From positions 62,001 through 126,000 of the forward strand of contig JALHMG010000010.1 in NCBI GenBank assembly GCA_022844135.1: a stretch of 64,000 bases of DNA. Reading direction: 5' to 3'. The notes under the pieces were generated by a model. That model was not told the DNA's origin. It worked only from the letters and a program-made list of their open reading frames with translations, and made no database searches. The position numbers and the translations under genes were made by a program. Below, one piece after another: positions 1 through 64,000 of this stretch (its first letter is position 1; each line of letters begins with the position of its first letter). Origin of the DNA: Lysobacterales bacterium (lineage in GTDB: Bacteria > Pseudomonadota > Gammaproteobacteria > Xanthomonadales > SZUA-5).

Positions 1-290
1 GCAATGTCGAAGCGCGCCTTTACACCAGGCAGAACAACTGTACGGGCGATGATGTCAACGGCACTTTCAACGATGACGGCGGCGCGATCATCGCCTGTCG
101 AACCGCTTCCCCAGCCATCAGCGGCACGCTGCGTCCGCAGGACGATCTGGCGCGCTTCAACGGCTTGCCGGCCGGCGACTTCCGCTTGACAGTGATCGAC
201 GACGCGACTGGCGACAGCGGCACGGTGAATCAGTGGTGCGTGATCGCTGCAGGCGGCGAGGATGGACTGTTCGCCAACGGCTTCGAGTGA
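1..290 (+). CDS. C-terminal end of a secreted protein with a P (proprotein convertase-like) domain, partial
   Basis: Only the last 95 codons are in the window, read from base 3 to a TGA at 288-290. The motif ISGTLRPQDDLARFNGL followed by LTVIDDATGDSGTVNQW matches the end of the P/Homo B beta-sandwich domain found after subtilisin-like and metallo-peptidase domains in secreted bacterial proteins. The protein ends in DGLFANGFE, a tail very like the DALFRSGFE near the end of the large secreted protein at 43155-47084. This suggests a shared C-terminal sorting or anchoring tail (inference). The catalytic part, if there is one, lies upstream of the window, so the enzyme class is unknown. The frame is not preceded by an ATG because the start is outside the window. 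Confidence 0.6.
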   Translation, partial: NVEARLYTRQNNCTGDDVNGTFNDDGGAIIACRTASPAISGTLRPQDDLARFNGLPAGDFRLTVIDDATGDSGTVNQWCVIAAGGEDGLFANGFE

Positions 291-296
291 TCACGG

Positions 297-625
297 ACAT
301 TCGGCGGCGTTTCGCTATGCGGCGTTCCTTCAGAACGCGGGGATCGGTGCGCGCATGACCCAGGGCGTTGCCCTGGCATGCGATGCTCCGTTGGGCATGG
401 CGGCGCTTTGTCGAACATTCTCGTTGCCAAACGAGATTTCAATTGCGGATTCGCACAAATGCGCGGCGGCGCGATCGGTTTGGTGCGATCATGGTCATCT
501 TTGCGCCCGATGCCATCACCGGCATGGCATTGCCCCAACGGGGCAACGCATACCAGCCCAGGGTGCAACCCTGGGTATCGAATCGGTTTATGGAAGCGTT
601 CTGAAGGAACGCCGCATAAACATGC
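297..625. repeat. REP-like intergenic element, two rearranged halves
   Basis: Two half-elements match the single element at 9060-9290. The first (about 300-465) carries GCGTTCCTTCAGAACGC, CATGACCCAGGGCGTTGCC and a GTTGCC/CGAGATT block. The second (about 505-625) carries GCCCCAACGGGGCAACGC, CCAGCCCAGGGT, GGGTATCGAAT and GCGTTCTGAAGGAACGC. In the 9-kb copy the second block precedes the first, so the order here is swapped. The sequence is rich in short palindromes, as expected of REP/BIME-type elements. Long ORFs across it on both strands are shadows. It fills the whole gap between the secreted protein and the broken winged-helix gene. Confidence 0.6.
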
Positions 626-693
626 GGCGACGTTCTGCCATGCGGTGTTTCGCCCCTGGCCGCGCACCAGAGATCACTTGCCGACCGACCTCA

Positions 694-1157
694 TTACCGT
701 AACCAGTGGCGACGCCTTCGGGATCGGTCGGCCGTCGCCAACCATAACGGCATTTCGAACGGTCCCGAAGGCGTGGTCAGCGCGACCTCTTCGACCAAAG
801 ATGCCTCCGCAGCGACTGGCGCACGCGTCTGTATACCGGTGCTGTCCCGAACCTCCACTGCTGGACCGATCCAGTGATAGCCGATGCCGGCCACCGTCCG
901 AATCACTTTCTGCGCTTCGCCATCATCCCCAAAGGCACGTCTGGCAGCCACCACGACGCGAGCGAGCTGGTTGTCGGACACATTGTCCCGCCCCCACAGA
1001 TTCAGAATCAATTCGTCGCGACCGACCGCACGATCGCGGTGCTGCAGCAAGTAAAGAATGCAATCGAAAACACGCCGTCCGACATCCGCTAACGCACGTC
1101 CTTGGTCAACATCAACTTTGCGGGATCGATCTGATACTCGCCGACACGGTAATGCAT
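694..1157 (-). pseudogene. Frameshifted and truncated winged-helix (OmpR/CadC-type) regulator remnant
   Basis: A start ATG at 1157 opens the typical N-terminal strand of this domain (MHYRVGEYQIDPAKLMLT), but this frame stops after 22 codons. The domain then continues in another frame from about 1100 (GRALADVGRRVFDCILYLL, then IRTVAGIGYHW). A one-base deletion, or an equivalent shift, near 1095-1103 therefore separates the two halves. After the DNA-binding domain there is a short Ala/Val-rich linker, and the ORF stops at 694 just after RSRRRRHW. In related proteins a membrane segment and a periplasmic or TPR part would normally follow. The tail abuts the REP-like element at 297-625, which may mark the deletion point. 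It is divergent from the kinase at 1619, which carries the same DNA-binding fold. A sequencing error could explain the frameshift but not the missing C-terminal part. Confidence 0.6.
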
Positions 1158-1618
1158 GGTGCCTCCGCTGGTTGCACGAGCCGCTGCAAGGTGAACGCCC
1201 TGCCGCTACAGTTGCCAATGAACATGTAGCTATTTGTCACCAGGACTCGGCGAGTTGCAAGCGTGATCGTGAACACTTCGTGCAGATTCGAGCCGAATCG
1301 ACGTTATTGGCTTCGCGCGATCGGCGCATTCGATGCAATTCGACATATTTCGATCATGCAAAACGCTGAAGACGTGCCAGTTAACCGAATGTTTCGATAG
1401 CCTCAGCACGCGGTTCCAAAGCTTGGCTAACGATGCTCAGCGAGCCATAAAATCAAGCAGATAGACGTGAAAACAAGCACCCTCGGGCGCAGGATCGACC
1501 CGCGCAACACCGGTCGGTTTCAGCATCGTATGGACATGTGACGGTCTCAGCACAATTTGGAGACCATAATCGTCCGCAGCGCGCTACGGTGCGACACAAT
1601 GAGGTCATGAGGTAAGCG
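1158..1618. other. Intergenic region, divergent promoters presumed
   Basis: No credible gene is seen in this 460-base gap between the broken regulator (minus) and the large kinase (plus). A short hairpin with GGTCTC/GAGACC arms lies near 1541-1565. A GAGG ribosome-binding site sits just upstream of the kinase ATG (GAGGTAAGCG then ATG at 1619). No convincing -35/-10 pair could be chosen by eye. Confidence 0.4.
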
Positions 1619-4600
1619 ATGACAACGCCGCTACGTCTCAATACCCGTTTTCTCGACCAGCGCTATGAGCTTGGCGGTCGCGTTATTGACCCCATCGCGG
1701 GAACGCTGCTTTGGAACGGCGATTCCTACGCGCTGCGCCGTAAACAGCTGGAAGTGCTTGCATTGATGGCCAGCGCCGGCGCGGCGATTGTGCCGCGCTC
1801 CACCTTTATTGATCTGCTCTGGGCAGGTAATGCACTGGTCGGCGACAAAGGGCTGACCGACACGCTGAGTTCGTTGCGCCGTGTCCTGCACGATTCGGAC
1901 GCCAGCCATCCTCTAATCCGTACCATTCCGCGCCAAGGTTATCAGCTTGGGGCCGGGGTGCGCTGGCTGGATGGCGAGCCCGCCGAGCGCTTCTCCGTGG
2001 GCGATGCGCTATCGAGCAATCCCGGCTGGCGTTTGCTTCGGCGCATTTCGCAGACCGATGTGCAACAAAGCTGGCTGGCGGCGAATAACGCTGGCGAGCA
2101 GCGCCAGTTTCGATTCTGCTGCGATGAACAACATCTGCGCCTGCTGCAGCGCGAGGTCACGGTCTTGCGCTTCCTGCGTGAGGCGCTGTCCGACCGCAGC
2201 GACATCGATCAGGTCATCGACTGGCAACTGGACGAGCCTCCCTATTACCTGGAATTGCATTACCCCGCCCATGGCAGCTTAGTCGAATGGACGACGGCCC
2301 AAGGCGGTCTGCGCCAAATTGCGCCCGGCGAACGGCTGCGCTGGATGGCCGACGCTGCGACTGCGCTGGCAGCGGTCCATGCGGTGCATATCGTTCATCG
2401 AAACGTTGGCGCCGAGAGCCTTTCGGTCGATGAGGTTGAAGGACGGCTGCAAATCAAACTGGGCGAATTTGGACTCAGTGAACTCACCGACCGCGCTGCA
2501 CTGCAGTCGCACAACATCACCGCCGCAGGACTGACCTTAGACGGCGCGGAACAAAGCGGCCCGCAGAACTACTGGGCGCCTGAGCGCCTCGTCGGGCAGC
2601 CGGCAACAGCGGCAGGCGATGTTTACGCACTGGGCGTCTTGATCTTCCAGTTCGCTGTTGGCGAATGGCTGCCGCTGCGGCCCAACTGGGAGCGTCAGGT
2701 CGCCTCGGCGCGCCTGCGCCAATTGATTGCTTCCTGCATCGCCGAACAAGCCAACGCCCGGCCCTCCGCAGCGTCGGTTGCCGAGCAATTGCGCAACCTG
2801 AGCGAGCTTCGCCCCGCCGACCGCAGCACGGAGCGGATCGACGAGCCGGCCGAACCGGCGCGTCCCGTGCTTGAGCCCGATGCGGACCCCGGTCGACGCA
2901 GCATCGGCCCGTACCGCATCCTGGAGGCGCTTGGCGAAGGCGGTATGGGAGCTGTGTATCTCGCTGAGCAGCGCACGCCGATGCAGCGCCAGGTGGCGCT
3001 CAAGGTCATCAAGGCCGGCATGGATTCAAGCCAGGTCTTAGCGCGATTCGAAGCCGAACGCCAGGCGCTGGCGCTGATGAATCACATCAATGTCGCGGCC
3101 GTTTTCGACGCCGCCAAGACCGACACCGGCCAACCGTATTTTGCGATGGAGTACGTGCCCGGCCTGCACATCACCGCGCACTGCGACGAGTTGGCGCTGG
3201 ATTTTCGCGAACGCATCGAGTTGTTCATGCAGGTGTGCGACGGCGTTACACATGCGCACCAGAAAGGTCTGATCCATCGCGATCTGAAACCGAGCAACAT
3301 CCTCGTCAAGCGCCAACAAGGCCAGCCGAACATCGTCAAGATCATCGACTTCGGCGTGGCCAAGTCGCTGCACGGAAAACTTGGCACGGTCACCGCGCAC
3401 ACACAGATCGGCAGTTTTGTGGGCACGCCGGTCTATAGCAGCCCGGAACAATTGCTCGGCCATCGAGCGAACGTCGATACGCGTGCGGACGTCTATTCGA
3501 TGGGCGTGGTTTTGTACGAGTTGCTGTCCGGCGTCACGCCCTACGCCGAAAAAGAACTGTCGAATAAATCGCCGTTGGAACTGGCCAAACTGCTGAGCAG
3601 CGGCGATCCACCGACGCTGGCGACACGCTACGCCAGCCTCGATCCGGCTGAAGAAACCAAGATCGCCGGGCAGCGCCGAACCACCGTCGCGCGCATGTTG
3701 CAATCGCTAGGCGCCGACTTGTCCTGGATCGTCGCCAAGTGTCTGGAGCGCGACCCGGAAGATCGCTACGACTCGGCCTCCGAACTGAAGCAAGAGCTGC
3801 AACGGTGGCTGGATGATCGTCCGGTCGAAGCAAAGCAGGCTGGCCGTTGGTACCGACTGCGCAAACATGTCCGACGTCATCGCGCCGCGGTCTCCCTGGC
3901 AGCCATCGTCAGTCTGGCGCTGATCGGCACCACCACCGCCGCCGTGATTGGCTTTGTTCGCGCCGAACGCGCGCTCGAAGCATCACGCCTCGCAGCCGCC
4001 GAAGCCAAGATGGCCGCCGACTTTCAGGTCAAACAAATGCAGTCGCTCGATCCGGCGATCATGGGCGCGGGCTTGCGTGACGCACTGATGGCGGCTGCCC
4101 GCGAACACGGAACCGAGCGCCGCTGGGACGCGGCTACGCTGGCGCAGCATGAGCAAAAACTCAGCGATTCGCTGGCCGGGATCAACTTCACCGATCTGGC
4201 GCTGGACCAGCTGGACGCCAACTTTCTGAAGCCGCAATTGGCGGCCATCAAGACCGAGTTTGCCGCCCACCCTTTGCTGCAGGCACAACTTTGGCAAACG
4301 ATGGCGGATACGCTGACCAAGTTGGGGCGGTCTAAAGTAGCGGTCGAGCCCCAGGAACTAGCGCTGGTGCAGCGCCGCAGGCTCCTCGGTGACGACAACC
4401 CATTGACGCTCTACTCGTTGGCCCGCAGGGCCGAATTGAAGTCGTTCTTGGGGCAATCGGATGCCGCTGAGAGCGAATCACGGGCTGCGCTGGAAGGAGC
4501 GCGGCGCGTCTTGGGCGATGACCATCCGCTGACGCTCGAGTTGAACGAAGTACGTTCGTGGATCCTTTCTCGGCTCGGCAGGTTCGAGGAAGCAAAGCCG

Positions 4601-6187
4601 TTTGCGCATGTGGCGCTTGCGGGACAGCGACGAACCCTCGGTGATTCGCATCTGGAAACGGTCGGAACCATGGTTAACGTCGCCCTGATCGAAAGAGCCA
4701 CGGGCAACGTAAACGAAGGACGTGCGCTGGCTGAAGAAGCACTTCGCGCCCATCGGCAGCTACTCGGGGACGACCATGTGACGACACTGGGCACTAAGCA
4801 CGAGTTAGCACTCTCTTATTTGCGTACTCACCAGCACGCGGACGCTGAGGACCTGTTGCGAGAGGTACTTGAGGGCCGACGCCGAGTTCTCGGTGACAAG
4901 CATCCTGAAATCCTCGGAATTCTCAGGGATCTGGCGAGGGTCCTCACGGCGCAGGGAAAACACGACGAGGCACAAGACCTACGCAATCAAGTCTACGAAA
5001 CTGCGCTGGCAATGTTTGGTCCCGATCATCCCGGCACCCTGCAGAGCCGATTGGATTCTGGCGCCGCAATGATCGACATGGGGCGCGTGGCCGATGCTGA
5101 AAAGACTCTTCGCGACGTCCTTGCGCGACTAAGTTTGGCAAACGATAACCACGCTATCGAGCCGACCGTCAGGGTGGCGCTTGCGCGAGCACTGAGAAGT
5201 CGATCAAAGTTGGCTGAAGCCTTGGCGCTTCTCCCGCCGGCTTGCGAGAGGCAGTATCGGAACTTGGGCGCTACGGGCGCTATCCGCTGTCAAAATTTGA
5301 CTGCGAGCATATTGATCGATCTAGGGCGCTACCGGGACGCGGAATCCCATTTACGCGGTGTACTCGACGATCTCAGAAATAACAGCCGGGAAGATGATCG
5401 CTTGGCGATCAGCGTCTCCAAACACCTGGCCGACGCTTTGGCCGCACAAGACAAGGCCGAGGAAGCGCTTGGACTGTATCGCAATGCTGCATCCGCATAT
5501 CAACTTACTCTCGGAATCGAGCACGTCGATACCTTAGCCGCAAATCGGTCGCTGGCTCTGTTCCTTGTCAGGACCGGGGAGCTTGACGAGGCTCTCGCGC
5601 TACAGCGAGCCACCCTCGATGCGCATCGACGAACGGTGGGCAACGCGAGCCCGAAGACGCTGGAGTCGATCATCGATTTGGTCGGCTCCCTGGTCCAGCG
5701 GAACGAAGCGGGACAAGCCCAGAACTTGCTCGAAAACGCTGTTCCCATGATCCGCGAGACCCTGGGCGACGACGCCCGCCTCAGCCTGCTGGCCCTCGAT
5801 CGCTTGGCACAAGCCTACCGTAAACTCGGCAAATCAGACGAAGCACTCAAGCTTGCCGAAACCATCGCGTCCTACACCAACCGACATGAAGAGGCACCTC
5901 ACTGGGTCGGCGCGTTCCAAGTTCACCATGGACAAGTCCTGGTGGACATGGGGCGATTCGCCGACGCTGAACGTCTCTTGGATCAGGCGACCCGCAACTA
6001 CTCTAAGGCTGACGGTGCGCCCAGGCGCGAAATGACCGAACTGTCCCAAGCCTATGTCGCGCTCTACTCTCGGTGGAACGCCTCTGATCCGTCCAGCGAC
6101 AGGGCGGCTCAGGGCGAACTTTGGAATCGGCGACTTGAGGCATTGAACAACGGCGCAGCTTCGCTGGCGGTACTGGCGATGATGTAG
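1619..6187 (+). CDS. Multidomain Ser/Thr protein kinase: winged helix, pseudokinase, kinase, TM, TPR
   Basis: A 1522-residue protein. Residues about 10-115 form an OmpR/CadC-like winged-helix DNA-binding domain ending in IRTIPRQGYQLG. Residues about 140-400 look like a degenerate Hanks kinase: the catalytic loop reads HRN instead of HRD near residue 259 and the DFG position reads GEFG near 282, so it is probably inactive. A second, complete kinase follows (about 427-745): glycine loop GEGGMGAVYLAE, lysine in VALKVIKAGMD, HRDLKPSN near 552, DFG near 577 and a GTPVYSSPEQ activation segment. One membrane segment lies near 757-782. The rest is a long run of TPR_10/TPR_12-type repeats (LLGDDNPLTL, RVLGDDHPLTLE and similar). 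If the membrane topology holds, the kinases face the cytoplasm and the TPRs the periplasm. The start is supported by GAGG seven bases upstream. Kinase-TPR proteins are common in this lineage; the winged-helix plus pseudokinase front end is unusual. The target is unknown. Confidence 0.88.
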   Translation: MTTPLRLNTRFLDQRYELGGRVIDPIAGTLLWNGDSYALRRKQLEVLALMASAGAAIVPRSTFIDLLWAGNALVGDKGLTDTLSSLRRVLHDSDASHPLIRTIPRQGYQLGAGVRWLDGEPAERFSVGDALSSNPGWRLLRRISQTDVQQSWLAANNAGEQRQFRFCCDEQHLRLLQREVTVLRFLREALSDRSDIDQVIDWQLDEPPYYLELHYPAHGSLVEWTTAQGGLRQIAPGERLRWMADAATALAAVHAVHIVHRNVGAESLSVDEVEGRLQIKLGEFGLSELTDRAALQSHNITAAGLTLDGAEQSGPQNYWAPERLVGQPATAAGDVYALGVLIFQFAVGEWLPLRPNWERQVASARLRQLIASCIAEQANARPSAASVAEQLRNLSELRPADRSTERIDEPAEPARPVLEPDADPGRRSIGPYRILEALGEGGMGAVYLAEQRTPMQRQVALKVIKAGMDSSQVLARFEAERQALALMNHINVAAVFDAAKTDTGQPYFAMEYVPGLHITAHCDELALDFRERIELFMQVCDGVTHAHQKGLIHRDLKPSNILVKRQQGQPNIVKIIDFGVAKSLHGKLGTVTAHTQIGSFVGTPVYSSPEQLLGHRANVDTRADVYSMGVVLYELLSGVTPYAEKELSNKSPLELAKLLSSGDPPTLATRYASLDPAEETKIAGQRRTTVARMLQSLGADLSWIVAKCLERDPEDRYDSASELKQELQRWLDDRPVEAKQAGRWYRLRKHVRRHRAAVSLAAIVSLALIGTTTAAVIGFVRAERALEASRLAAAEAKMAADFQVKQMQSLDPAIMGAGLRDALMAAAREHGTERRWDAATLAQHEQKLSDSLAGINFTDLALDQLDANFLKPQLAAIKTEFAAHPLLQAQLWQTMADTLTKLGRSKVAVEPQELALVQRRRLLGDDNPLTLYSLARRAELKSFLGQSDAAESESRAALEGARRVLGDDHPLTLELNEVRSWILSRLGRFEEAKPFAHVALAGQRRTLGDSHLETVGTMVNVALIERATGNVNEGRALAEEALRAHRQLLGDDHVTTLGTKHELALSYLRTHQHADAEDLLREVLEGRRRVLGDKHPEILGILRDLARVLTAQGKHDEAQDLRNQVYETALAMFGPDHPGTLQSRLDSGAAMIDMGRVADAEKTLRDVLARLSLANDNHAIEPTVRVALARALRSRSKLAEALALLPPACERQYRNLGATGAIRCQNLTASILIDLGRYRDAESHLRGVLDDLRNNSREDDRLAISVSKHLADALAAQDKAEEALGLYRNAASAYQLTLGIEHVDTLAANRSLALFLVRTGELDEALALQRATLDAHRRTVGNASPKTLESIIDLVGSLVQRNEAGQAQNLLENAVPMIRETLGDDARLSLLALDRLAQAYRKLGKSDEALKLAETIASYTNRHEEAPHWVGAFQVHHGQVLVDMGRFADAERLLDQATRNYSKADGAPRREMTELSQAYVALYSRWNASDPSSDRAAQGELWNRRLEALNNGAASLAVLAMM

Positions 6188-6268
6188 GAGCACAAACTAG
6201 AAGCTTGCGTTCGTCATCTTCATTCCTGAGTCGGCGAGCCCATGTTCACGGAGTATGGTCAACTGTTA

Positions 6269-7099
6269 TCACTTGCCAAATGACCAAGGCCTCCTTCGGA
6301 GAGCACTCCAAGTGCCTGGGAGCACGTATGTACACCGACCAACAGGCGAGCTAGCTTCGTCTGCGATGCGATGTAAGCCCGACGGCAATGGATTAACCAG
6401 CCAATCATGATTTCGACAGTTCACAAGAACGTCTGCAGTCAGTTTCATGGTTCTCAGCGGACCGCCAAGTGTCGCCGCATTAACAACGTTCGGCGAGTTA
6501 AAAACAGCAACAACATCAAGAGCAGCATTAAACCTATTGTCGTGGGCCAACTGCAATCCGAAAATGGAGGCTGCGGCACCACCCAAACTGTGTCCGGTTA
6601 TGAAGATTGAAGTGCAACGGAGATTACTCAGTAGATTAGTAATGGTTTCGCTGTGAGCAGTCACACGGTTAACAAAACCACGCCCACCCCTCATTTCCAC
6701 GTTTCTTTTATTTGGAATCAGTTCGTTGGCGAAGGCGGCCTGGCCTCTCAGATCTGCAAGGACATCCCACAAGTTTGTGACTTCTGTGCCGCGCCAAGCT
6801 ACGACACAAGTGTTGGTGAGTTCCAGCGCTGCGAGATTGGTCTTGGTCGAGGAGAGGAGGTAGATCGCCTGGAACCACTTGGTCAGAGGCAGTTTGGTGG
6901 ACTCGAGCAGCGTCCCGCTGGTCAGCGTCGTCTGGTGGCGGCAAGCGCAGCACTGATAGTAGATCGCCTGCCCGCGTTGAAAGCGAGACCGCGTCCGGCC
7001 GTTGCACGCCGGACAGCGAAAACCGTTCGGCCAACGCCATCGATAAAGGGCTCGATAGCACTTGGCCTCCGTGCCAAAGTGCGGTCCCAAAAGCAGCAT
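6269..7099 (-). pseudogene. Chimeric ORF: IS1595-type transposase N-terminus fused in frame to class 3 lipase C-terminus
   Basis: A 276-codon ORF made of two unrelated parts. Residues 1-95 are the front of an IS1595-family transposase: GTEAKCYRALYRWRWPNGF, a zinc ribbon with CPAC (29-32) and CCAC (50-53), then TSGTLLESTKLPLTKWF. From residue 96 it becomes the catalytic half of a class 3 lipase, CVVAWRGTE, MRGGRGFVNRV and GHSLGGA (Ser about 171), then NCRNHDWLVNPLPSGLHR. The lipase part is clearly paralogous to the intact lipase at 7331-8656 but diverged by many substitutions. It lacks that protein's last ~35 residues and ends by reading into a sequence (CCAAGGCCTCC near 6282) that resembles the neighbour's terminator. 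The lipase N-terminal half and signal peptide are missing, so a secreted enzyme is unlikely. It is probably debris of an insertion followed by a deletion, although the frame is open throughout. Confidence 0.7.
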
Positions 7100-7110
7100 T
7101 TCGAACGACC
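6815..7110 (-). mobile_element. IS1595-family transposase fragment (N-terminal zinc-ribbon part)
   Basis: This is the DNA for the first 95 residues of the chimeric ORF plus a few upstream bases. Zinc-ribbon cysteines and the TSGT-x(5)-KLPLTKWF block are characteristic of IS1595 transposases. The DDE-like catalytic C-terminal domain is absent from the window, so the element cannot move by itself. Just upstream (about 7090-7150) there are two near-direct copies of GTTTTGGGTCGTTC (read on the minus strand), which may be left over from the element end. No matching terminal repeat was found on the other side of the junction near 6814. Confidence 0.7.
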
Positions 7111-7261
7111 CAAAACAGCCTCAAAAACGCTCGTTCGGAACGACCCAAACCGAGCTAAAATCACCCCCGACGTTCGAGCCCGTTCGCACCGCACGAAGTG
7201 GCTCGATTCACCCGCACATCGGGTGGCTCGATTAAGGTGCTCTGTGACAATTTGATTTCCT

Positions 7262-7299
7262 AGCAAAATAACCAAGGCCCCCATAATGGGAGCCTTGGT
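7262..7299 (-). terminator. Rho-independent terminator of the class 3 lipase gene
   Basis: The arms ACCAAGGC (7271-7278) and GCCTTGGT (7292-7299) pair perfectly around a short loop. In the minus direction the hairpin is followed by TATTTTG. It lies about 30 bases beyond the lipase stop. A degenerate version of the left arm occurs at 6280-6295, at the end of the chimeric lipase ORF. Confidence 0.75.
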
Positions 7300-7330
7300 C
7301 AAAAGCGCCAATCAACAGTTTAGACGCACC

Positions 7331-8656
7331 TCAACGCGGGTCGTCAATTCCGGCCTCGTTAAACCACCAAGTTAAACTGTGGTTTGTGGTCGGAAACGGG
7401 CTCCATTTTGAGTCTTCCCGAACGTAGGTACATCGAGAAACTTTTTCGCTATCTGCACTTCCAAGGCGATGTAGTCCGGACGGCAATGGGTTAACCAGCC
7501 AGTCGTGATATCGACAATTAACGTCTACGATACCGTTGGCACGAAGCACCGTCAACGGACGGCCGAGAGTGAATTCATCAACAACGTTTGGTGAGTTGAA
7601 GACGCCAACTCCATGAAATCGAGACCGCATAGCGTTATCATAAACCATCTGCAGTGCATTAATCTGTGCAGCCGCACCACCCAGACTGTGGCCAGTAATG
7701 TATACCTCCGCGCATCGCTGTTCAACCAAGCGATCGAAAACTACCTCATAGAAGGCGCTAACGCGATTGACAAATCCTCGCCCGCCCCTCATGATTGCGT
7801 TTTGAGCATTGGGTATCAGTTGATTGCTATACGAAATCTGACTTCTCAAGTCAGCATAGACGTCCGTCAAGTTATTCGTTCCCCGCCACGCTACGATACA
7901 CCGTTTGTCCGTTGTTCGGGCGTGTAAAGGCTTCGCCCAAACGTCAACTTCAGTGTAGTTCATTACGAGACTATATCCAGAATAGGTTGCGGGACTACTT
8001 GTATATGCCAGGGCTGCGAACGGAAGCACGGTTTTGCTGAATAGCGTCAATGACCCTCCCCACTTGTTGGGATTCTCAGAAATCTCTTCATTAGGACGGA
8101 GTTTCGAGACCAATCTTGAATACTTATAATCTGTAGTTCTTGAATGCGGCACGCCCGCATACATCGCCATTTCACTTGGATCGACAGCTTTAGACATCAC
8201 TTTGCCTGCGTCGATCTGTAGTAATATATTAACGTCATCCACGGTCGTTAGATCAACCTCCGGAAACTCGACGCTAACGATATGTTGTAACTTTTTCAAG
8301 TTAAACTGACTAGTCTCCAACACGATCGGCGATCCCCGCACTAACCCTTGACGCAACAAATCGAATGCGGCTTGATATTCTGATGGCTCGAGAGTGTCCA
8401 CATCGACGTAGTACATTTTGTCGCCAGGCCAGTCGGCAAAAATCTTCTCGCGAACCACGGGAATGCCCATTCCGACGGCTTCGAGTCCAATTTCGCCCAT
8501 TTTTTCTGACAAAAGAAGTACATGGGCGATATCGACTGACGCGTCGGCGATTTCCGTGTCGAGGAGCACAGACTCCTCGAACTTTTTGGATGAGCCTTCT
8601 GAATGTGCGATCATGGGCAATGCTGCAATCATGGCGATCAAGAGCGATCGATTCAT
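7331..8656 (-). CDS. Secreted class 3 (fungal-type) lipase-like hydrolase
   Basis: A 441-residue alpha/beta hydrolase. The start at 8656 is preferred over the longer frame at 8695 because it gives a clean signal peptide (MNRSLLIAMIAALPMIAHS) and has AAAGGA about ten bases upstream. Residues about 30-200 are not recognised. The Lipase_3 region starts near CIVAWRGTNN (about 253), and the nucleophile elbow GHSLGGA places the catalytic Ser near 324. The Asp and His are probably within FNSPNVVDE and DWLVNPLPSGLHR (inference). It most likely acts on acyl esters outside the cytoplasm; the substrate cannot be told. The base composition is visibly lower in G+C than that of the surrounding genes, and a damaged paralog lies directly downstream, both suggesting acquired DNA. 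A strong hairpin terminator follows. Confidence 0.8.
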   Translation of the reverse strand: MNRSLLIAMIAALPMIAHSEGSSKKFEESVLLDTEIADASVDIAHVLLLSEKMGEIGLEAVGMGIPVVREKIFADWPGDKMYYVDVDTLEPSEYQAAFDLLRQGLVRGSPIVLETSQFNLKKLQHIVSVEFPEVDLTTVDDVNILLQIDAGKVMSKAVDPSEMAMYAGVPHSRTTDYKYSRLVSKLRPNEEISENPNKWGGSLTLFSKTVLPFAALAYTSSPATYSGYSLVMNYTEVDVWAKPLHARTTDKRCIVAWRGTNNLTDVYADLRSQISYSNQLIPNAQNAIMRGGRGFVNRVSAFYEVVFDRLVEQRCAEVYITGHSLGGAAAQINALQMVYDNAMRSRFHGVGVFNSPNVVDEFTLGRPLTVLRANGIVDVNCRYHDWLVNPLPSGLHRLGSADSEKVSRCTYVREDSKWSPFPTTNHSLTWWFNEAGIDDPR

Positions 8657-9337
8657 TGCGGTGTTCCTTTTGTGCGTTGCGATTGTAGCGTTCATATCAA
8701 TTCCTCTTTGGTTTATTCACTGCTTGTTGATTCTTTGATTGCGTTTGATAACGGCATTCGGTTAACGCCTGCCGATGTCCAAGCTACGGATCCGCACGCA
8801 ATTGGTCGTTCCATGCGCGTGTAACGGCGATGGCGATGCGATGACATGCACGTGGCAGATGGGTGATAGCTGCTCCGCACGTTTAAACTCGCTGCGGACA
8901 GGCGCGGTCGGCTGGCGTGAGAGGGTCGAAGTACTTGGGCGTCCATGCGCCGAGAGCACGACGAAGGGTGCGGAGGAGCACTAAGTGGCGGCAAGTAGGC
9001 GACCGTCAGCAATGGACGATGCAATGTCGACGCCAGGTCTTGCCGGATTCCCCCAGTGCCATCGCCGACCTGAGATCGCCCCAGCGGGGCAACGCACACC
9101 AGCCCAGGGTGCGAGTGTGGGTATCGAATGGGAAAAAGGATGCGTTCTGAAGGAACGCGGGGATCGGTGGCGCGCATGACCCAAGGCGTTGCCCTGGGCT
9201 GGTATGCGATGCCCCGTTGGGGCATGGCGCGGCGATTTGACAGGACAGTCTTGTTGCCCGACGAGATTGCAGTTACGGACTCGCAAGGCGAATGTCAGCG
9301 GCGAACGATCGAATGTCGTCACCGGATGTTGCCGGTT
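8657..9337. other. Intergenic region with a REP-like element at its distal end
   Basis: The part up to about 9050 holds no gene I can support; it includes the ribosome-binding site (AAAGGA) and presumably the promoter of the lipase. The rest is the REP-like element described at 9060-9290. Several short ORFs on both strands code for low-complexity, Arg-rich peptides and are shadows of the repeat. Confidence 0.5.
9060..9290. repeat. REP-like palindromic intergenic element, full copy
   Basis: Two long inverted arms flank a core. The left arm (about 9077-9123) has GCCCCAGCGGGGCAACGC and ACCAGCCCAGGGT. The right arm (about 9183-9230) has GCGTTGCCCTGGGCTGGTAT and GCGATGCCCCGTTGGGGC, nearly the reverse complement of the left. 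The core contains the small palindrome GCGTTCTGAAGGAACGC. The flank continues with a GTTGCCCGACGAGATT block shared with the copy at 297-625. Such elements recur in many genomes; here they sit on both sides of the lower-GC segment. Confidence 0.65.
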
Positions 9338-10519
9338 TTACTCCCGCTCCAATCGCATCAAAACATCGCTGGCATGAAAGGTGCGGTTCCGTCGTTGCTT
9401 CGGTTCGTTGAGGATCCCGCGCTGCACCAGTTGTTCGATGGCCCGATTGGCCGCAACGAAGGAAATCCCAAACGCCGTTGCGACCTGGGTGACCGATACA
9501 ACCGGATGGCCGAGCAGGAACGCAGGGAGGCGCAGTGCAGTGGCGTCCGATCTGAGGTCGGCGAGCCGGCTCATCCAGTTCTTGCGGATCCCGTCCAGAT
9601 CTTTGGCGATGGCGATCGCCCCATCGCTGGCTTCTACGACCGACAGGCATAGCAGCCGAGTCCAAGGTCCCCAGTTTGCGCGCAGTTGCACATCCGCAAG
9701 CGCGTCGTAGTACGCGCGACGGTGGCGCAACAATCGGCCAGAAAGGTACAGCGGCGGATAGCCTTCGGCAGCCAGGATCAGCGGCATCAACAGTCGACCG
9801 ATGCGGCCGTTGCCGTCGACAAAAGGATGGATGGTTTCGAACTGCGCGTGCGCGATGGCGATTTGCGCCACCACCGGGACCTGCCAGGACTCGTCCTCGC
9901 GCGGCGCGTACTGCAGCATCGACTGCTCCAGCTCGTCCATGCATCCGGCGATCCGATCCGGTGGCGCCGGGACGAAGACCGCGTCCTCAATGCGGCCACT
10001 GCCGATCCAGACCTGAGTGTCCCGGTACTCGCCCGCGCGCACATGCGCTGGCCCGTCCTGCATCAGGATGGCGTGCATGTTCCTGACCAGAGGGACGTTC
10101 AGGGCGCGGCGCGCGGCTGTCTCGCGCACGCTGGCCAATCCGAATTGAAGGGCCTGGACATATCGCTCGGTCACGGTCGCGTCGGGAGGCAGTCCATCGC
10201 GGCTCTGTGTCGCCTCATACTCCAGGAGTTCGTGCAACTGCGTCCGCGTACCTTCGATCTGCGAGCTCTGCGCCGCCTCACGCCGCGCCAGAGTGCGAGT
10301 CACCATGTCGCCATTGGGGAGAAGCTCGGCTGCTATTTTGAGCCGCTCTAACGCCTGCATCGCAAGCATCACCAGATGCGCGACGGCCGGATCATCGGGA
10401 AGCCGCCGTGGTGTGGCCGGCGCAACGAGCGCGTAGCAATTCGGATGACTGGTGCACTTCACCAAGTAGCGGTGGAGCGCATTGCTGACGTCGGCCCGGC
10501 GCATGTCGGAGAGCCGCAA
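9338..10519 (-). CDS. Fic family protein (adenylyltransferase), self-inhibited class II type
   Basis: A 393-residue Fic protein. The catalytic motif HPFVDGNGRIGR is complete near residue 230, with the His that activates target hydroxyls for AMP transfer. An inhibitory helix motif SSQIEGT at about 85-91, N-terminal to the Fic core, fits class II Fic proteins that block their own ATP site through the Glu. A winged-helix-like C-terminal region (about 330-390, VSVTQVATAFGISFVAANR) is common in this subfamily and may bind DNA. No separate antitoxin is adjacent, consistent with the internal inhibitor. The first ~25 residues look unlike other Fic starts, so the true start may be downstream. It is cytoplasmic, and the target protein is unknown. 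Confidence 0.85.
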   Translation of the reverse strand: MRLSDMRRADVSNALHRYLVKCTSHPNCYALVAPATPRRLPDDPAVAHLVMLAMQALERLKIAAELLPNGDMVTRTLARREAAQSSQIEGTRTQLHELLEYEATQSRDGLPPDATVTERYVQALQFGLASVRETAARRALNVPLVRNMHAILMQDGPAHVRAGEYRDTQVWIGSGRIEDAVFVPAPPDRIAGCMDELEQSMLQYAPREDESWQVPVVAQIAIAHAQFETIHPFVDGNGRIGRLLMPLILAAEGYPPLYLSGRLLRHRRAYYDALADVQLRANWGPWTRLLCLSVVEASDGAIAIAKDLDGIRKNWMSRLADLRSDATALRLPAFLLGHPVVSVTQVATAFGISFVAANRAIEQLVQRGILNEPKQRRNRTFHASDVLMRLERE

Positions 10520-10637
10520 TAGAGTTCAACAATCCTCTCAGTTATTTAACTTTACGGCAACAAGCATGAATAGGTGAGCGGTTTGAATTTCCGGTGGGAT
10601 GCGCCGGGTTACAGGCACCTGCCGCACACGAATTTCG

Positions 10638-11142
10638 TCAAGCGCATATTCCCGCCCAACCGTCGAACGCCGCCTCGTTCATCGTCTCGATCGAAACGAC
10701 TTTGTCGACTTGCCCAGCCAACATTCCCAAAAACCCATCAATGCTGCCCTTGGGCTGCGCCGGGCGAACGCGAAGTTCGCCACCCGGCATCTTCTCGAAC
10801 TCAACTTTCTGCCCAGGTTGGATGCCTAGCCCGCATATTTCATGCGGTCGCGATGAAATGGCTTAGTTTCGTTGTTACAGCCCGGAAATCATCGAGTTGG
10901 TAGTACTGACAAAGTGTTCGCTGCCATTTCCTCGCTAACACGGCCCTCGCTCGTTCTTTGCGCCGGACTCTTCGTTGCTCGTCGTCGCAATGGAACAACC
11001 ATTCCTTCTCCTCCCGCCTCGATTCCGGCGCAAAGCCCTTCGCGATCTTCCGCGTTCCCTCATGAAATATGCGGGCTAGGTGCCGCAACAGATCGCGCTT
11101 GAGCGTCACCTGGCCTTTCGCTGTTACCGCTAACGTCGTCAT
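10638..11142 (-). pseudogene. AbrB-type antitoxin gene interrupted by a MITE
   Basis: The gene begins at 11142 with an AbrB/SpoVT swapped-hairpin start (MTTLAVTAKGQVTLKRDLL). After RHL the frame enters the inserted element at 10826-11079. The rest resumes as GIQPGQKVEFEKMPGGELRV, KGSIDGFLGMLAG and NEAAFDGWAG, with a stop at 10638. Removing 250 bases (10830-11079) rejoins the codons CAC CTA GGC ATC and gives an uninterrupted 84-residue protein. The joined protein has the layout of VapB-like antitoxins, with an N-terminal DNA-binding part and a C-terminal toxin-binding tail. A possible toxin start (MRLT) overlaps its end, but only about a dozen codons are open, so the partner PIN toxin appears to be lost. 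As it stands, only a hybrid 100-residue ORF could be made. Confidence 0.8.
10826..11079. mobile_element. MITE, about 246 bp, with near-perfect terminal inverted repeats and CTAG target duplication
   Basis: The ends are exact inverted copies: CTAGCCCGCATATTTCATG at 10826-10844 and its reverse complement at 11061-11079. The outer CTAG on each side behaves as a 4-bp target duplication, because collapsing the two copies rebuilds the host antitoxin codons. The element proper is then 10830-11075, with 15-bp termini starting CCCGCATATTTCATG. It carries no transposase gene, so it must have been moved in trans. A palindromic YTAR-type 4-bp target is known for some IS5-group elements, but the parent family is not identified here. 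One minus-strand frame is open across the element, probably by chance. Confidence 0.88.
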
Positions 11143-11217
11143 GTGCCGTTCCAAGAAATCCCAGGCGCCAGGGTAATGGAAAATGGCATTACCAGGAATC
11201 GACTTGGCTCGCTGCCC

Positions 11218-14200
11218 TCACCACTTCCATTCGATCGCCAGATTGAACTCGCGGCCTTTGTTGAATTCGCGGGTGACGCCGTCGCCTTGAGTGAAAAGGA
11301 CCTTGGGGTCGAGCAGGTTCTTGATGCGCGCCTTGAGCACCAGGCCCTCGATCGGCAGGTTTTGCTTGTAGACCAGATCGAGCTGGTTGAAGGGTTCCTC
11401 AAAGATGTCGGGCGCGCCGTCGACGCCGACGTTGCTGATGCGGCGACCAAAGCGGTTGTACACCAGGCTCGCTTCGCGCCCGGATTCGGGGTTGATGTAG
11501 CCCACCTGGAAGTTCGCCACGTACGGCGATTGCCCCTGTAGCGGGCGCTCGCTGTTGGTCTGGATGCTGGTGGCCTCACCCAACTCGATGTTGGAATCGA
11601 TGTAGGCGTAGTTGGTCGATACGTACCAGTTTTCCCACTGGAAATCCGGCAGCCACGACGGGTTCGCCCACGAGCGCTCGCTCAAGAATCCGAGGGTCTT
11701 GTAAAGATCGAACTCGATGCCTTGCAAGTCCGCGCTTTCGACGTTGACGTAGGTCAGCAGCTCGCCCGTGCCGGGCACCGCGACGCGTTCGATGGGCTTG
11801 TCGAACTTTTTCTGGAACAAGCTGACGGTGAAGCTTTCGCTGTCGGTGAAGTAGTACTCCCAGCGAAAGTCGATATTGCGGATGCTGCTGGTGACGAGTT
11901 CTGGATTGCCGATGGTTTCGGTGTCGAGAATCGGGTCGGTGAACGGCGCGGCCGACAGCTCGCGGAAATCCGGGCGCGACAAGGTTTCGGAAAAGCCGAG
12001 GCGGAACTGGTCTTTCTCGGTGCGCACCCAGGTGATCGAGGCGGACGGCAACAGATCGGTGTCGTCGATGCGCGCTTCGGTGATGTCGGCGTTCGGATTT
12101 TCTGGATCGCCGGTGCGCACGATTTGCAGATTCTTTTCCTGCCGGGCGCCTGCAGTGAAGCGCCAGTCTTCGTTCCACACCACATCCGCTGCCAGGTACA
12201 CGGCGTCCAGGCTTTGCTCGGCAACGTAGAAGTCGGTGTCGCGACCGGTCTGGTCGAAGACGAACCCACGCGGACCGATGTTGGCGGCGGTGAAAATCTG
12301 ATTGGGCAGCAGACGCAGTGTTGCCGGGTCGCGCGCCAGCGGGCCAGCGGCGCGATACACGAAACGCAGGATGCCGGAATCGCGCGCACGTTCAAGTTTG
12401 GTGGCGCCGGCCAGCAGGGTGAGCGAATCGTCCTCTCCAAACTGCCAGGGCCACTTCAAGTTCAGCGCGTACTCGTCGGCGTCGTCGTCCAGGTCGGAAT
12501 AGTCGGTACTGTTGCTATCCGGGCGCGCCGAGAACGCGAACTCGCCGGTGTTGTTGTTGCGATCGTAGCGATATTGGCGATTGGCCGGCGCATCGCGCCC
12601 GGCGCGTGCCGTGGTCCACTGCCAGTCGAGCGCGAGATTGGCAAGCGGCGCGATGATGTGCTCGCCGCTGACTTGCTGCGTAACCAGGAAGTTTTCGATC
12701 CACTCGTTTTGGTAGAAGCGCGACACATCGCCCGGGTCCTCGGTATAGCCTTCCGAAAAGCGCGCTTCGTCCTGCGTCTGGCGCACGATGAGCGTCGTCG
12801 ACTTGAGCTTGTGGTCGTCGCCGAATTCCACGCCAGCGTTCAAGAATCCGGAAAGCTCGATGTTTTGTTCCGTGCGCACGCGATCCAGCTCGGCGCCGAG
12901 CACCAGTTCGTTGGTGCCCTGCACACGAAAGCGTCGCCGTGTTTCTTCGGTGCTGTCCCACGCGTTCTGATAACGCACCGCCGACAAGAAACCGATCTTG
13001 GTGCCATCGATATCCCAGACGTTGCCTAAGCTCGCGGACAAGCCACCCACCGGCGGCAGCTCATCCGTCGTTTGATCGAAACCGAGGCCCGCGAACTGCT
13101 CGCCGAAGCGCTCATACTCCTCGGGTGTGACGCCGTCGGGATTGAAAATCGTCGCCGGGCGCAAACGTCCATCGGCGGCGATGCGGTCGGCAATGTCGCC
13201 TGGCAGTTCGCGCGCGCCATCGTCGAAGCCGGTCCAGTCGCGGTTGTCGCCGCGATAGCTCAGGCCATCCTCGAACGTCGAGCCATCGATGTAGGTGCCC
13301 TGGATTTGCACGCGCGCAATGAAGCCTTCTGGGATGCCGCGCGTGCGCAATTGCACGGTGCCGCCGCCGAACTCACCCGGCATGTCGGCGGTGTAGGTCT
13401 TCTGGATGACAATGCCCTGCAGAATATCGGTCGGGAACAAGTCCAGCGGCACAACGCGACGCGTGGGGTCGGGCGATGGTATCTGGGAGCCGTTGAGCAG
13501 CGCCGACGAGTAACGTTCACCCAATCCGCGCACGTAAACGAACTTGCCATCGACCAAGGTCAGGCCGGTCACGCGGCGCAAAGCGCCAGCGGCATCCGAG
13601 TCGCCACTGCGCGAGATCTGCTCGGCGCCGATGATGTCGCTCACGGCGCTGCTGGTGCGCTTCTCTTCCACGAAGGCCGCGAGCGAACCTTCGACGTACG
13701 GCTCGACGACGACGAACTCCGGCAACTCCAATCCGGCCGGCGTCAACTCGACATTCTTGGTGGCCTCGCCCTTGGGCGGAACTTCGATGCCATCGAGGGT
13801 CTGTGAGGCGAAGCTTGGCGCAAGCACCGACATCGAATACGTGCCGCCCGGCACCTGCGCGGTGAACGCGCCCTCGCCATCGGTGGTGACATCGACTGGC
13901 GTACCGGCAATGAACACGCGGGCGCCGACGATCGGCTTACCAGTTTCGGCGTTGAGAATGCGCCCCTTGAGCGTGCCCGGATCGGCGATCTTCACTTCCT
14001 TCGCCAAATCGCGCGTGGCCTGCGCGGAGCTCTCCAAGCCCACTTTAGCGCTGCCATCGGCTTCGAAGCTGACGATCAATTCGGCAATCTCGCCGGCGGT
14101 GGTGGTCAACGGCAACTCGCTGACAACTTTGCCGCCGCGCAGGATTTCCAACGTGTGTTGTCCAGCCGGCAAGTCGATGCGAATTGCGCCGTAGCGATTG

Positions 14201-14376
14201 GCCTTCTGCGCCGCGCCAGTCGATTCGCCGGTACGCACCCGCACCTCGAAGTCTCCGGTGGGGCCGGCTCCGGCGTCGAAGCCATAAATGTCGATCAACG
14301 CCGGCTCCGCAGCGTGCACACTCAGCGCCGCAGTCAGCAGCGCGGCGAGGAGGGTTTTGCGGGGCAACGTTCTCAT
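11218..14376 (-). CDS. TonB-dependent outer-membrane receptor with N-terminal carboxypeptidase-regulatory-like domain
   Basis: A 1052-residue receptor with a signal peptide (MRTLPRKTLLAALLTAALSVHA). Residues about 30-125 are an extra beta-rich domain of unknown role. About 137-215 is a carboxypeptidase-regulatory-like beta-sandwich (TLKGRILNAETGKPIVGARV). The plug domain follows (about 235-360) with SGDSDAAGALRRVTGL, YVRGLGERYSS and EFGGGTVQLRTRG. The remainder is the 22-strand barrel, ending in a terminal aromatic residue (LAIEWKW), as needed for barrel assembly. It takes up an unidentified large ligand at the cost of proton-motive force delivered by TonB. It lies downstream of the complete TonB2-type operon on the same strand, separated only by the hairpin repeat at 14425-14574, so it is probably the dedicated receptor. 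Ligand class (peptide, polysaccharide or siderophore) cannot be told. Confidence 0.9.
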   Translation of the reverse strand: MRTLPRKTLLAALLTAALSVHAAEPALIDIYGFDAGAGPTGDFEVRVRTGESTGAAQKANRYGAIRIDLPAGQHTLEILRGGKVVSELPLTTTAGEIAELIVSFEADGSAKVGLESSAQATRDLAKEVKIADPGTLKGRILNAETGKPIVGARVFIAGTPVDVTTDGEGAFTAQVPGGTYSMSVLAPSFASQTLDGIEVPPKGEATKNVELTPAGLELPEFVVVEPYVEGSLAAFVEEKRTSSAVSDIIGAEQISRSGDSDAAGALRRVTGLTLVDGKFVYVRGLGERYSSALLNGSQIPSPDPTRRVVPLDLFPTDILQGIVIQKTYTADMPGEFGGGTVQLRTRGIPEGFIARVQIQGTYIDGSTFEDGLSYRGDNRDWTGFDDGARELPGDIADRIAADGRLRPATIFNPDGVTPEEYERFGEQFAGLGFDQTTDELPPVGGLSASLGNVWDIDGTKIGFLSAVRYQNAWDSTEETRRRFRVQGTNELVLGAELDRVRTEQNIELSGFLNAGVEFGDDHKLKSTTLIVRQTQDEARFSEGYTEDPGDVSRFYQNEWIENFLVTQQVSGEHIIAPLANLALDWQWTTARAGRDAPANRQYRYDRNNNTGEFAFSARPDSNSTDYSDLDDDADEYALNLKWPWQFGEDDSLTLLAGATKLERARDSGILRFVYRAAGPLARDPATLRLLPNQIFTAANIGPRGFVFDQTGRDTDFYVAEQSLDAVYLAADVVWNEDWRFTAGARQEKNLQIVRTGDPENPNADITEARIDDTDLLPSASITWVRTEKDQFRLGFSETLSRPDFRELSAAPFTDPILDTETIGNPELVTSSIRNIDFRWEYYFTDSESFTVSLFQKKFDKPIERVAVPGTGELLTYVNVESADLQGIEFDLYKTLGFLSERSWANPSWLPDFQWENWYVSTNYAYIDSNIELGEATSIQTNSERPLQGQSPYVANFQVGYINPESGREASLVYNRFGRRISNVGVDGAPDIFEEPFNQLDLVYKQNLPIEGLVLKARIKNLLDPKVLFTQGDGVTREFNKGREFNLAIEWKW

Positions 14377-14424
14377 AAATCACCGTCCAAGAAATTGACC
14401 TGGCTTCGACGAATGAATTCAAGA

Positions 14425-14574
14425 GCGAGGGCACGAGGGCACGAGGGCACGAGCGCACGTGCAATCCGATTCTTTATCGTCCCTTCTGATGAAGCGATGT
14501 ACATCGATGTGTTCTCATGCGAGTGGTTTCGGTGCGCACGTGCCCTCGTGCCCTCGTGCCCTCGTGCCCTCGCT
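14425..14574. repeat. Inverted tandem-microrepeat element, GAGGGCAC family, full copy
   Basis: The left arm (14425-14462) has four tandem GAGGGCAC-type units, one of them GAGCGCAC. The right arm (14533-14574) has the same units inverted (GTGCCCTC x4). The arms could form a stem of more than 30 bp with one mismatch, around a core of about 70 bp with no gene. The copy lies between the TPR gene and the receptor gene, both on the minus strand. The same element occurs at 51659-51807, and a half-copy at 15829-15868. The 283-bp gap 14377-14659 holds nothing else that I can identify. Confidence 0.8.
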
Positions 14575-14659
14575 CTTCGTTGCGCATGCCAAACAAGAAG
14601 GTCTGTCGACCGACCTTGTTTGAAAGCCTGGTGCACTGAACAGCTCACCCGATGGCGCA

Positions 14660-15799
14660 TCAAACGCACTTCCACCGCTCCGCCGCGCAGTCCTGCATCG
14701 ACTGGCGAAGCTCCGTGGCCTTGCGGAACAAATCCGGCTTGGTGAGCTTGGCGAGATGGCCTTCGCTACGCTCGAACTCGCCTTCCTTGTACAGCGCGTA
14801 GGCGAGCGCATAGCGCACGTCTTCCTCATCGATGAGCCGCGTGCGCAGCAGTGCATCCTCCATTCCGCTCACTTCGGCGAAACGTCCCAACTCGACAAGA
14901 ATGCCCAGGCGCTGTTTCAGCTTGAGTTTCTGATCGGCGATCTCGGCATTCACCGCCAGCGCGCGCGCATGCAAGCCGGCGCGGCGCAGCAGTTCCGCAG
15001 CTTCCGGCTTGAGCGCCGGATTGCTCAGGGATGCGCGATACATCAGCTCTCCGGCCGCAAGCGGCTTGCCAGCCTCGAGATACGTCGCGGCGAGGACCTT
15101 GACCACGTTTTCGCTGGCAGGGAACTTCAGGCGCGCCGACTCCAGGAACACCAGCGCCGAATCGAACTGGCGCGCGCGCTTGAGCGCATTGCCGATCGCG
15201 ACGAAATCTTCTTCTTTGCCTTCGGCGATCTTTAGGTACTGTTGGCCACGATCTGCGGCCTCCTGATACAACCCAAGTTCCATCAGGAAAAAAACTTCGC
15301 GGCGCATGAACTGCGTGTTGCCGGGAAAGCGTCGGCTGCCATCGGCCAAGGTTGCGAACGCGGCCTTCTGGTCCTTGAGCAACCAGTTCGCCTGAGCGCG
15401 CATCAGAAACACCGCCGGCAAAGTGTCGAAGGCCGCACCCGCCCGATCCAGCGTCTTCAGCACATCGGCGTAGCGCTCCAGGCCAAATTGCGCCTGCGCC
15501 ATGTACAAGAAAATCGTCGGCTCTGTCTGCCCAGCCTCGATCGCCTGATCGAAGGATTTGATCGCATCCACGGGACGCTGGCGATTCAGCGCAATCAAAC
15601 CGGCAAGCGTGTGGTACTTGATCAGATCCAGTTCCGGCTCGGCGGGATCGACCTTGCCGAATTCGACTTCAGCTTTTTCGTAGTTGCCATCGGCCGCGAG
15701 CACTGCGGCGAGTTCGAGGAAATTGGGTTCGTCGGTGGCGGCGTGGGCGAAGGCGCTGGCGAGGAGCAACAGAATCGCGGCCGCCATGGGTCGCGCCAT
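14660..15799 (-). CDS. Periplasmic TPR protein of the TonB2-type operon
   Basis: A 379-residue protein from the preferred start at 15799, which gives a signal peptide (MARPMAAAILLLLASAFAHA). It is built of tetratricopeptide-like repeats throughout (for example NYEKAEVEFGKVDPAEPEL and RPVDAIKSFDQAIEAG) and ends in a Cys-containing tail. TPR proteins close TonB2 operons in Vibrio and related bacteria, where they are thought to assist energy transfer or receptor contact in the periplasm. The frame is also open upstream to an ATG at 15928 that overlaps the tonB stop as ATGA. Those extra 43 codons, however, run through a half-copy of the GAGGGCAC repeat and would bury the signal peptide. The start is therefore uncertain: the ancestral coupled start may have been displaced by the repeat. 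Confidence 0.78.
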   Translation of the reverse strand: MARPMAAAILLLLASAFAHAATDEPNFLELAAVLAADGNYEKAEVEFGKVDPAEPELDLIKYHTLAGLIALNRQRPVDAIKSFDQAIEAGQTEPTIFLYMAQAQFGLERYADVLKTLDRAGAAFDTLPAVFLMRAQANWLLKDQKAAFATLADGSRRFPGNTQFMRREVFFLMELGLYQEAADRGQQYLKIAEGKEEDFVAIGNALKRARQFDSALVFLESARLKFPASENVVKVLAATYLEAGKPLAAGELMYRASLSNPALKPEAAELLRRAGLHARALAVNAEIADQKLKLKQRLGILVELGRFAEVSGMEDALLRTRLIDEEDVRYALAYALYKEGEFERSEGHLAKLTKPDLFRKATELRQSMQDCAAERWKCV

Positions 15800-15828
15800 G
15801 TCCCGACACTCTGCGCCGATCCCTCGGG

Positions 15829-15868
15829 GTGCACATGCCCTCGTGCCCTCGTGCCCTCGTGCCCTCGC
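15829..15868. repeat. Half-copy of the GAGGGCAC inverted-repeat element within the TPR gene leader
   Basis: Only the right-arm type is present: four GTGCCCTC-like units (the first reads ATGCCCTC), preceded by GTGCAC. It matches the right arms at 14533-14574 and 51768-51807. No left arm is seen between here and the tonB stop. It lies inside an ORF that is open from the ATGA overlap with tonB. Confidence 0.75.
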
Positions 15869-15924
15869 TGCTACGTGAGCGAACTGGCTCGACGAACCTG
15901 TGCGGGCGAGATGCGTGTTCGTAC

Positions 15925-16560
15925 TCATGACAAATCAAATCTCACGCGCTGCGTGGCCCATACGCGCACGGCTTCGCCTTTGTACTGCGCGGGTTCGAAT
16001 TTCCATGTGCGTACGCCGTTCTCGGCCGCGGCTTCGAAGATGCCGGCGGGCTGCGCCTCCAGCACCTTGACGCGCTCGACCTGACCCGTCGGGCTGATCA
16101 ACACGCTCAGGAGCACATAGCCTTCAACGCCTTGCGCTTTGGCGCGCAGCGGATAAGGAATCGCGGTCTGCACCATCGGCTTGGGCGCCACATCGACCGA
16201 GGCATCGGTCATCACGACATCTTTGTTATCGCCGAGCAAGTTGCCACCGAGCGCCGACAAATCCTCGCTCTCGTACTGCGGCAAGCCGAAATCCAGACCC
16301 TCAAGTGCTCCGCCACCCATCACCGGCGGGGCCGGTGCGCGACGCGGTGCGCGCTTGGGCGGCTCGCGTTTCTGCACTTCGCGAGTGGGTTTGGGTTTTT
16401 CTTTCTTTTCAACGCTGATCTGCGACACCGGCCGACCATCGTCGCCCGAGCCGAGCACGCCCTTGCGATTCATCCACAGGATCGAGCCGAGCACCAGCGA
16501 CATTCCGAGCACGGCGCTCGTAATCGCTACCGCCAAACGGCGCGAGCGTGGGGCCATCAT
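15925..16560 (-). CDS. tonB: TonB family energy-transducing protein
   Basis: A 211-residue protein with one N-terminal membrane anchor (about 10-30, VAITSAVLGMSLVLGSILW). A Lys/Pro-rich periplasmic spacer follows (EKKEKPKPTREVQKREPPKR). The TonB C-terminal domain is at about 130-211, with PYPLRAKAQGVEGYVLLSV, SPTGQVERVKV and a closing VWATQRVRFDLS. It spans the periplasm to contact TonB boxes of outer-membrane receptors. Its ATG overlaps the exbD stop by one base, and its stop overlaps an ATG of the following TPR frame, so the genes are translationally coupled. The short length fits TonB2-type proteins. Confidence 0.9.
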   Translation of the reverse strand: MMAPRSRRLAVAITSAVLGMSLVLGSILWMNRKGVLGSGDDGRPVSQISVEKKEKPKPTREVQKREPPKRAPRRAPAPPVMGGGALEGLDFGLPQYESEDLSALGGNLLGDNKDVVMTDASVDVAPKPMVQTAIPYPLRAKAQGVEGYVLLSVLISPTGQVERVKVLEAQPAGIFEAAAENGVRTWKFEPAQYKGEAVRVWATQRVRFDLS

Positions 16561-16976
16561 CAGCCTTCTCCAGCCTCGACCGAGGTCGCAACGCCAATGT
16601 CTTCGGCACCAGCCAACCGCGCCTGATCCACAACTTCGACGAGTCGTCCCGAGGGTACGATTTCATCGGTCACGACCAGTACGCTCTTGCCAGTCGATGC
16701 CTTCAGCTGATCGCGAATGCGGCTCTGCAGCGTCCAGATCTGCACCGGCTCGCCGTCGATGTAGGTTTGGCCCTGCTTATCGACGTACACGCGAATCGCC
16801 TTGGTCGATGCCACTTGCGTCGCTGTGGCGCCGGGCCGATCGATGTCGACCTTCATGTCCTTGACGAACGTAGTACTGACCATAAAAAAGATCAGCAAGA
16901 TAAATGTCATGTCGATCATCGGCGTAAGATCGACCTGACCCTCGGGCGTCTTGTCCTCGCCTCTACGAAAACCCAT
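16560..16976 (-). CDS. exbD: ExbD/TolR family biopolymer transport protein
   Basis: A 138-residue protein with the typical ExbD layout: a short cytoplasmic N-terminus, one membrane segment (LTPMIDMTFILLIFFMVSTT) holding the proton-path Asp, and a periplasmic domain (about 45-135) with VYVDKQGQTYIDGEPV. With ExbB it forms the proton-driven motor that energises TonB. One base separates it from the upstream exbB stop and it overlaps tonB, as expected for a stoichiometric complex. Confidence 0.93.
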   Translation of the reverse strand: MGFRRGEDKTPEGQVDLTPMIDMTFILLIFFMVSTTFVKDMKVDIDRPGATATQVASTKAIRVYVDKQGQTYIDGEPVQIWTLQSRIRDQLKASTGKSVLVVTDEIVPSGRLVEVVDQARLAGAEDIGVATSVEAGEG

Positions 16977-16977
16977 A

Positions 16978-17610
16978 TCAGCTTACCTCCGCCCGGCTCT
17001 CATCGAGCGAGCACAAAATGTCTTTGATCTGCGCCAGATCGTGGTGGATCTGGCGCTGGCGACGATCAAGCAGCGTTTTGGCGATGTAACCCGGCACCGC
17101 CACGATCAGTCCCATTTGCGTAGTGAAAAGGGCGATGGCAATACCGCCAGCGATACCGCCGGTCTGACTGAAGAGCGTCATGTCGCCCAACGAGTCGAAG
17201 GTCTCGATCATCCCGGTGACGGTGCCGAGCAGGCCCAGCAGCGGCGCGATCGTCACCACGGTATTGACGGTCATCCCGTAACGCTTGATCTCGCTTTCGA
17301 TGCTGGAGAACGCTTCATCCAGTCGCTCGCGCAGATACGGACGTTTTTGCCGCCAAAGGTCGATGCCGATCTGGACCGCGCCATCGACTAGACCCTTGGG
17401 CTCGCGCTCTTTGCCGCGCAGGTAGCCGTTGATCAGTACGCGCACGCTCTTCGCCGTGCCGCGATTGAGCGTACTCCAACGCCATCCAATCGCGAACCAC
17501 AGTACCAACGCGCAGAGCACCAGCGGCGGCATCACGAAGCCACCGCTGGACATGTACTCGCCGATCGCCTCGAAGGCGCTCTGGAATCCCGTGACGTTGT
17601 CGCCGACCAT
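16978..17610 (-). CDS. exbB: ExbB/TolQ family proton channel protein
   Basis: A 210-residue MotA/TolQ/ExbB protein with three membrane segments: near the start (PPLVLCALVLWFAIGWRW), in the middle (VNTVVTIAPLLGLLGTVTGM) and late (GIAIALFTTQMGLIVAVPG). The conserved GLLGTVTGM loop and the Thr/Gly-rich third helix are those of the pentameric stator. It is the second family member in the operon, after the longer TtpC-like protein, and is the size expected of ExbB2. Confidence 0.92.
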   Translation of the reverse strand: MVGDNVTGFQSAFEAIGEYMSSGGFVMPPLVLCALVLWFAIGWRWSTLNRGTAKSVRVLINGYLRGKEREPKGLVDGAVQIGIDLWRQKRPYLRERLDEAFSSIESEIKRYGMTVNTVVTIAPLLGLLGTVTGMIETFDSLGDMTLFSQTGGIAGGIAIALFTTQMGLIVAVPGYIAKTLLDRRQRQIHHDLAQIKDILCSLDESRAEVS

Positions 17611-17626
17611 GGCGCGCTCTCAACAG

Positions 17627-19048
17627 TTAAGCGGCGCGACGCGGTTCGGCGCGACGCTCGGTGAAGAGGTTGATCACTTTCAGCGCACCGGCTTCCATGT
17701 CGTCCTTGATTCGATCGGCCCACCCAGACAACAGGTTACCGAGCAGCAGACACGGGATCGCCACAATCAACCCCTGCTCCGTGGTCACTAACGCAACGGC
17801 GATGCCGCCCGCCAACAACTTCGGATCCGAAGTGCCGAATTCCGTGATCACATCGAAGGTTTGAATCATGCCGGTGACGGTGCCGAGCAGGCCCAGCAAC
17901 GGCGCAACTGCCGCAATCATCAGGATGATCGAGCCGAAACGATTCAGACGCGTGGATTCGTGCAAGATCGCTTCGGAGATGATGTCTTCCAAGTGCTCGC
18001 GCTCGCGGTCGAGGTTGCGGAGCGCAGCAGTTACGACGCGCGCCGCCGATCCCTTGCGCAGCTTGATCGCATCGATGGCTTCGTTGATGCGTCCCTGGCG
18101 AACCAGCGGGCCGGCAGTATCGATAATCGGCTGCACTGCAGCCCCCGCCTGGAACAAGAACATCGCGCGCAAGGCAACCAAGATCAGCGCGATCGCGCCC
18201 AGCGACAGAATGACGTAGCCAATCGGGCCACCTTTCTGCATCTCTTTCCAGAAGGTCTTCTTCTCCGGCTCGCTAACCGCAACGGTCGTGTTTTCGAACA
18301 AAAAGACCGGTAACGTGGGCAAGGATTGCCCCGCAGCCAAGGCTTGCGCGACATCGCTAGCGGGCTCACGCCAGAGCTTGAAAGCGCCGCCGCCAGCAGG
18401 CGCCAGCGCGCCTGCGCCGCGATCACTGATTCCGTACGCAGCGACGTTGCCGACGCGCACGATCTTGCCGCTTACCTCAGTGCCGTCCGCGAGAAAGAAC
18501 TTGCCTTCGTCCTGACGGATCTTCGAAAGCTCGGCGAGTTTGGCGGCGGCGAGCATGAACATCTGCATCGCCTTTTCGCCGTCGGCCAGGGCGGCAAAGT
18601 TCTCGCCCTTCATCTGCTGGCTGCCCATGCCCTCAAGCGTAGCGCTCGCCTGTGCGAAAGTCGCTTCCAGCAGATTGCTGGTCTCCTCGTTCGCTAACGC
18701 ACTTTCCTCGGCCACTGTGGTCTGCTCGGCCAGATTCTGCGATTCGGTGTCGAGCGACAGTACGCGCGCTTCGAGCGCAGCGATCTCGTTATTGAGCGCC
18801 GCTTGCTGCTGGGCCGCCGCGGCCTTCTGCTTCTCCAACTGCGCGGCCAGTTCGCGCTTTTGTGCGCTCAGGAACGCAAACTCTTTGCGATAAGCCTCAT
18901 CCACCGACACCGGCGGCGCCGCTGGCGCTGCCGGGGCGACCGGAGCGGGCGCCGGCGCTGGCGCCGAAGCGGCAGCTGGCTTCTGATCCTGCGCCGCCAA
19001 CGGAGCGGCCAGTGCGAGCGCGATCAGCGCAATGTGTAAGCGCTTCAT
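17627..19048 (-). CDS. TtpC-like long ExbB/MotA family protein of a TonB2 system
   Basis: A 473-residue protein. The start at 19048 is chosen because it gives a signal peptide (MKRLHIALIALALAAPLAA) and overlaps the DUF3450 stop as ATGA. An Ala/Pro-rich stretch is followed by a long coiled coil (about 50-150) and a periplasmic region. The C-terminal third is an ExbB-like core with three membrane segments (from GPIGYVILSLGAIALILV, then VAPLLGLLGTVTGM and VALVTTEQGLIVAIPCLLL). In Vibrio TonB2 systems the equivalent protein, TtpC, is needed in addition to ExbB2/ExbD2/TonB2. The gene order here matches that arrangement, so I assign the same role by homology and context. Confidence 0.88.
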   Translation of the reverse strand: MKRLHIALIALALAAPLAAQDQKPAAASAPAPAPAPVAPAAPAAPPVSVDEAYRKEFAFLSAQKRELAAQLEKQKAAAAQQQAALNNEIAALEARVLSLDTESQNLAEQTTVAEESALANEETSNLLEATFAQASATLEGMGSQQMKGENFAALADGEKAMQMFMLAAAKLAELSKIRQDEGKFFLADGTEVSGKIVRVGNVAAYGISDRGAGALAPAGGGAFKLWREPASDVAQALAAGQSLPTLPVFLFENTTVAVSEPEKKTFWKEMQKGGPIGYVILSLGAIALILVALRAMFLFQAGAAVQPIIDTAGPLVRQGRINEAIDAIKLRKGSAARVVTAALRNLDREREHLEDIISEAILHESTRLNRFGSIILMIAAVAPLLGLLGTVTGMIQTFDVITEFGTSDPKLLAGGIAVALVTTEQGLIVAIPCLLLGNLLSGWADRIKDDMEAGALKVINLFTERRAEPRRAA

Positions 19049-19815
19049 TGCGCACCCCCGGCCAACGTATTCGGCAACTCGAACCAACCTTGGCGTATCT
19101 GTTTGCTCAAAGAATCGAAGTACGCAAGCACCCGCTTGCGATCATCCTCGCCCTCCAGCACCTGGAAGGTCCAGCCACTGCCGGCGCGGCGTGCGGCACC
19201 CACGCGGCCATCCGATAACCGGAAGAACAACATCATCGAACCGACTTTAGCGACGTCGGCCAACACGTCTTCGCCGTCGAGCGCGATGGTCTGGCTGTAG
19301 ATGCCGTTCTCGCGTGTGATGCGGAATTCGTCCTCGTAGAAGGCCCACAAACGATTCGCCGCACGCGGTGCCGCCAGCGTGCCGGCCTCCACCTGGCGAC
19401 GGATTTCATCCAGCTCCGCCAGGCGCTCGGCAGTTTTGAACGGGATACCGGTTTCGATGTGCTTGCGCAGCGCGTCGAAGGCCGCCAGCACGATGGGCTT
19501 TAACGCATCGCCAGCCACGCCCGCAGAACTGGCAGCTTCCTGTTGCTTGGCCAGGTCCGCACGCAGCTTGGCGACATTGAGCTCCGCGCGCCCTACTGCC
19601 GCCTGCAGTTCCGCACGCTGGGCTCCAAGGGCGGCTAGTTGCGTCTTCGACTCCTGACGCGTCAACTCCACGTCCGTGTTGAGCTGCTCAACTTCCGCGC
19701 GCAACTTGATCAGCGACTCCGCCAACGCACCCGGCGAATCCTTGGATTGAGCGAATGCGCCCATCGACGCAAACAAAAGCAGCGGCGCACACTGGCGCCA
19801 ACCGGAGAAAGTCAT
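19045..19815 (-). CDS. DUF3450 family periplasmic protein, first gene of the TonB2-type operon
   Basis: A 256-residue protein with a signal peptide (MTFSGWRQCAPLLLFASMGAFA) and a coiled-coil first half (about 30-95). The second half has the DUF3450 hallmark GIPFKTAERLAELDEIRR, then RLWAFYEDEFRITRENG and a region ending in LPNTLAGGAQ. DUF3450 proteins are regularly encoded just before TtpC-like proteins in TonB2 operons; their exact job is not known. The operon promoter must lie in 19816-20260. Confidence 0.88.
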   Translation of the reverse strand: MTFSGWRQCAPLLLFASMGAFAQSKDSPGALAESLIKLRAEVEQLNTDVELTRQESKTQLAALGAQRAELQAAVGRAELNVAKLRADLAKQQEAASSAGVAGDALKPIVLAAFDALRKHIETGIPFKTAERLAELDEIRRQVEAGTLAAPRAANRLWAFYEDEFRITRENGIYSQTIALDGEDVLADVAKVGSMMLFFRLSDGRVGAARRAGSGWTFQVLEGEDDRKRVLAYFDSLSKQIRQGWFELPNTLAGGAQ

Positions 19816-20309
19816 GACTCAACGCCACTTAGGGTTCCGAGCGGCGCAGTCTATGAAGAGAATGTGACAGTAATTTGATTGTGACGGTGCGAATTGGGAA
19901 ATCGACGCTTGCGTCAGAGCCTCATGCAGATGTCGGGAGGAATCCTCCCCAAACCCTCCGACCCCAAGGCTGAGGTTTTGGGTTTGCCTTCGGACGTTGG
20001 CGGCAGGATTGCGAAGCGGCATGGCGGAATCTGGCCGGTCGGGCATCCGGAATGGCCGCGATCCTTCGCGCTTGGACATCGCGAATCGCTCTGTTGAGCT
20101 ACGACACCGATCGGACGGGCGACTCGGACTTCCGCTTCCGCCTCGAGAGCAGTTCCGGCGCCTGGCATCGCAGCACCGGCTGCTTTGTCGACGACTGACC
20201 AGGCGTTGACGACAGATATCGAGGTTCGGTTCGGGACATCGCTAATCCGGACTCGGCAAACAAAAAACCCCGCCGAAGCGGGGTCTTTCGATGCCGAATC
20301 GCTGACAAA
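19816..20309. other. Intergenic region with a hairpin, a possible gene fragment and a terminator
   Basis: This gap should hold the promoter of the DUF3450 operon. A GGGTTTG/CAAACCC inverted pair (19950-19956 and 19980-19986) could form a hairpin. A plus-strand frame of 48 codons from about 20052 to 20198 ends in STGCFVDD and has a gene-like residue mix (LSYDTDRTGDSDFRFRLES). It may be the tail of a decayed gene, but I recognise no family. The hppA terminator is listed separately. Confidence 0.35.
20262..20288 (-). terminator. Rho-independent terminator of hppA
   Basis: A CCCCGC-CGAA-GCGGGG hairpin (20268-20283) is flanked by six A on the left, which read as a U-run in the minus direction. 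It lies 22 bases after the hppA stop. A short T-run on the other side (TCTTT) could make it weakly bidirectional. Confidence 0.88.
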
Positions 20310-22376
20310 TCAGCCGGCGTGGAACTTGGCGATCAGTGGGACGATCAGCAGCGCCACGATGTTGATGATCTTGATCAACGGATTGATCGCCGGGCCCGCG
20401 GTGTCTTTGTACGGATCGCCCACGGTGTCGCCGGTCACGGCGGCTTTGTGGGCTTCAGAACCTTTGCCGCCATGATGGCCGTCTTCGATGTATTTCTTGG
20501 CGTTGTCCCAGGCGCCACCGCCGGTGGTCATCGAGATGGCGACGAACAAGCCGGTGACGATGGTGCCGACGAGCAAACCGCCGAGCGCCGCCGGGCCCAG
20601 CGCCAGACCGACGATGATCGGCACGGCCACGGGCAGCAGCGAGGGCACGATCATTTCTTTGATCGCCGCGCGCGTCAGCATGTCCACAGCCTTGTCGTAC
20701 TGCGGCTTGGCTTTGCCTTCCATGATGCCCTTGATCTCGCGGAACTGGCGGCGCACCTCTTCGACCACCGAACCGGCAGCGCGGCCGACGGCTTCCATCG
20801 CCATCGCGCCGAACAAGTAGGGAATCAAGCCGCCGATCAGCAGGCCGATCAGCACCAGCGGATCGGCCAGATCGAACTTGACGCCTTCCATGCCGTAGAT
20901 TTCGAGTTTGTGCGTGTAATCGGCGAACAGCACCAGCGCCGCCAACCCGGCCGAGCCGATCGCATAACCTTTGGTGACGGCTTTGGTGGTGTTGCCCACG
21001 GCATCCAGCGGGTCGGTCACGTTGCGCACGTCTTTGCCCAGCTCCGCCATTTCAGCGATACCGCCGCCGTTGTCGGTGATCGGGCCGTAGGCGTCGAGGG
21101 CGACGATCATGCCGGCCATGGACAACATCGCCGTGGCGGCGATCGCTACGCCGTAGAGGCCTGCCAGTTCGTGCGTCACGTAGATCGCGGCGCACACCGA
21201 CAGCACTGGCATCCAGCAAGCGCGCATCGAGACCGCGAGGCCGGCGATGATGTTGGTGCCGTGGCCGGTGGTCGAGGCTTGCGCCACGCCGCGCACCGGC
21301 TTGTATTCGGTGCCGGTGTAGTACTCGGTAATCCACATCATTGCGCCGGTGAGCACCAGACCCACCATCGCGCAGCCGTAAATCTGCATCGCCGTCAGCG
21401 TCATCGTCCCATCCGGCAGCGCAGTGGCTTCGGCCGGGAACAGCGCGGTCGTGATCGGATAAAACGCGATCGCGGCAAGCACGCCGGAGACGGCGGTGCC
21501 GCGATACAGCGCTGCCATGATCTTGCCGTTATTGGCCTTGACGAAGAAGGTGCCGATGATCGAGGCGATGATCGACACACCACCGATGACCAGCGGATAC
21601 AGCAACGCGTTGGTGCCGGCCTGGGCGGCGAAGATGTAGCCCACCAGCATCGTGGCGATGATCGTGACCGCATAGGTTTCGAACAAGTCCGCCGCCATGC
21701 CGGCGCAGTCGCCCACGTTGTCGCCGACGTTATCGGCAATGACCGCCGGGTTGCGTGGGTCATCTTCGGGAATGCCCGCTTCGACTTTGCCGACCAGATC
21801 CGCGCCGACGTCAGCGCCTTTGGTGAAGATTCCGCCGCCCAGACGAGCGAAGATCGAGATCAGCGAGGAACCGAATGCGAGGCCAACCAGCGCGTTCAGC
21901 ACGTCCTGGATCGGCATACCTTGGGCGGAAAGCGCCTGATAAAAACCGGCGACGCCGATCATGCCTAAGCCAACGACCAACATGCCGGTAATGGCGCCGC
22001 CACGGAACGCTACGGCGAGGGCTGCGTTCATGCCGCTGCGCGCGGCCTCTGTCGTACGCACGTTAGCGCGCACCGAGACGAACATGCCAATGTAGCCGGC
22101 AAGCCCGGACAGGATCGCGCCGATCGCAAAGCCGATCGCTGTCGTCCAACTCAACGCAAATCCAATCACAACCAACAACACCGCACCAACAATGCCGATG
22201 GTGGTGTACTGGCGATTCAAGTAGGCGCTGGCGCCTTCCTGGATGGCGGCTGCGATCTCCTGCATACGCGCGTTGCCGGCCGGCTGTTTGAGAATCCATT
22301 GTGTAGAAACGATGCCGTACAGCACCGCCACGACCGCGCAGCCAAGCGCAATCCATATTCCATACTGCTCAAGCAT
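20310..22376 (-). CDS. hppA: K+-independent membrane-bound proton-translocating pyrophosphatase
   Basis: A 688-residue multi-spanning enzyme that hydrolyses pyrophosphate and pumps protons across the inner membrane. The start at 22376 ([13 protein letters not shown]) is preferred because GGGGAA lies about six bases upstream; the longer frame from 22415 adds a non-membrane leader. Pyrophosphate/Mg sites are evident in [20 protein letters not shown] and [19 protein letters not shown]. The ion-dependence signature reads [10 protein letters not shown], that is Lys and Thr at the positions where K+-dependent enzymes have Ala, so it should work without K+. A clear terminator follows. A PPi-dependent phosphofructokinase lies nearby on the same strand. 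Confidence 0.95.
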
Positions 22377-22475
22377 GAAGCTTCCCCGATTGATGTGTGG
22401 GACAAATGCGGGCACGCGCCGCGGCGGCCCGGAAAGGCGGGCGGAGTATACGGATGGGGTGGGGGTTGTGAAGCG

Positions 22476-22586
22476 GTTGTTGGTTGCTGGTTCTCGGTTC
22501 TTGGTCCTCGGTCGGGTGGCGATCGGGGTAAGACCATTCCCAATCCAGGAACCAAGGACCGAAAGACAGGAACCAAGAACCCAGAG
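22476..22586. repeat. Inverted tandem-microrepeat element, GGTTCTTGG family
   Basis: The left arm (22476-22519) is a run of degenerate GGTTCTTGGTCC-like units. The right arm (22545-22586) is the same run inverted (AGGAACCAAGGACC, CAGGAACCAAGAACC). The core is about 25-30 bp. It sits between the divergent hppA and DUF1330-like genes, so it cannot be a normal terminator for either. A related element with the same unit is at 60006-60123. Confidence 0.7.
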
Positions 22587-22652
22587 GCGCCTTCACGAAA
22601 CGTGACGCGCAGCAACCAAATGTGACTGTGAAGGGCGCATGATGGCTGGATT

Positions 22653-23231
22653 ATGGACGCACAGGGGCGTGCAGTGAGCTTGCCGGGTTACCTCTTGGTG
22701 TTGGCGCGGATCACCGATCGAGATCGATTCGGTGCATACATTCAGGCGCTGCCGCCGGTGTATGCAGAGTACGGCGGGCGCTATCTCGCGGTCGCGCCTG
22801 CAGTCACCGTGGAACACTTCGGCCTGAGCGAGCCGCCGCAATCGACGGTGGTGTCGCACTGGCCGAGCCTCGGTCGACTGGTCGAGTTCTGGCATTCAAA
22901 ACCATATCGCCAAGTGGCCGGTCTGCGCGCCGGAACGGGCGAATTCACTTGCGTGGGTGTCGAGGGCCTGGAAGCGCCCACGACTGACGACCCCATCAGG
23001 GCGGTTGTCGCCATTATCGGAAACGTGCCAACCCGCGCACTCGTTGAGGCTTCCGGAGGCACAGCGCTGGCCATCGCCCGTGCGGCCAAGGTGGAGCCGC
23101 TGGAGGGTGCTTGGACCCAGGGCGATCTGGCGCTCTATACCTTCGCCGACGTCGCGCGTGCGCGGAAGATGTTGGGCGACTTCAGTTCCGGTCAGCGCGG
23201 ACGATCGCTGTTGTTGCCGGTGGCGGCATAG
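22653..23231 (+). CDS. DUF1330 family protein with a C-terminal extension
   Basis: A 192-residue cytoplasmic protein. Residues about 10-95 match the DUF1330 ferredoxin-like fold (YLLVLARITDRDRFGAYI, YAEYGGRYLAV, FWHSKPYRQVAGL), a family of small proteins of unknown function related to dimeric alpha-beta barrels. The C-terminal ~95 residues are unrecognised and may be a second, diverged copy. The gene ends 40 bases inside the convergent membrane-protein gene at 23192-23689. The start at 22653 is uncertain; a GTG a few codons later (VSLPGYLL) is also possible. Confidence 0.6.
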   Translation: MDAQGRAVSLPGYLLVLARITDRDRFGAYIQALPPVYAEYGGRYLAVAPAVTVEHFGLSEPPQSTVVSHWPSLGRLVEFWHSKPYRQVAGLRAGTGEFTCVGVEGLEAPTTDDPIRAVVAIIGNVPTRALVEASGGTALAIARAAKVEPLEGAWTQGDLALYTFADVARARKMLGDFSSGQRGRSLLLPVAA

Positions 23232-23689
23232 GCGTTATTGTCCATCGCCATTTCAGCATCCGCTTTACGCGTGCGCTCGATGAGTGTCTGCATCAGCAGC
23301 CAGCCGCCGATCAAAAAAATCGCCAGCATCGCGATCAGCACCAGAATCGAATAAACGATCGTGGGCGCAATCGGATCGACGCCGCGCTGAGCCCAGACCC
23401 ACGCACCGAGCAATGCCAGCGTCAGCACCACGCCAAGCGCCATCGCCGTTTTGCCCAAGCCTTTGTGCCAGGAAAAGGCACCGATCGCGCACAGCGGCAA
23501 CGACGCGAGCACCAGCCACGCCTCCGTTCGCGTGCTGCCGCCGCGGGTGACGTACCACAGCAGCATGAGCGTCAAGGCGCCGAGCGCAATGCTCACGCCG
23601 GTGGCGCGCCATACGCGCGAGGAGGCGAGCGCCGCCAGCAGCGCACCCTGCGCGGCGATCGCCAGGAACAACCATAGCGAGCCGCTCAT
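23192..23689 (-). CDS. Small integral membrane protein of unknown function
   Basis: A 165-residue protein with about four to five hydrophobic helices (LWLFLAIAAQGALLAALAS, GVSIALGALTLMLLWYV, MALGVVLTLALLGAWVW and IVYSILVLIAMLAIFLIGG) and a charged cytoplasmic tail. I do not recognise the family. Its ATG overlaps the stop of the upstream phosphofructokinase gene (ATGA type, four bases), so the two are translationally coupled. The 3' end overlaps the convergent DUF1330-like gene by 40 bases. Confidence 0.6.
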   Translation of the reverse strand: MSGSLWLFLAIAAQGALLAALASSRVWRATGVSIALGALTLMLLWYVTRGGSTRTEAWLVLASLPLCAIGAFSWHKGLGKTAMALGVVLTLALLGAWVWAQRGVDPIAPTIVYSILVLIAMLAIFLIGGWLLMQTLIERTRKADAEMAMDNNAYAATGNNSDRPR

Positions 23690-24948
23690 TTGACCTGATA
23701 CTCCGGCAAGCGCTTGGCGACCAATTTGCGCTTGAGCTGAACATAGGTCGGCATGCCATCCTTGTATGGCGGGTAGGCCTCGCCCTCGATCAGCGGCGCC
23801 AGATAGCGGCGTGCGGCGGCGGTGATGCCAAAGCCATCGTCGCGAATAAAGTTTGCCGGCATTTTGCGCTCATGGTTGGCGATGTCTTGCAGACGCGCCA
23901 CTTCAATCTTGAATTTGTACGGCCGGTCCGACAGCCGCTTGATGACCGGCATCACATCGTTCTGACCTTCGAGCGCGAGCTTCACCGCGGCCTCGCCGAC
24001 CTTGCCGCTGACCAATAGATCGGTGCGCGACGCGATATGCCGCGCCGAGCGTTGCAGATAATCGGCCACCGCCCAGTGGAACTTGTAGCCCAGTTCGCTG
24101 CGGACGATCTCTGCGATCGCCGGTCCCACGCCGCCCAGCTGCGCGTGGCCGAACGCGTCTTTGGTGCCCGCTTCGGCGAGAAACTTGCCGCTCGCGTCCT
24201 TCAGGCCTTCCGAGACCACCACCGTGCAGTAACCCACGCGAGCCACGGCGTCCTTGACTGCTGCAACAAACTTGGCGCGATCGAAGGTCACTTCGGGGAA
24301 CAAAATGATGTGCGGCGGATCGTTCTCGGTCTTGCCTGCCAGCCCGGACGCAGCTGCGATCCAGCCGGCGTGACGCCCCATCACTTCGAGCACAAATACC
24401 TTGGTGGAGGAATCGGCCATGCTCATCACGTCCAGGCTGGCTTCGAGCGTGGAGATCGCAACGTATTTCGCGACCGAACCGAAGCCCGGACAAACGTCGG
24501 TGACCGCGAGATCGTTGTCGATGGTTTTTGGAACGCCGATGCAATGCAGCTCAACGCCAAGCTGCTCAGCAACCTGGGCGAGTTTGTGTGTGGTGTCGGC
24601 CGAATCGTTGCCGCCGTTGTAGAGGAAGTACCGGATGTTGTGCGCTGCACACACTTGTACGAGGCGCTCGTAATGCGCGCGATCCTGCTCCAGCGATTTC
24701 AGCTTGAAGCGGCAGGATCCGAAGGCGCCGCCGGGCGTGTGCTTGAGTCCGCGCAACACCTCCGGACGCTCTTGGCGGACATCGATCAACTCCTCACGCA
24801 GAGCACCGAGGATGCCATTCCTGGCCGCATACACCCGATCGATTCGCGACGGGTGCTTCGCTGCCGTTTCGATCACCGCCGCTGCCGTGGCATTGATCGT
24901 GGCGGTAACGCCGCCTGACTGAGCGTACAAGAGGTTGGCGCGAGGCAT
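23686..24948 (-). CDS. pfp: Pyrophosphate-dependent 6-phosphofructokinase
   Basis: A 420-residue PFK. It phosphorylates fructose 6-phosphate reversibly using PPi instead of ATP. The PPi preference is read from two positions: the donor loop is GGNDS, with Asp where ATP enzymes have Gly, and the catalytic block is PKTIDNDL, with Lys in place of the Gly of ATP enzymes. Substrate-binding MGRHAGW and the nucleotide-loop start LLYAQSGGVTATIN are present. The length and SADTTHK context fit the long PPi-PFK clade. It is cotranscribed with a small membrane protein (stop/start overlap) and lies about 2.5 kb from hppA. In several methanotrophs, pfp and the proton pyrophosphatase are linked in the same way. 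Confidence 0.9.
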   Translation of the reverse strand: MPRANLLYAQSGGVTATINATAAAVIETAAKHPSRIDRVYAARNGILGALREELIDVRQERPEVLRGLKHTPGGAFGSCRFKLKSLEQDRAHYERLVQVCAAHNIRYFLYNGGNDSADTTHKLAQVAEQLGVELHCIGVPKTIDNDLAVTDVCPGFGSVAKYVAISTLEASLDVMSMADSSTKVFVLEVMGRHAGWIAAASGLAGKTENDPPHIILFPEVTFDRAKFVAAVKDAVARVGYCTVVVSEGLKDASGKFLAEAGTKDAFGHAQLGGVGPAIAEIVRSELGYKFHWAVADYLQRSARHIASRTDLLVSGKVGEAAVKLALEGQNDVMPVIKRLSDRPYKFKIEVARLQDIANHERKMPANFIRDDGFGITAAARRYLAPLIEGEAYPPYKDGMPTYVQLKRKLVAKRLPEYQVK

Positions 24949-25389
24949 GTCGGGCTCAAAGCAAGTGCGATGGTCGGACTATATCGCGGCCTTCCAGAAG
25001 TTCGCGTCATATTAGCGCCGGGCTCGGCGCCGCCTGTTATCGAGAATAAATCGCGAAGATGCGAACCGGCGGGTGGGTCGCGGTTCACTTTGCACCTTCC
25101 AGTGCGCTTAACTTCCTTTTAAGATTCGTGCTGTCGAGGTTCTGCCCCGCCGCGCGGCCGTATCACATGTTTGGGCGATTAATGCGGAACGATGCGTTCG
25201 TCAAAGGTCGCACAGCCAAGAGGCGTGAGGACGCCGCAGCAAGCTCCAGACCATTCTTCGTAGTGCATTTGCCAGATTCGAAGCAACGTTTCTCCTGGCG
25301 GAATAGCGTGGCCCTGGCCTCCCGCCGCCTGCCTCAAGTCGCCAGTTCCAAGTTACGCGTTGGTACCGCCGGATCACCAGGAACCATGC
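24949..25389. other. Divergent intergenic region
   Basis: About 440 bases between pfp (minus) and the SLC13-type permease (plus). No gene or repeat is convincing. The only clear signal is AGGAA at about 25379-25383, in front of the ATG at 25390. Promoters for both neighbours should be here but cannot be placed by eye. Confidence 0.4.
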
Positions 25390-27228
25390 ATGGATAGCGC
25401 GCTGACGCTGTCGTTCGACATCGCGCTGGTCCTTGGCATCCTGTGCCTGACGGTGGCGCTGTTCGTGCGCGAATGGATACCCGGGGATGCTGCGGCGCTA
25501 TTGGTGCTCGTGGTTTTGGGGCTGACGCAACTGGTGCCGGTCGATCGCCTGTTCGATGGCTTCGCGTCGGGCGCGGTGATAACCATCCTGGCTGTGATGG
25601 TGTTGGGCGCCGGCCTGGATCGCACAGGCGTGATGAATCGCGCGGCGAATCTGGTGCTACGTCTGTCCGGGGGCGAAGAGCGGCGCCTGGTCGTGGCGCT
25701 ATCGCTGGTCGCGGGGTTGAGCAGCGCCTTCATGCAGAACCCGGCGGTTGTCGCATTGTTCCTGCCGGTTGCCAGCCGCATCGCCGCGCGCACCGGTTAT
25801 CCGCTGTCGCACCTGCTGATGCCGATGGCGTTCTGCATCGTGCTCGGCGGCTGCATGAGCATGGTTGGCTCCTCGCCAATGATTTTGTTCAATGATTTGC
25901 TACTCGCCGCCAATCGCAATCTGCCCCCAGGCGCCGAAAGCATGCGCGCCCTGCCAGTTTTCGCGATCCTGCCGATCGGTGCGCTGATGTTGTTGATGGG
26001 GCTGGCGTACTTTCGCCTCTACGCCAGCGCCGTACTGGGTCGATCAGACACCGGCCAACCGGTCACGCCGGGCACGACCGAGAGCTACTTCGAGCGCGCC
26101 TATGGCATTGCCGGCGATGTGTTCGAGCTGTCGGTCGAGAACGGCAGCCATTTGATTGGCATGACCGTGCAGGACGCCGAATCGCTGCCCGGTGCGCCGT
26201 TCATGCTGGCGATCAAGGATCAGCAGGGTGTGCGCGTGGCGCCGCCCGGGGACACCATGATCAATCCGGGCGTGGTGCTGGGCGTACTCGGGCAGGGCGA
26301 GCTGGTCGAACACTTCTGCAATGCGCATGGCCTGAAACTGTCGACACAATTGCGCATGCTCGAAGACGCGTTCAATCCCGCGCGCTCGGGTATTTCCGAG
26401 GCGGTGGTGCCGCCGGGATCGCGTTTTATCGGCAAGACGATCGGCGAGTTGCGCCTGCGCAAGCGCTATGGCACTAGTCCGCTGGCGCTGAATCGCGGCG
26501 ATGAGGTTTTTCGCGAGGACATTCGCAGCATCGAGATCAAGGCCGGCGACTGCCTGGTGTTGCATAGCGGGTGGCAAGAACTCAGCGAGCATGCGCACGA
26601 GAAGGATTTTCTGGTGGTCACCGACTATCCGAAAGACGAAGCGCGACCGCAAAAGCAGTGGATGGCGCTGAGCTTCTTCGCGCTCGGTTTTGTGCTTGCG
26701 CTGATCGGCCATTTCCCGCTGCCGCTGGCGCTTCTGGCGGCGGCGCTCGGCATGTTGCTGACCGGGGTCATCAGCATGGACGAGGCCTACAAGGCGATCA
26801 GTTGGAAAACCATTTTTCTGCTGGCCTGCCTGATTCCGCTTGGCATTGCGGTCGACAGTACCGGCACCGCCGCGTACATCGCCCAATCGGTCTCGCAGCA
26901 ACTGCACGGCTGGCCCGACTGGCTGCTGCAATTGGCGCTGGCGCTGATCAGCGCTGCGGCCGCGATGGCCATCTCCCAAGTCGGCGCCGCGGTGCTGATG
27001 GTACCGATGGCGATCAATCTGGCGCTGGCGAACAACGCCAGCCCGGTCGAGTACGCGCTGATCGCGGCGCTCGGCGCATCGAACAATTTCTTGACGGCCA
27101 GTAACGCTGTGAACTCGCTGATCAGCGGCCCGGGTGGCTATCGCTCTCCGGACTTCATGCGCGTTGGTGTGCCGCTGACGCTGCTGTTTGCGGTGATGTC
27201 GGTGGTGGCGGTGAATGTGTTTTTCTGA
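25390..27228 (+). CDS. SLC13/CitT-type permease with two TrkA-C domains
   Basis: A 612-residue transporter. The start at 25390 (MDSALTLSFDIALVLG) is preferred because AGGAA lies about seven bases upstream; the frame is open ten codons further to 25360. The N-terminal half has several membrane helices with the family's Asn/Pro loop (SSAFMQNPAVVALFLP). Residues about 225-410 form two soluble RCK-C/TrkA-C domains (FELSVENGSHLIGMTVQDAE; SRFIGKTIGELRLRKRYG). The C-terminal half has the second transport repeat (AMAISQVGAAVLMVPMAINL, then GASNNFLTASNAVNSLISG). Members carry di- or tricarboxylates, sulfate or related anions; the substrate is not predictable here. Confidence 0.85.
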   Translation: MDSALTLSFDIALVLGILCLTVALFVREWIPGDAAALLVLVVLGLTQLVPVDRLFDGFASGAVITILAVMVLGAGLDRTGVMNRAANLVLRLSGGEERRLVVALSLVAGLSSAFMQNPAVVALFLPVASRIAARTGYPLSHLLMPMAFCIVLGGCMSMVGSSPMILFNDLLLAANRNLPPGAESMRALPVFAILPIGALMLLMGLAYFRLYASAVLGRSDTGQPVTPGTTESYFERAYGIAGDVFELSVENGSHLIGMTVQDAESLPGAPFMLAIKDQQGVRVAPPGDTMINPGVVLGVLGQGELVEHFCNAHGLKLSTQLRMLEDAFNPARSGISEAVVPPGSRFIGKTIGELRLRKRYGTSPLALNRGDEVFREDIRSIEIKAGDCLVLHSGWQELSEHAHEKDFLVVTDYPKDEARPQKQWMALSFFALGFVLALIGHFPLPLALLAAALGMLLTGVISMDEAYKAISWKTIFLLACLIPLGIAVDSTGTAAYIAQSVSQQLHGWPDWLLQLALALISAAAAMAISQVGAAVLMVPMAINLALANNASPVEYALIAALGASNNFLTASNAVNSLISGPGGYRSPDFMRVGVPLTLLFAVMSVVAVNVFF

Positions 27229-27236
27229 GGCGGAGC

Positions 27237-27409
27237 GTGGGGCGCGGGGAACGGGGCGTGGGAACGGGGCGGGGGCACGGGCCGAGCGCCTGCCTTCGGA
27301 CCTTGCGCAGCTCTATCAGTGCGGCTTGCAAGCCAGACTCGGCCCCCGCCCCGTGCCCACGCCCCGTTCCCCGTTCCCCGTGCCCCGTGCCCCGCGCCCC
27401 CTGCCCCGC
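27237..27409. repeat. Inverted tandem-microrepeat element, GGGGAACG family
   Basis: The left arm (about 27237-27285) is built of GGGGAACG, GGGGCGTGGG and GGGGCACGG units. The right arm (about 27340-27409) is the inverted version (CCCCGTTCCCCGTTCCCCG and CCCCGTGCCCCG runs). The core is about 55 bp. It lies between two plus-strand genes, the permease and the ABC ATPase. ORFs reading through it give Arg/Pro-rich low-complexity peptide and are not accepted as coding. Confidence 0.7.
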
Positions 27410-27469
27410 TATAGCGCGACCCGCGTAAAGCGCTATCGTTCGCCCATTCGCTTCGCTTCGGCCCGCGCC

Positions 27470-28288
27470 ATGACCGACACCGCTCTCGTTCGCCCGCACG
27501 TGGTCGAATTCAAGAATGTCAGCAAGACCTATGGCGAGGGCGAGCGCGCCTACACGGCGATCAAGAACGTCAACTTCGCGATCGACGATCGGCCCGATCA
27601 CGGCGAGTTCGTTGCGATTCTTGGGCCGTCGGGATGCGGCAAATCGACCATCTTCCGGTTGATTGCGGGTTTGTCGCCGCAGCATCCGCCGAGCACCGGG
27701 CAGGTACTGGTATTCGGCAAGCAAGTTGGCGGCGCGGGAGCCGATCGCGGCATGGTGTTTCAGGACTACACCAGCTTCGATCATCTGCGCGTGATCGACA
27801 ACATCGCGTTCGGCCTGGAGTGCCGGGGCGTGCCGCTGGCAGAGCGCCGCGATCAGGCTCGCGTTTGGATCGAGAAGATGGGACTCAATCCCGGCACCGA
27901 TGCGATGAAGTTTCCGCACGAATTGTCGGGCGGCATGCGCCAGCGTGTGGCGATCGCGCGTACGCTGATCTTGAAGCCGCGGATCATCCTGATGGACGAG
28001 CCATTCGGCGCACTCGATCCGGGCACGCGTTATGCGATGCAGGATTTGCTGGTGAAACTCTGGCGCGAGCAACAAGCCACGGTGTTTTTCATTACCCATT
28101 CGATTGAGGAAGCGGTCTATCTTGGCGATCGCGTGCTGATCATGTCGCGCGCGCCGGGGACCATCCTGCACGAGCTGCGTATGGAGCACTCGACTCGCCC
28201 GGCGCGCGATGTGCAGCGCGAGCCGGCGTTTCTTGAGGCCGTGTTCAAAGTGCGCGACATCATCGAGCAGCTGGAGCGGCCGGCTTAG
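27470..28288 (+). CDS. ABC transporter ATPase, NitT/TauT (SsuB/TauB) type
   Basis: A 272-residue nucleotide-binding subunit. The start at 27470 is chosen because the longer frame runs through the G-rich repeat. Walker A is GPSGCGKST (about residue 53), the Q-loop lies in MVFQDYTSFDHLRV, the signature is LSGGMRQRVAIARTL, Walker B is IILMDEPFGALD, and the switch His is in FITHSIEEAVYL. ATPases of this subgroup energise import of nitrate, taurine, sulfonates or related small molecules. No permease or binding protein is adjacent on either side, so its partner must be elsewhere, or the gene is a leftover. Confidence 0.88.
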   Translation: MTDTALVRPHVVEFKNVSKTYGEGERAYTAIKNVNFAIDDRPDHGEFVAILGPSGCGKSTIFRLIAGLSPQHPPSTGQVLVFGKQVGGAGADRGMVFQDYTSFDHLRVIDNIAFGLECRGVPLAERRDQARVWIEKMGLNPGTDAMKFPHELSGGMRQRVAIARTLILKPRIILMDEPFGALDPGTRYAMQDLLVKLWREQQATVFFITHSIEEAVYLGDRVLIMSRAPGTILHELRMEHSTRPARDVQREPAFLEAVFKVRDIIEQLERPA

Positions 28289-28412
28289 CCCAGAGTTCTC
28301 AGGAGATCTTGAGGCAATGGCAGCGGGCAGATCGCCACCTCAGTTGGCAGCGGTCAACGCGCCGCGGCGATCTGCGTTGATGGTCGCATGGCCCTTTCAT
28401 ACCGAGTTCGCA

Positions 28413-30743
28413 ATGCGCCTGCTCTTCGCTCTCTTCCTGTTCGCTAACGTTGCCGCCCATGCACAAAGCGGCCTGTATTACGACCGTACGCGCAGCGGCC
28501 ATGGCATGGATTGGCAATTCGTTGGCGATCGTCTGGTCGGTGCGCTTTTTACCTACGACGAGGCCGGCGAACCAACATGGTATCTGCTCGACGCGGCGCG
28601 TAGCGGTAACGACGCGAATGGCGAGCTGGTCGAGTATCGGATCGCGAATGGAACGCCCGCCGTATTTCAACGCTCGCCCGGCGTGCGCATCCGCAGCGCC
28701 ACTGCGGCGCAATGTGGCGACGGAAGCCCGCGCCCCGGCGCCGCCGCACTTTACGATGTGCAATTCACGCTCGATGGGCGCAACCATCGCTGGTGTCTGG
28801 AGTCGATCGTGCCGGCCTCCACGCTGGCTGAGAGCGCACTCTCAGGCACCTGGTACGCGGGCGAGGCCGACGCCGGCTGGGGGCTCATCACGTATCGATT
28901 CGGCGCTACGCCCAACGATGCGCGTGCGTTTTCCACGCTGTATGTCTACGACGGCAATGGTCGCCCGCGATGGGCCTTCGCCGAGCATGCCGCCGCGGAT
29001 GCGGATTTGACGCAAGAGCTGGTGTTTGCGCGCGGCTACTGCCGCGATTGCGTCAGCGTGCCGCTGCAGACGGCGCCAGCGGGAACGGCGCTGACGCGCC
29101 TCGTGACGCCGCGCAACGACGTCGACCACAATCGCATCGCGCTCGACTTGCGCTATCCGTTCGGCAGCGGCGGTTTTCAGCGCAGCGAGCGGCCACTGCG
29201 TGTACTGCTGAGCGCCACCGTGCCGCGCGTCGTGGCGACGCGCGAGGGTCTGGTCGAGGGCACGACGACCGGCGCGATCACCCGCTACTTTGCGATTCCT
29301 TATGCGGCACCGCCCGTCGGCGCTTTGCGCTGGCGCGCGCCGCAAATGCCGGTCCCGCGCAATGAACCGTTGCGCGGCGTAAGCCGCGGACCGGCCTGCC
29401 CACAGCGCCCCGTCAGCGAAGGCATCTTCGGCGGCGACTTGGGTGTCATCAGCGAGGATTGCCTGCAGCTCAATGTATGGACGCCGCCTCCAGGCGGGGC
29501 GCCCAAGCCTGTAATGGTATGGATCCACGGCGGTGGACTGACGCAGGGTTCGGCGGTCGAGACGGCGCCCAACGGCGGTCGCTTGAAAGCCGACGGCGAG
29601 CGGCTGGCCGACGACGGCGTGGTGCTCGTGTCGATCAATTATCGCCTCGGCCCATTGGGTTACTTGGCGATGCGCCAGTTCGCGGGCGAAGCGCCAGATC
29701 ACCCCACCGCCGGCAACTACGGCGTGCTCGATCAAATCGCCGCGCTGCGCTGGGTACAGCAGAACGTCGCCGCTTTCGGCGGCGACCCGAATCGCGTTAC
29801 CGTATTCGGCGAATCGGCGGGCGGCCTTTCGACGTGCGCCTTGCTTGCCAGCCCGTTGGCGCGCGGTTTGTTCCATCGCGCAATCATGCAAAGCGGCGGT
29901 TGTCCGAACGCATTGCCCGCGCTCGATGCCACGGTGGGCACGCTCCTGAGCGCCTACGCGCAAGGCGATCGCGTCATCGGGCTGGCCGGGTGCGCCGGCA
30001 ACGTCGATCGCAAGGCCTGTATGCGCGGCTTGCCATGGCAGACGCTGATCGACGCCACGCAACCGACCGTCGGCTTTGGTCGCGAGGGCGAGGACTTTGG
30101 CTTCGTCAACGATCAGCACGCATTGCCCGAAGCGCCGGGCGCTGCGCTGGCGGGCGGACGCAGCGCGACCGTGCCGCTGATCGTCGGCGTCAACGAAGAC
30201 GAGATGACCACATTACTGGCGCCCACGCAGCGCCCGCAGACCGCAGCGCAGTACGAGGCGTTGGTGCGCGCACAGTTTCCGACCGTCGCCGGGCTGGTAC
30301 TCGCGCAATACCCAGCGGCGAACTATGCCTCACCGACGCTGGCCTATGCCGATCTCACCGATGATCTGACGTTCGCCTGCCCCGCCGGAGCGTTTTCCCG
30401 TAAGCATGCGAATCCGGGGAACCCAACGTGGCGCTATGTCTACACCCACGTTTTCGACAACGCCACGCGCATCTATGGGGCCTTCCATGGCGCCGACATT
30501 GCATTCGTATTCGGCCCCAGCGACACCTTCACCGCCGCAGAGCGCGCCTTGAGCGAGCGCATCCAGCGATATTGGACGCGCTTTGCGGCTGGCGGCAATC
30601 CCAACGGTGGCAGCGATGCAGCCTGGCCGCAGCGTACGACAACGAATGATGTGGCGATCGAGTTGGCGACCAGCGACAAGCCGTTGATCTTCGACTATCG
30701 CAAATCGTATTGCGACTTCTGGAGCCGATTTCTGACGTTTTGA
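28413..30743 (+). CDS. Secreted type B carboxylesterase with two N-terminal SG-x-WY domains
   Basis: A 776-residue protein. The start at 28413 gives a signal peptide (MRLLFALFLFANVAAHAQ); the frame open from 28209 overlaps the previous gene and is not used. Residues about 20-300 contain two copies of a beta-rich domain: the first with SGLYYDRTRSGHG and LFTYDEAGEPTWYL, the second with SGTWYAGEADAGWG and YVYDGNGRPRW. The same domain occurs twice in the protein at 61767-63572. Residues about 310-776 form a type B carboxylesterase: YFAIPYAAPPVGALRW, SEDCLQLNVW, oxyanion HGGG, nucleophile GESAGG (Ser about 468), VNEDEM with the acidic residue, and His in YGAFHGADI (about 692). The triad is complete. 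It probably hydrolyses esters in the periplasm or outside the cell; the substrate is unknown. Confidence 0.88.
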   Translation: MRLLFALFLFANVAAHAQSGLYYDRTRSGHGMDWQFVGDRLVGALFTYDEAGEPTWYLLDAARSGNDANGELVEYRIANGTPAVFQRSPGVRIRSATAAQCGDGSPRPGAAALYDVQFTLDGRNHRWCLESIVPASTLAESALSGTWYAGEADAGWGLITYRFGATPNDARAFSTLYVYDGNGRPRWAFAEHAAADADLTQELVFARGYCRDCVSVPLQTAPAGTALTRLVTPRNDVDHNRIALDLRYPFGSGGFQRSERPLRVLLSATVPRVVATREGLVEGTTTGAITRYFAIPYAAPPVGALRWRAPQMPVPRNEPLRGVSRGPACPQRPVSEGIFGGDLGVISEDCLQLNVWTPPPGGAPKPVMVWIHGGGLTQGSAVETAPNGGRLKADGERLADDGVVLVSINYRLGPLGYLAMRQFAGEAPDHPTAGNYGVLDQIAALRWVQQNVAAFGGDPNRVTVFGESAGGLSTCALLASPLARGLFHRAIMQSGGCPNALPALDATVGTLLSAYAQGDRVIGLAGCAGNVDRKACMRGLPWQTLIDATQPTVGFGREGEDFGFVNDQHALPEAPGAALAGGRSATVPLIVGVNEDEMTTLLAPTQRPQTAAQYEALVRAQFPTVAGLVLAQYPAANYASPTLAYADLTDDLTFACPAGAFSRKHANPGNPTWRYVYTHVFDNATRIYGAFHGADIAFVFGPSDTFTAAERALSERIQRYWTRFAAGGNPNGGSDAAWPQRTTTNDVAIELATSDKPLIFDYRKSYCDFWSRFLTF

Positions 30744-30866
30744 CGCTCCGAGGTCTTGAGGTCGAATCCCGCCATTTCCGTCGAAGCGGAAAACCAGGCA
30801 CTTCGGCCTGTGTCGTAGCTCACCCGCGACGGAGTCCCGACTTCGTGGGAAAGCTATGCTTGACGC

Positions 30867-32153
30867 ATGCTGATGCTACCCACCACCGATGACTTGAAGC
30901 GCTTGAGCGCCTTCGATGGCGACTCCGTCGCGGCGTGGCGACTCAATACTGAGCTATTGCACGCGCGCTACGGCACCATCGGATTCGCGCTATTGCATCG
31001 CCCCGGCGATGGCGTTGTGCAACTCGCGGCGCTGAGCACGCCGAGCGGCGAAGTGCTGATCGATGCCCGCGATCCGATTGGCGAGCTGGGCCTTGCACCA
31101 CGCCTGCCAGGCTCGCCGGCGCTGCTCGGCGAGCAAGCCTGGCGCGGCGCGCCGGATACGCTCTGGCGCGAATCGCTGCTCGGACGCCTGCTGCCGGCCG
31201 AGTCGGCGATCGTGCTGCCGCTGTACGCCAATGGCCGCACCGATCACGCGCTGGTGTTTGCGCACAGCGACGACCACGCTTTCGCCTCTATCGAATTGCC
31301 GCTGTTGCACACCATCGCCAATCTCTACGGTGCGTACATCAGCGGCGCACTGGATCGGCGCGACCTGTCGGAGCGCTCGCGCTTGGCCGAATCGGAGATC
31401 CGCGATCTGGCGGATGTGCAACGTCGTCTGCTACCCGACAACCTGCAATTTCGCGGCGCCGACTACGCCGTGCACTACCAGCCATCGTTGACCGCCGGCG
31501 GCGACTACTACGACTTTGTGCGCTTGTCGCACCGCGTGCGCGCCGACTATCCCGCCGACTGGCCCGATGTCTTTGGCGTGCTGATCGCCGACGTCTCCGG
31601 CCACGGCGCTGGTGCAGCCATGGAAGCGGTGCAATTCGATGCGATCTTGCGCACCTATAAGGGCGACGAAGGTGCCGGCCCTGCTGGCGCGCTGACCTAC
31701 GCCAATCGATACTACTTCTCGCGCCGTCCGCGCGGCCATTTCATCACCGCGCTGGGCCTGCTCTATGTGCCGCACGAGCGGCATTTCCGCATCTGCAACG
31801 CCGGGCATCTGCCGCCGTTGCGGCGTCGCGCTGGGCAGATCGAGCGATTGAGCGTTGGCCGCGATATCCCGATCGGCATCCTTCGCGAGCACCGTTATGA
31901 GAACGCCCACGCCGATGCCGAACCGGGCGATCTGCTGGTGCTCTACACCGATGGCATCGTCGAGGCGCGCAACGGCGCCGGCGAGGAGTTCGGCATCGAC
32001 CGGATGAGCACTATCGTGCAGCGCAGCGGCGAGTCACCCGCGGAGATTCGAGACGCCATCCTCAGTGCGCTGTTCGCGTATCAGGAGGGCGATGTGGGGC
32101 GGGACGATCAGACGTTGCTTGTGATTCGACTTGAAGATCGGATCGCCACGTAA
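30867..32153 (+). CDS. SpoIIE/RsbU-type PP2C phosphatase with GAF-like sensor domain
   Basis: A 428-residue soluble protein. Residues about 15-175 resemble a GAF sensor domain (ALVFAHSDDHAFASIELPLL). A short linker (ESEIRDLADVQRRLLPDN) leads into the phosphatase domain. Metal-binding motifs are GGDYYDF, IADVSGHGAGAAM, LYTDGIVEARN and VGRDDQTLL, all intact. These enzymes usually dephosphorylate anti-anti-sigma (STAS) proteins in partner-switching pathways. No STAS or anti-sigma kinase gene is adjacent, so its partners are elsewhere. The second or third codon region offers two ATGs (30867 and 30873). Confidence 0.88.
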   Translation: MLMLPTTDDLKRLSAFDGDSVAAWRLNTELLHARYGTIGFALLHRPGDGVVQLAALSTPSGEVLIDARDPIGELGLAPRLPGSPALLGEQAWRGAPDTLWRESLLGRLLPAESAIVLPLYANGRTDHALVFAHSDDHAFASIELPLLHTIANLYGAYISGALDRRDLSERSRLAESEIRDLADVQRRLLPDNLQFRGADYAVHYQPSLTAGGDYYDFVRLSHRVRADYPADWPDVFGVLIADVSGHGAGAAMEAVQFDAILRTYKGDEGAGPAGALTYANRYYFSRRPRGHFITALGLLYVPHERHFRICNAGHLPPLRRRAGQIERLSVGRDIPIGILREHRYENAHADAEPGDLLVLYTDGIVEARNGAGEEFGIDRMSTIVQRSGESPAEIRDAILSALFAYQEGDVGRDDQTLLVIRLEDRIAT

Positions 32154-32234
32154 ATGATCGCTAATCCGATCGAAAGGCTTTGTCATTTGGCACGTGCATA
32201 GACTCACTTTGGACACCAGATAAAAGGTACGCGC

Positions 32235-33164
32235 ATGCTCGCACATCTCGGGATGTTCGCTTCCTTGCTGCTGCTGACTATGGGCGCTGTGGCCCAGTCG
32301 CCACTCGACGTGGAGCAGGACGCGGCGAAGGCACCGATGCCGGGTATGTTCGAGGCCGGCCACGGTACCCCGGCGCTGATCGACATCCGTATTGCGGCGA
32401 TCGAGCAAGAGCTGAAGGAGCTCGCTGGGCAGCATCCGTGGGCCGGCGAGTACTACTGGGGCGATGGGCTAGGCGCCAATCTAAGCCTCAGGATTGCCGA
32501 CCAAACGGGCTTCGCGATCACCTGGCACGGCTGCCTTGGACTATATGGGGCCAACGAGGGCCTGGTTAGAAAGGCCGACGGGCGACTGATTTTGGATTTT
32601 CGGTGGCGCAATTTGGAGCGTGGATTCGGCCACTTTGCGCGCGAGTTAGTGCCGGTGAGCTGGGGCGAACGGCAATATCTGATCGATGCCAATGACATCG
32701 CTGGCTTTATCAACCATATCCATTCGGGAAGTGAGCCGCGCAAAACGGGGCACGGGCTACACTTCCTGCGCAGAGGGGATCACGAAAAAGCAGCGCCAGG
32801 ATGGCCCGACCTCGCGCCAGAATGGCTACTACAACTGCAGGTTGAGCCCGCACTCTATCGCGTTCGCGAAGTGCGCGCGGAACCCGTCGTCAAGAACGGT
32901 CGGCGCTGTACCCTGCGCGCCGAGTTAACACTCGACCCGATCAGTCGCGCAGTGGATTTGCGTCCCGGCATCGAGCTTCGCTCTGAAAGCGACGAGGTAG
33001 GCGACATCAAGGTACAGCGCACTGAAGCTGGCGTGGTCATAGCGACCTGGACTCGTCTGTTCAGCGATTGCGACGACAAGGACGAGCCTCCAGCTGTTGG
33101 CGCAACGCTGACCACGGGCGCATTCGTTCCCACCGAGAGTACTGATACCGAAAACCTGTGGTGA
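32235..33164 (+). CDS. Secreted protein of unknown function
   Basis: A 309-residue protein with a signal peptide (MLAHLGMFASLLLLTMGAVAQ). I do not recognise a family. Residues about 60-135 contain many aromatic and Gly residues (HPWAGEYYWGDGLGANLSL, FAITWHGCLGLYG), which suggests a beta-rich fold. The C-terminal part is charged and ends in ESTDTENLW. A weak Shine-Dalgarno-like AAAGG lies a few bases before the ATG. It stands alone between the phosphatase and polA. Confidence 0.6.
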   Translation: MLAHLGMFASLLLLTMGAVAQSPLDVEQDAAKAPMPGMFEAGHGTPALIDIRIAAIEQELKELAGQHPWAGEYYWGDGLGANLSLRIADQTGFAITWHGCLGLYGANEGLVRKADGRLILDFRWRNLERGFGHFARELVPVSWGERQYLIDANDIAGFINHIHSGSEPRKTGHGLHFLRRGDHEKAAPGWPDLAPEWLLQLQVEPALYRVREVRAEPVVKNGRRCTLRAELTLDPISRAVDLRPGIELRSESDEVGDIKVQRTEAGVVIATWTRLFSDCDDKDEPPAVGATLTTGAFVPTESTDTENLW

Positions 33165-33248
33165 GTCGCATGTTCTCGGCGCGCGCGTCGAATCACGCAT
33201 CCAATTGAACGCGTAGTCTTGTCGTCCTAAACACCTCGGACGACACCC

Positions 33249-35945
33249 ATGGCAACGCTGTACCTGATCGACGGCTCTAGTTTCATGTACCGCGCCTTCC
33301 ACGCGCTGCCGCCGCTGACCAATGCGGCGGGCGAGCCGACGGGGGCGTTGTTCGGCGTGGTGAACATGCTGCGCAAGATCATGAGCGAGGCCAAGCCGGA
33401 GTACCTGGCATTCGTGTTCGACGCCTCGGGCCCAACTTTTCGCGACGCGCTGTACGCCGACTACAAAGCCAATCGACCGCCGATGCCGGAAGACTTGCGC
33501 TCGCAGATCGAGCCGCTGCTGACGCTCGTGGAGGCGCTCGGCGTGCCGATTTTGCGCGAGCCGGGCGTGGAGGCCGACGATGTCATCGGCACGCTGGCGC
33601 TGCAGGGGCTTGAGCAACACCACGAGGTTGTTATCGCGACCAGCGACAAGGACCTGACGCAGCTGGTGCAGCCCGGCATTCGCTGGCAGAACTCGATGAC
33701 CGGCGAGACTCTCGACAGTGCCGGTGTTGCGGTCAAGTTTGGCGTGCCGCCCGAGCGCATCGTCGACTATCTGGCGCTGATGGGCGACAGCGTCGACAAC
33801 GTGCCGGGCGTCGACAAGTGCGGGCCGAAAACGGCGGCGAAGTGGATCGCCGAGTATGGTTCCCTCGAAGGCGTCATGGCGCGCGCCGGCGAGGTCGGCG
33901 GCAAGGTTGGCGAGAATCTGCGCGCGGCGCTCGATCGCTTGCCGCTGAATCGCCAACTGGTGACCGTGAAAACCGATGTCGCGCTGCCGGTGGGCGTGAC
34001 CGACTTGAAACGCAGCGAGCCGAATGTCGAGAAGCTTCGCGAACTGTACTTCCGCTATGGCTTCAAGCAAGCCCTTAACGAGGTCGGCGGTCCGCCGGTA
34101 CAGGCTCCGAAACCCGAAGTCGCTGCCAAGCCGATCGAGAAACACTATGAGCTGATCATGGACACGAGCGCGCTGGCGCGTTGGGTCGACAAGCTCAAGG
34201 CCAGCGAGGCCTTCGCTTTCGACACCGAGACCACCAGCCTCGACGCGCAGCGCGCTGAACTGGTTGGGATCTCGTTATGCCTCGCGCCCGGCGATGCCGC
34301 CTACATTCCGCTGGCCCACGACTATCCCGGCGCACCGGCGCAGTTGAGCGTCGCGGCGGTACTGCATGCGTTGAAGCCGATTCTCGAGGACGAGAGCAAG
34401 ACCAAGATCGCGCAGCATGGCAAGTACGATCTTAACGTACTAACGCGTTACGACATTACCATCGCCGGCTTTCGCTTCGACACGATGCTGGAATCTTACG
34501 TGCTCGACTCGACCGCGAGCCTGCACAATATGGATGCGCTGGCCAAACATTATCTGGGCATCCAGACGGTGGCGTATGAGGAGGTCGCGGGCAAAGGCGC
34601 CAAGCAGATCAGCTTCTCGCAGGTGGCGCTCGACGATGCGATGAACTACGCCGCAGAAGATGCCGACGTCACGCTGCGCTTGCACCAGCATTTCTGGCCA
34701 AAACTGCAGGAGATACCCGCGCTGAAGCGCGTTTTCGAAGAGATCGAAATGCCGCTGGCGCCGGTGCTGGCGCGCATGGAACGCCGCGGCGTGCTGATCG
34801 ATGCCGGGTTGATGCGCCAGCAGAGCCAAGAGCTCGGCAAGGCCATGCACCAGCTGGCGCAGGAGGCCGAAGCGCTCGTTGGCCATCCGTTTTCGCTCGA
34901 TTCCACCAAGCAGCTGGCGCAGGTGTTGTACGTGGAGCGCGGCTTGCCGGTCAAACAGCGCACGCCCTCGGGCGCACCCTCGACCAACGAGGACGCCTTG
35001 GAAGATCTGGCCGAAGTCGATGAGCTGCCGAAGAAAATTCTGGACTATCGCTCGTTAGCAAAACTCAAAGGCACCTACACCGACAAGCTTCCCGAGCTCA
35101 TCAATCCACTCACCGGGCGGGTGCACACCAGTTTCCATCAGGCGGTGGCGGCAACCGGGCGGTTGTCCTCGTCCGATCCCAACTTGCAAAACATCCCGAT
35201 TCGCACGCCCGAGGGTCGGCGCATCCGCCAGGCCTTCATTGCGCCGCCCGGCTATGTGCTGCTCGCCGCCGACTACTCGCAAATCGAGCTGCGCATCATG
35301 GCCCACCTCTCGGGCGACAGCGGTTTACTCAATGCGTTCAGCGCCGGCGCCGACATCCATCGCGCCACGGCCGCCGAAGTGTTCGGCAAACCCCTGACCG
35401 AGGTCAGCAGTAACGAGCGGCGGGCCGCCAAGGCGATCAACTTCGGCTTGATCTACGGCATGAGCGCCTTTGGACTGGGAAAACAACTCGGCATCGGCCG
35501 TGCGCAAGCGCAGCAGTATGTGGACTTGTACTTCCAGCGCTATCCGGGCGTGCGCGAGTACATGGAAAGCACGCGCAAGTCGGCGCGCGCCAAAGGCTAT
35601 GTGGAAACGGTGTTCGGTCGGCGCCTGTACTTGCCAGACATCGCTGCAAAAAGCTTCGCTGCGCGCGGCGGCGCCGAGCGCGCGGCGATCAATGCACCGA
35701 TGCAAGGCACGGCAGCCGACATCATCAAGCGCGCGATGATTGATCTCGATCGCTGGTTGGTGGGCAAAGACGATGAGGCGCGCATGTTGCTGCAGGTCCA
35801 TGACGAGCTGGTGTTTGAGGTTCGCGAGGATGTTGTGGACAGCTACACATCCGGTATCGCGCAGCGCATGCAGGCGGCGGCCAGCCTCAAGGTGCAGTTG
35901 ATCGTCGATGTCGGCACCGGCCCGCATTGGGACGCGGCGCACTGA
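33249..35945 (+). CDS. polA: DNA polymerase I
   Basis: An 898-residue PolA with all three activities. Residues 1-290 are the 5'-3' nuclease (YLIDGSSFMYRAFHALPPL, GVEADDVIGTLA, SDKDLTQLV). About 300-490 are the 3'-5' exonuclease with the metal ligands intact (FDTETTS, KYDLNVLTRYDI, YAAEDADVTLRL), so it should proofread. The rest is the family A polymerase domain: motif A ADYSQIELRIMAHLSGD, motif B RRAAKAINFGLIYGMSAFG and motif C LLQVHDELVFEV. The length is a little shorter than the 928 residues of the E. coli enzyme. It fills gaps in lagging-strand synthesis and excision repair. Confidence 0.97.
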   Translation: MATLYLIDGSSFMYRAFHALPPLTNAAGEPTGALFGVVNMLRKIMSEAKPEYLAFVFDASGPTFRDALYADYKANRPPMPEDLRSQIEPLLTLVEALGVPILREPGVEADDVIGTLALQGLEQHHEVVIATSDKDLTQLVQPGIRWQNSMTGETLDSAGVAVKFGVPPERIVDYLALMGDSVDNVPGVDKCGPKTAAKWIAEYGSLEGVMARAGEVGGKVGENLRAALDRLPLNRQLVTVKTDVALPVGVTDLKRSEPNVEKLRELYFRYGFKQALNEVGGPPVQAPKPEVAAKPIEKHYELIMDTSALARWVDKLKASEAFAFDTETTSLDAQRAELVGISLCLAPGDAAYIPLAHDYPGAPAQLSVAAVLHALKPILEDESKTKIAQHGKYDLNVLTRYDITIAGFRFDTMLESYVLDSTASLHNMDALAKHYLGIQTVAYEEVAGKGAKQISFSQVALDDAMNYAAEDADVTLRLHQHFWPKLQEIPALKRVFEEIEMPLAPVLARMERRGVLIDAGLMRQQSQELGKAMHQLAQEAEALVGHPFSLDSTKQLAQVLYVERGLPVKQRTPSGAPSTNEDALEDLAEVDELPKKILDYRSLAKLKGTYTDKLPELINPLTGRVHTSFHQAVAATGRLSSSDPNLQNIPIRTPEGRRIRQAFIAPPGYVLLAADYSQIELRIMAHLSGDSGLLNAFSAGADIHRATAAEVFGKPLTEVSSNERRAAKAINFGLIYGMSAFGLGKQLGIGRAQAQQYVDLYFQRYPGVREYMESTRKSARAKGYVETVFGRRLYLPDIAAKSFAARGGAERAAINAPMQGTAADIIKRAMIDLDRWLVGKDDEARMLLQVHDELVFEVREDVVDSYTSGIAQRMQAAASLKVQLIVDVGTGPHWDAAH

Positions 35946-36121
35946 GACACGGCGACGCTGAAACGCGATTGCTGGCGCAGGTTTTTGGTGCGCGGACCCA
36001 TGGTCCGCAGCCCGATGCTTATTGATCCGGCCAGAGTCATCCGGCGATTTTAGTTCAGCGACGGGGCATGCGAACCGTGCGTTCGAGTACCGATTAGCGC
36101 GCTACTCGGCAAATCTGCACA

Positions 36122-36430
36122 TCAAGGACAAACGTAGGCCGTAAAACGCTGCTCTCCCGCCACCGGTTCGGACTCGGCGCGAAGGGTGTTGGCGCCGAGC
36201 GACGCAGCCTCGTTGCGCGCAAGGGTCTCCAGCTCGTCGGCGACTTTGATCGAGTTGCGCTCGATGCCGGCGAGCCGGTTAGTGACGCTGGTGGAAATCT
36301 CGCCCTTGTACTGGCATCCGGCGACCGGCGCGCCCAGGCTCAGCACGCGCACGGTTGCGGCGCTCTCGTCGAGCCGCACCCAGCTGCAGCCGGCGGCCAA
36401 AGCGGCCAACGAAATCCAGACCATGCGCAT
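36122..36430 (-). CDS. DUF4156 family small lipoprotein
   Basis: A 102-residue lipoprotein: MRMVWISLAALAAGC gives a lipobox with Cys at position 15. Then VLSLGAPVAGCQYKGEIST and LGANTLRAESEP match DUF4156, a family of small outer-membrane or periplasmic lipoproteins of unknown function related to E. coli YjeI. A second Cys pair (VAGCQ and YVCP) could form a disulfide. It is divergent from the membrane protein at 36586, with a short promoter gap between them. Confidence 0.8.
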   Translation of the reverse strand: MRMVWISLAALAAGCSWVRLDESAATVRVLSLGAPVAGCQYKGEISTSVTNRLAGIERNSIKVADELETLARNEAASLGANTLRAESEPVAGEQRFTAYVCP

Positions 36431-36585
36431 ATTGCCTCCAACAGTTGAGCGATTGGACGGCAGTTTGCCAGATCGGGTCTGGCTTTTTGCGTAACGCGCC
36501 CGACATCTCTTGGTCGGAGTCTATATTCTGTCCGTAGCGGCGCGACTCATTGCGCCCCTGATGAATCGCAGAACGGAGACAGGCC

Positions 36586-38088
36586 ATGGCGCGAAAGCCG
36601 ATCAAGCCGCAGAAGCCGAAAAGCAGCGGCGTGCCGCGGTGGATGATTGCCGTCGGCGCCCTGATGGCGTTGGTCGTTGCTGTGCATTTCCTGCTGATCA
36701 GCCAGATCGAACAGGCCATCGGTCAGTTGTCGAGCTTGACCGGCATCAACGGCACGCTGACCCATCGCGGCGGTTACTACACGCTCGGCGGCGACGTTGG
36801 CGTATCGCGGTTCCGCATGGACCTCGATAACGACGGGCGCTCTTACATCATCGCGGATCGGTTCGAGATCGACACGCCCGGCTGGGGATGGACGCTGCGC
36901 GCCGCTAATCCGATCACCGGCGATAGCAGGGCGTTTACGACGCTGCTGCGGGCGATGAACGATGCTGCTCGCGGAAACGGATTTTCAGCGCCAAACTTGC
37001 CGCCGGCCGACGCGCTGCACGTGCGTCTTCGCGGTTTCGAGATCGAGCTGGCCGAATCGATGTTTCCGGGCAAGCCCAAGCTTGGGCTGGCGGCCGGTGC
37101 GCCCTTTGAGACCGAAGGCTGCACCGCCTATCGCTACTTTGTGCCGTTGAATCTGCGCCAGGAATTGGGGCTGGCGTATACCGAGACCACGCTCAGTCTG
37201 GGCTATCGCGTCACCGGACCAGAAAATGTGGTCCAGGAGCTGATATTGGACGCACCGAACGCGATGCGAACGAGCATCGAGCAGGCACTGCAGGTGGATG
37301 TCGCTGAGCGCTATGCGCGCAGCGATATCGCCGAGCAAACCCGATTGGGATTCACCGTGACTTTCGACGATCGCGGCTTCATCGCTGCACGCAACGAGTG
37401 GTGCGCTGCCGAGGCTAAGGTCGATGCCGACGAGTTTCAACGTCGCCACATCACGGCGGCGAGGCGCGTGCTCGAAGTTTTTGGTATGCGCATGTCGCCG
37501 GAGACCGAATCGATCTACTCCTCGTTCGCGCGTCAGGGCGGTGCGCTCAGCATCATCGCCCAGGCGCCGGATTTTGCGAGCGATGAGCCAATCGCACTTA
37601 AGTTCATGCGCATGGAACCCAAACTTCAGCACGACGACGAGGCGGCGATGCCATTGATCGTCGAAGCGGTCCCGGTGCGATTGCTGCCGTTGGAATACGG
37701 CGGCAGCGTGTACGACATGATCGCGCGCGGCGATGCCAGTGCGCCCGCGCCCAAGCCGGTGGCCCCAGCCGCGCCAGCGCTGGCGAGCGCGCCGGCGGCA
37801 GGCCCGGCCACGGTGCCTGTCACCGTGGCCATGGCGCCGCCAACAGTGATACGTCGCGAACCGCCCAAGCCGATTGCGCTGGAGCTCAGCACTGAAGCGC
37901 TGATCGCAGCGATCGGCGAACGCGTTGAGGTGATTTCCGTGGAAGGCCACAAGCGCCAAGGCGTCATCAAGCGCGTCGACGATGAGTTCCTGGTGCTTGA
38001 GCAGCGCGTACCGGGAGGACGCTCCGAACTCAGCTTCCAGCGCGATCGCATCGCCGCGGTGAACGCCAATCCGCCGCGACAGCGTTAG
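36586..38088 (+). CDS. Single-pass membrane protein of unknown function
   Basis: A 500-residue protein with a basic N-terminus, one membrane helix (about 19-42, WMIAVGALMALVVAVHFLLI) and a large domain that should be periplasmic. Residues about 50-365 are not recognised with confidence; the pattern LTHRGGYYTLGGDVGVSRFRM hints at a repeated beta structure of the kind seen in DUF945-like or AsmA-like proteins. A Pro/Ala-rich linker (about 385-425) leads to a small C-terminal domain (about 430-495, IGERVEVISVEGHKRQGVIK) that looks like an SH3-like barrel. ATG 36586 is preceded by GGAGACAGGCC. Its function is not assigned. Confidence 0.65.
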   Translation: MARKPIKPQKPKSSGVPRWMIAVGALMALVVAVHFLLISQIEQAIGQLSSLTGINGTLTHRGGYYTLGGDVGVSRFRMDLDNDGRSYIIADRFEIDTPGWGWTLRAANPITGDSRAFTTLLRAMNDAARGNGFSAPNLPPADALHVRLRGFEIELAESMFPGKPKLGLAAGAPFETEGCTAYRYFVPLNLRQELGLAYTETTLSLGYRVTGPENVVQELILDAPNAMRTSIEQALQVDVAERYARSDIAEQTRLGFTVTFDDRGFIAARNEWCAAEAKVDADEFQRRHITAARRVLEVFGMRMSPETESIYSSFARQGGALSIIAQAPDFASDEPIALKFMRMEPKLQHDDEAAMPLIVEAVPVRLLPLEYGGSVYDMIARGDASAPAPKPVAPAAPALASAPAAGPATVPVTVAMAPPTVIRREPPKPIALELSTEALIAAIGERVEVISVEGHKRQGVIKRVDDEFLVLEQRVPGGRSELSFQRDRIAAVNANPPRQR

Positions 38089-38100
38089 CGGGACAAGAGC

Positions 38101-38192
38101 AGTTCACACGAAGTCACGAAGACACGAAGGGACAGTCAGAAGGAAGCGCTTCGGCGTACGTTCGCCAACGCCGCTTCGTACCTTCGTGTGAA
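38101..38192. repeat. Inverted tandem-microrepeat element, CACGAAG family
   Basis: The left arm (38101-38132) reads TTCACACGAAGTCACGAAGA then CACGAAGG, three CACGAAG-type units. The right arm (38171-38192) contains CTTCGTACCTTCGTGTGAA, the inverse. The core is about 40 bp. The element lies between convergent genes, where a bidirectional transcription stop is possible, but no U-run follows. Confidence 0.6.
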
Positions 38193-38225
38193 CAAACGCT
38201 TTCCCGCCGGCGCGCGGCGAGCGCC

Positions 38226-39380
38226 TTACCCGCTCGCCAGCGCCGCATCCAATTCGGCAGTCAAGTCGCTCACATCTTCGATACCCACCGAGAGCCGCAC
38301 CAGATTGTCGGCGATGCCGAGCTGCGCGCGGCGTTCGACGGGCACCGAGGCGTGAGTCATGATTGCCGGATGATTGATCAGGCTTTCGACGCCGCCCAAC
38401 GACTCGGCCAGACCAAACAAATGGCAGCGCTCCATCATGCGCCTGGCACCATCCAGCCCGCCCTTGACGTATACCGACACGATGCCGCCGAAGCCCTGCA
38501 TTTGCCGCTGCGCCAGCGCGTGCTGCGGGTGGCTCGGCAATCCGGGATAGATCACCTTCTCGATGCCCGGGTGTCCCTCAAGGTGGCGCGCAATAGCCAG
38601 CGCGTTGGCGCAGGTGCGCTCGATGCGCAAGTGCAACGTCTTCACGCCGCGCAGCGCCAGAAAGCTGTCGAAGGGACCTTGGATGCCGCCGACGGCGTTT
38701 TGCAGGAAGGTCATCTTCTCGGCCAGCTCAGGCTCGTCGCCAACGACGATCACGCCGCCGACCATGTCCGAGTGGCCGTTCAAGTATTTGGTTGCCGAGT
38801 GCATGACCATGTGCGCGCCGAACTCCAGCGGACGCTGGATGGCCGGCGAGCAGAAGGTGTTGTCGACCACCAGCACTACGCCGCGGTCGCGGGCGAATTG
38901 CCCGAGCCTCGCCAGATCGACGATTTTCAGCATCGGGTTGGTCGGCGTTTCCGCCCAGATCAGTTTTGTGTTCGGGCGCATCGCGGCAGCGAGTGCGTCG
39001 AAATCGTTCAAATCGACGAAGCTGAAATCTAGCCCCGCCGAGCGCCGACGAACGCGCTCGAACAACCGGTACGTACCGCCATAAACATCGTCCATGCAAA
39101 CGATGTGGCTGCCGGCATCGAACAAATCGAGCACAGTGCTGGTGGCAGCAAGACCAGAGGCAAACGCATAGCCGCGCGTGCCGCCTTCCAGATCCGCAAT
39201 GCAGCGCTCCCAGGCAAAACGCGTCGGGTTGTGCGAGCGCGAATACTCATAGCCCTGGTGTACGCCAGGGCTTTGCTGCACGTAGGTGCTGGTCGCATAA
39301 ATCGGCGTCATCACCGCGCCGGTGGAAGGATCGGGCGATTGCCCGGCGTGGATAGCGCGTGTGCCGAAGCCGTGTTTCAT
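38226..39380 (-). CDS. Cys/Met metabolism PLP-dependent enzyme (cystathionine gamma-lyase/synthase-like)
   Basis: A 384-residue enzyme of the cystathionine gamma-synthase family. It binds PLP through the Lys of SATKYLNGHSD (about residue 197). Other family marks are HAGQSPDPSTGAVMTPIYA at the start, EYSRSHNPTR, FASGLAATS, AETPTNPMLKIVDL, VVDNTFCSPA and SLGGVESLINHPA. Reactions in the family are gamma-replacement on O-acyl-homoserine or cleavage of cystathionine. The sequence alone does not separate gamma-synthase from gamma-lyase here. It stands alone, convergent with the preceding gene and divergent from prpF. Confidence 0.9.
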   Translation of the reverse strand: MKHGFGTRAIHAGQSPDPSTGAVMTPIYATSTYVQQSPGVHQGYEYSRSHNPTRFAWERCIADLEGGTRGYAFASGLAATSTVLDLFDAGSHIVCMDDVYGGTYRLFERVRRRSAGLDFSFVDLNDFDALAAAMRPNTKLIWAETPTNPMLKIVDLARLGQFARDRGVVLVVDNTFCSPAIQRPLEFGAHMVMHSATKYLNGHSDMVGGVIVVGDEPELAEKMTFLQNAVGGIQGPFDSFLALRGVKTLHLRIERTCANALAIARHLEGHPGIEKVIYPGLPSHPQHALAQRQMQGFGGIVSVYVKGGLDGARRMMERCHLFGLAESLGGVESLINHPAIMTHASVPVERRAQLGIADNLVRLSVGIEDVSDLTAELDAALASG

Positions 39381-39506
39381 TGCGAGCAGGTCGGAAATGT
39401 GAGGTCGCGAAGTCTACGCTGCGTAGCGGGGCACGGGGCGCGCCGGTTGCTGCCCCTGCGTCCGGGCGCGCATGATTTCGCATCGATCAGCCGCGGCGAG
39501 TCAGTG

Positions 39507-40682
39507 ATGGCCCATCCCCCGCAACAGCGCATCGCCGCCACCTACATGCGTGGCGGCACCAGCAAAGGCGTGTTCTTCAATCTCGACGATTTGCCCGAAG
39601 CGATGCGTGCGCCAGGTGCCGCGCGCGATGCCTTGTGGCTGCGCGTCGTCGGCAGCCCGGACCCATACGGCAAACACATCGATGGCATGGGCAACGGCAC
39701 CTCCAGCACCAGCAAGGCGGTTCTCGTGAGCAAAAGCGCGCGCTCCGATCACGATGTCGATTACCTGTTCGGACAGGTGGCGATCGACAAAGCCTTCGTC
39801 GACTGGAGCGGTAACTGCGGCAATTTGAGTGCCGCCGTCGGACCATTCGCGATCGCCAATGGCCTGATCGATCCCGAGCGCGTGCCACAGAACGGCCTGT
39901 GTACCGTGCGCATCTGGCAGGCCAATATCGGCAAAACCATCATCGCCCATGTGCCGATGACGAACGGCGCGGTGCAGGAGACCGGCGATTTCGAGCTCGA
40001 CGGCGTGACCTTTCCCGCCGCCGAAATCGCGCTCGAATTCATGGAGCCGGCCGATGAGGGCGACGGCGGCGCGATGTTCCCCACCGGCAATCTGATCGAC
40101 CGTATCGACGTGCCGGGACTGGGCGCTTTGAACGCCACGTTGATCAACGCCGGCATCCCGACGGTATTCGTGAATGCCGCCGACATCGGATTGAGCGGCG
40201 TGGAGCTGCAAGAGCACATCAACAACGATCCGCAGCGTCTGGCGCAGTTCGAAGCGATCCGCACCGCTGGCGCTTTGGCCATGGGCCTGATCAAGAACGC
40301 CAGCGAAGCGCAAGCGCGCCAGCACACGCCGAAGGTCGCCTTCGTCGCGCCGGCGCAAACCTACACCGCATCGAGCGGCAAATCGGTTGCCGCTGGCGAC
40401 ATCGATCTTTGCGTCCGCGCGCTGTCGATGGGCAAACTGCATCACGCGATGATGGGCACCTGCGCGGTCGCCATCGGCACCGCAGCAGCCGTGCCCGGCA
40501 CGCTCGTCAATTTCGCCGCCGGGGGCAGCGCGCGCGACGCGGTGCGCTTTGGTCATCCCTCGGGAACACTGCGCGTGGGCGCCAAGGCAGAGCTCAAAAA
40601 CGGCGCATGGAGCGTCACCAAAGCCCTGATGAGCCGCAGCGCGCGGGTACTGATGGAGGGGTTTGTGCGCGTGCCGTTGTAG
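39507..40682 (+). CDS. prpF: PrpF family isomerase (2-methylaconitate cis-trans isomerase-like)
   Basis: A 391-residue protein of the PrpF family. The start at 39507 gives MAHPPQQRIAATYMRGGTSK, the conserved front of the family. GTSSTSKAVLVSK and GNCGNLSAAVGPFAIANG, with a catalytic-type Cys, are typical of this diaminopimelate-epimerase-like fold. In the AcnD form of the 2-methylcitrate cycle, PrpF converts the trans to the cis isomer of 2-methylaconitate. No prpB, prpC or acnD gene is in the window, so related substrates (for example 4-oxalomesaconate) are possible. The longer upstream frame (from 39105) is a shadow of the PLP enzyme gene. Confidence 0.82.
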   Translation: MAHPPQQRIAATYMRGGTSKGVFFNLDDLPEAMRAPGAARDALWLRVVGSPDPYGKHIDGMGNGTSSTSKAVLVSKSARSDHDVDYLFGQVAIDKAFVDWSGNCGNLSAAVGPFAIANGLIDPERVPQNGLCTVRIWQANIGKTIIAHVPMTNGAVQETGDFELDGVTFPAAEIALEFMEPADEGDGGAMFPTGNLIDRIDVPGLGALNATLINAGIPTVFVNAADIGLSGVELQEHINNDPQRLAQFEAIRTAGALAMGLIKNASEAQARQHTPKVAFVAPAQTYTASSGKSVAAGDIDLCVRALSMGKLHHAMMGTCAVAIGTAAAVPGTLVNFAAGGSARDAVRFGHPSGTLRVGAKAELKNGAWSVTKALMSRSARVLMEGFVRVPL

Positions 40683-40852
40683 TCCACGCCAAGCGATTTC
40701 TTTTCGACGAACCTCGCGATTCTGAGTGAAAGCAGTTGCAGTATGGTCGCGGACCAATCATCCAAAAGCGTGGTGTGCGCAACTGCCCTGAGCGCACAAA
40801 GTCTGCCCACCTGAAGCCTGAGACCGGGAAAACCCGCATGCAGCCGAGGTAG

Positions 40853-42949
40853 CTAAACTCGCGACGTGAGCCAGAACGCGCGATGGATGCGCGCGTCGCG
40901 GGCGAAGTCGGGCGGGATGCTGGCTTCGGTGACGTCGGCCACGGCGGCAAACTCGTTCACCTCGTCGCTCAACTTGAAGCGCCGCAAGTTGCAGACGAAC
41001 AACAGCCGACCGCCGGGTTTGAGATGCGCAAGCGCCGAGCGCAGCAGATCAACGTGGTCGCGCTGCACATCCAGCACCGTGCGCGTGCGCTTGCTGTTGG
41101 AAAAGCTGGGTGGATCCAGGTAAATGAAATCGAAGCGCTCGCTGCGCGTCTTTAGCCATTCCACCGCATCGGCGGTGACGATGCGATGCTCAGCCGTCAG
41201 CCCGTTCAAACGAAAGTTGCGCTCCGCCCACGCGGTGTACGTGGGCGAGAGATCGACGCTCACCGAACTGCGTGCGCCGCCCAGAGCGGCCGCGACGCTC
41301 GCGGTGGCGGTGTAACAGAACAGATTCAGCACATGCGCATCGCGCGTGGACTCGGCGATCCAGCTGCGAATCTGCCGGCCATCGAGAAACACGCCAGTGT
41401 CCAGATAGTCGGCAAGATTGACTTCGTACAGCGCGCCGTTTTCGCGCACGGTGAAGAAGTCGCCGGTATTGGCCTGGCGCTGGTATTGCTCGCCGGGCGT
41501 CTGCGGTCGGCGTTGCTTCAAGTACAGGCGCTCGCGCGGCACATCCAGTGCGCGGCGGGCGGCGATGACGATGTCGTCGAAGCGCTCGGCGGTTTTGTCG
41601 GCCGGGATCTCCGAGGGCGCCTGGTATTCCTGGATATGCACGCGATCGACGTACACATCGATCGCGGCGGCGTATTCGGGAATGTCGGCGTCGTAGATCC
41701 GATAGCACTCGATGCCGTGGCGTTCCAGATAGGGCTTCAGGCGTCGGCGGTTTTTGAGAATGCGGTTGTAGACCATCTCGGCGCCCGCTCGCTTGAACTT
41801 CGGCGGCCCCTCGATGGCGCGCGGCGCCTGCACCTCGCCCGCGATCAGCGCACACTCGATAGCACCGTTGTGCAGCGTGGTGACTTTCTGCGCGCGCAAC
41901 TCGGTGGCGCGCGCCAGCGTCTCGCTGCCGGTGAGCAGCGCAAACCGCGCGCCGACCGCGCGCGCCTTGAGCGCCGAGCCGAATTCCCGATGCAAACTGA
42001 GCCACTGGCGCTCGTCCCCGAGGCGCTCGCCATACGGCAGATTGCCGACCACAAATCCGCTGCCCGCGGGCGGCGCAAACGCCCGCGCATCGGCGCGCTG
42101 CCACTCGCAGTGCGGGGCCAGGCCTGCCAATGCCGACTGACTCCTGGCGATGCGGATCGCGCTCGCCTCGCTATCGCTCCCGAACGCGCGCGGCAGCGCG
42201 GTGAAGTCGATGGCCGCATCGCAACTGGCGCGTACCGCCGCCCAGCGCTGCGCGTCGTGCCCGCGCCAGCGCAGCCATGCGAAGTGCTCGCGCATCCGCT
42301 GCGCCGGTACCCGTGCCGCGATCTGCAGCGCCTCGATGAGCAACGTACCCGAGCCGCAGAACGGATCAGCAATCCAGTCGACAGCGAACGGCCAGCCGGC
42401 GCGCAGCAACATCCCAGCCGCCAGCGTTTCCTTGATCGGCGCCTCGTGGCCCTGCGCCCGCCAGCCGCGCTCGTGCAGCGAACCGCCGATCAGATCCAGC
42501 GAGATCGTTGCACGGCGACCTTTCAGCGCAACATGGATCGAGGCATCCGGACTCTCGGCATCGACAAACGGCCGCCGCCCGTCCCGCTCGCGAAACACAT
42601 CGGCGATGGCGTCTTTCACGCGCAGCATCGCAAAGCGCGAATCGTTGATCAGGGCCGACTGCCCGGCCACGTGAATGGCAAAGCGATCCTCGGCACCGAA
42701 GTGTTCGTGCCACGGCACGCCGCGCGCCAGATCGTAGAGCCCGTCGGCATCGGCGATCTCGCTCTCGGCCAGATTCAACAGCCAGCGACTCGCGGCGCGG
42801 ATGCAATAGCCGACGCGATACAGCGTCTCCAGCTCACCCTCGCAACGCACCCCCGCGACCGTCTCGCGCACCTCGCTGGCACCGAGCGCAGCGAGTTCCT
42901 TGGCAACGATCGGTTCCAGACCGCGGGCGCAGGTGGCGAAGAACAGCAT
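40853..42949 (-). CDS. rlmL: Bifunctional 23S rRNA methyltransferase RlmKL
   Basis: A 698-residue fused enzyme. Residues 1-165 include a THUMP domain (about 45-155) for RNA binding. The RlmL part (about 170-390) carries a SAM-binding DPFCGSGTLLIEA near 193 and the catalytic NLPYGERL, and makes m2G2445 in E. coli. The RlmK part (about 400-698) has LNLFCYTATASVAAAL, the SAM motif, and DPPSFSNSK near 609, and makes m7G2069. The fusion is typical of Gammaproteobacteria. It is divergent from the large secreted protein gene at 43155. Confidence 0.95.
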   Translation of the reverse strand: MLFFATCARGLEPIVAKELAALGASEVRETVAGVRCEGELETLYRVGYCIRAASRWLLNLAESEIADADGLYDLARGVPWHEHFGAEDRFAIHVAGQSALINDSRFAMLRVKDAIADVFRERDGRRPFVDAESPDASIHVALKGRRATISLDLIGGSLHERGWRAQGHEAPIKETLAAGMLLRAGWPFAVDWIADPFCGSGTLLIEALQIAARVPAQRMREHFAWLRWRGHDAQRWAAVRASCDAAIDFTALPRAFGSDSEASAIRIARSQSALAGLAPHCEWQRADARAFAPPAGSGFVVGNLPYGERLGDERQWLSLHREFGSALKARAVGARFALLTGSETLARATELRAQKVTTLHNGAIECALIAGEVQAPRAIEGPPKFKRAGAEMVYNRILKNRRRLKPYLERHGIECYRIYDADIPEYAAAIDVYVDRVHIQEYQAPSEIPADKTAERFDDIVIAARRALDVPRERLYLKQRRPQTPGEQYQRQANTGDFFTVRENGALYEVNLADYLDTGVFLDGRQIRSWIAESTRDAHVLNLFCYTATASVAAALGGARSSVSVDLSPTYTAWAERNFRLNGLTAEHRIVTADAVEWLKTRSERFDFIYLDPPSFSNSKRTRTVLDVQRDHVDLLRSALAHLKPGGRLLFVCNLRRFKLSDEVNEFAAVADVTEASIPPDFARDARIHRAFWLTSRV

Positions 42950-43154
42950 ATGCAGGAGGATCGGAGGCAGGACCGCTTCTAGGCTACACGGTTGCCCACG
43001 CCCTCCGAGCGGATATCACAGCGATCCGTGCGCGCTTTTGCGGCCTGCGCGCTGGATTCGCAACCTGCGGTCAAACGATTGCAGCCTCAGGTCAAACCAT
43101 GTTGCGCGGCTCCCGCTAGCGTCGACGCCATCGTTAGCGCCAGAGGGGTAAGCC

Positions 43155-46100
43155 ATGTTTCGTTTGGTTGCGTTCTGCGCATCGTTGCTCGCGGTGTCGG
43201 TAAGCCACGCCGCCACCTTTACGGTGACGACAACAGCCGACAGCGCCGGAACCACCTGCGCGGCGACCTGCAGCCTGCGCCAGGCGCTCGGCGCGGCCGG
43301 GCTTGCGGTGGGGGTGGATACCATCGCCTTCAACATCCCCGGCGCCGGCCCGCATCGCATCGCGCTGGCCAGCGGGCTGCCAGCGACTAACGATGTGATC
43401 ATCGATGGCTATACCCAGCCGGGCGCGCTGGCGAACACGCACGCGCATGCAAGCAATGCGGTGCTCAAAATCATCGTCGATGGACGGACACTGACGCAGA
43501 CGATGATGGCTGTGAATACTGGTGCCGTGCGCGGCCTGTCGTTGATCGGTCCTGCGGCCCACGCGGCGCTGTCGTTGACCAACGGCGGCAGTGTCGCCGG
43601 TTGCTGGTTTGGCGTCGAACCCAATGGCGTGAGCACCGTGGCGAATGGCATCGGCCTCGTCGCCAATGGCGCCGGTACGCATACCGTGGGTGGTCCGGCG
43701 CTCGCCGATCGCAACGTTTTCGTTTTGGCCGGTCAGGCCGTGCGATTCGATTCGGCGGCCGTTGGTGCCAATTCGGTGCGCAACAACATCATCGGCCTGT
43801 TGCCCAATGGCAGCACGCCAGCCGCCGTCGGATTCGGCATCACGTCGGTCGGCAATCTCAGTTCGCAGAGTGTGATCGCCAACACCTTGAGTTGCACCGG
43901 CGCAACCGCGGTGCAGGTGTTCGGGCGCGTGTTCGAGCAGAACCGCTTTGGCACGACGACCGACGGATCCGGCGACCCAGGATGCAGCACCGGTCGAATC
44001 GCCACGACCAGCGGTGCGTCGTACTCATTCAACACCTTCGGCCATTTCGCGACCTCGCCGCTGCAAGTTGCCGCGACAGCGACCGGCATCGTATTGCGCA
44101 GCAATCGCGTCATCGGCGGTACCGCAGTGCCCTTCGATCTCAACAACAACGGCTTCTCGTTCAACGACGAGACCGACGCAGACACCGGCGCCAACAATCT
44201 GCAGAACTACCCGACGTTGACCGAGTCGCGCCACATCGACGACGACAACGTGTTGCTGGCGGGCCAGTTGCGCTCGACGCCGAACACCAGCTTCGCGCTG
44301 GAGTTCTTCGCCTCCCCCGAGATCACGCGCTCGGTTGCTAACGCATTCGCACTGGCGAATGCCGAGCGCGTATCGACCGGGACCATCCAGGTCACCACCG
44401 ACGCCAGCGGCATTGCATCGTTCGGTCCGGTGCCGGTCGAGTTCGATGGCAGTGGCGCTCTGGGCGCCGTGGTCGGCACCGCAACACGTCTGGATGGTCT
44501 GGGCATCGGGGTGGAAACCAGCGAATACGGCCAGGCGAGCGCGGTCTACGTTCAGTCCAGCGGGGATTTCGTCGTCACCAACACCAACAGCAGCGGGCCA
44601 GGATCGCTGTTCCGCGCGCTGCTGGAAGCGCAAGCGCGGCCCGACGGCGCCACTCGCGACCGCGTGGTCTTCGCCATTCCCGGCCCGGGCCCGCATACCC
44701 TCGGGTTAGGCGTGGTCTCCGAACCGATTCTCGATGGCGCCATAGAAATCGATGGCTATACGCAACCAGGCGCGCTCGCCAATAGCGCAGCCGCAGGCAG
44801 CAACGCGCAACTGAAAATCGATCTGTCGAACGTGCGGGTAGCGTTGCGCAACGCAAATTCGCTGCTCAAAGGGGTGGTCATGCGTGGGCCGAGCAATCTG
44901 CTGTTTTTGAATGGCGCCACACTGGAGGGAAGTTTCATCGGCGTCAGCGTGGATGGCACCGCGCTGGCCACGACCAATGCCGGAACCTCGCAAATTACTT
45001 GCGATGGTCCATGTCGCATCGGCGGCCCGACGCTGGCCGCGCGCAACGTCATCGGTTGTCCGCAGCAGATCAACGCGATGTCCTGTGTGTCGATCCGGCA
45101 GCTCGGCGCTACTGGCCCGGCGTTGGTCGAAGGGAACTTGATCGGCGTCTCCGCCGATGGCGTGTCGCGTTTGGTGACGCCGGTCGACAACGGCGCCTCG
45201 CAGATACCGATCGGCATCGAGGTGTCGCGGCAGTTCACAACATTGCGCGGCAACGTCGTCGGCGGTCTGGTCAACGGCATTCGCGTGATCGCGGTCGGGA
45301 ATGTGACCATCGAAAACAACCGCATTGGCGTTGGCGCCGATGGGCTCGCAGCCGTCGGCAATGCGCGTCATGGCATCGCCATCGAATCGGCCAACGCTAC
45401 AGTCGTCGGCAATCTGATCGCGCACAACAATCGCGACGGCGTGCTGGTCGCCGGCGGCACATTGACGACGCTGGTCGACAACAAGATTCACAGCAACAAT
45501 GAGTTGGCAGTCGATCTCGACATGACGTTCGCCGGTCCATTCGGCGATGGCGTTACCCCCAACGATCCGGGAGACGTCGACACCGGCAGCAACGACGGCC
45601 AGAACTTCCCGGTCCTGAGCAATGTGCGCCGCACTGCCGGCGGCGTGACTGCGGATGTCAGCCTGAATTCCTTGCCCAGTCGTCAATATCGATTGCGCTA
45701 TTGCTTCGTAGCGGTGCCCGATGCTGGCGGGCACGGCGAGTGCGATGACCCGACGCTGGTCAGCCATGTGGTCAGCACCGACGCCAGCGGAAACTTCAGC
45801 GGCACCGCGCCACTACTGCCGGCGACGACGCTTGGCCATCTCACGGCCAGCGCCGGTCGTTTGCAGGGCGCCTTCGAGGCCAGCAGCGAGTTCGCGCAGA
45901 CCGTTCCGATCGCGGATGTCACTACCACTACGGTCAACGCGAACCCAAGCCCTTCCGTTTTTGGGCAGCCCATCGCGGTGAATGTCAGCGTTGCAGGATT
46001 TATCGCCGTCCCGGTCGGCACGGTTGCGATTGCGGCCTCGAACGGTGGCAGCTGCAACGCCACGCTGAGCGCAGGCACCGGGAGTTGCCAGTTGACGCCG

Positions 46101-47084
46101 GCTGGCGCCGGAGCGATCACGCTCACTGCCGCTTATCCAGGCGCCAGCGGATTCACCAGCAGCATTGGGACCACAACGCACCTCGTGGAGCGCGCGCCGA
46201 CCACGCTCAGCATTCAAAGCGACACGCCAGATCCGTCGACTTTTGGCGATGCGATTACGGTGACTTTTGCTGTGCAGAGCACACCTGCGGCGAATGGCAC
46301 CGTCATCGTGAGCGATGGCGTTGGCGGTCAGTGCAGCGCAGCGCTAGCCGGCGGCACAGGCAATTGCGTACTCACGCCTGGCGCCGGCGGCGCGTTGACC
46401 CTCGTCGCGAACTACGCGGAAACGGAGAACTTCCTCGCCAGTAGCGATACCGAAGCGCACCAGGTCAATGCGGTGGCCAGCACGCTTGCGATCCTCAGCG
46501 ACACACCCGATCCCAGCGTCTTCGGTCAGGCGGTCAACGTCGCCGCACAGCTCTCCAGCGCTGTCGGCACGCCCGCCGGTCCTATCGTGATCAGCGATGG
46601 CGCGGGTGCGTCTTGCGAGATCGCAGGCGCAAGCGGCAACTGCAACTTGATTCCTGCCAACGCCGGGAACATCACGCTGCGCGCCGATTTCCTCGGCAAT
46701 GGCACCCACCTCCAGAGCACGGCCAGCACGACTCACGCGGTCGATCGCGCCACGACCACGCTGACACCCGGGACGCCCACGGCGAGCGATGGAAACTTGC
46801 CGCGTCAGTTCGCGCCCATGCGTTTTCCGATCGCTATCGGTGTGGGCGCGCCCGGCTCCGGCGCACCGTCGGGCAGCATCACTGTGATTGGCACGCCGGG
46901 TGTCGAAGTGTGCGCACTCACCCTGCCGGCGCCCAGTTGCGATCTGGTCGTGCAAACGCCTGGCCCGCGCTCGTTTACCGTGCAATACCCGGGCGATGCA
47001 CGCTTCCTGCCGAGCAGCACCGAAATCACCGTCGACGTGCGAGCCGACGCCTTGTTCCGCTCGGGGTTTGAGGAGACCGATTAG
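43155..47084 (+). CDS. Large secreted beta-helix/CSLREA protein with Ig-like repeats and GFE tail
   Basis: A 1309-residue secreted protein. A signal peptide (MFRLVAFCASLLAVSVSHA) is followed by a CSLREA-type start (CAATCSLRQALGAAG). Two related right-handed beta-helix-like blocks follow: IDGYTQPGALANTHAHAS near residue 90 and IDGYTQPGALANSAAAGSN near 535 mark an internal duplication. From about 920 there are three or four Ig-like repeats of about 90 residues (SDTPDPSTFGDAITVTF, SDTPDPSVFGQAVNVAA), each with the Cys pair of GGQCSAAL and GNCVLTP type. It ends in DALFRSGFEETD, resembling the tail at 288. It is likely a cell-surface or released adhesin-like protein (inference). The ligand is unknown. 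Confidence 0.85.
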   Translation: MFRLVAFCASLLAVSVSHAATFTVTTTADSAGTTCAATCSLRQALGAAGLAVGVDTIAFNIPGAGPHRIALASGLPATNDVIIDGYTQPGALANTHAHASNAVLKIIVDGRTLTQTMMAVNTGAVRGLSLIGPAAHAALSLTNGGSVAGCWFGVEPNGVSTVANGIGLVANGAGTHTVGGPALADRNVFVLAGQAVRFDSAAVGANSVRNNIIGLLPNGSTPAAVGFGITSVGNLSSQSVIANTLSCTGATAVQVFGRVFEQNRFGTTTDGSGDPGCSTGRIATTSGASYSFNTFGHFATSPLQVAATATGIVLRSNRVIGGTAVPFDLNNNGFSFNDETDADTGANNLQNYPTLTESRHIDDDNVLLAGQLRSTPNTSFALEFFASPEITRSVANAFALANAERVSTGTIQVTTDASGIASFGPVPVEFDGSGALGAVVGTATRLDGLGIGVETSEYGQASAVYVQSSGDFVVTNTNSSGPGSLFRALLEAQARPDGATRDRVVFAIPGPGPHTLGLGVVSEPILDGAIEIDGYTQPGALANSAAAGSNAQLKIDLSNVRVALRNANSLLKGVVMRGPSNLLFLNGATLEGSFIGVSVDGTALATTNAGTSQITCDGPCRIGGPTLAARNVIGCPQQINAMSCVSIRQLGATGPALVEGNLIGVSADGVSRLVTPVDNGASQIPIGIEVSRQFTTLRGNVVGGLVNGIRVIAVGNVTIENNRIGVGADGLAAVGNARHGIAIESANATVVGNLIAHNNRDGVLVAGGTLTTLVDNKIHSNNELAVDLDMTFAGPFGDGVTPNDPGDVDTGSNDGQNFPVLSNVRRTAGGVTADVSLNSLPSRQYRLRYCFVAVPDAGGHGECDDPTLVSHVVSTDASGNFSGTAPLLPATTLGHLTASAGRLQGAFEASSEFAQTVPIADVTTTTVNANPSPSVFGQPIAVNVSVAGFIAVPVGTVAIAASNGGSCNATLSAGTGSCQLTPAGAGAITLTAAYPGASGFTSSIGTTTHLVERAPTTLSIQSDTPDPSTFGDAITVTFAVQSTPAANGTVIVSDGVGGQCSAALAGGTGNCVLTPGAGGALTLVANYAETENFLASSDTEAHQVNAVASTLAILSDTPDPSVFGQAVNVAAQLSSAVGTPAGPIVISDGAGASCEIAGASGNCNLIPANAGNITLRADFLGNGTHLQSTASTTHAVDRATTTLTPGTPTASDGNLPRQFAPMRFPIAIGVGAPGSGAPSGSITVIGTPGVEVCALTLPAPSCDLVVQTPGPRSFTVQYPGDARFLPSSTEITVDVRADALFRSGFEETD

Positions 47085-47322
47085 CTACGCACGGCCGTCG
47101 ATGGCTTCTGCAAGTTGGTCCAGCCAGCTGCGATTGCCGCCGCGAGCGGCTGGGTCCTGGGCCATGCTGGCTCGTCGGTCCGCCGCTCGACGCGATGCGC
47201 GAACAATTGTGCCGCTTCGATCGCCGTAGCCTGGCGTTCCTGAGAGACTGTGCGGACGGTGCCGGTCGTTCGAGACGTTGATCCCGATCAGCACGCGCCT
47301 CTCTCGAATCTGGAGCCACTCC

Positions 47323-48297
47323 ATGCGCTACATGCTGCTGTCCGCCATTCTGTTTTGCAGTTGTGCGAGCGCCGATCAGCCGATCGCGCTTGCAATCCAC
47401 GGTGGCGCGGGAACGATTCTGCGGAGCGAGATAGGCGATTCGCGCGAGGCAGCGATACGCGCCGATTTGAACGCCGCGCTCGACGCCGGTTACAAGGTCC
47501 TGGAGGACGGCGGCGAGGCACTCGATGCGGCAACGGCGGTGGTCGTGCGCCTGGAGGACTCGCCGTACTTCAACGCCGGCAAGGGCGCGGTGTTCACCGC
47601 CGATGGCCGCAACGAGCTGGACGCCTCGATCATGGATGGCGCGACGCGGCGCGCCGGCGCAGTGGCTGGGCTGACGCGCATCAAAAATCCGATTCTGCTG
47701 GCGCGCGCGGTGATGGAGCGCTCGCCGCACGTGATGATGATCGGCGCTGGCGCCGAGGCTTTTGCGCAGGAAATGAAGCTCGAGTTTGTAGCTCCGGCGT
47801 ACTTTAAAACCGAGCACCGCTGGCAGGAGTATCTGAACGCGAAGGCCAAGGCCGCGCAGCCGCGAGCGGCCTTGCCGATCTCCAATTACTACGGCACCGT
47901 GGGCGCGGTAGCGCTCGATGGGAAAGGGCATCTGGCGGCCGCAACTTCCACCGGCGGCATGGTGATGAAGCGCTATGGCCGCGTCGGCGATGCGCCGATC
48001 ATTGGCGCCGGTACGTTTGCCGACGAACGTTGCGCCGTGTCGGCCACCGGTTGGGGCGAGTTTTTCATCCGCATGAACGTCGCTGCTGACATCTGCGCGA
48101 GGGTGGCTTATGGCAACAGCAGCGTCGCCGACGCCGCAGACGAGGTGGTGTTGAACCGCATTCCCGCGCTCGGCGGCAACGGCGGCGTGATCACACTCGA
48201 CGCCAAGGGCCGGGTGAGCATGCCCTTCAACACCGCCGGCATGTACCGTGCAGCCATCGATGGCGAGGGCAAACGTGTAGTGGCGATTTATCGCTAG
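47323..48297 (+). CDS. Isoaspartyl peptidase/L-asparaginase (plant-type, Ntn hydrolase), exported
   Basis: A 324-residue precursor. The start at 47323 gives a short signal peptide (MRYMLLSAILFCSCASA), possibly with a lipobox-like Cys. The enzyme opens with IALAIHGGAGTI. It is self-cleaved before the nucleophilic Thr of SNYYGTVGAVALD (about residue 192), producing alpha and beta chains. The binding loop GDAPIIGAGTFAD and the late GGNGGVITLD are conserved. It removes isoaspartyl linkages from peptides and hydrolyses L-asparagine. The gene is alone, with direct repeats and an efflux operon downstream. Confidence 0.9.
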   Translation: MRYMLLSAILFCSCASADQPIALAIHGGAGTILRSEIGDSREAAIRADLNAALDAGYKVLEDGGEALDAATAVVVRLEDSPYFNAGKGAVFTADGRNELDASIMDGATRRAGAVAGLTRIKNPILLARAVMERSPHVMMIGAGAEAFAQEMKLEFVAPAYFKTEHRWQEYLNAKAKAAQPRAALPISNYYGTVGAVALDGKGHLAAATSTGGMVMKRYGRVGDAPIIGAGTFADERCAVSATGWGEFFIRMNVAADICARVAYGNSSVADAADEVVLNRIPALGGNGGVITLDAKGRVSMPFNTAGMYRAAIDGEGKRVVAIYR

Positions 48298-48321
48298 CCG
48301 GCGAAAGCCAGACGGCAGTTT

Positions 48322-48364
48322 AGAAGCCGCAGATGGGACACGACCAGAAGCCGCAGATGGGACA
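48322..48364 (+). repeat. Two direct copies of a 19-bp sequence
   Basis: AGAAGCCGCAGATGGGACA occurs at 48322-48340 and again, identical, at 48346-48364 (24-base period). It lies just after the asparaginase stop and before the tetR promoter region. No further copies follow, so it is not an array. Its origin is unclear. Confidence 0.75.
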
Positions 48365-48420
48365 GGCAGGGTGCGCACGCTCAACAGCGCCGCATGGACC
48401 GTTCCCCATCCACGAGATCG

Positions 48421-48435
48421 TTGACACAGCGTCAA
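48421..48435. promoter_or_regulatory. Inverted repeat TTGAC-N5-GTCAA upstream of tetR, probable operator
   Basis: TTGACACAGCGTCAA is a perfect inverted repeat centred 30 bases upstream of the tetR ATG. TTGACA within it also fits a -35 box. TetR proteins usually bind such palindromes and repress their own gene and the linked efflux genes. The half-site TTGAC recurs three times before the tolC-like gene (49108-49134), which supports the assignment. Regulation is inferred. Confidence 0.5.
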
Positions 48436-48457
48436 TCACTAACGTATCGTCACTAAC

Positions 48458-49111
48458 ATGAGCTACCTTGCCGAACGACGACTGGAAGAAAAAGAAGCAC
48501 GCCGCGCGCAGATCGTGGATGCAGCGGAGGCGGCGTACGCCGACACCGGGTGGGACGCGCTGACCATCGACCAGGTGGCGCGGCGCGCGCGACTATCGCG
48601 CGGCCTCGTGTATGTCTATTTCAAAGACAAGTTCGATTTGCATTGCGCCATTTGCGAGCGCGCGTTGATCTTGCTCGGCGAGCGCTTCGAGGCGGCGCAG
48701 GCGCGGCATAAGATCGGGCGCAACAAGGTTGAGGCGCTAGGCCGATCGTACGTCGCGTTCTCTCAGGAAGTTCCCCACTATTTCTCAGCGCTGGCGCGCT
48801 TCGAAGCGCATTCGCTGAAGGAAATCGAAGATGGCAGCACGGAGGCCGGTTGCATGCTCGCGGGCGATAAAGTGCACGCGATTATGGTGCGCTGCATCGA
48901 GGCCGGCGTGGCCGACGGTTCCATTCGCGGCGATCTTGGCAACCCTTACCTGACCGCGGTGACGCTATGGGGCTTCATGCACGGGATCATCCAGATCGCA
49001 GCCACGAAAGCGAACATGCTCGCCGCCGATGGCATCAGTTCGCAGCAACTGATCGATCACGCGCTGCGTTTGGCTGGTTTGGGAATGTCGCCAGGTGCGA
49101 AAGTCGATTGA
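48458..49111 (+). CDS. TetR family transcriptional regulator
   Basis: A 217-residue regulator. The N-terminal helix-turn-helix is clear (residues about 20-65, AQIVDAAEAAYADTGWDALT, then LSRGLVYVYFKDKFDLHC). The C-terminal part (about 75-210) is the all-helical ligand-binding and dimerisation domain. It is encoded at the head of the tolC-MFP-RND cluster and is the likely repressor of the pump. TTGAC-type repeats flank its gene on both sides. The inducer is unknown. Confidence 0.9.
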   Translation: MSYLAERRLEEKEARRAQIVDAAEAAYADTGWDALTIDQVARRARLSRGLVYVYFKDKFDLHCAICERALILLGERFEAAQARHKIGRNKVEALGRSYVAFSQEVPHYFSALARFEAHSLKEIEDGSTEAGCMLAGDKVHAIMVRCIEAGVADGSIRGDLGNPYLTAVTLWGFMHGIIQIAATKANMLAADGISSQQLIDHALRLAGLGMSPGAKVD

Positions 49112-49134
49112 CTTTTTTTTGACTATCTTTTGAC
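49108..49134 (+). promoter_or_regulatory. Three TTGAC direct repeats with 11-bp spacing before the efflux operon
   Basis: TTGAC occurs at 49108, 49119 and 49130, exactly one helical turn apart, over the tetR stop codon and the start of the gap to the tolC-like gene. The same half-site forms the palindrome at 48421-48435. This suggests a cooperative operator or overlapping promoter elements (inference). Confidence 0.45.
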
Positions 49135-49166
49135 ACGTGTATAACCGTTCTACGGCCAACAAAACC

Positions 49167-50588
49167 ATGACACTTCGCCGAACACTGATTGCTATCGCCT
49201 TGTTGGTCGGTTCTGCCGCTGGCGCTGCCGACTATCCAGGGACCATTGCCTCCTTACAGGCGCAGGCGCGCGACAGCAATCTGGCGCTGCGTGGCGAGGC
49301 GTTGAATGTGCGCTCCGCGAGTGCCGCACTCGATCAAGCCAAGGCGGCTTATCGACCAACGATTTCGCTGAGCGCGCGCTACTCGCGTGCAGACGGCGGA
49401 CGGGTGCAATCGCTACCCGTGGGCGATTTGGTCAATCCCGCCTATCGCACGCTCAATGAGTTGCTGCGCGCACAAGGATTGCCGAGTCGCTTCAACGATA
49501 TCGCCAACCAGGAAATCCAGTTCCTGCGCGAACGCGAACAAGACACCAAGCTCAGTTTGTCGCAACCGATCTACGCGCCGGCGATTGCCGCGAGCATCCG
49601 CGCCGCCAGCGCTGGCCTGGATGCCGCCGACGCAGGACGCGATGCCTTCGCCAGGCGCCTGGACCGCGATATCGAGGTGGCGTACCTGAACTATTTGAGC
49701 GCACATGAGGCGGTGAGCATTGTCGAAGCCAGTGCCGCATTGCTCGCCGAGAACCAGCGCGTTAACCAAGTCCTGTTCGACAACGGCAAGGTCACGCTCG
49801 ATCAAGTGCTGCGCGCCAAGGCCGAGGTGCTGGCGGTGGAGCAGCAGCAGCTGGAGGCCATGAATCAGCGCGAACTGGCGCAGAGCTATTTGAATTTTTT
49901 GCTCAACAAACCGCTCGACAGCGAGATTGCCCGCGTCGACGTGCCCGAACCCAAGGCCTTGGCGGATCGCACGCTAGGAAAACTCGCAAGCGATCTCGAC
50001 GCTGCGAATAACGCTCGCTTCGAGGCCCAAGGACGAAGCGCCCGCGACGAGCTGCGTCAGCTCGATGCCGCGACACGCGCCACACAGGCGCAAGTCGATA
50101 TCGAACGCGCCAGTTTCTTGCCGACGGTGGGCTTGGCCGTGGATGCCGGTATCCAAGGGGAGGACTATGGCTTCGGCAGTGGCCAGAACTATGCGATCGC
50201 CTCGCTGGTGCTGAACTGGACGGTGTTCGATTTCGGCGCCCGCAAGGCCGCCGTTTCCGCCGCGGTCGCGCGATCGGAAGCGGCCGAGATCCAGCGTCAA
50301 GACATCGCCAATCAAGTCGCGCTGGATGTGCGCCAGGCGGCCGATCGGCTGCGCACCGCACTGCGCTCGCTGGATACCGCGGCAGCGCGTCGCGCGGCTG
50401 CCCAAGAAGGCTTTCGCATTGCCAGCAAGAAGCGCGATGCCGGTTCGATTGCGCAAGTCGAGTTCATCGACGCACGCACGGCGCTGACAAACGCAGAACT
50501 CAACGACAACCTGACCCGTTTTTCCGCGCTGGTGCGCCTCGCCGAGCTTTCGGCCGCGCTCGCGCTCCGCCAAGGAGAGCCGCAATGA
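49167..50588 (+). CDS. TolC family outer-membrane efflux protein
   Basis: A 473-residue outer-membrane factor. The start at 49167 gives a signal peptide (MTLRRTLIAIALLVGSAAGA); the frame is open ten more codons to 49137. It has the two TolC-like repeats of long periplasmic helices (SASAALDQAKAAYRPTISLS early; RQAADRLRTALRSLDTAAAR late). It forms the trimeric outer-membrane duct of the tripartite pump. It overlaps the adaptor gene by four bases (ATGA). Confidence 0.88.
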   Translation: MTLRRTLIAIALLVGSAAGAADYPGTIASLQAQARDSNLALRGEALNVRSASAALDQAKAAYRPTISLSARYSRADGGRVQSLPVGDLVNPAYRTLNELLRAQGLPSRFNDIANQEIQFLREREQDTKLSLSQPIYAPAIAASIRAASAGLDAADAGRDAFARRLDRDIEVAYLNYLSAHEAVSIVEASAALLAENQRVNQVLFDNGKVTLDQVLRAKAEVLAVEQQQLEAMNQRELAQSYLNFLLNKPLDSEIARVDVPEPKALADRTLGKLASDLDAANNARFEAQGRSARDELRQLDAATRATQAQVDIERASFLPTVGLAVDAGIQGEDYGFGSGQNYAIASLVLNWTVFDFGARKAAVSAAVARSEAAEIQRQDIANQVALDVRQAADRLRTALRSLDTAAARRAAAQEGFRIASKKRDAGSIAQVEFIDARTALTNAELNDNLTRFSALVRLAELSAALALRQGEPQ

Positions 50589-51616
50589 CCCGCATCCTCA
50601 CCCTGCTCGTCGCCGCAGTGCTCGCTGCGTGCAGCAACGGCAACGCCGTGCAAACCGAATCTGAGCGGACCTACTCGGTGCGTGTCGCGAGCGCCGTCGC
50701 CGGTCCCGCAGCACCGACCATTCGCGCCACCGGCGTGCTCAAGCACAAAGATGAGATGCGCCTGGCATTCAAGATTGGCGGCGTGATCGCCAAGATCCAT
50801 GTCGACGAAGGTCAGCCGGTGAAGCAAGGCCAGGTGCTCGCCGAACTGGAGCTGGCCGAGATCGGCAGCCAGGTCGAGCAGACGCGGCAGATGCTGAGCA
50901 AGGCCGAGCGCGATCTGGAACGTGGCGAACGTTTGTACCAAGAGCAGGTGATCCCGCTCGAAGCGCTGCAAGACCTGCGCACCCAGCGCGAGATGGCAGC
51001 GCAGAGCCTCAAAGCGACACGCTTCAACAAGGACACGGCCGTCATCACCGCATCGAGCGACGGCGTGGTCTTGCGCAAGTTGGCCGAGAGCAACGAAACC
51101 GTTGCGCCGGGCGCGCCGGTGCTGGTGGTCGGCAGCAGCGCCAATGGTTTCGTGTTGAACGCCAGCTTGTCCGATCGCGACGTGGTGCAGGTGGCATTCG
51201 GCGACACCGCCAAGTTGTCGTTCGACGCGCTGCCGGGCGAAACCATCGATGCCAAAGTCACCCGTTTGCCGGCGGCGGCCGATCCGAAGAGCGGATTGTT
51301 CGACGTCGAACTGTCGATCGCGGGCGATGAGCAACGCCTGCGCAGCGGTCTTGTTGGCCGCGTTGCGCTGACACCCGCCAGCGCCAGCGCTGGCAGCCGC
51401 GTGCGGGTGCCGATCGCAGCGGTACTCGAAGGCGATCGCCATCGCGCCAGCGTGTTTGTGCTTGATGGCGACGTAGTCAAACGCACGCCGATCGAGGTGG
51501 CGTTTATCGATGGCGACGAGGTTGCTTTGAACAGCGGGATTGTCGAAGGCGCGCGCGTGGTCACCGATGGCGCCGCGTACGTTGAGGACGGGAAACGCGT
51601 GCGGATTTTGGAGTAG
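50585..51616 (+). CDS. RND efflux periplasmic adaptor (membrane fusion lipoprotein)
   Basis: A 343-residue adaptor. MTRILTLLVAAVLAAC gives a lipobox, so it should be anchored in the inner membrane by lipid. The lipoyl half-motifs flank a helical hairpin (GGVIAKIHVDEGQPVKQGQV and TASSDGVVLRKLAESNETV around KAERDLERGERLYQEQ), followed by beta-barrel and membrane-proximal domains. It links the RND pump to the TolC-like duct. A repeat element of about 150 bp separates it from the RND gene. Confidence 0.9.
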   Translation: MTRILTLLVAAVLAACSNGNAVQTESERTYSVRVASAVAGPAAPTIRATGVLKHKDEMRLAFKIGGVIAKIHVDEGQPVKQGQVLAELELAEIGSQVEQTRQMLSKAERDLERGERLYQEQVIPLEALQDLRTQREMAAQSLKATRFNKDTAVITASSDGVVLRKLAESNETVAPGAPVLVVGSSANGFVLNASLSDRDVVQVAFGDTAKLSFDALPGETIDAKVTRLPAAADPKSGLFDVELSIAGDEQRLRSGLVGRVALTPASASAGSRVRVPIAAVLEGDRHRASVFVLDGDVVKRTPIEVAFIDGDEVALNSGIVEGARVVTDGAAYVEDGKRVRILE

Positions 51617-51658
51617 CGGTTGTCGCTGATGGGACGCCCATGAATAGCGCTGTCAAAA

Positions 51659-51807
51659 GCGAGGGCACGAGGGCACGAGGGCACGAGGGCACGTGCACAT
51701 CGAAGCCGCGCGCATCAACTCGCGAGGGCGCGCACCGATACATCCGAATCAGAAGCAAAGTTTCGGAGCGCACGTGCCCTCGTGCCCTCGTGCCCTCGTG
51801 CCCTCGC
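51659..51807. repeat. Inverted tandem-microrepeat element, GAGGGCAC family, second full copy
   Basis: The left arm (51659-51698) has four GAGGGCAC units followed by GTGCAC. The right arm (51768-51807) has the inverse, four GTGCCCTC units. The core is about 70 bp and differs from that of the copy at 14425-14574, while the arms are nearly the same. It interrupts the otherwise tightly packed efflux operon, in a 268-bp gap between the adaptor and RND genes. Confidence 0.8.
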
Positions 51808-51884
51808 ACTTGCAGCCGGCGCTCTGTCGGCAACCAGGTGCCCAACTCTTTCGCCACCATCGACTTGTCTTGCGGATACGCCCA

Positions 51885-54800
51885 ATGAGCCTCCTCGAAT
51901 TCCCCATCAAACGCTACCCCTTCACGCTGATCGCGTTCCTGGGGCTGGTGGCGGTCGGTATCTACAGTTTCAATTCGATAGCGCGGTCCGAGGACCCGTA
52001 TTTTCCGATACCTGCGTTTGTGATTTCGGCGATCCTGCCGGGCGGCGATCCGGTGGAGATGGAGCGTCTGGTGGCCAAGCCGATCGAGGATCGGCTCGCG
52101 GAATTGGACGACATCAAGCTGATCAATTCCACGAGCGCCGATGGCTTGGCCGTGATCGTTCCCGAGTTCGTCGCGGGCGTCGATGTGGACCGCAAGTATG
52201 AGGAGGTCGTCCGCGAGGTCAACGCGCTGCGTCCGGAATTGCCGGCCGAAATCGTCAAACTGGAGATCCGCAAGATCAATCCAGGTTTGGTGAACATCGT
52301 GCAGATGGCGCTCGTCAGCGAAGACGCGCCGTATGCGGAGCTGGAAACGCTGGCGCGCGAGCTCAAAGACTTGCTGAAAACGCTACCGGGCGTCCGCACG
52401 GCGGAGAGCTGGGCGTATCCGGAGCGCGAGTTGCGTATCGCGCTCGATCTTAAACGCATCGCCGAGCTTAGCCTGACGCCGGGGCAGATCATTCAGGCCA
52501 TCCAGAGCGACAACGCCAATATCCCGGCCGGCAGCATCGACATCGCGTCGCGCTCGTTCGCGTTGAAAACCTCCGGCGCCTACACCTCGCTCGATCAGGT
52601 GCGCGACACGGTGGTGAACGTCAGCGAAGGCCGCAGCGTGCGCGTGCGCGACATCGCCGAGGTGCAATGGGATACGGCGGAGCAGCGTTACCTGGGCCGC
52701 TTCTCCGGCAAGCGCGCGGTGTTCGTCACGGCGAACCAGAAGGATGGCGTGAACATCTTCGAGATGCAGGAGCGCATTACCAAGGCGCTCGATCGTTTCG
52801 AGAAGGATTTACCGGCGCGGGTCACGCTAGAGCGTGGGTTTGAGCAGAGCAGGAACGTCGAGAACCGCCTGAACCGTCTGGGCATCGACTTTCTGATCGC
52901 CATCGGTCTGGTCACCATCACGCTGCTGCCGCTCGGCCTTCGCGCCGCCAGCGTGGTGATGATTTCGATACCACTGTCCCTGGCGATCGGGCTTGCCGGT
53001 TTGTACGCGATCGGCTACTCGCTCAATCAGCTGTCGATCGCCGGGTTTGTGGTCGCGCTCGGCTTGCTGGTCGACGATTCGATCGTGGTCGTGGAGAACA
53101 TCTCGCGTTTCCTGCGCGAAGGTTACAGCCGGGAAGAGGCGGCGCTGAAGGCGACGCAACAAATCCTGGTAGCGATTCTGGGCTGCACCGGCACGCTGAT
53201 CTTTGCGTTTCTGCCGCTGCTGGCCTTGCCGGGCACGCCCGGCCAGTTCATTCGCGTGTTGCCCATGGCGGTGGTGTTCACTGTGGTGGCGTCATTGCTG
53301 GTTGCGCTGACGATCATTCCGTTCCTGGCCTCGCGCATTTTGCCGCGACATGAAGCGAAGGAGGGTAACGCCGCGCTGCAGGCAGTGATGCGCGGCATCC
53401 ACGCGTTCTACAGGCCGCTACTGCATTGGGCGCTGGCCAATCCCAAACTCACGGTAATCGGTGCGCTCAGCCTGTTTGTCGCCTCGCTCGGGCTGCTGCC
53501 GGTGGTCGGCTTCAGCTTGTTCCCGAAAGCCGACACCCCGCAGTTCATGATCACGATCACCACGCCCAATGGCTCGAGCCTCGAAGAGACCGATCGCGCG
53601 CTGCGTTTTGTCGAAGACGAGCTGAAGTCGCGCGAAGAAATCGAGCTTTGGTTCAGCAATCTGGGCAAAGGCAACCCGAAGGTTTACTACAACATTATTC
53701 CGCAGGAACAAGCATCGAACCTCGCCGAAGTGTACGCACAGGTCAAGCACTACGATCCGGACGACACGCCCGTTTTCATCGACAGCTTGCGCGCCGAGTT
53801 CGCGCAGTATCCGAATGCGCGCATCGTCATTAAGGAATTCGAAAACGGTCCGCCGATCGACGCGCCGATCGCGATTCGCGTGCTCGGAAGCGATCTGGAC
53901 GTACTCAAGCGCCTCGCCGGCGAGGTCGAGAACATCATCAAGGCTACGCCAGGCACGCGCGATATCGACAATCCACTCAAGCTCGATCGCACCGATCTTA
54001 AACTTCAACTCGATGCCGAGAAGGCAGGTTTGTTGGGCGTGCCCAGCGCCGAGTTCGACCGCGCCGTGCGACTGGCGGTCAGCGGCGTGAACGCCGGGCA
54101 GTATCGCGACCCGGATGGCGAGAGCTACGACATCGTCGTGCGCACGCCCATTGACGGCCGTCCGACGCTCGAGCAGCTCGATCAGGTTCGCATCCCCTCG
54201 CTTTCGGGCGAGCTTCTTCCCAGCTCGCAACTGGCCAAACTCGAGTTCGACCGCTCCCCGCCGCAGATTCAGCGCTTCAACCGCGAGCGCACGGTGATCG
54301 TCAGCGCTTTCACGCAAACTGGCTTCAACACCGACAAGGTCACGCGCGATGTGCTCGCGCAGCTGGAGGAGATGGATTGGCCGCGCGGCTATCGCTATCA
54401 GGCGGCTGGCGAAGTCGAGAGTCGCGAGGAAAGTTTCCAGGGACTTGGTGCTGCGATGCTGGTCGCGCTGTTCGGCATTCTCGCGGTACTGGTGCTCGAA
54501 TTCGGCAGTTTCCGCTCGACGCTGATCGTGGCCACGGTGATTCCGCTTGGGGTGCTGGGAGGACTGGTGGCGCTATTCCTGACGGGCTACAGCTTGTCGT
54601 TCGTCGCGCTGATCGGCTTCATTGCGCTGGTGGGCATCGAGATCAAGAACTCGATATTGCTTGTCGATTTCACCAACCAGTTGCGCGCAGAGGGCATGTC
54701 TATCGACGATGCCGTCGAGAAAGCCGGCGAGATCCGTTTTCTGCCGATCTTGCTGACCAGCGCCACCGCCATCGGTGGGCTGCTGCCGCTCGCCGTGCAG

Positions 54801-54971
54801 CAAGTGGGAATGTATTCGCCGATGGCGTGGGTGATCATCGGCGGCCTGATTTCTTCGACAATCCTGGCGCGACTGGTGACACCGGTGATGTACAAGCTGT
54901 TGCCGCCCACGATCGAGGAATGCGGCGCCAGTGCAGCGACGCTCCCTGCGGCGCAGCCGCAACTGGCATAG
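51885..54971 (+). CDS. RND family efflux transporter, inner-membrane pump
   Basis: A 1028-residue pump. The start at 51885 gives MSLLEFPIKRYPFTLIAFLG; the frame open from 51693 runs through the repeat arm and is not accepted. It has two large periplasmic loops and about twelve membrane helices. The proton-relay Asp pair is in ALGLLVDDSIVVVENISRF (about 397-398). The second half has the family block LVGIEIKNSILLVDFTNQL. It expels drugs, solvents or metabolites using proton-motive force; the substrate is not predictable. It completes the TetR-OMF-MFP-RND operon. Confidence 0.93.
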   Translation: MSLLEFPIKRYPFTLIAFLGLVAVGIYSFNSIARSEDPYFPIPAFVISAILPGGDPVEMERLVAKPIEDRLAELDDIKLINSTSADGLAVIVPEFVAGVDVDRKYEEVVREVNALRPELPAEIVKLEIRKINPGLVNIVQMALVSEDAPYAELETLARELKDLLKTLPGVRTAESWAYPERELRIALDLKRIAELSLTPGQIIQAIQSDNANIPAGSIDIASRSFALKTSGAYTSLDQVRDTVVNVSEGRSVRVRDIAEVQWDTAEQRYLGRFSGKRAVFVTANQKDGVNIFEMQERITKALDRFEKDLPARVTLERGFEQSRNVENRLNRLGIDFLIAIGLVTITLLPLGLRAASVVMISIPLSLAIGLAGLYAIGYSLNQLSIAGFVVALGLLVDDSIVVVENISRFLREGYSREEAALKATQQILVAILGCTGTLIFAFLPLLALPGTPGQFIRVLPMAVVFTVVASLLVALTIIPFLASRILPRHEAKEGNAALQAVMRGIHAFYRPLLHWALANPKLTVIGALSLFVASLGLLPVVGFSLFPKADTPQFMITITTPNGSSLEETDRALRFVEDELKSREEIELWFSNLGKGNPKVYYNIIPQEQASNLAEVYAQVKHYDPDDTPVFIDSLRAEFAQYPNARIVIKEFENGPPIDAPIAIRVLGSDLDVLKRLAGEVENIIKATPGTRDIDNPLKLDRTDLKLQLDAEKAGLLGVPSAEFDRAVRLAVSGVNAGQYRDPDGESYDIVVRTPIDGRPTLEQLDQVRIPSLSGELLPSSQLAKLEFDRSPPQIQRFNRERTVIVSAFTQTGFNTDKVTRDVLAQLEEMDWPRGYRYQAAGEVESREESFQGLGAAMLVALFGILAVLVLEFGSFRSTLIVATVIPLGVLGGLVALFLTGYSLSFVALIGFIALVGIEIKNSILLVDFTNQLRAEGMSIDDAVEKAGEIRFLPILLTSATAIGGLLPLAVQQVGMYSPMAWVIIGGLISSTILARLVTPVMYKLLPPTIEECGASAATLPAAQPQLA

Positions 54972-55232
54972 GGCGCGGATGGTCCCGACGCGGCCCGTGC
55001 CAGACGCGGCGCGAACATTTCCAACCAGCTGAGGTAAGAGCATCAGAAAGCGGACGCTACCGCGTTCGAATTCGAACGCCCCTGCGTCGCGAGAACTTCC
55101 CCAAAAGCCAATACGGCGCGTCCCGCAAGCAAAGAGGCTGCTGGCACACTTTCTGCTGCACGGGCGCTGGTTGTCGGCGCGCCATCGGGCCGCGCTCTGG
55201 GCCAGTCTGCGAGAATTCGGGAGCCATCGAAC

Positions 55233-57605
55233 ATGCATCGCCGTTTTAGCCTTTATGCGGGCGCCATCTTGTCCCTCGGGCTTGCGCTTGGCGCGGCATT
55301 GGTCGTGTTGGCGGCGGTCGACGCCTTGATATGGCGGCCGCTGCCCTATCCAGACCAAGATCGCATCGTGCAGGTTCTGCGCGAGCAAGGGCCGCAGCGC
55401 GTCGGACCACCGGTGTCGGCACCGGCATTCGCCGACTTGCGCGAGCGCCAGCAGTCGTTCGAGGCATTTGCCGCCTACACGTCAGACAGTGTCATCGTGA
55501 CCGGCGCCGAGCGCGCATCGCGCCTGCTCGGCGCAGTGGTTTCGGGTCAATACTTCGGCGTCTACGGCCTGCCGATGCAAAGCGGTCGTCCGATCGAGCG
55601 CAGCGACGAGCGCAGCGATGCGCCTGCGGTCGCGGTGCTCTCTTACGCTCACTGGCGCGACGCCTATGCGTCGGGCGAGGTGCTCGGCCAGAACATCGTG
55701 CTCGATGGTGTGGCGCACGCGATCGTCGGCGTGGCGGCGGAGAAGATGCGCCTTCCTAACGATGCGGCCATCGCGAGACCGCTGAAGGTCAACGATGACA
55801 CTGCGCGCGGCAACAACTATCTGCTCCTGGTGGGAAAACTCAAGGCCGGACGAACGATCGCCAGCGCGCAGTCCGAGTTCACGGCTCTCGGTGCAGGCCT
55901 CGCGGAGCGCTTCCCCGACAACCACGCGCAGTTGAATTTCGCCGTGCGCACGATCAAGGATCTGATGGTGCAGCGCTGGCAAGGCCCGTTCAAGCTGCTG
56001 GCTGCAGCGATCATTCTGTTGCTCCTGGTCGGTGGCGCCAGCTTCGTCAACTTGCTGCTCGCCGATCACGCCGCGCGTCAACGCGAATTTGCCACGCGCC
56101 TTGCGCTCGGCAGCAGCGCCGCGCGCATGGCCACAATCGCGCTTAAGGAATCGCTGCTTCTGGTTGCGCTTGCAGGCGCGGCCGGTTTTGCGATCGCCGC
56201 GCTGGTCTTGCCGCAGTTGCCGCAGTGGCTGCTCGGTACGCGGCAGTTGAGTCTTTGGCCGCTGCCGCTTCTGCTCGTCGCTGCCGCCGCGCTGGTGATT
56301 GCCCTCGGCACGGCCGCCATCGTCGGAAGCGCCACCTGGCGCGCGGTCGCGCAGCAGTCGTTAGCCAGCGCCAGCCGCGGCAGCAGCCAGCATCGTCGCG
56401 CTATCCAGGTTCGCCGGGCTCTGGTTGTGGCGCAAATCGCATTGTCGCTGGTGTTGTTATGCGGCGCCGGCCTGATGACCGAAAGCATGCGGCGCTTGTT
56501 GAGCGTCGATCTTGGATTCTCAACCGCCAATCTGGCTGCGATGCGCATCGTGCTGCCTGCGGAGACGCTGACCTCGCCGCCAGCGCCCGAAGGTGTCTAC
56601 CCCGGCGCTGGTGAGGCAGGACAGCTGCTGCTGACCTTGGAGCGCGAATTGAGCCTGCAGCCGGGATTCGATGCCATCGGCATCGTTTCGCGGGCGCCCA
56701 TCGTCGATGGCAACGGCACCAATACCGGCTTCAATATCGAGGGCGAGCCGCCCGCGGCTGAGGGTTCGGCACCGCTGGTCGAGTTCCGCTTCGCCACGCC
56801 AGGATATTTCGACGCTATCGGTCAGACGCTGATCGAGGGGCAAATGCTTGGCGTACAACCGACACCGCTGGACCAACGCCGTGTGCTGGTCAACAGCGCG
56901 CTGGTCGAGAAACATTTGGCGCATCGCGCTGCCGTTGGTGCGGTGATCTTGAACGGCTCGCTGCGGCTGCCGATTCAGGGCGTGGTCAAGAGCGTTCGAC
57001 AGAACGGTTTCGACGAGCCGGCGCAGCCGGAGCTTTACGCGAACTATCTGGACTTCGCCGCAGGCGCCAACGCCACGATAGTGGTGCGTTCGTCGCTACC
57101 GCTTGCTGAGTTGCTGGAGCGCACGCGCGCTGTGGTTGGGAGACTGCACAGCGGCATGCCAGTGTACGAGGTGCAAAGTTTTTCCGAAGCAGCATCCAGC
57201 TGGACGCAGCGTCGCGAATTCCTGCGTACGCTGATGCAGTTCTTTTCGCTCGGCGCGCTGGCCATTGCGCTGGTCGGACTGTACGCACTATTCGCGCATG
57301 CGGTGGCGCAGCGCAGTATGGAGTTCGGTATCCGTCAAGCGCTCGGCGCTGCGCCGATCACGGTGTTGGTCCGCGTGCTCAAGGAAGGCCTGGCGATCGT
57401 AGCTTTCGGTGTTGCCCTGGGCCTCGCCTTATCGCTGATGCTCGCGCCGGTCTATCAAAGTCAGATATACGATATCCGCGCCTCCGATCCGGGCGTGCAT
57501 GCGGCAGCCGCGCTGCTTTTGTTGCTGGCAGCCATGGCGAGCGTCCTGGTTCCTGCGTGGCGCGCGCAGCAGATTCCGGCATACCTTGCGCTGCGATCGG
57601 AGTGA
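55233..57605 (+). CDS. ABC transporter permease, FtsX/MacB type with duplicated core
   Basis: A 790-residue permease. One N-terminal membrane helix (MHRRFSLYAGAILSLGLALG) is followed by a MacB-like periplasmic domain (VSAPAFADLRERQQSFEAFA, VVSGQYFGVYGLPMQSGRP). Two FtsX-type membrane blocks follow: about 250-415 (LLLLVGGASFVNLLLADHAA) and about 660-790 (MEFGIRQALGAAPITVLVRV), with a second periplasmic domain between them. This layout fits the duplicated-permease (ADOP) family. It is followed by an ABC ATPase, with which it should form a mechanotransmission-type transporter. The function is probably peptide or lipoprotein export, or stress release. GGGAG precedes the ATG. Confidence 0.88.
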   Translation: MHRRFSLYAGAILSLGLALGAALVVLAAVDALIWRPLPYPDQDRIVQVLREQGPQRVGPPVSAPAFADLRERQQSFEAFAAYTSDSVIVTGAERASRLLGAVVSGQYFGVYGLPMQSGRPIERSDERSDAPAVAVLSYAHWRDAYASGEVLGQNIVLDGVAHAIVGVAAEKMRLPNDAAIARPLKVNDDTARGNNYLLLVGKLKAGRTIASAQSEFTALGAGLAERFPDNHAQLNFAVRTIKDLMVQRWQGPFKLLAAAIILLLLVGGASFVNLLLADHAARQREFATRLALGSSAARMATIALKESLLLVALAGAAGFAIAALVLPQLPQWLLGTRQLSLWPLPLLLVAAAALVIALGTAAIVGSATWRAVAQQSLASASRGSSQHRRAIQVRRALVVAQIALSLVLLCGAGLMTESMRRLLSVDLGFSTANLAAMRIVLPAETLTSPPAPEGVYPGAGEAGQLLLTLERELSLQPGFDAIGIVSRAPIVDGNGTNTGFNIEGEPPAAEGSAPLVEFRFATPGYFDAIGQTLIEGQMLGVQPTPLDQRRVLVNSALVEKHLAHRAAVGAVILNGSLRLPIQGVVKSVRQNGFDEPAQPELYANYLDFAAGANATIVVRSSLPLAELLERTRAVVGRLHSGMPVYEVQSFSEAASSWTQRREFLRTLMQFFSLGALAIALVGLYALFAHAVAQRSMEFGIRQALGAAPITVLVRVLKEGLAIVAFGVALGLALSLMLAPVYQSQIYDIRASDPGVHAAAALLLLLAAMASVLVPAWRAQQIPAYLALRSE

Positions 57606-57685
57606 GATTGCAGCGCGCATCGCGCGGCTCATCGGTATTCGAGGAACCAAAAGCGTCGCACTCGTACGCGACCGACGGAGACACC

Positions 57686-58345
57686 ATGCTGCAAACACAG
57701 AATCTTGAGAAATCCATTGCCGCTGGGCCGTCGCGTTTGTGGCTCCTGCGTCAGATCAATTTCAACGTCGAGGCGGGCGAGTTTGTTGCCATCACCGGGC
57801 CTTCCGGGGCGGGCAAGAGCACGCTGCTATCGATCCTGGGTCTGATGGATCACGAATTCCAGGGCGAGTACCTGCTCGATGGACAGCGCGTGTCGGCGTT
57901 GAACGCCAAGGCCCGGCAAGGGCTGCAACGCGATGCCATCGGCTTCATTTTTCAGCACTACCATTTGATCGACGATCTGACCGTCGCCGAAAATCTGGAC
58001 TTGCCGCTGTCCTATCGCAGCGTCCCGTCGGGCGAGCGCAAAGCGCGTGTCGCCGATGCTCTGGACCGTTTTCAGATCGTCGGCAAGAAGGATTTGTATC
58101 CGCGCCAGTTATCCGGCGGGCAACAACAGCTCGTGGCGGTCGCGCGCGCGACAATCACGCGGCCCAAGGTGCTGCTCGCCGACGAGCCAACCGGCGCGCT
58201 GCATTCGAGCCAGGGCGAGGAGATCATGAATGTCATCGGCGAGCTGCATCGAGCAGGCAGCACCATCGTCATGGTGACGCACAACGAAGCCAATGCCGCA
58301 CGTGCGCAGCGCCGGGTGACGATGCGCGATGGCTGGATCGAATAG
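57686..58345 (+). CDS. ABC transporter ATPase, LolD/MacB type
   Basis: A 219-residue ATPase. The start at 57686 (MLQTQNLEKSIAAG) follows GGAGACACC; the longer frame overlaps the permease gene and is not used. Walker A is ITGPSGAGKSTLL (about 38), the signature LSGGQQQLVAVARA, Walker B VLLADEPTGALH and the switch His MVTHNEANAARAQR. The size and motifs fit the LolD/MacB group that works with FtsX-like permeases. It is the partner of the gene directly upstream. Confidence 0.92.
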   Translation: MLQTQNLEKSIAAGPSRLWLLRQINFNVEAGEFVAITGPSGAGKSTLLSILGLMDHEFQGEYLLDGQRVSALNAKARQGLQRDAIGFIFQHYHLIDDLTVAENLDLPLSYRSVPSGERKARVADALDRFQIVGKKDLYPRQLSGGQQQLVAVARATITRPKVLLADEPTGALHSSQGEEIMNVIGELHRAGSTIVMVTHNEANAARAQRRVTMRDGWIE

Positions 58346-58394
58346 CGTCTGGACGGGTGACGCTGATCGATTGCAGGCTTTGGCGGGACTTGAT

Positions 58395-58410
58395 TCCTGC
58401 CTTCGCAGGA
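58395..58410. terminator. Hairpin between convergent genes, REP-like
   Basis: TCCTGC and GCAGGA pair around a CTTC loop. The context resembles the widespread TTCCCGC-TTCGC-GGAATGAC type repeat; a related sequence is at 60043-60066. It lies between the ABC ATPase (plus) and tyrA (minus). No T-run follows, so termination is possible but uncertain. Confidence 0.4.
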
Positions 58411-58419
58411 TGACCCGAT

Positions 58420-59514
58420 TCAGCGTCCGCGCGCGCTCAAATAACCGCGGCCGCGCTCCATCAGCGACACGAAGCCAACCTCATCGCCGGCCTCGACGCA
58501 GCGGCGGATTTCGGTCACCGCGCTGAGCAGCGCGTCGAGCGCTTCGCGGCGATGGTCATTGAGGTGCTGGATCTCGAAATACAGACGCGGGTTCTCCTGG
58601 GCGACGGCTCCGGCGATGCGCAATTGCTTGTCGAACGTGGTGCTCGATAGCTGCGCAAGTTTGGGCGCCGCTTCGCCCGAGTTGGCGAGCGCGGTGAAGA
58701 ATGCGATGTTGAGTGCGTGCGACAGTCCGAGGATGTACGCCACCAGATGATCGTGCTCCGAGAGCGGCATCTCAACCAGCTGCGCCATGGTGTCGGCAAA
58801 CAGCGCACGCGCGGCTGCGAGGGGCTCGGCGCCGTTGACTGGCAGCAGCAGCACGTGGCGATCGGACAGCAGCGCCGCATCGGGGCCGAACATCGGATGC
58901 ACCGAGCAAATGCGCAAATTCGCCTGGGCGCAGGCCTGCAAGCCCGGCATCAGTGGCGATTTCAGTGAGCCGACGTCGAACACCAGGCCCGTCGGTTTGC
59001 GCTCCGCCAGCGCCAGCAGGACTTCATTGCTGACGCGCAGCGGGGCGGCGACGACGATCAGATCCTGGTCGAGCGGCGCGCAGGTCCAATCGATGGCAGT
59101 CGCGCCCTCGGGCGCGCCGCTGGGATCGCTGACACTCACGCTGAAACCTTGCGCGTCCAGAAAGCGCACCAGCCAGCGGCCCATGCGCCCATTGCCGCCG
59201 ATGATCAGCGCCCGCCGGCCATCACCTTTGGCCGCCAGCCGCACGCGATCCTGCTCCTGCGTGGTCAAGGAAGACTCGATCAGCAGCTGCATCACTTGCT
59301 CGGCCAGCGCCGGGTCCAGTCCATGATTCGCCGCGCGCTCGCGCACGTGCGATATCACCTGGCGCTCGCGCTGGTAATCGCGCAACTGCTGGCCTTGGGC
59401 GTGCTTCCAGCGGCCGATCTCGGCCACCAGCGCCTGGCGTTTGGCAATCGCCCCGATCAGTTCTGCATCGACGCGGTCCAGCTCCGCGCGCAGCTCCGGC
59501 AACGAACGGCTCAT
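58420..59514 (-). CDS. tyrA: Chorismate mutase/prephenate dehydrogenase (T-protein)
   Basis: A 364-residue bifunctional enzyme of tyrosine synthesis. Residues 1-90 are the AroQ-type chorismate mutase (LRAELDRVDAELIGAIAKR). About 100-364 are prephenate dehydrogenase, with the NAD loop IIGGNGRMGRWL and the block SVHPMFGPDAAL. It converts chorismate to prephenate, then to 4-hydroxyphenylpyruvate. The length and fusion match E. coli TyrA (373 residues). Its start overlaps the upstream CBS gene by four bases. Confidence 0.95.
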   Translation of the reverse strand: MSRSLPELRAELDRVDAELIGAIAKRQALVAEIGRWKHAQGQQLRDYQRERQVISHVRERAANHGLDPALAEQVMQLLIESSLTTQEQDRVRLAAKGDGRRALIIGGNGRMGRWLVRFLDAQGFSVSVSDPSGAPEGATAIDWTCAPLDQDLIVVAAPLRVSNEVLLALAERKPTGLVFDVGSLKSPLMPGLQACAQANLRICSVHPMFGPDAALLSDRHVLLLPVNGAEPLAAARALFADTMAQLVEMPLSEHDHLVAYILGLSHALNIAFFTALANSGEAAPKLAQLSSTTFDKQLRIAGAVAQENPRLYFEIQHLNDHRREALDALLSAVTEIRRCVEAGDEVGFVSLMERGRGYLSARGR

Positions 59515-59942
59515 CCGGCGATGTACTGCGTCAGCTGCGCAATCTCCGCCTCTTGCGCCTGGATGATGGCGCGCACCAGATCGCCGATCGAAAGCATGCC
59601 GATGACTTTATCGCCTTCGACGACCGGCAGATGGCGGATGCGTTTGTCGGTCATCAGGCGCATGCACTCGCGAGCGCGCGAGGCCGTGCCCACGGTGATC
59701 AGTGGTGCGGGCGTCATGATGTCGGCCACTGGCGTGTCTTTCGACGAGCGCCCCTTCAAGACCACTTTGCGCGCGTAGTCGCGCTCGCTCAGGATGCCCA
59801 CAAGTTTCTCGCCTTCCATCACCAACACCGCGCCGATGCTTTTCTCCGCCATGAGCGCCACGGCTTCGAGAACTGGCTGCTGCGGCGCCACGGCGAAAAT
59901 CTCGTTCGGTTTGTCGGCAAGCAGTTGGCTGACGGGAACCAT
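59511..59942 (-). CDS. CBS-domain pair protein
   Basis: A 143-residue soluble protein with two CBS domains (about 5-65 and 75-130: ALMAEKSIGAVLVMEGEKLV; RHLPVVEGDKVIGMLSIGDL). Such pairs bind adenosyl ligands (AMP, ATP, SAM, c-di-AMP in some families) and act as regulators. It overlaps tyrA by four bases, so the two are coupled. A functional link to tyrosine synthesis is only suggested by position. Confidence 0.9.
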   Translation of the reverse strand: MVPVSQLLADKPNEIFAVAPQQPVLEAVALMAEKSIGAVLVMEGEKLVGILSERDYARKVVLKGRSSKDTPVADIMTPAPLITVGTASRARECMRLMTDKRIRHLPVVEGDKVIGMLSIGDLVRAIIQAQEAEIAQLTQYIAG

Positions 59943-60005
59943 GGGACACCTCTGGCTGGGCGGGGCTGCGCTCGATTATTGATCCGCGAGTGGCGAGGAG
60001 TGAAG

Positions 60006-60123
60006 CAGTTCTTGGTTGTTGGTTCTTGGATGTTGGTCCTGGCTTCCCGCTTTCGCCGGAATGACGAATTTTTTGACAACCTGCAACTACCAACCAAGAA
60101 CCGCGAACCAACAACCAACAACC
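60006..60123. repeat. Inverted tandem-microrepeat element, GGTTCTTGG family, second copy
   Basis: The left arm (60006-60042) reads GTTCTTGGTTGTTGGTTCTT then GGATGTTGGTCC. The right arm (about 60079-60123) reads CTACCAACCAAGAACCGC then GAACCAACAACCAACAACCC. The core contains a REP-like CCCGCTTTCGCCGGAATGACG. It lies between the GspE-like gene and the CBS gene, both on the minus strand. Confidence 0.7.
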
Positions 60124-60125
60124 CG

Positions 60126-61595
60126 CTAGTCTTCCCGCGTCACTTTCAACACCTCTTCCACGCTGGTCACGCCCGCCACACACTTGCGCCAGCCATCGTC
60201 GAGGATGCTGGGGCTGGAGCGCCGCGCAATGCGGTCGAGGTCGATTTCGCCAGCGCGATCGTGAATCGCCTGTCGCAGCGCCTCATCGAGGGCCACCAAC
60301 TCATACACCCCGGTGCGGCCCTTGTATCCGGCGCCGCGTGCGACCCCAGCAGGGCGCCACAGATATTGCTCGCCGCCGCCTGCCTTGCCCAGCGCCGCCA
60401 GCTCCGCAGCGCTCGCCAGGTAGCGCTCGCGCGTGGCCGGGTCGAGCACCCGGACCAGTCGCTGCGCGAGCACGCCGATGAGGCTTGAGGACAGCAAGAA
60501 CGGTTCGATTCCCATATCGCGCAAGCGCGTGACGGCGCCGACTGCGGTGTTGGTATGCAAGGTCGAGAGCACCAGATGGCCAGTGAGCGAGGATTGCACG
60601 GCGATTTCCGCGGTCTCCAGATCGCGAATTTCGCCGACCATCACCACGTCCGGATCCTGGCGCAGGATGGCGCGCAGGCCGCGCGCAAAAGTCATATCGA
60701 CCTTGGTGTTGACCTGCATCTGCCCGACGCCATCGATGTAATACTCGATCGGGTCTTCCACGGTCATGATGTTGCGGCTCTTGTCGTTGAGCTGCATCAG
60801 CGCCGCGTACAGCGTGGTCGTTTTCCCCGAACCGGTAGGGCCGGTGACGAGCAAAATGCCGTGCGGGCGATGGATCAAGTCGTCGAGGCGGCCGCGAGTG
60901 GCCTCATCCATTCCAAGTTCGGTCAGATTCAGCCGGCCAGCCTGTTTGTCGAGCAAACGCAACACCACGCGCTCGCCGAAACTCGCGGGAATCGTCGATA
61001 CGCGCACATCGACCGGTCGCCCGGCGATTTTGAGGCCAATGCGCCCATCCTGCGGCAAGCGCTTCTCGGCGATATCCAGCTTGGCCATCACCTTGATGCG
61101 CGACACCACCGGCTGCGCAATCGACTTCTGCGGCGAGAGCACTTCGCGCAGCACGCCGTCGACCCGGAAGCGCACCACCAACCGGTTTTCGTAAGGTTCG
61201 ATGTGGATGTCGGATGCATTCTCGCGCACCGCTTCGGCGAGCAGCGCGTTGATCAGCCGAATGATCGGCGCATCGTCTTCGCTCTCCATCAGATCCGTGG
61301 GTTCAGGCAACTCGTCCGCCAGCTGCTTCAAATCCAGTCGCTGATCGATATCCGCCGCCATGCTCCGCGAATCCTCGCCGCCGCCCTGGTACAGCGACTG
61401 CAGCAGCGCATCGAAGGCCTCCGTCGGCATCTTCTCCGGCTGCAGCGGCACCCCCAGAAAGCGCCGCAACTCGATCAACGCCTCCGGCTTGACGTCGCTG
61501 CGGCACATCACGTGCGCCTTGGTTCCCGCCATACCCACCACCGCCACACCATGGCGTTTGGCGAAACCGAAGGAGGGGCGAGGTAGAGCAGTCAT
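60126..61595 (-). CDS. GspE/PilB-type secretion ATPase
   Basis: A 489-residue hexameric ATPase of type II secretion or pilus assembly. The start at 61595 ([14 protein letters not shown]) is preferred; the frame is open thirteen codons upstream. Walker [13 protein letters not shown] is near 251, the Asp box is [17 protein letters not shown], Walker [17 protein letters not shown], and the His box [11 protein letters not shown]. The usual zinc tetracysteine after the ATPase core is absent: the segment reads [20 protein letters not shown] without Cys. No gspF, gspG or pilus gene is adjacent. The role is uncertain because no secretion partner is near. Confidence 0.88.
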
Positions 61596-61766
61596 GCGCG
61601 GTGAGTCGAATCGAGCGATTCGCGATTCTCGCACGAGCGCAAGAGGAGTCTTTCGCGATCATCCGAGCCCTGACCGGAAGTTCAAGCCTGGATGCGAGCC
61701 GGCATCTTGTTGCGAAACTACGACGCATGTCGTACTCTTGTCGTCGTACATCGTCGGAGGTGCTGC

Positions 61767-63572
61767 ATGAATCGCTGGCTGGGATTGTTAGGTGCGGTGG
61801 GAGTTGCGGTGGCTTGGGCGTGCACGGAGCCGCATCCGGTATTAGCTAAGCGCACGGCGCCTCTCGCTCAGGAAGGCAAGGTCAGTCCGCAGTGGTTGGG
61901 GCCGTGGGTGAGCGGAGCGTGGTACGACACAGCGCGTAGCGGCGAAGGGATCATTGTCCAGTTTCTGGCCGATGGCCGCGCGCTGGCGGTGTGGTTCACC
62001 TATCCACCGAGCGGCGAGCCCGGGCGCCAGGCATGGCTGTTGGCCGATGGCGGGCGGATCGATGGCGATACGTTACGTTTCGACCGGGTGATCCGCCCAC
62101 AAGGTGCGCGCTTCGGCGCTGCATTCGATCCGGCTACGGTGCAATTGAATGCCTGGGGCACGATGAGCCTGCGCTTCACGAGTTGCGTCGGCGCGCAACT
62201 GAACTATGCCGGGCCGGCGGCATTCGGCAGCGGCAGCCGTGCTTTGTCGCGCCTCACCACGCTCGATGAGATCGATTGCGATGGAGCGCGAAAGCTCACG
62301 CCGCGCGGCGCCAGGCGCAGCGATGGCCTGCGCGCCAAGAGCGGCGCGTGGTTTGTCCCATCGCGTTCCGGCGAAGGGTGGATGGTCGAGGAATTGCCGG
62401 ACGGTCGCGCTGTCGTCTATTGGTTCACTTACGATCCGGAGGGCAATCAGGCCTGGACCTTCGGAACTGCGACCCGCCAGGGAGAATCGCTGCTGATCGA
62501 AGACAACTTGATCGCCCGCGGGACGCGTTTCGGCAACGACTTCAATGCCAACGACGTGCGTCTCGAACCTTGGGGGCGGCTGCGTCTGGATTTCAGCAAT
62601 TGCCAGAATGTCGCCATCGACTACGCCTCGCCGCTCGCCGGCTATGGCGCCGCGACACGCAACGCGGTGCGATTGACAGCCTTGGGCGGTGCGCCCTGCC
62701 TGGACCCGGTCACGAGCAACCCGCAAGGGCTGGCTTTTGTCGAGAAGGCGATCAGCCCGGCGCCGTTTCAATCCGAGCATGCCATCGCCATCGACGGCAG
62801 TTCGCTATACGTTCTCGGCGGATTCGGCAAGCCGCGCGCCTTCCGCCGCTACGACGCGGCCAGCAACACCTGGACCGAGTTGCCTGACCTTCCGGCCGGT
62901 CGCGATCATCCAGCCGCTTTTGCGCTGGCCGGCGGCGTATACATGGCAGGCGGCGCAGCAAACGGGGGCGGCGATCAGGCGACATCCGCGTTTCGCTACG
63001 ACATCGCCGCCGGCACCTGGAGTCCGGTCCCGGAGCTGGTCGGCGGCTATGGCAGTCACGCGACAGTGCTCTTTGGGCGTGCCTACATCGGCTTAGGCGA
63101 CGGCGCCCTGCTGCAATTCGATCCGGTATCGCGCCGAACGCGCCTGCTTCGGCCGAGCGACTCGGAGCCACGCGATCACTCGCAGGTTGTGGCCTATCTG
63201 GACGAGATCTGGAGTCTGGGCGGGCGCATTCCAGAAACCACAAGCGTGTCGATTTACGACCCCGTAAGTGAACGCTGGCGAGCGGGCCCGGCGTTCCGCT
63301 CCAAACGCGGAGGCTTCGCGGCAGCGGTGGTTGGGCCGCGCCTGGTCATTGCTGGCGGTGAAGTGATCGATGCCGGGCTCTATGTCGAGGCCAGCAGCGA
63401 AATCCTCGGCGCCGGTGCCAACGCGTGGGAGTTTGGTCCGGATTTGCCCGTGCCGGTCCATGGCACCATTGCCGGCGGCGTTGGCAATCGTTTCATCTTG
63501 ATCAGCGGCTCGACGATCGCAGGCCAGGGCATTGGTCGAACCGGGCGGGTATTCGAGATGGCGATTCCATGA
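61767..63572 (+). CDS. Secreted kelch-like beta-propeller protein with two SG-x-WY domains
   Basis: A 601-residue protein. The start at 61767 is fixed by a strong GGAGG six bases upstream; it gives a signal sequence (MNRWLGLLGAVGVAVAWACT). Two copies of a beta-rich domain follow: SGAWYDTARSGEGIIVQFL with WFTYPPSGEP, and SGAWFVPSRSGEGWMVEEL with WFTYDPEGNQAWTFG. These match the front of the carboxylesterase at 28413-30743. From about 340 there are kelch-type repeats (LYVLGGFGKPRAFRRYD, RDHSQVVAYLDEIWSLGGR), likely a propeller. It is probably an exported binding protein or enzyme scaffold; no catalytic residues were identified. Confidence 0.83.
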   Translation: MNRWLGLLGAVGVAVAWACTEPHPVLAKRTAPLAQEGKVSPQWLGPWVSGAWYDTARSGEGIIVQFLADGRALAVWFTYPPSGEPGRQAWLLADGGRIDGDTLRFDRVIRPQGARFGAAFDPATVQLNAWGTMSLRFTSCVGAQLNYAGPAAFGSGSRALSRLTTLDEIDCDGARKLTPRGARRSDGLRAKSGAWFVPSRSGEGWMVEELPDGRAVVYWFTYDPEGNQAWTFGTATRQGESLLIEDNLIARGTRFGNDFNANDVRLEPWGRLRLDFSNCQNVAIDYASPLAGYGAATRNAVRLTALGGAPCLDPVTSNPQGLAFVEKAISPAPFQSEHAIAIDGSSLYVLGGFGKPRAFRRYDAASNTWTELPDLPAGRDHPAAFALAGGVYMAGGAANGGGDQATSAFRYDIAAGTWSPVPELVGGYGSHATVLFGRAYIGLGDGALLQFDPVSRRTRLLRPSDSEPRDHSQVVAYLDEIWSLGGRIPETTSVSIYDPVSERWRAGPAFRSKRGGFAAAVVGPRLVIAGGEVIDAGLYVEASSEILGAGANAWEFGPDLPVPVHGTIAGGVGNRFILISGSTIAGQGIGRTGRVFEMAIP

Positions 63573-63713
63573 ACAGAACGTAGCGCCGATTGCGGCTTCG
63601 AGCGCCCGAGTCAACCGATTGCAGCCGGGGACGTTATCGCACCACAACGCTCGATCGAAAAATGACCGATGATTGCGGTGCTCTCGTCCATCACTCCCTG
63701 GCCCGCCGACGCG

Positions 63714-64000
63714 ATGTCCGACGTTGCCGCGACACGAACCCGCCTGAACGATTTTCTCAAGGGCGTGGAGCGCCGCGCGTTGCGGATGGCAGAGTTGGCG
63801 GTGCGCCAGCGCGAGGATGCGCTGGAGCTGGTGCAGGACGCGATGCTGAGTTTCGTCAAGAGCTACGGCGGCAAGCCACAGAGCGAGTGGCCGCCGTTGT
63901 TCTGGCGCGTGGTCGACAACAAGATTCTCGATCACCACCGGCGCCACGAGGTGCGTTCACGATGGCGCGTGTTTTTCAGTTCCCGAGAGGATGATCGCGA
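63714..64000 (+). CDS. ECF-type RNA polymerase sigma factor, start only
   Basis: The first 95 codons of an ECF sigma factor run off the end of the window. MSDVAATRTRLNDFLKGVER begins the protein. The sigma-2 region is recognised by RQREDALELVQDAMLSFVK, and LFWRVVDNKILDHHRRHEVR follows. This composition is the group common in Xanthomonadales (FLKGVERRALRMAELA). A start 15 codons upstream (63669) is also in frame. The sigma-4 region and any anti-sigma gene lie outside the window. Confidence 0.8.
   Translation, partial: MSDVAATRTRLNDFLKGVERRALRMAELAVRQREDALELVQDAMLSFVKSYGGKPQSEWPPLFWRVVDNKILDHHRRHEVRSRWRVFFSSREDDR

Follow-up and report, generated by a model that had tools for sequence, protein, structure and literature searches.

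A predicted membrane-bound regulator of Lysobacterales that combines a ToxR/CadC-type winged helix with a predicted pseudokinase and a complete Ser/Thr kinase

In a stretch of 64,000 nucleotides from the 5.34 Mb genome of a Lysobacterales bacterium (G000; contig JALHMG010000010.1, positions 62,001 to 126,000), here called the window, one gene encodes a protein in which a winged helix is followed by a degenerate kinase domain (K1), a complete kinase domain (K2), a single membrane helix and a long TPR region (Table 1). This domain order had been proposed in a first-pass annotation made from the letters alone, and was confirmed by Pfam, alignment and hydropathy. In the whole-protein Pfam search, Trans_reg_C is matched at residues 36-110 (E-value 1.1e-8; 35.5 bits, with the cut-off at 26.2). 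Pkinase is matched in two places, the best being 432-723 (whole-protein E-value 2.4e-61), and TPR_12 in nine stretches, the repeats reaching about residue 1457. The NCBIfam names PknB_PASTA_kin, MAD6 and FxSxx_TPR were not applied, because their matches lie below the whole-protein cut-offs. The membrane helix is the only one found (mean hydropathy 2.11), and the basic residues preceding it suggest an N-in orientation, with the TPR part outside the cytoplasm.

On the 3' side of the gene there are two copies of a class-3 lipase, one of which was probably broken by an insertion element, and beyond them, on the minus strand, a Fic/DOC family protein with a Fic_N domain (9338-10519). A 107-base repeat (506-612 and 9052-9158, 81% identical) flanks the module. 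It has eight matches in the genome, including itself, and since four of the eight are on other contigs we consider it a dispersed intergenic repeat and discarded the idea of a mobile element around the module; a plasmid search gave no match at 1e-20.

Table 1 Features of the two-kinase gene and its surroundings in the window, and members of the unnamed YAE family at other loci
Feature	Residues	Position	Strand	Basis and remarks
Whole gene: winged helix, K1, K2, membrane helix, TPR	1522 in total	1619..6187	+	ATG start; open reading frame list and Pfam
Winged helix, ToxR/CadC/OmpR type	12-115	1652..1963	+	Pfam, solved-structure matches, predicted model
K1, predicted pseudokinase domain	134-400	2018..2818	+	R165 for Lys, E179 kept, N262 for Asp, E283 for Asp; profile and alignment; fold of the N-lobe predicted with low confidence
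K2, complete PknB-like Ser/Thr kinase domain	429-725	2903..3793	+	K462, E480, D555, N560, D577; Pfam and alignment
Single membrane helix	762-780	3902..3958	+	Basic RLRKHVRRHR just before; hydropathy only
TPR region	888-1457	4280..5989	+	Outer limits of the best TPR-type stretches in Pfam
Intergenic gap 5' of the gene		1219..1618		Faces the broken winged-helix gene of the opposite strand; no common motif found
Remnant of kinase-free winged-helix gene		694..1218	-	Broken; frame interrupted near the start
IS1595 transposase zinc ribbon joined to class-3 lipase C-terminal part		6269..7099	-	Open reading frame; broken lipase copy
Class-3 lipase, probably secreted		7331..8695	-	N-terminus judged signal-like by eye; from a rare family linked to two-kinase genes
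YAE members, L032		383-1531, 1951-3018
YAE member, L103		11565-12794
YAE member, L031		413-1495
YAE members, L069		10352-11443, 11499-12545

The N-terminal part (residues 1-119) matches the solved structures of ToxR (1.5e-10) and CadC (9.2e-9) ahead of those of response regulators (1.2e-4 or weaker), in agreement with the likeness to CadC that had been noted before. Residues 1-430 were modelled with AlphaFold2, using an alignment of only four sequences (mean pLDDT 65.8, pTM 0.46). In the model, strands and helices follow one another as in OmpR-type domains, with a pLDDT by blocks of 74-90 over residues 11-120, which together with the Trans_reg_C match upholds the earlier assignment of residues 10-115 to a winged helix. 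Scanned alone, residues 120-415 match Pkinase with an E-value of 3.2e-15 (56.7 bits against a cut-off of 31.7), and retrieve Ser/Thr kinase chains from the PDB at 2.2e-7. As this segment passes the Pkinase cut-off by itself, its sequence does not contradict the kinase-like character that the first-pass annotation had given to residues 140-400. In the model this character is borne out for the C-lobe, with pLDDT of 79-83 (residues 221-250), 64-70 (251-280) and 79-91 (321-390), but not for the N-lobe, which is not confidently predicted (32-52 over residues 131-220); the activation segment (281-310) is at 39-49. Compared with solved structures, the model retrieves protein kinases with a Foldseek E-value of about 2e-8, and VIA gives Z values of 20.0-21.5 over 154-224 aligned residues among the best 50 matches, many of which rest on residues 209-400 only. 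In a model of 780 residues the N-lobe of K2 (431-500) has pLDDT of 35-52, and that of K1 24-43; thus, as the N-lobe of the intact kinase is also poorly scored, the shallow alignment of four sequences explains at least part of the low confidence. The pTM of this second model (0.39) is too low for the domain arrangement or a K1-K2 contact to be read from it, and the arrangement that it displays was discarded.

The alignment of K1 with other kinases shows HRN (260-262) in place of HRD and GEFG (282-285) in place of DFG, confirming that both the catalytic and the metal-binding Asp are absent, as first described. The loss goes further than was then recognised, since the β3 Lys is replaced by Arg165 and the glycine-rich loop is missing; the catalytic-loop Asn is also absent, and the αC Glu179 is retained. 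Thus, among the five Hanks-type features (glycine-rich loop, VAIK Lys, αC Glu, HRD Asp and DFG Asp) the αC Glu alone remains in K1, and all five can be recognised in the K2 sequence, as GEGGMG, K462, E480, HRDLKPSN (D555) and DFG (D577). K1 corresponds to a bacterial pseudokinase, in the sense of a kinase fold lacking the Lys, the HRD Asp or the DFG Asp, with the fold here taken from the profile and the predicted C-lobe, and we refer to it as a predicted pseudokinase.

In total we found nine two-kinase proteins in six genomes, counting L037 and L069 once, and four of them belong to the genome of the window. Here, further complete genes are present at L031 (contig C6), L032 (C58) and L033 (C5), the last with a truncated tandem copy (3720-4736, winged helix and part of K1) on its 5' side. 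Another relative, L037, is found in G003, from the same family of genomes, and two more, L139 (G122) and L140 (G127), come from another family of the order. A search with an N-terminal alignment among named genomes confirmed three of 30 pattern matches, namely L069 (a Lysobacterales MAG), L070 (Rhodanobacteraceae MAG-228) and L071 (MAG C8_MAG_00034); L140 and L071 end at contig ends, the contig of L071 being 3.3 kb long. In all nine proteins K1 has the β3 Arg, within an invariant Arg-Phe-Cys, has lost the DFG Asp and has kept the αC Glu, and the K2 motifs are complete. The catalytic Asp of K1 is lost in seven of the nine (Asn in six, Gln in one) and retained in L032 and L033; these counts of residue loss are not independent, as the tree described below gives a single origin.

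The search by domain architecture also revealed a commoner family, in which the winged helix is joined to one kinase only. Of the 398 genomes of the order that were searched, at least 51 have a protein with a winged helix plus kinase (full-length match, E-value ≤ 1e-80, starting by model position 25, with at most four candidates scored per genome), and at least four have the two-kinase protein (G000, G003, G122 and G127); among the 51, the matching protein in G003, G122 and G127 is the two-kinase one. For 28 further genomes (L041-L068) we determined the number of kinases and their residues, and each locus has exactly one kinase domain with the Lys, HKD and DFG all kept; the other genomes were judged by the length of the open frame, which in G216 and G383 is too short to judge the kinase number. 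The genome of the window has three single-kinase genes, L034 (C16), L035 (C39) and L036 (C7), and in the first two, with HGD and HRD respectively, the Lys, catalytic Asp and DFG are intact, so that the catalytic residues are intact in 30 of the 31 single-kinase proteins examined. L036 (2469-5231) has a degenerate lone kinase (HQS, NLG), that is, a pseudokinase without a second kinase, which probably represents a separate loss. In wider samples matches are few: at 1e-60, three of 274 genomes in a sample of the class (G000 and two others) and four of 299 in a sample of the phylum (G000, two others, and G019, which belongs to the same order) have one. Judged by this cut-off, it is mainly in this order that a winged helix and a kinase are joined.

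In order to place the two kinase domains, we calculated trees from 102 rows and from a cleaned set of 92 rows, which left out 14 of the 57 other-kinase rows, copies of two-kinase rows, with SH-aLRT support from a quick search. In the 92-row tree the K1 domains form one clade (96), which groups with the 31 single-kinase domains (100), and the K2 domains form another (99); L036 and L035 are long branches. The 102-row tree agrees, and in it the K2 clade is nested among ordinary kinases of the family; K2 and the parts downstream also align to ordinary kinases encoded by genomes of that same family. With K1 as one clade and K2 as one clade inside the ordinary kinases, a single joining event fits. 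The most likely history, and the simplest, is that a winged-helix/kinase gene was joined once to a kinase-TM-TPR gene, with K1 catalysis lost at that time or afterwards; the one-clade origins are supported by the tree, and the order of events is our inference. The two-kinase and single-kinase K1 domains are sisters rather than nested, so the reverse history is also possible, in which the ancestor may have had two kinases and K2 was then lost in the single-kinase proteins.

The domains differ in how strongly they are conserved. Mean pairwise identity among seven two-kinase proteins (21 pairs, 15 for the C-terminal part) is 57% for the winged helix, 44% for K1, 58% for K2 and 28% for the C-terminal part. 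The dN/dS values of winged helix, K1 and K2, obtained by simple count with the K2 comparison stopped at residue 640, are 0.11, 0.20 and 0.04 for L139/L140, 0.13, 0.24 and 0.10 for L032/L071, and 0.19, 0.19 and 0.11 for the window protein and L037, the first two of these last being near saturation; the tandem copy of L033 has 0.22 over 300 codons. K1 is under purifying selection, and is less constrained than K2.

Two rare families, probably secreted as judged by eye from their N-termini, recur next to the two-kinase genes. The lipase family is also found at G003 (L102 5228-6739) and at G398 (L110 3775-5163), and in a set of 299 genomes of the order it is present in two, G000 and G003, solely at two-kinase loci. 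At the G003 and G398 loci intact relatives of the kinase-free winged-helix gene adjoin the two-kinase gene as well. The second family, which we call YAE, comprises unnamed proteins of about 350 residues that have several conserved Cys and, close to the N-terminus, a YAE motif; five members gave no Pfam match, and the one tested gave no NCBIfam match. It occurs in six of the 299 genomes, mostly adjoining winged-helix regulators. In G000, all four copies lie within 4 kb of two-kinase genes (three at C58, one at C6), and in G003 two of the three copies are near the two-kinase gene. Since only 1.1% of G000 is within 5 kb of its four two-kinase genes, the location of both YAE clusters there is unlikely to be due to chance (about 1e-4, a post hoc estimate). 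Overall, five of the nine two-kinase loci have the lipase and/or the YAE family within 5 kb. Neither is found within this distance at L033, L071 (on its 3.3 kb contig), L139 and L140, nor in the stretches around the three single-kinase loci of G000. L139 and L140 adjoin a DnaJ/RDD gene, and L140 also an Hsp70 gene (L140 2054-4938, L139 476-1756).

The lipase and, for the paralogues, the YAE family are likely but unproven targets of the two-kinase proteins. Among the other YAE sites, four of five are near a kinase-free winged-helix protein (one about 4 kb off), with TPR matches in three of those four, and the fifth has no winged-helix protein in 14 kb; the kinase-free proteins may therefore be the real regulators of this family. 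A conserved operon with the lipase was discarded, since gene orientations vary among loci. In addition, we searched for a common upstream motif among 18 stretches, taken from two-kinase, lipase, unnamed-family and winged-helix genes, using 14-base words with up to three mismatches in 14 of them; the best word was found in five of 13 others, and the best of five single-base shuffles also reached five. The motif was thus discarded as a regulon signature, being no better than shuffles; exact 8-base direct repeats occur in two of the 18 stretches. The first-pass annotation had no view of the single-kinase family, of the origin from two parts or of the association with probably secreted proteins.

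By its sequence, the protein unites traits of CadC/ToxR regulators with those of Ser/Thr kinase-TPR receptors. CadC/ToxR regulators join input and output without a kinase or receiver. They have in common with the window protein the N-terminal OmpR-type winged helix, one membrane helix (here from hydropathy only) and a large C-terminal part, whereas in the window protein there is a TPR tail, and two kinase domains separate the winged helix from the membrane; for this reason we do not file it as a member of that group, although it may work alike. The single-kinase winged-helix proteins, mostly from Lysobacterales, have a homologous winged helix and K1, but their lone kinase is mostly intact and K2 is absent, whereas the PknB-type Ser/Thr kinases with membrane helix and repeats from the same family of genomes resemble the protein from K2 onward and have neither winged helix nor pseudokinase. 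In Janus kinases, which are eukaryotic, a pseudokinase stands beside an active kinase in one chain. This tandem arrangement, reported also for wheat Yr15, is like that of the window protein, but the other domains differ and the likeness is by analogy only.

The first-pass annotation had suggested that phosphorylation could control DNA binding directly, and for separate proteins there is a precedent. In bacteria, separate Ser/Thr kinases phosphorylate the OmpR-type regulators GraR, CovR and RitR, and phosphorylation of DNA-binding regulators by such kinases alters their DNA binding, which is enhanced for GraR and reduced for VraR, according to PMC4601284. The pairs EmbR/PknH and GraR/Stk1, described in the same paper, likewise place an OmpR-type domain under a Ser/Thr kinase, but there kinase and regulator are separate proteins. 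We compared K1 with two of the bacterial pseudokinase families in PMC12599244, by the features described there: the DLHK pseudokinases have no membrane region and keep the HRD Asp, unlike the membrane helix and HRN of the window protein, and the DYD pseudokinases share the Lys to Arg change but have lost the αC Glu, which is kept in nine of nine K1 domains (Glu179 in the window); the comparison covered these two of the families of that paper, which also include ActPs1-3, CP1 and GLW. The main text of that paper does not contain the terms winged, HTH, DNA-binding, tandem, TPR or Xanthomon, and in the open-access literature searched we found no report of a winged helix fused to a Ser/Thr kinase.

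We propose that the protein may be a membrane-anchored transcription regulator akin to ToxR and CadC that carries its own kinase relay, with K1 as the link by which K2 acts on the winged helix; to this reading we assign a probability of about 0.45. A signal would be received by the C-terminal TPR part, presumably outside the cytoplasm, and passed through the single membrane helix to the juxtamembrane K2, which is complete by its motifs and would be active. The sites phosphorylated by K2, in cis or between the partners of a dimer, would lie in K2 itself, in K1, in the linkers or in the winged helix. K1, probably unable to phosphorylate, would connect K2 with the winged helix as an allosteric or docking element, thereby switching DNA binding on or off. 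No phosphorylation site peculiar to the two-kinase proteins was apparent by eye in the winged-helix stretch of residues 78-112. Against the relay we count the lack of a motif above shuffles, the four of nine loci without either family, and the occurrence of YAE proteins beside kinase-free winged-helix proteins. A more far-reaching version, which we hold as a tentative and rather doubtful possibility, is a bacterial counterpart of the Janus-kinase plan wired to DNA, in which a single membrane-bound chain would unite a sensor, an active kinase, a pseudokinase switch and a transcription factor. It would have arisen once, when the kinase nearer to the DNA lost its catalysis next to a second kinase that had just been joined, and its paralogues would control their own linked secreted families.

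It is unlikely, though still a reading to be reckoned with, that the winged helix is a chromosomal anchor, itself unregulated, which would hold K2 at promoters to phosphorylate other proteins, such as the neighbouring kinase-free regulator or the transcription machinery. K2 is as conserved as the winged helix, and kinase-free winged-helix proteins adjoin the two-kinase gene in G003 and G398, with a remnant in the window, both of which speak for it. However, in the window that neighbour is broken while the two-kinase gene is intact, and in the single-kinase proteins the kinase directly adjoins the winged helix, an arrangement equally compatible with regulation in cis.

The chances are lower that the winged helix has lost its DNA binding and now serves for dimerisation or docking, in a receptor kinase that would phosphorylate unrelated proteins. 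The Trans_reg_C score of the window protein is the lowest among the 35 matches listed for the genome (40.1 bits, still above the cut-off), but the wing stretch TIPRxGYQL is retained in nine of nine two-kinase proteins, and the mean identity of 57% and the dN/dS of 0.11-0.19 in three pairs argue against a domain released from its function. Slightly less probable again is that K1 retains a catalytic or nucleotide-driven function by another route, with Arg in place of Lys, and is not a true pseudokinase. The HRD Asp kept in L032 and L033 and the αC Glu kept throughout would agree with this, as would the families without the β3 Lys that have been modelled with ATP (reported in PMC12599244); in the window K1, however, the Lys, catalytic Asp, catalytic-loop Asn, DFG Asp and glycine-rich loop are all missing together. 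Finally, K1 as a functionless leftover of the fusion that is fading away is very improbable, since, although it diverges faster than K2 (54 against 78% identity between the window protein and L037), its dN/dS is about 0.2 in three pairs and its Arg-Phe-Cys and αC Glu are invariant across nine proteins from six genomes.

That Ser/Thr kinases tune winged-helix regulators which are separate proteins is known; here kinase and regulator form one chain, so that a single purified protein is enough to test cause and effect. The family also offers a natural series, from an intact single kinase through a degenerate single kinase (L036) to a pseudokinase plus complete kinase, by which the role of a bacterial pseudokinase beside an active kinase becomes directly testable, and two rare, probably secreted families are indicated as possible outputs.
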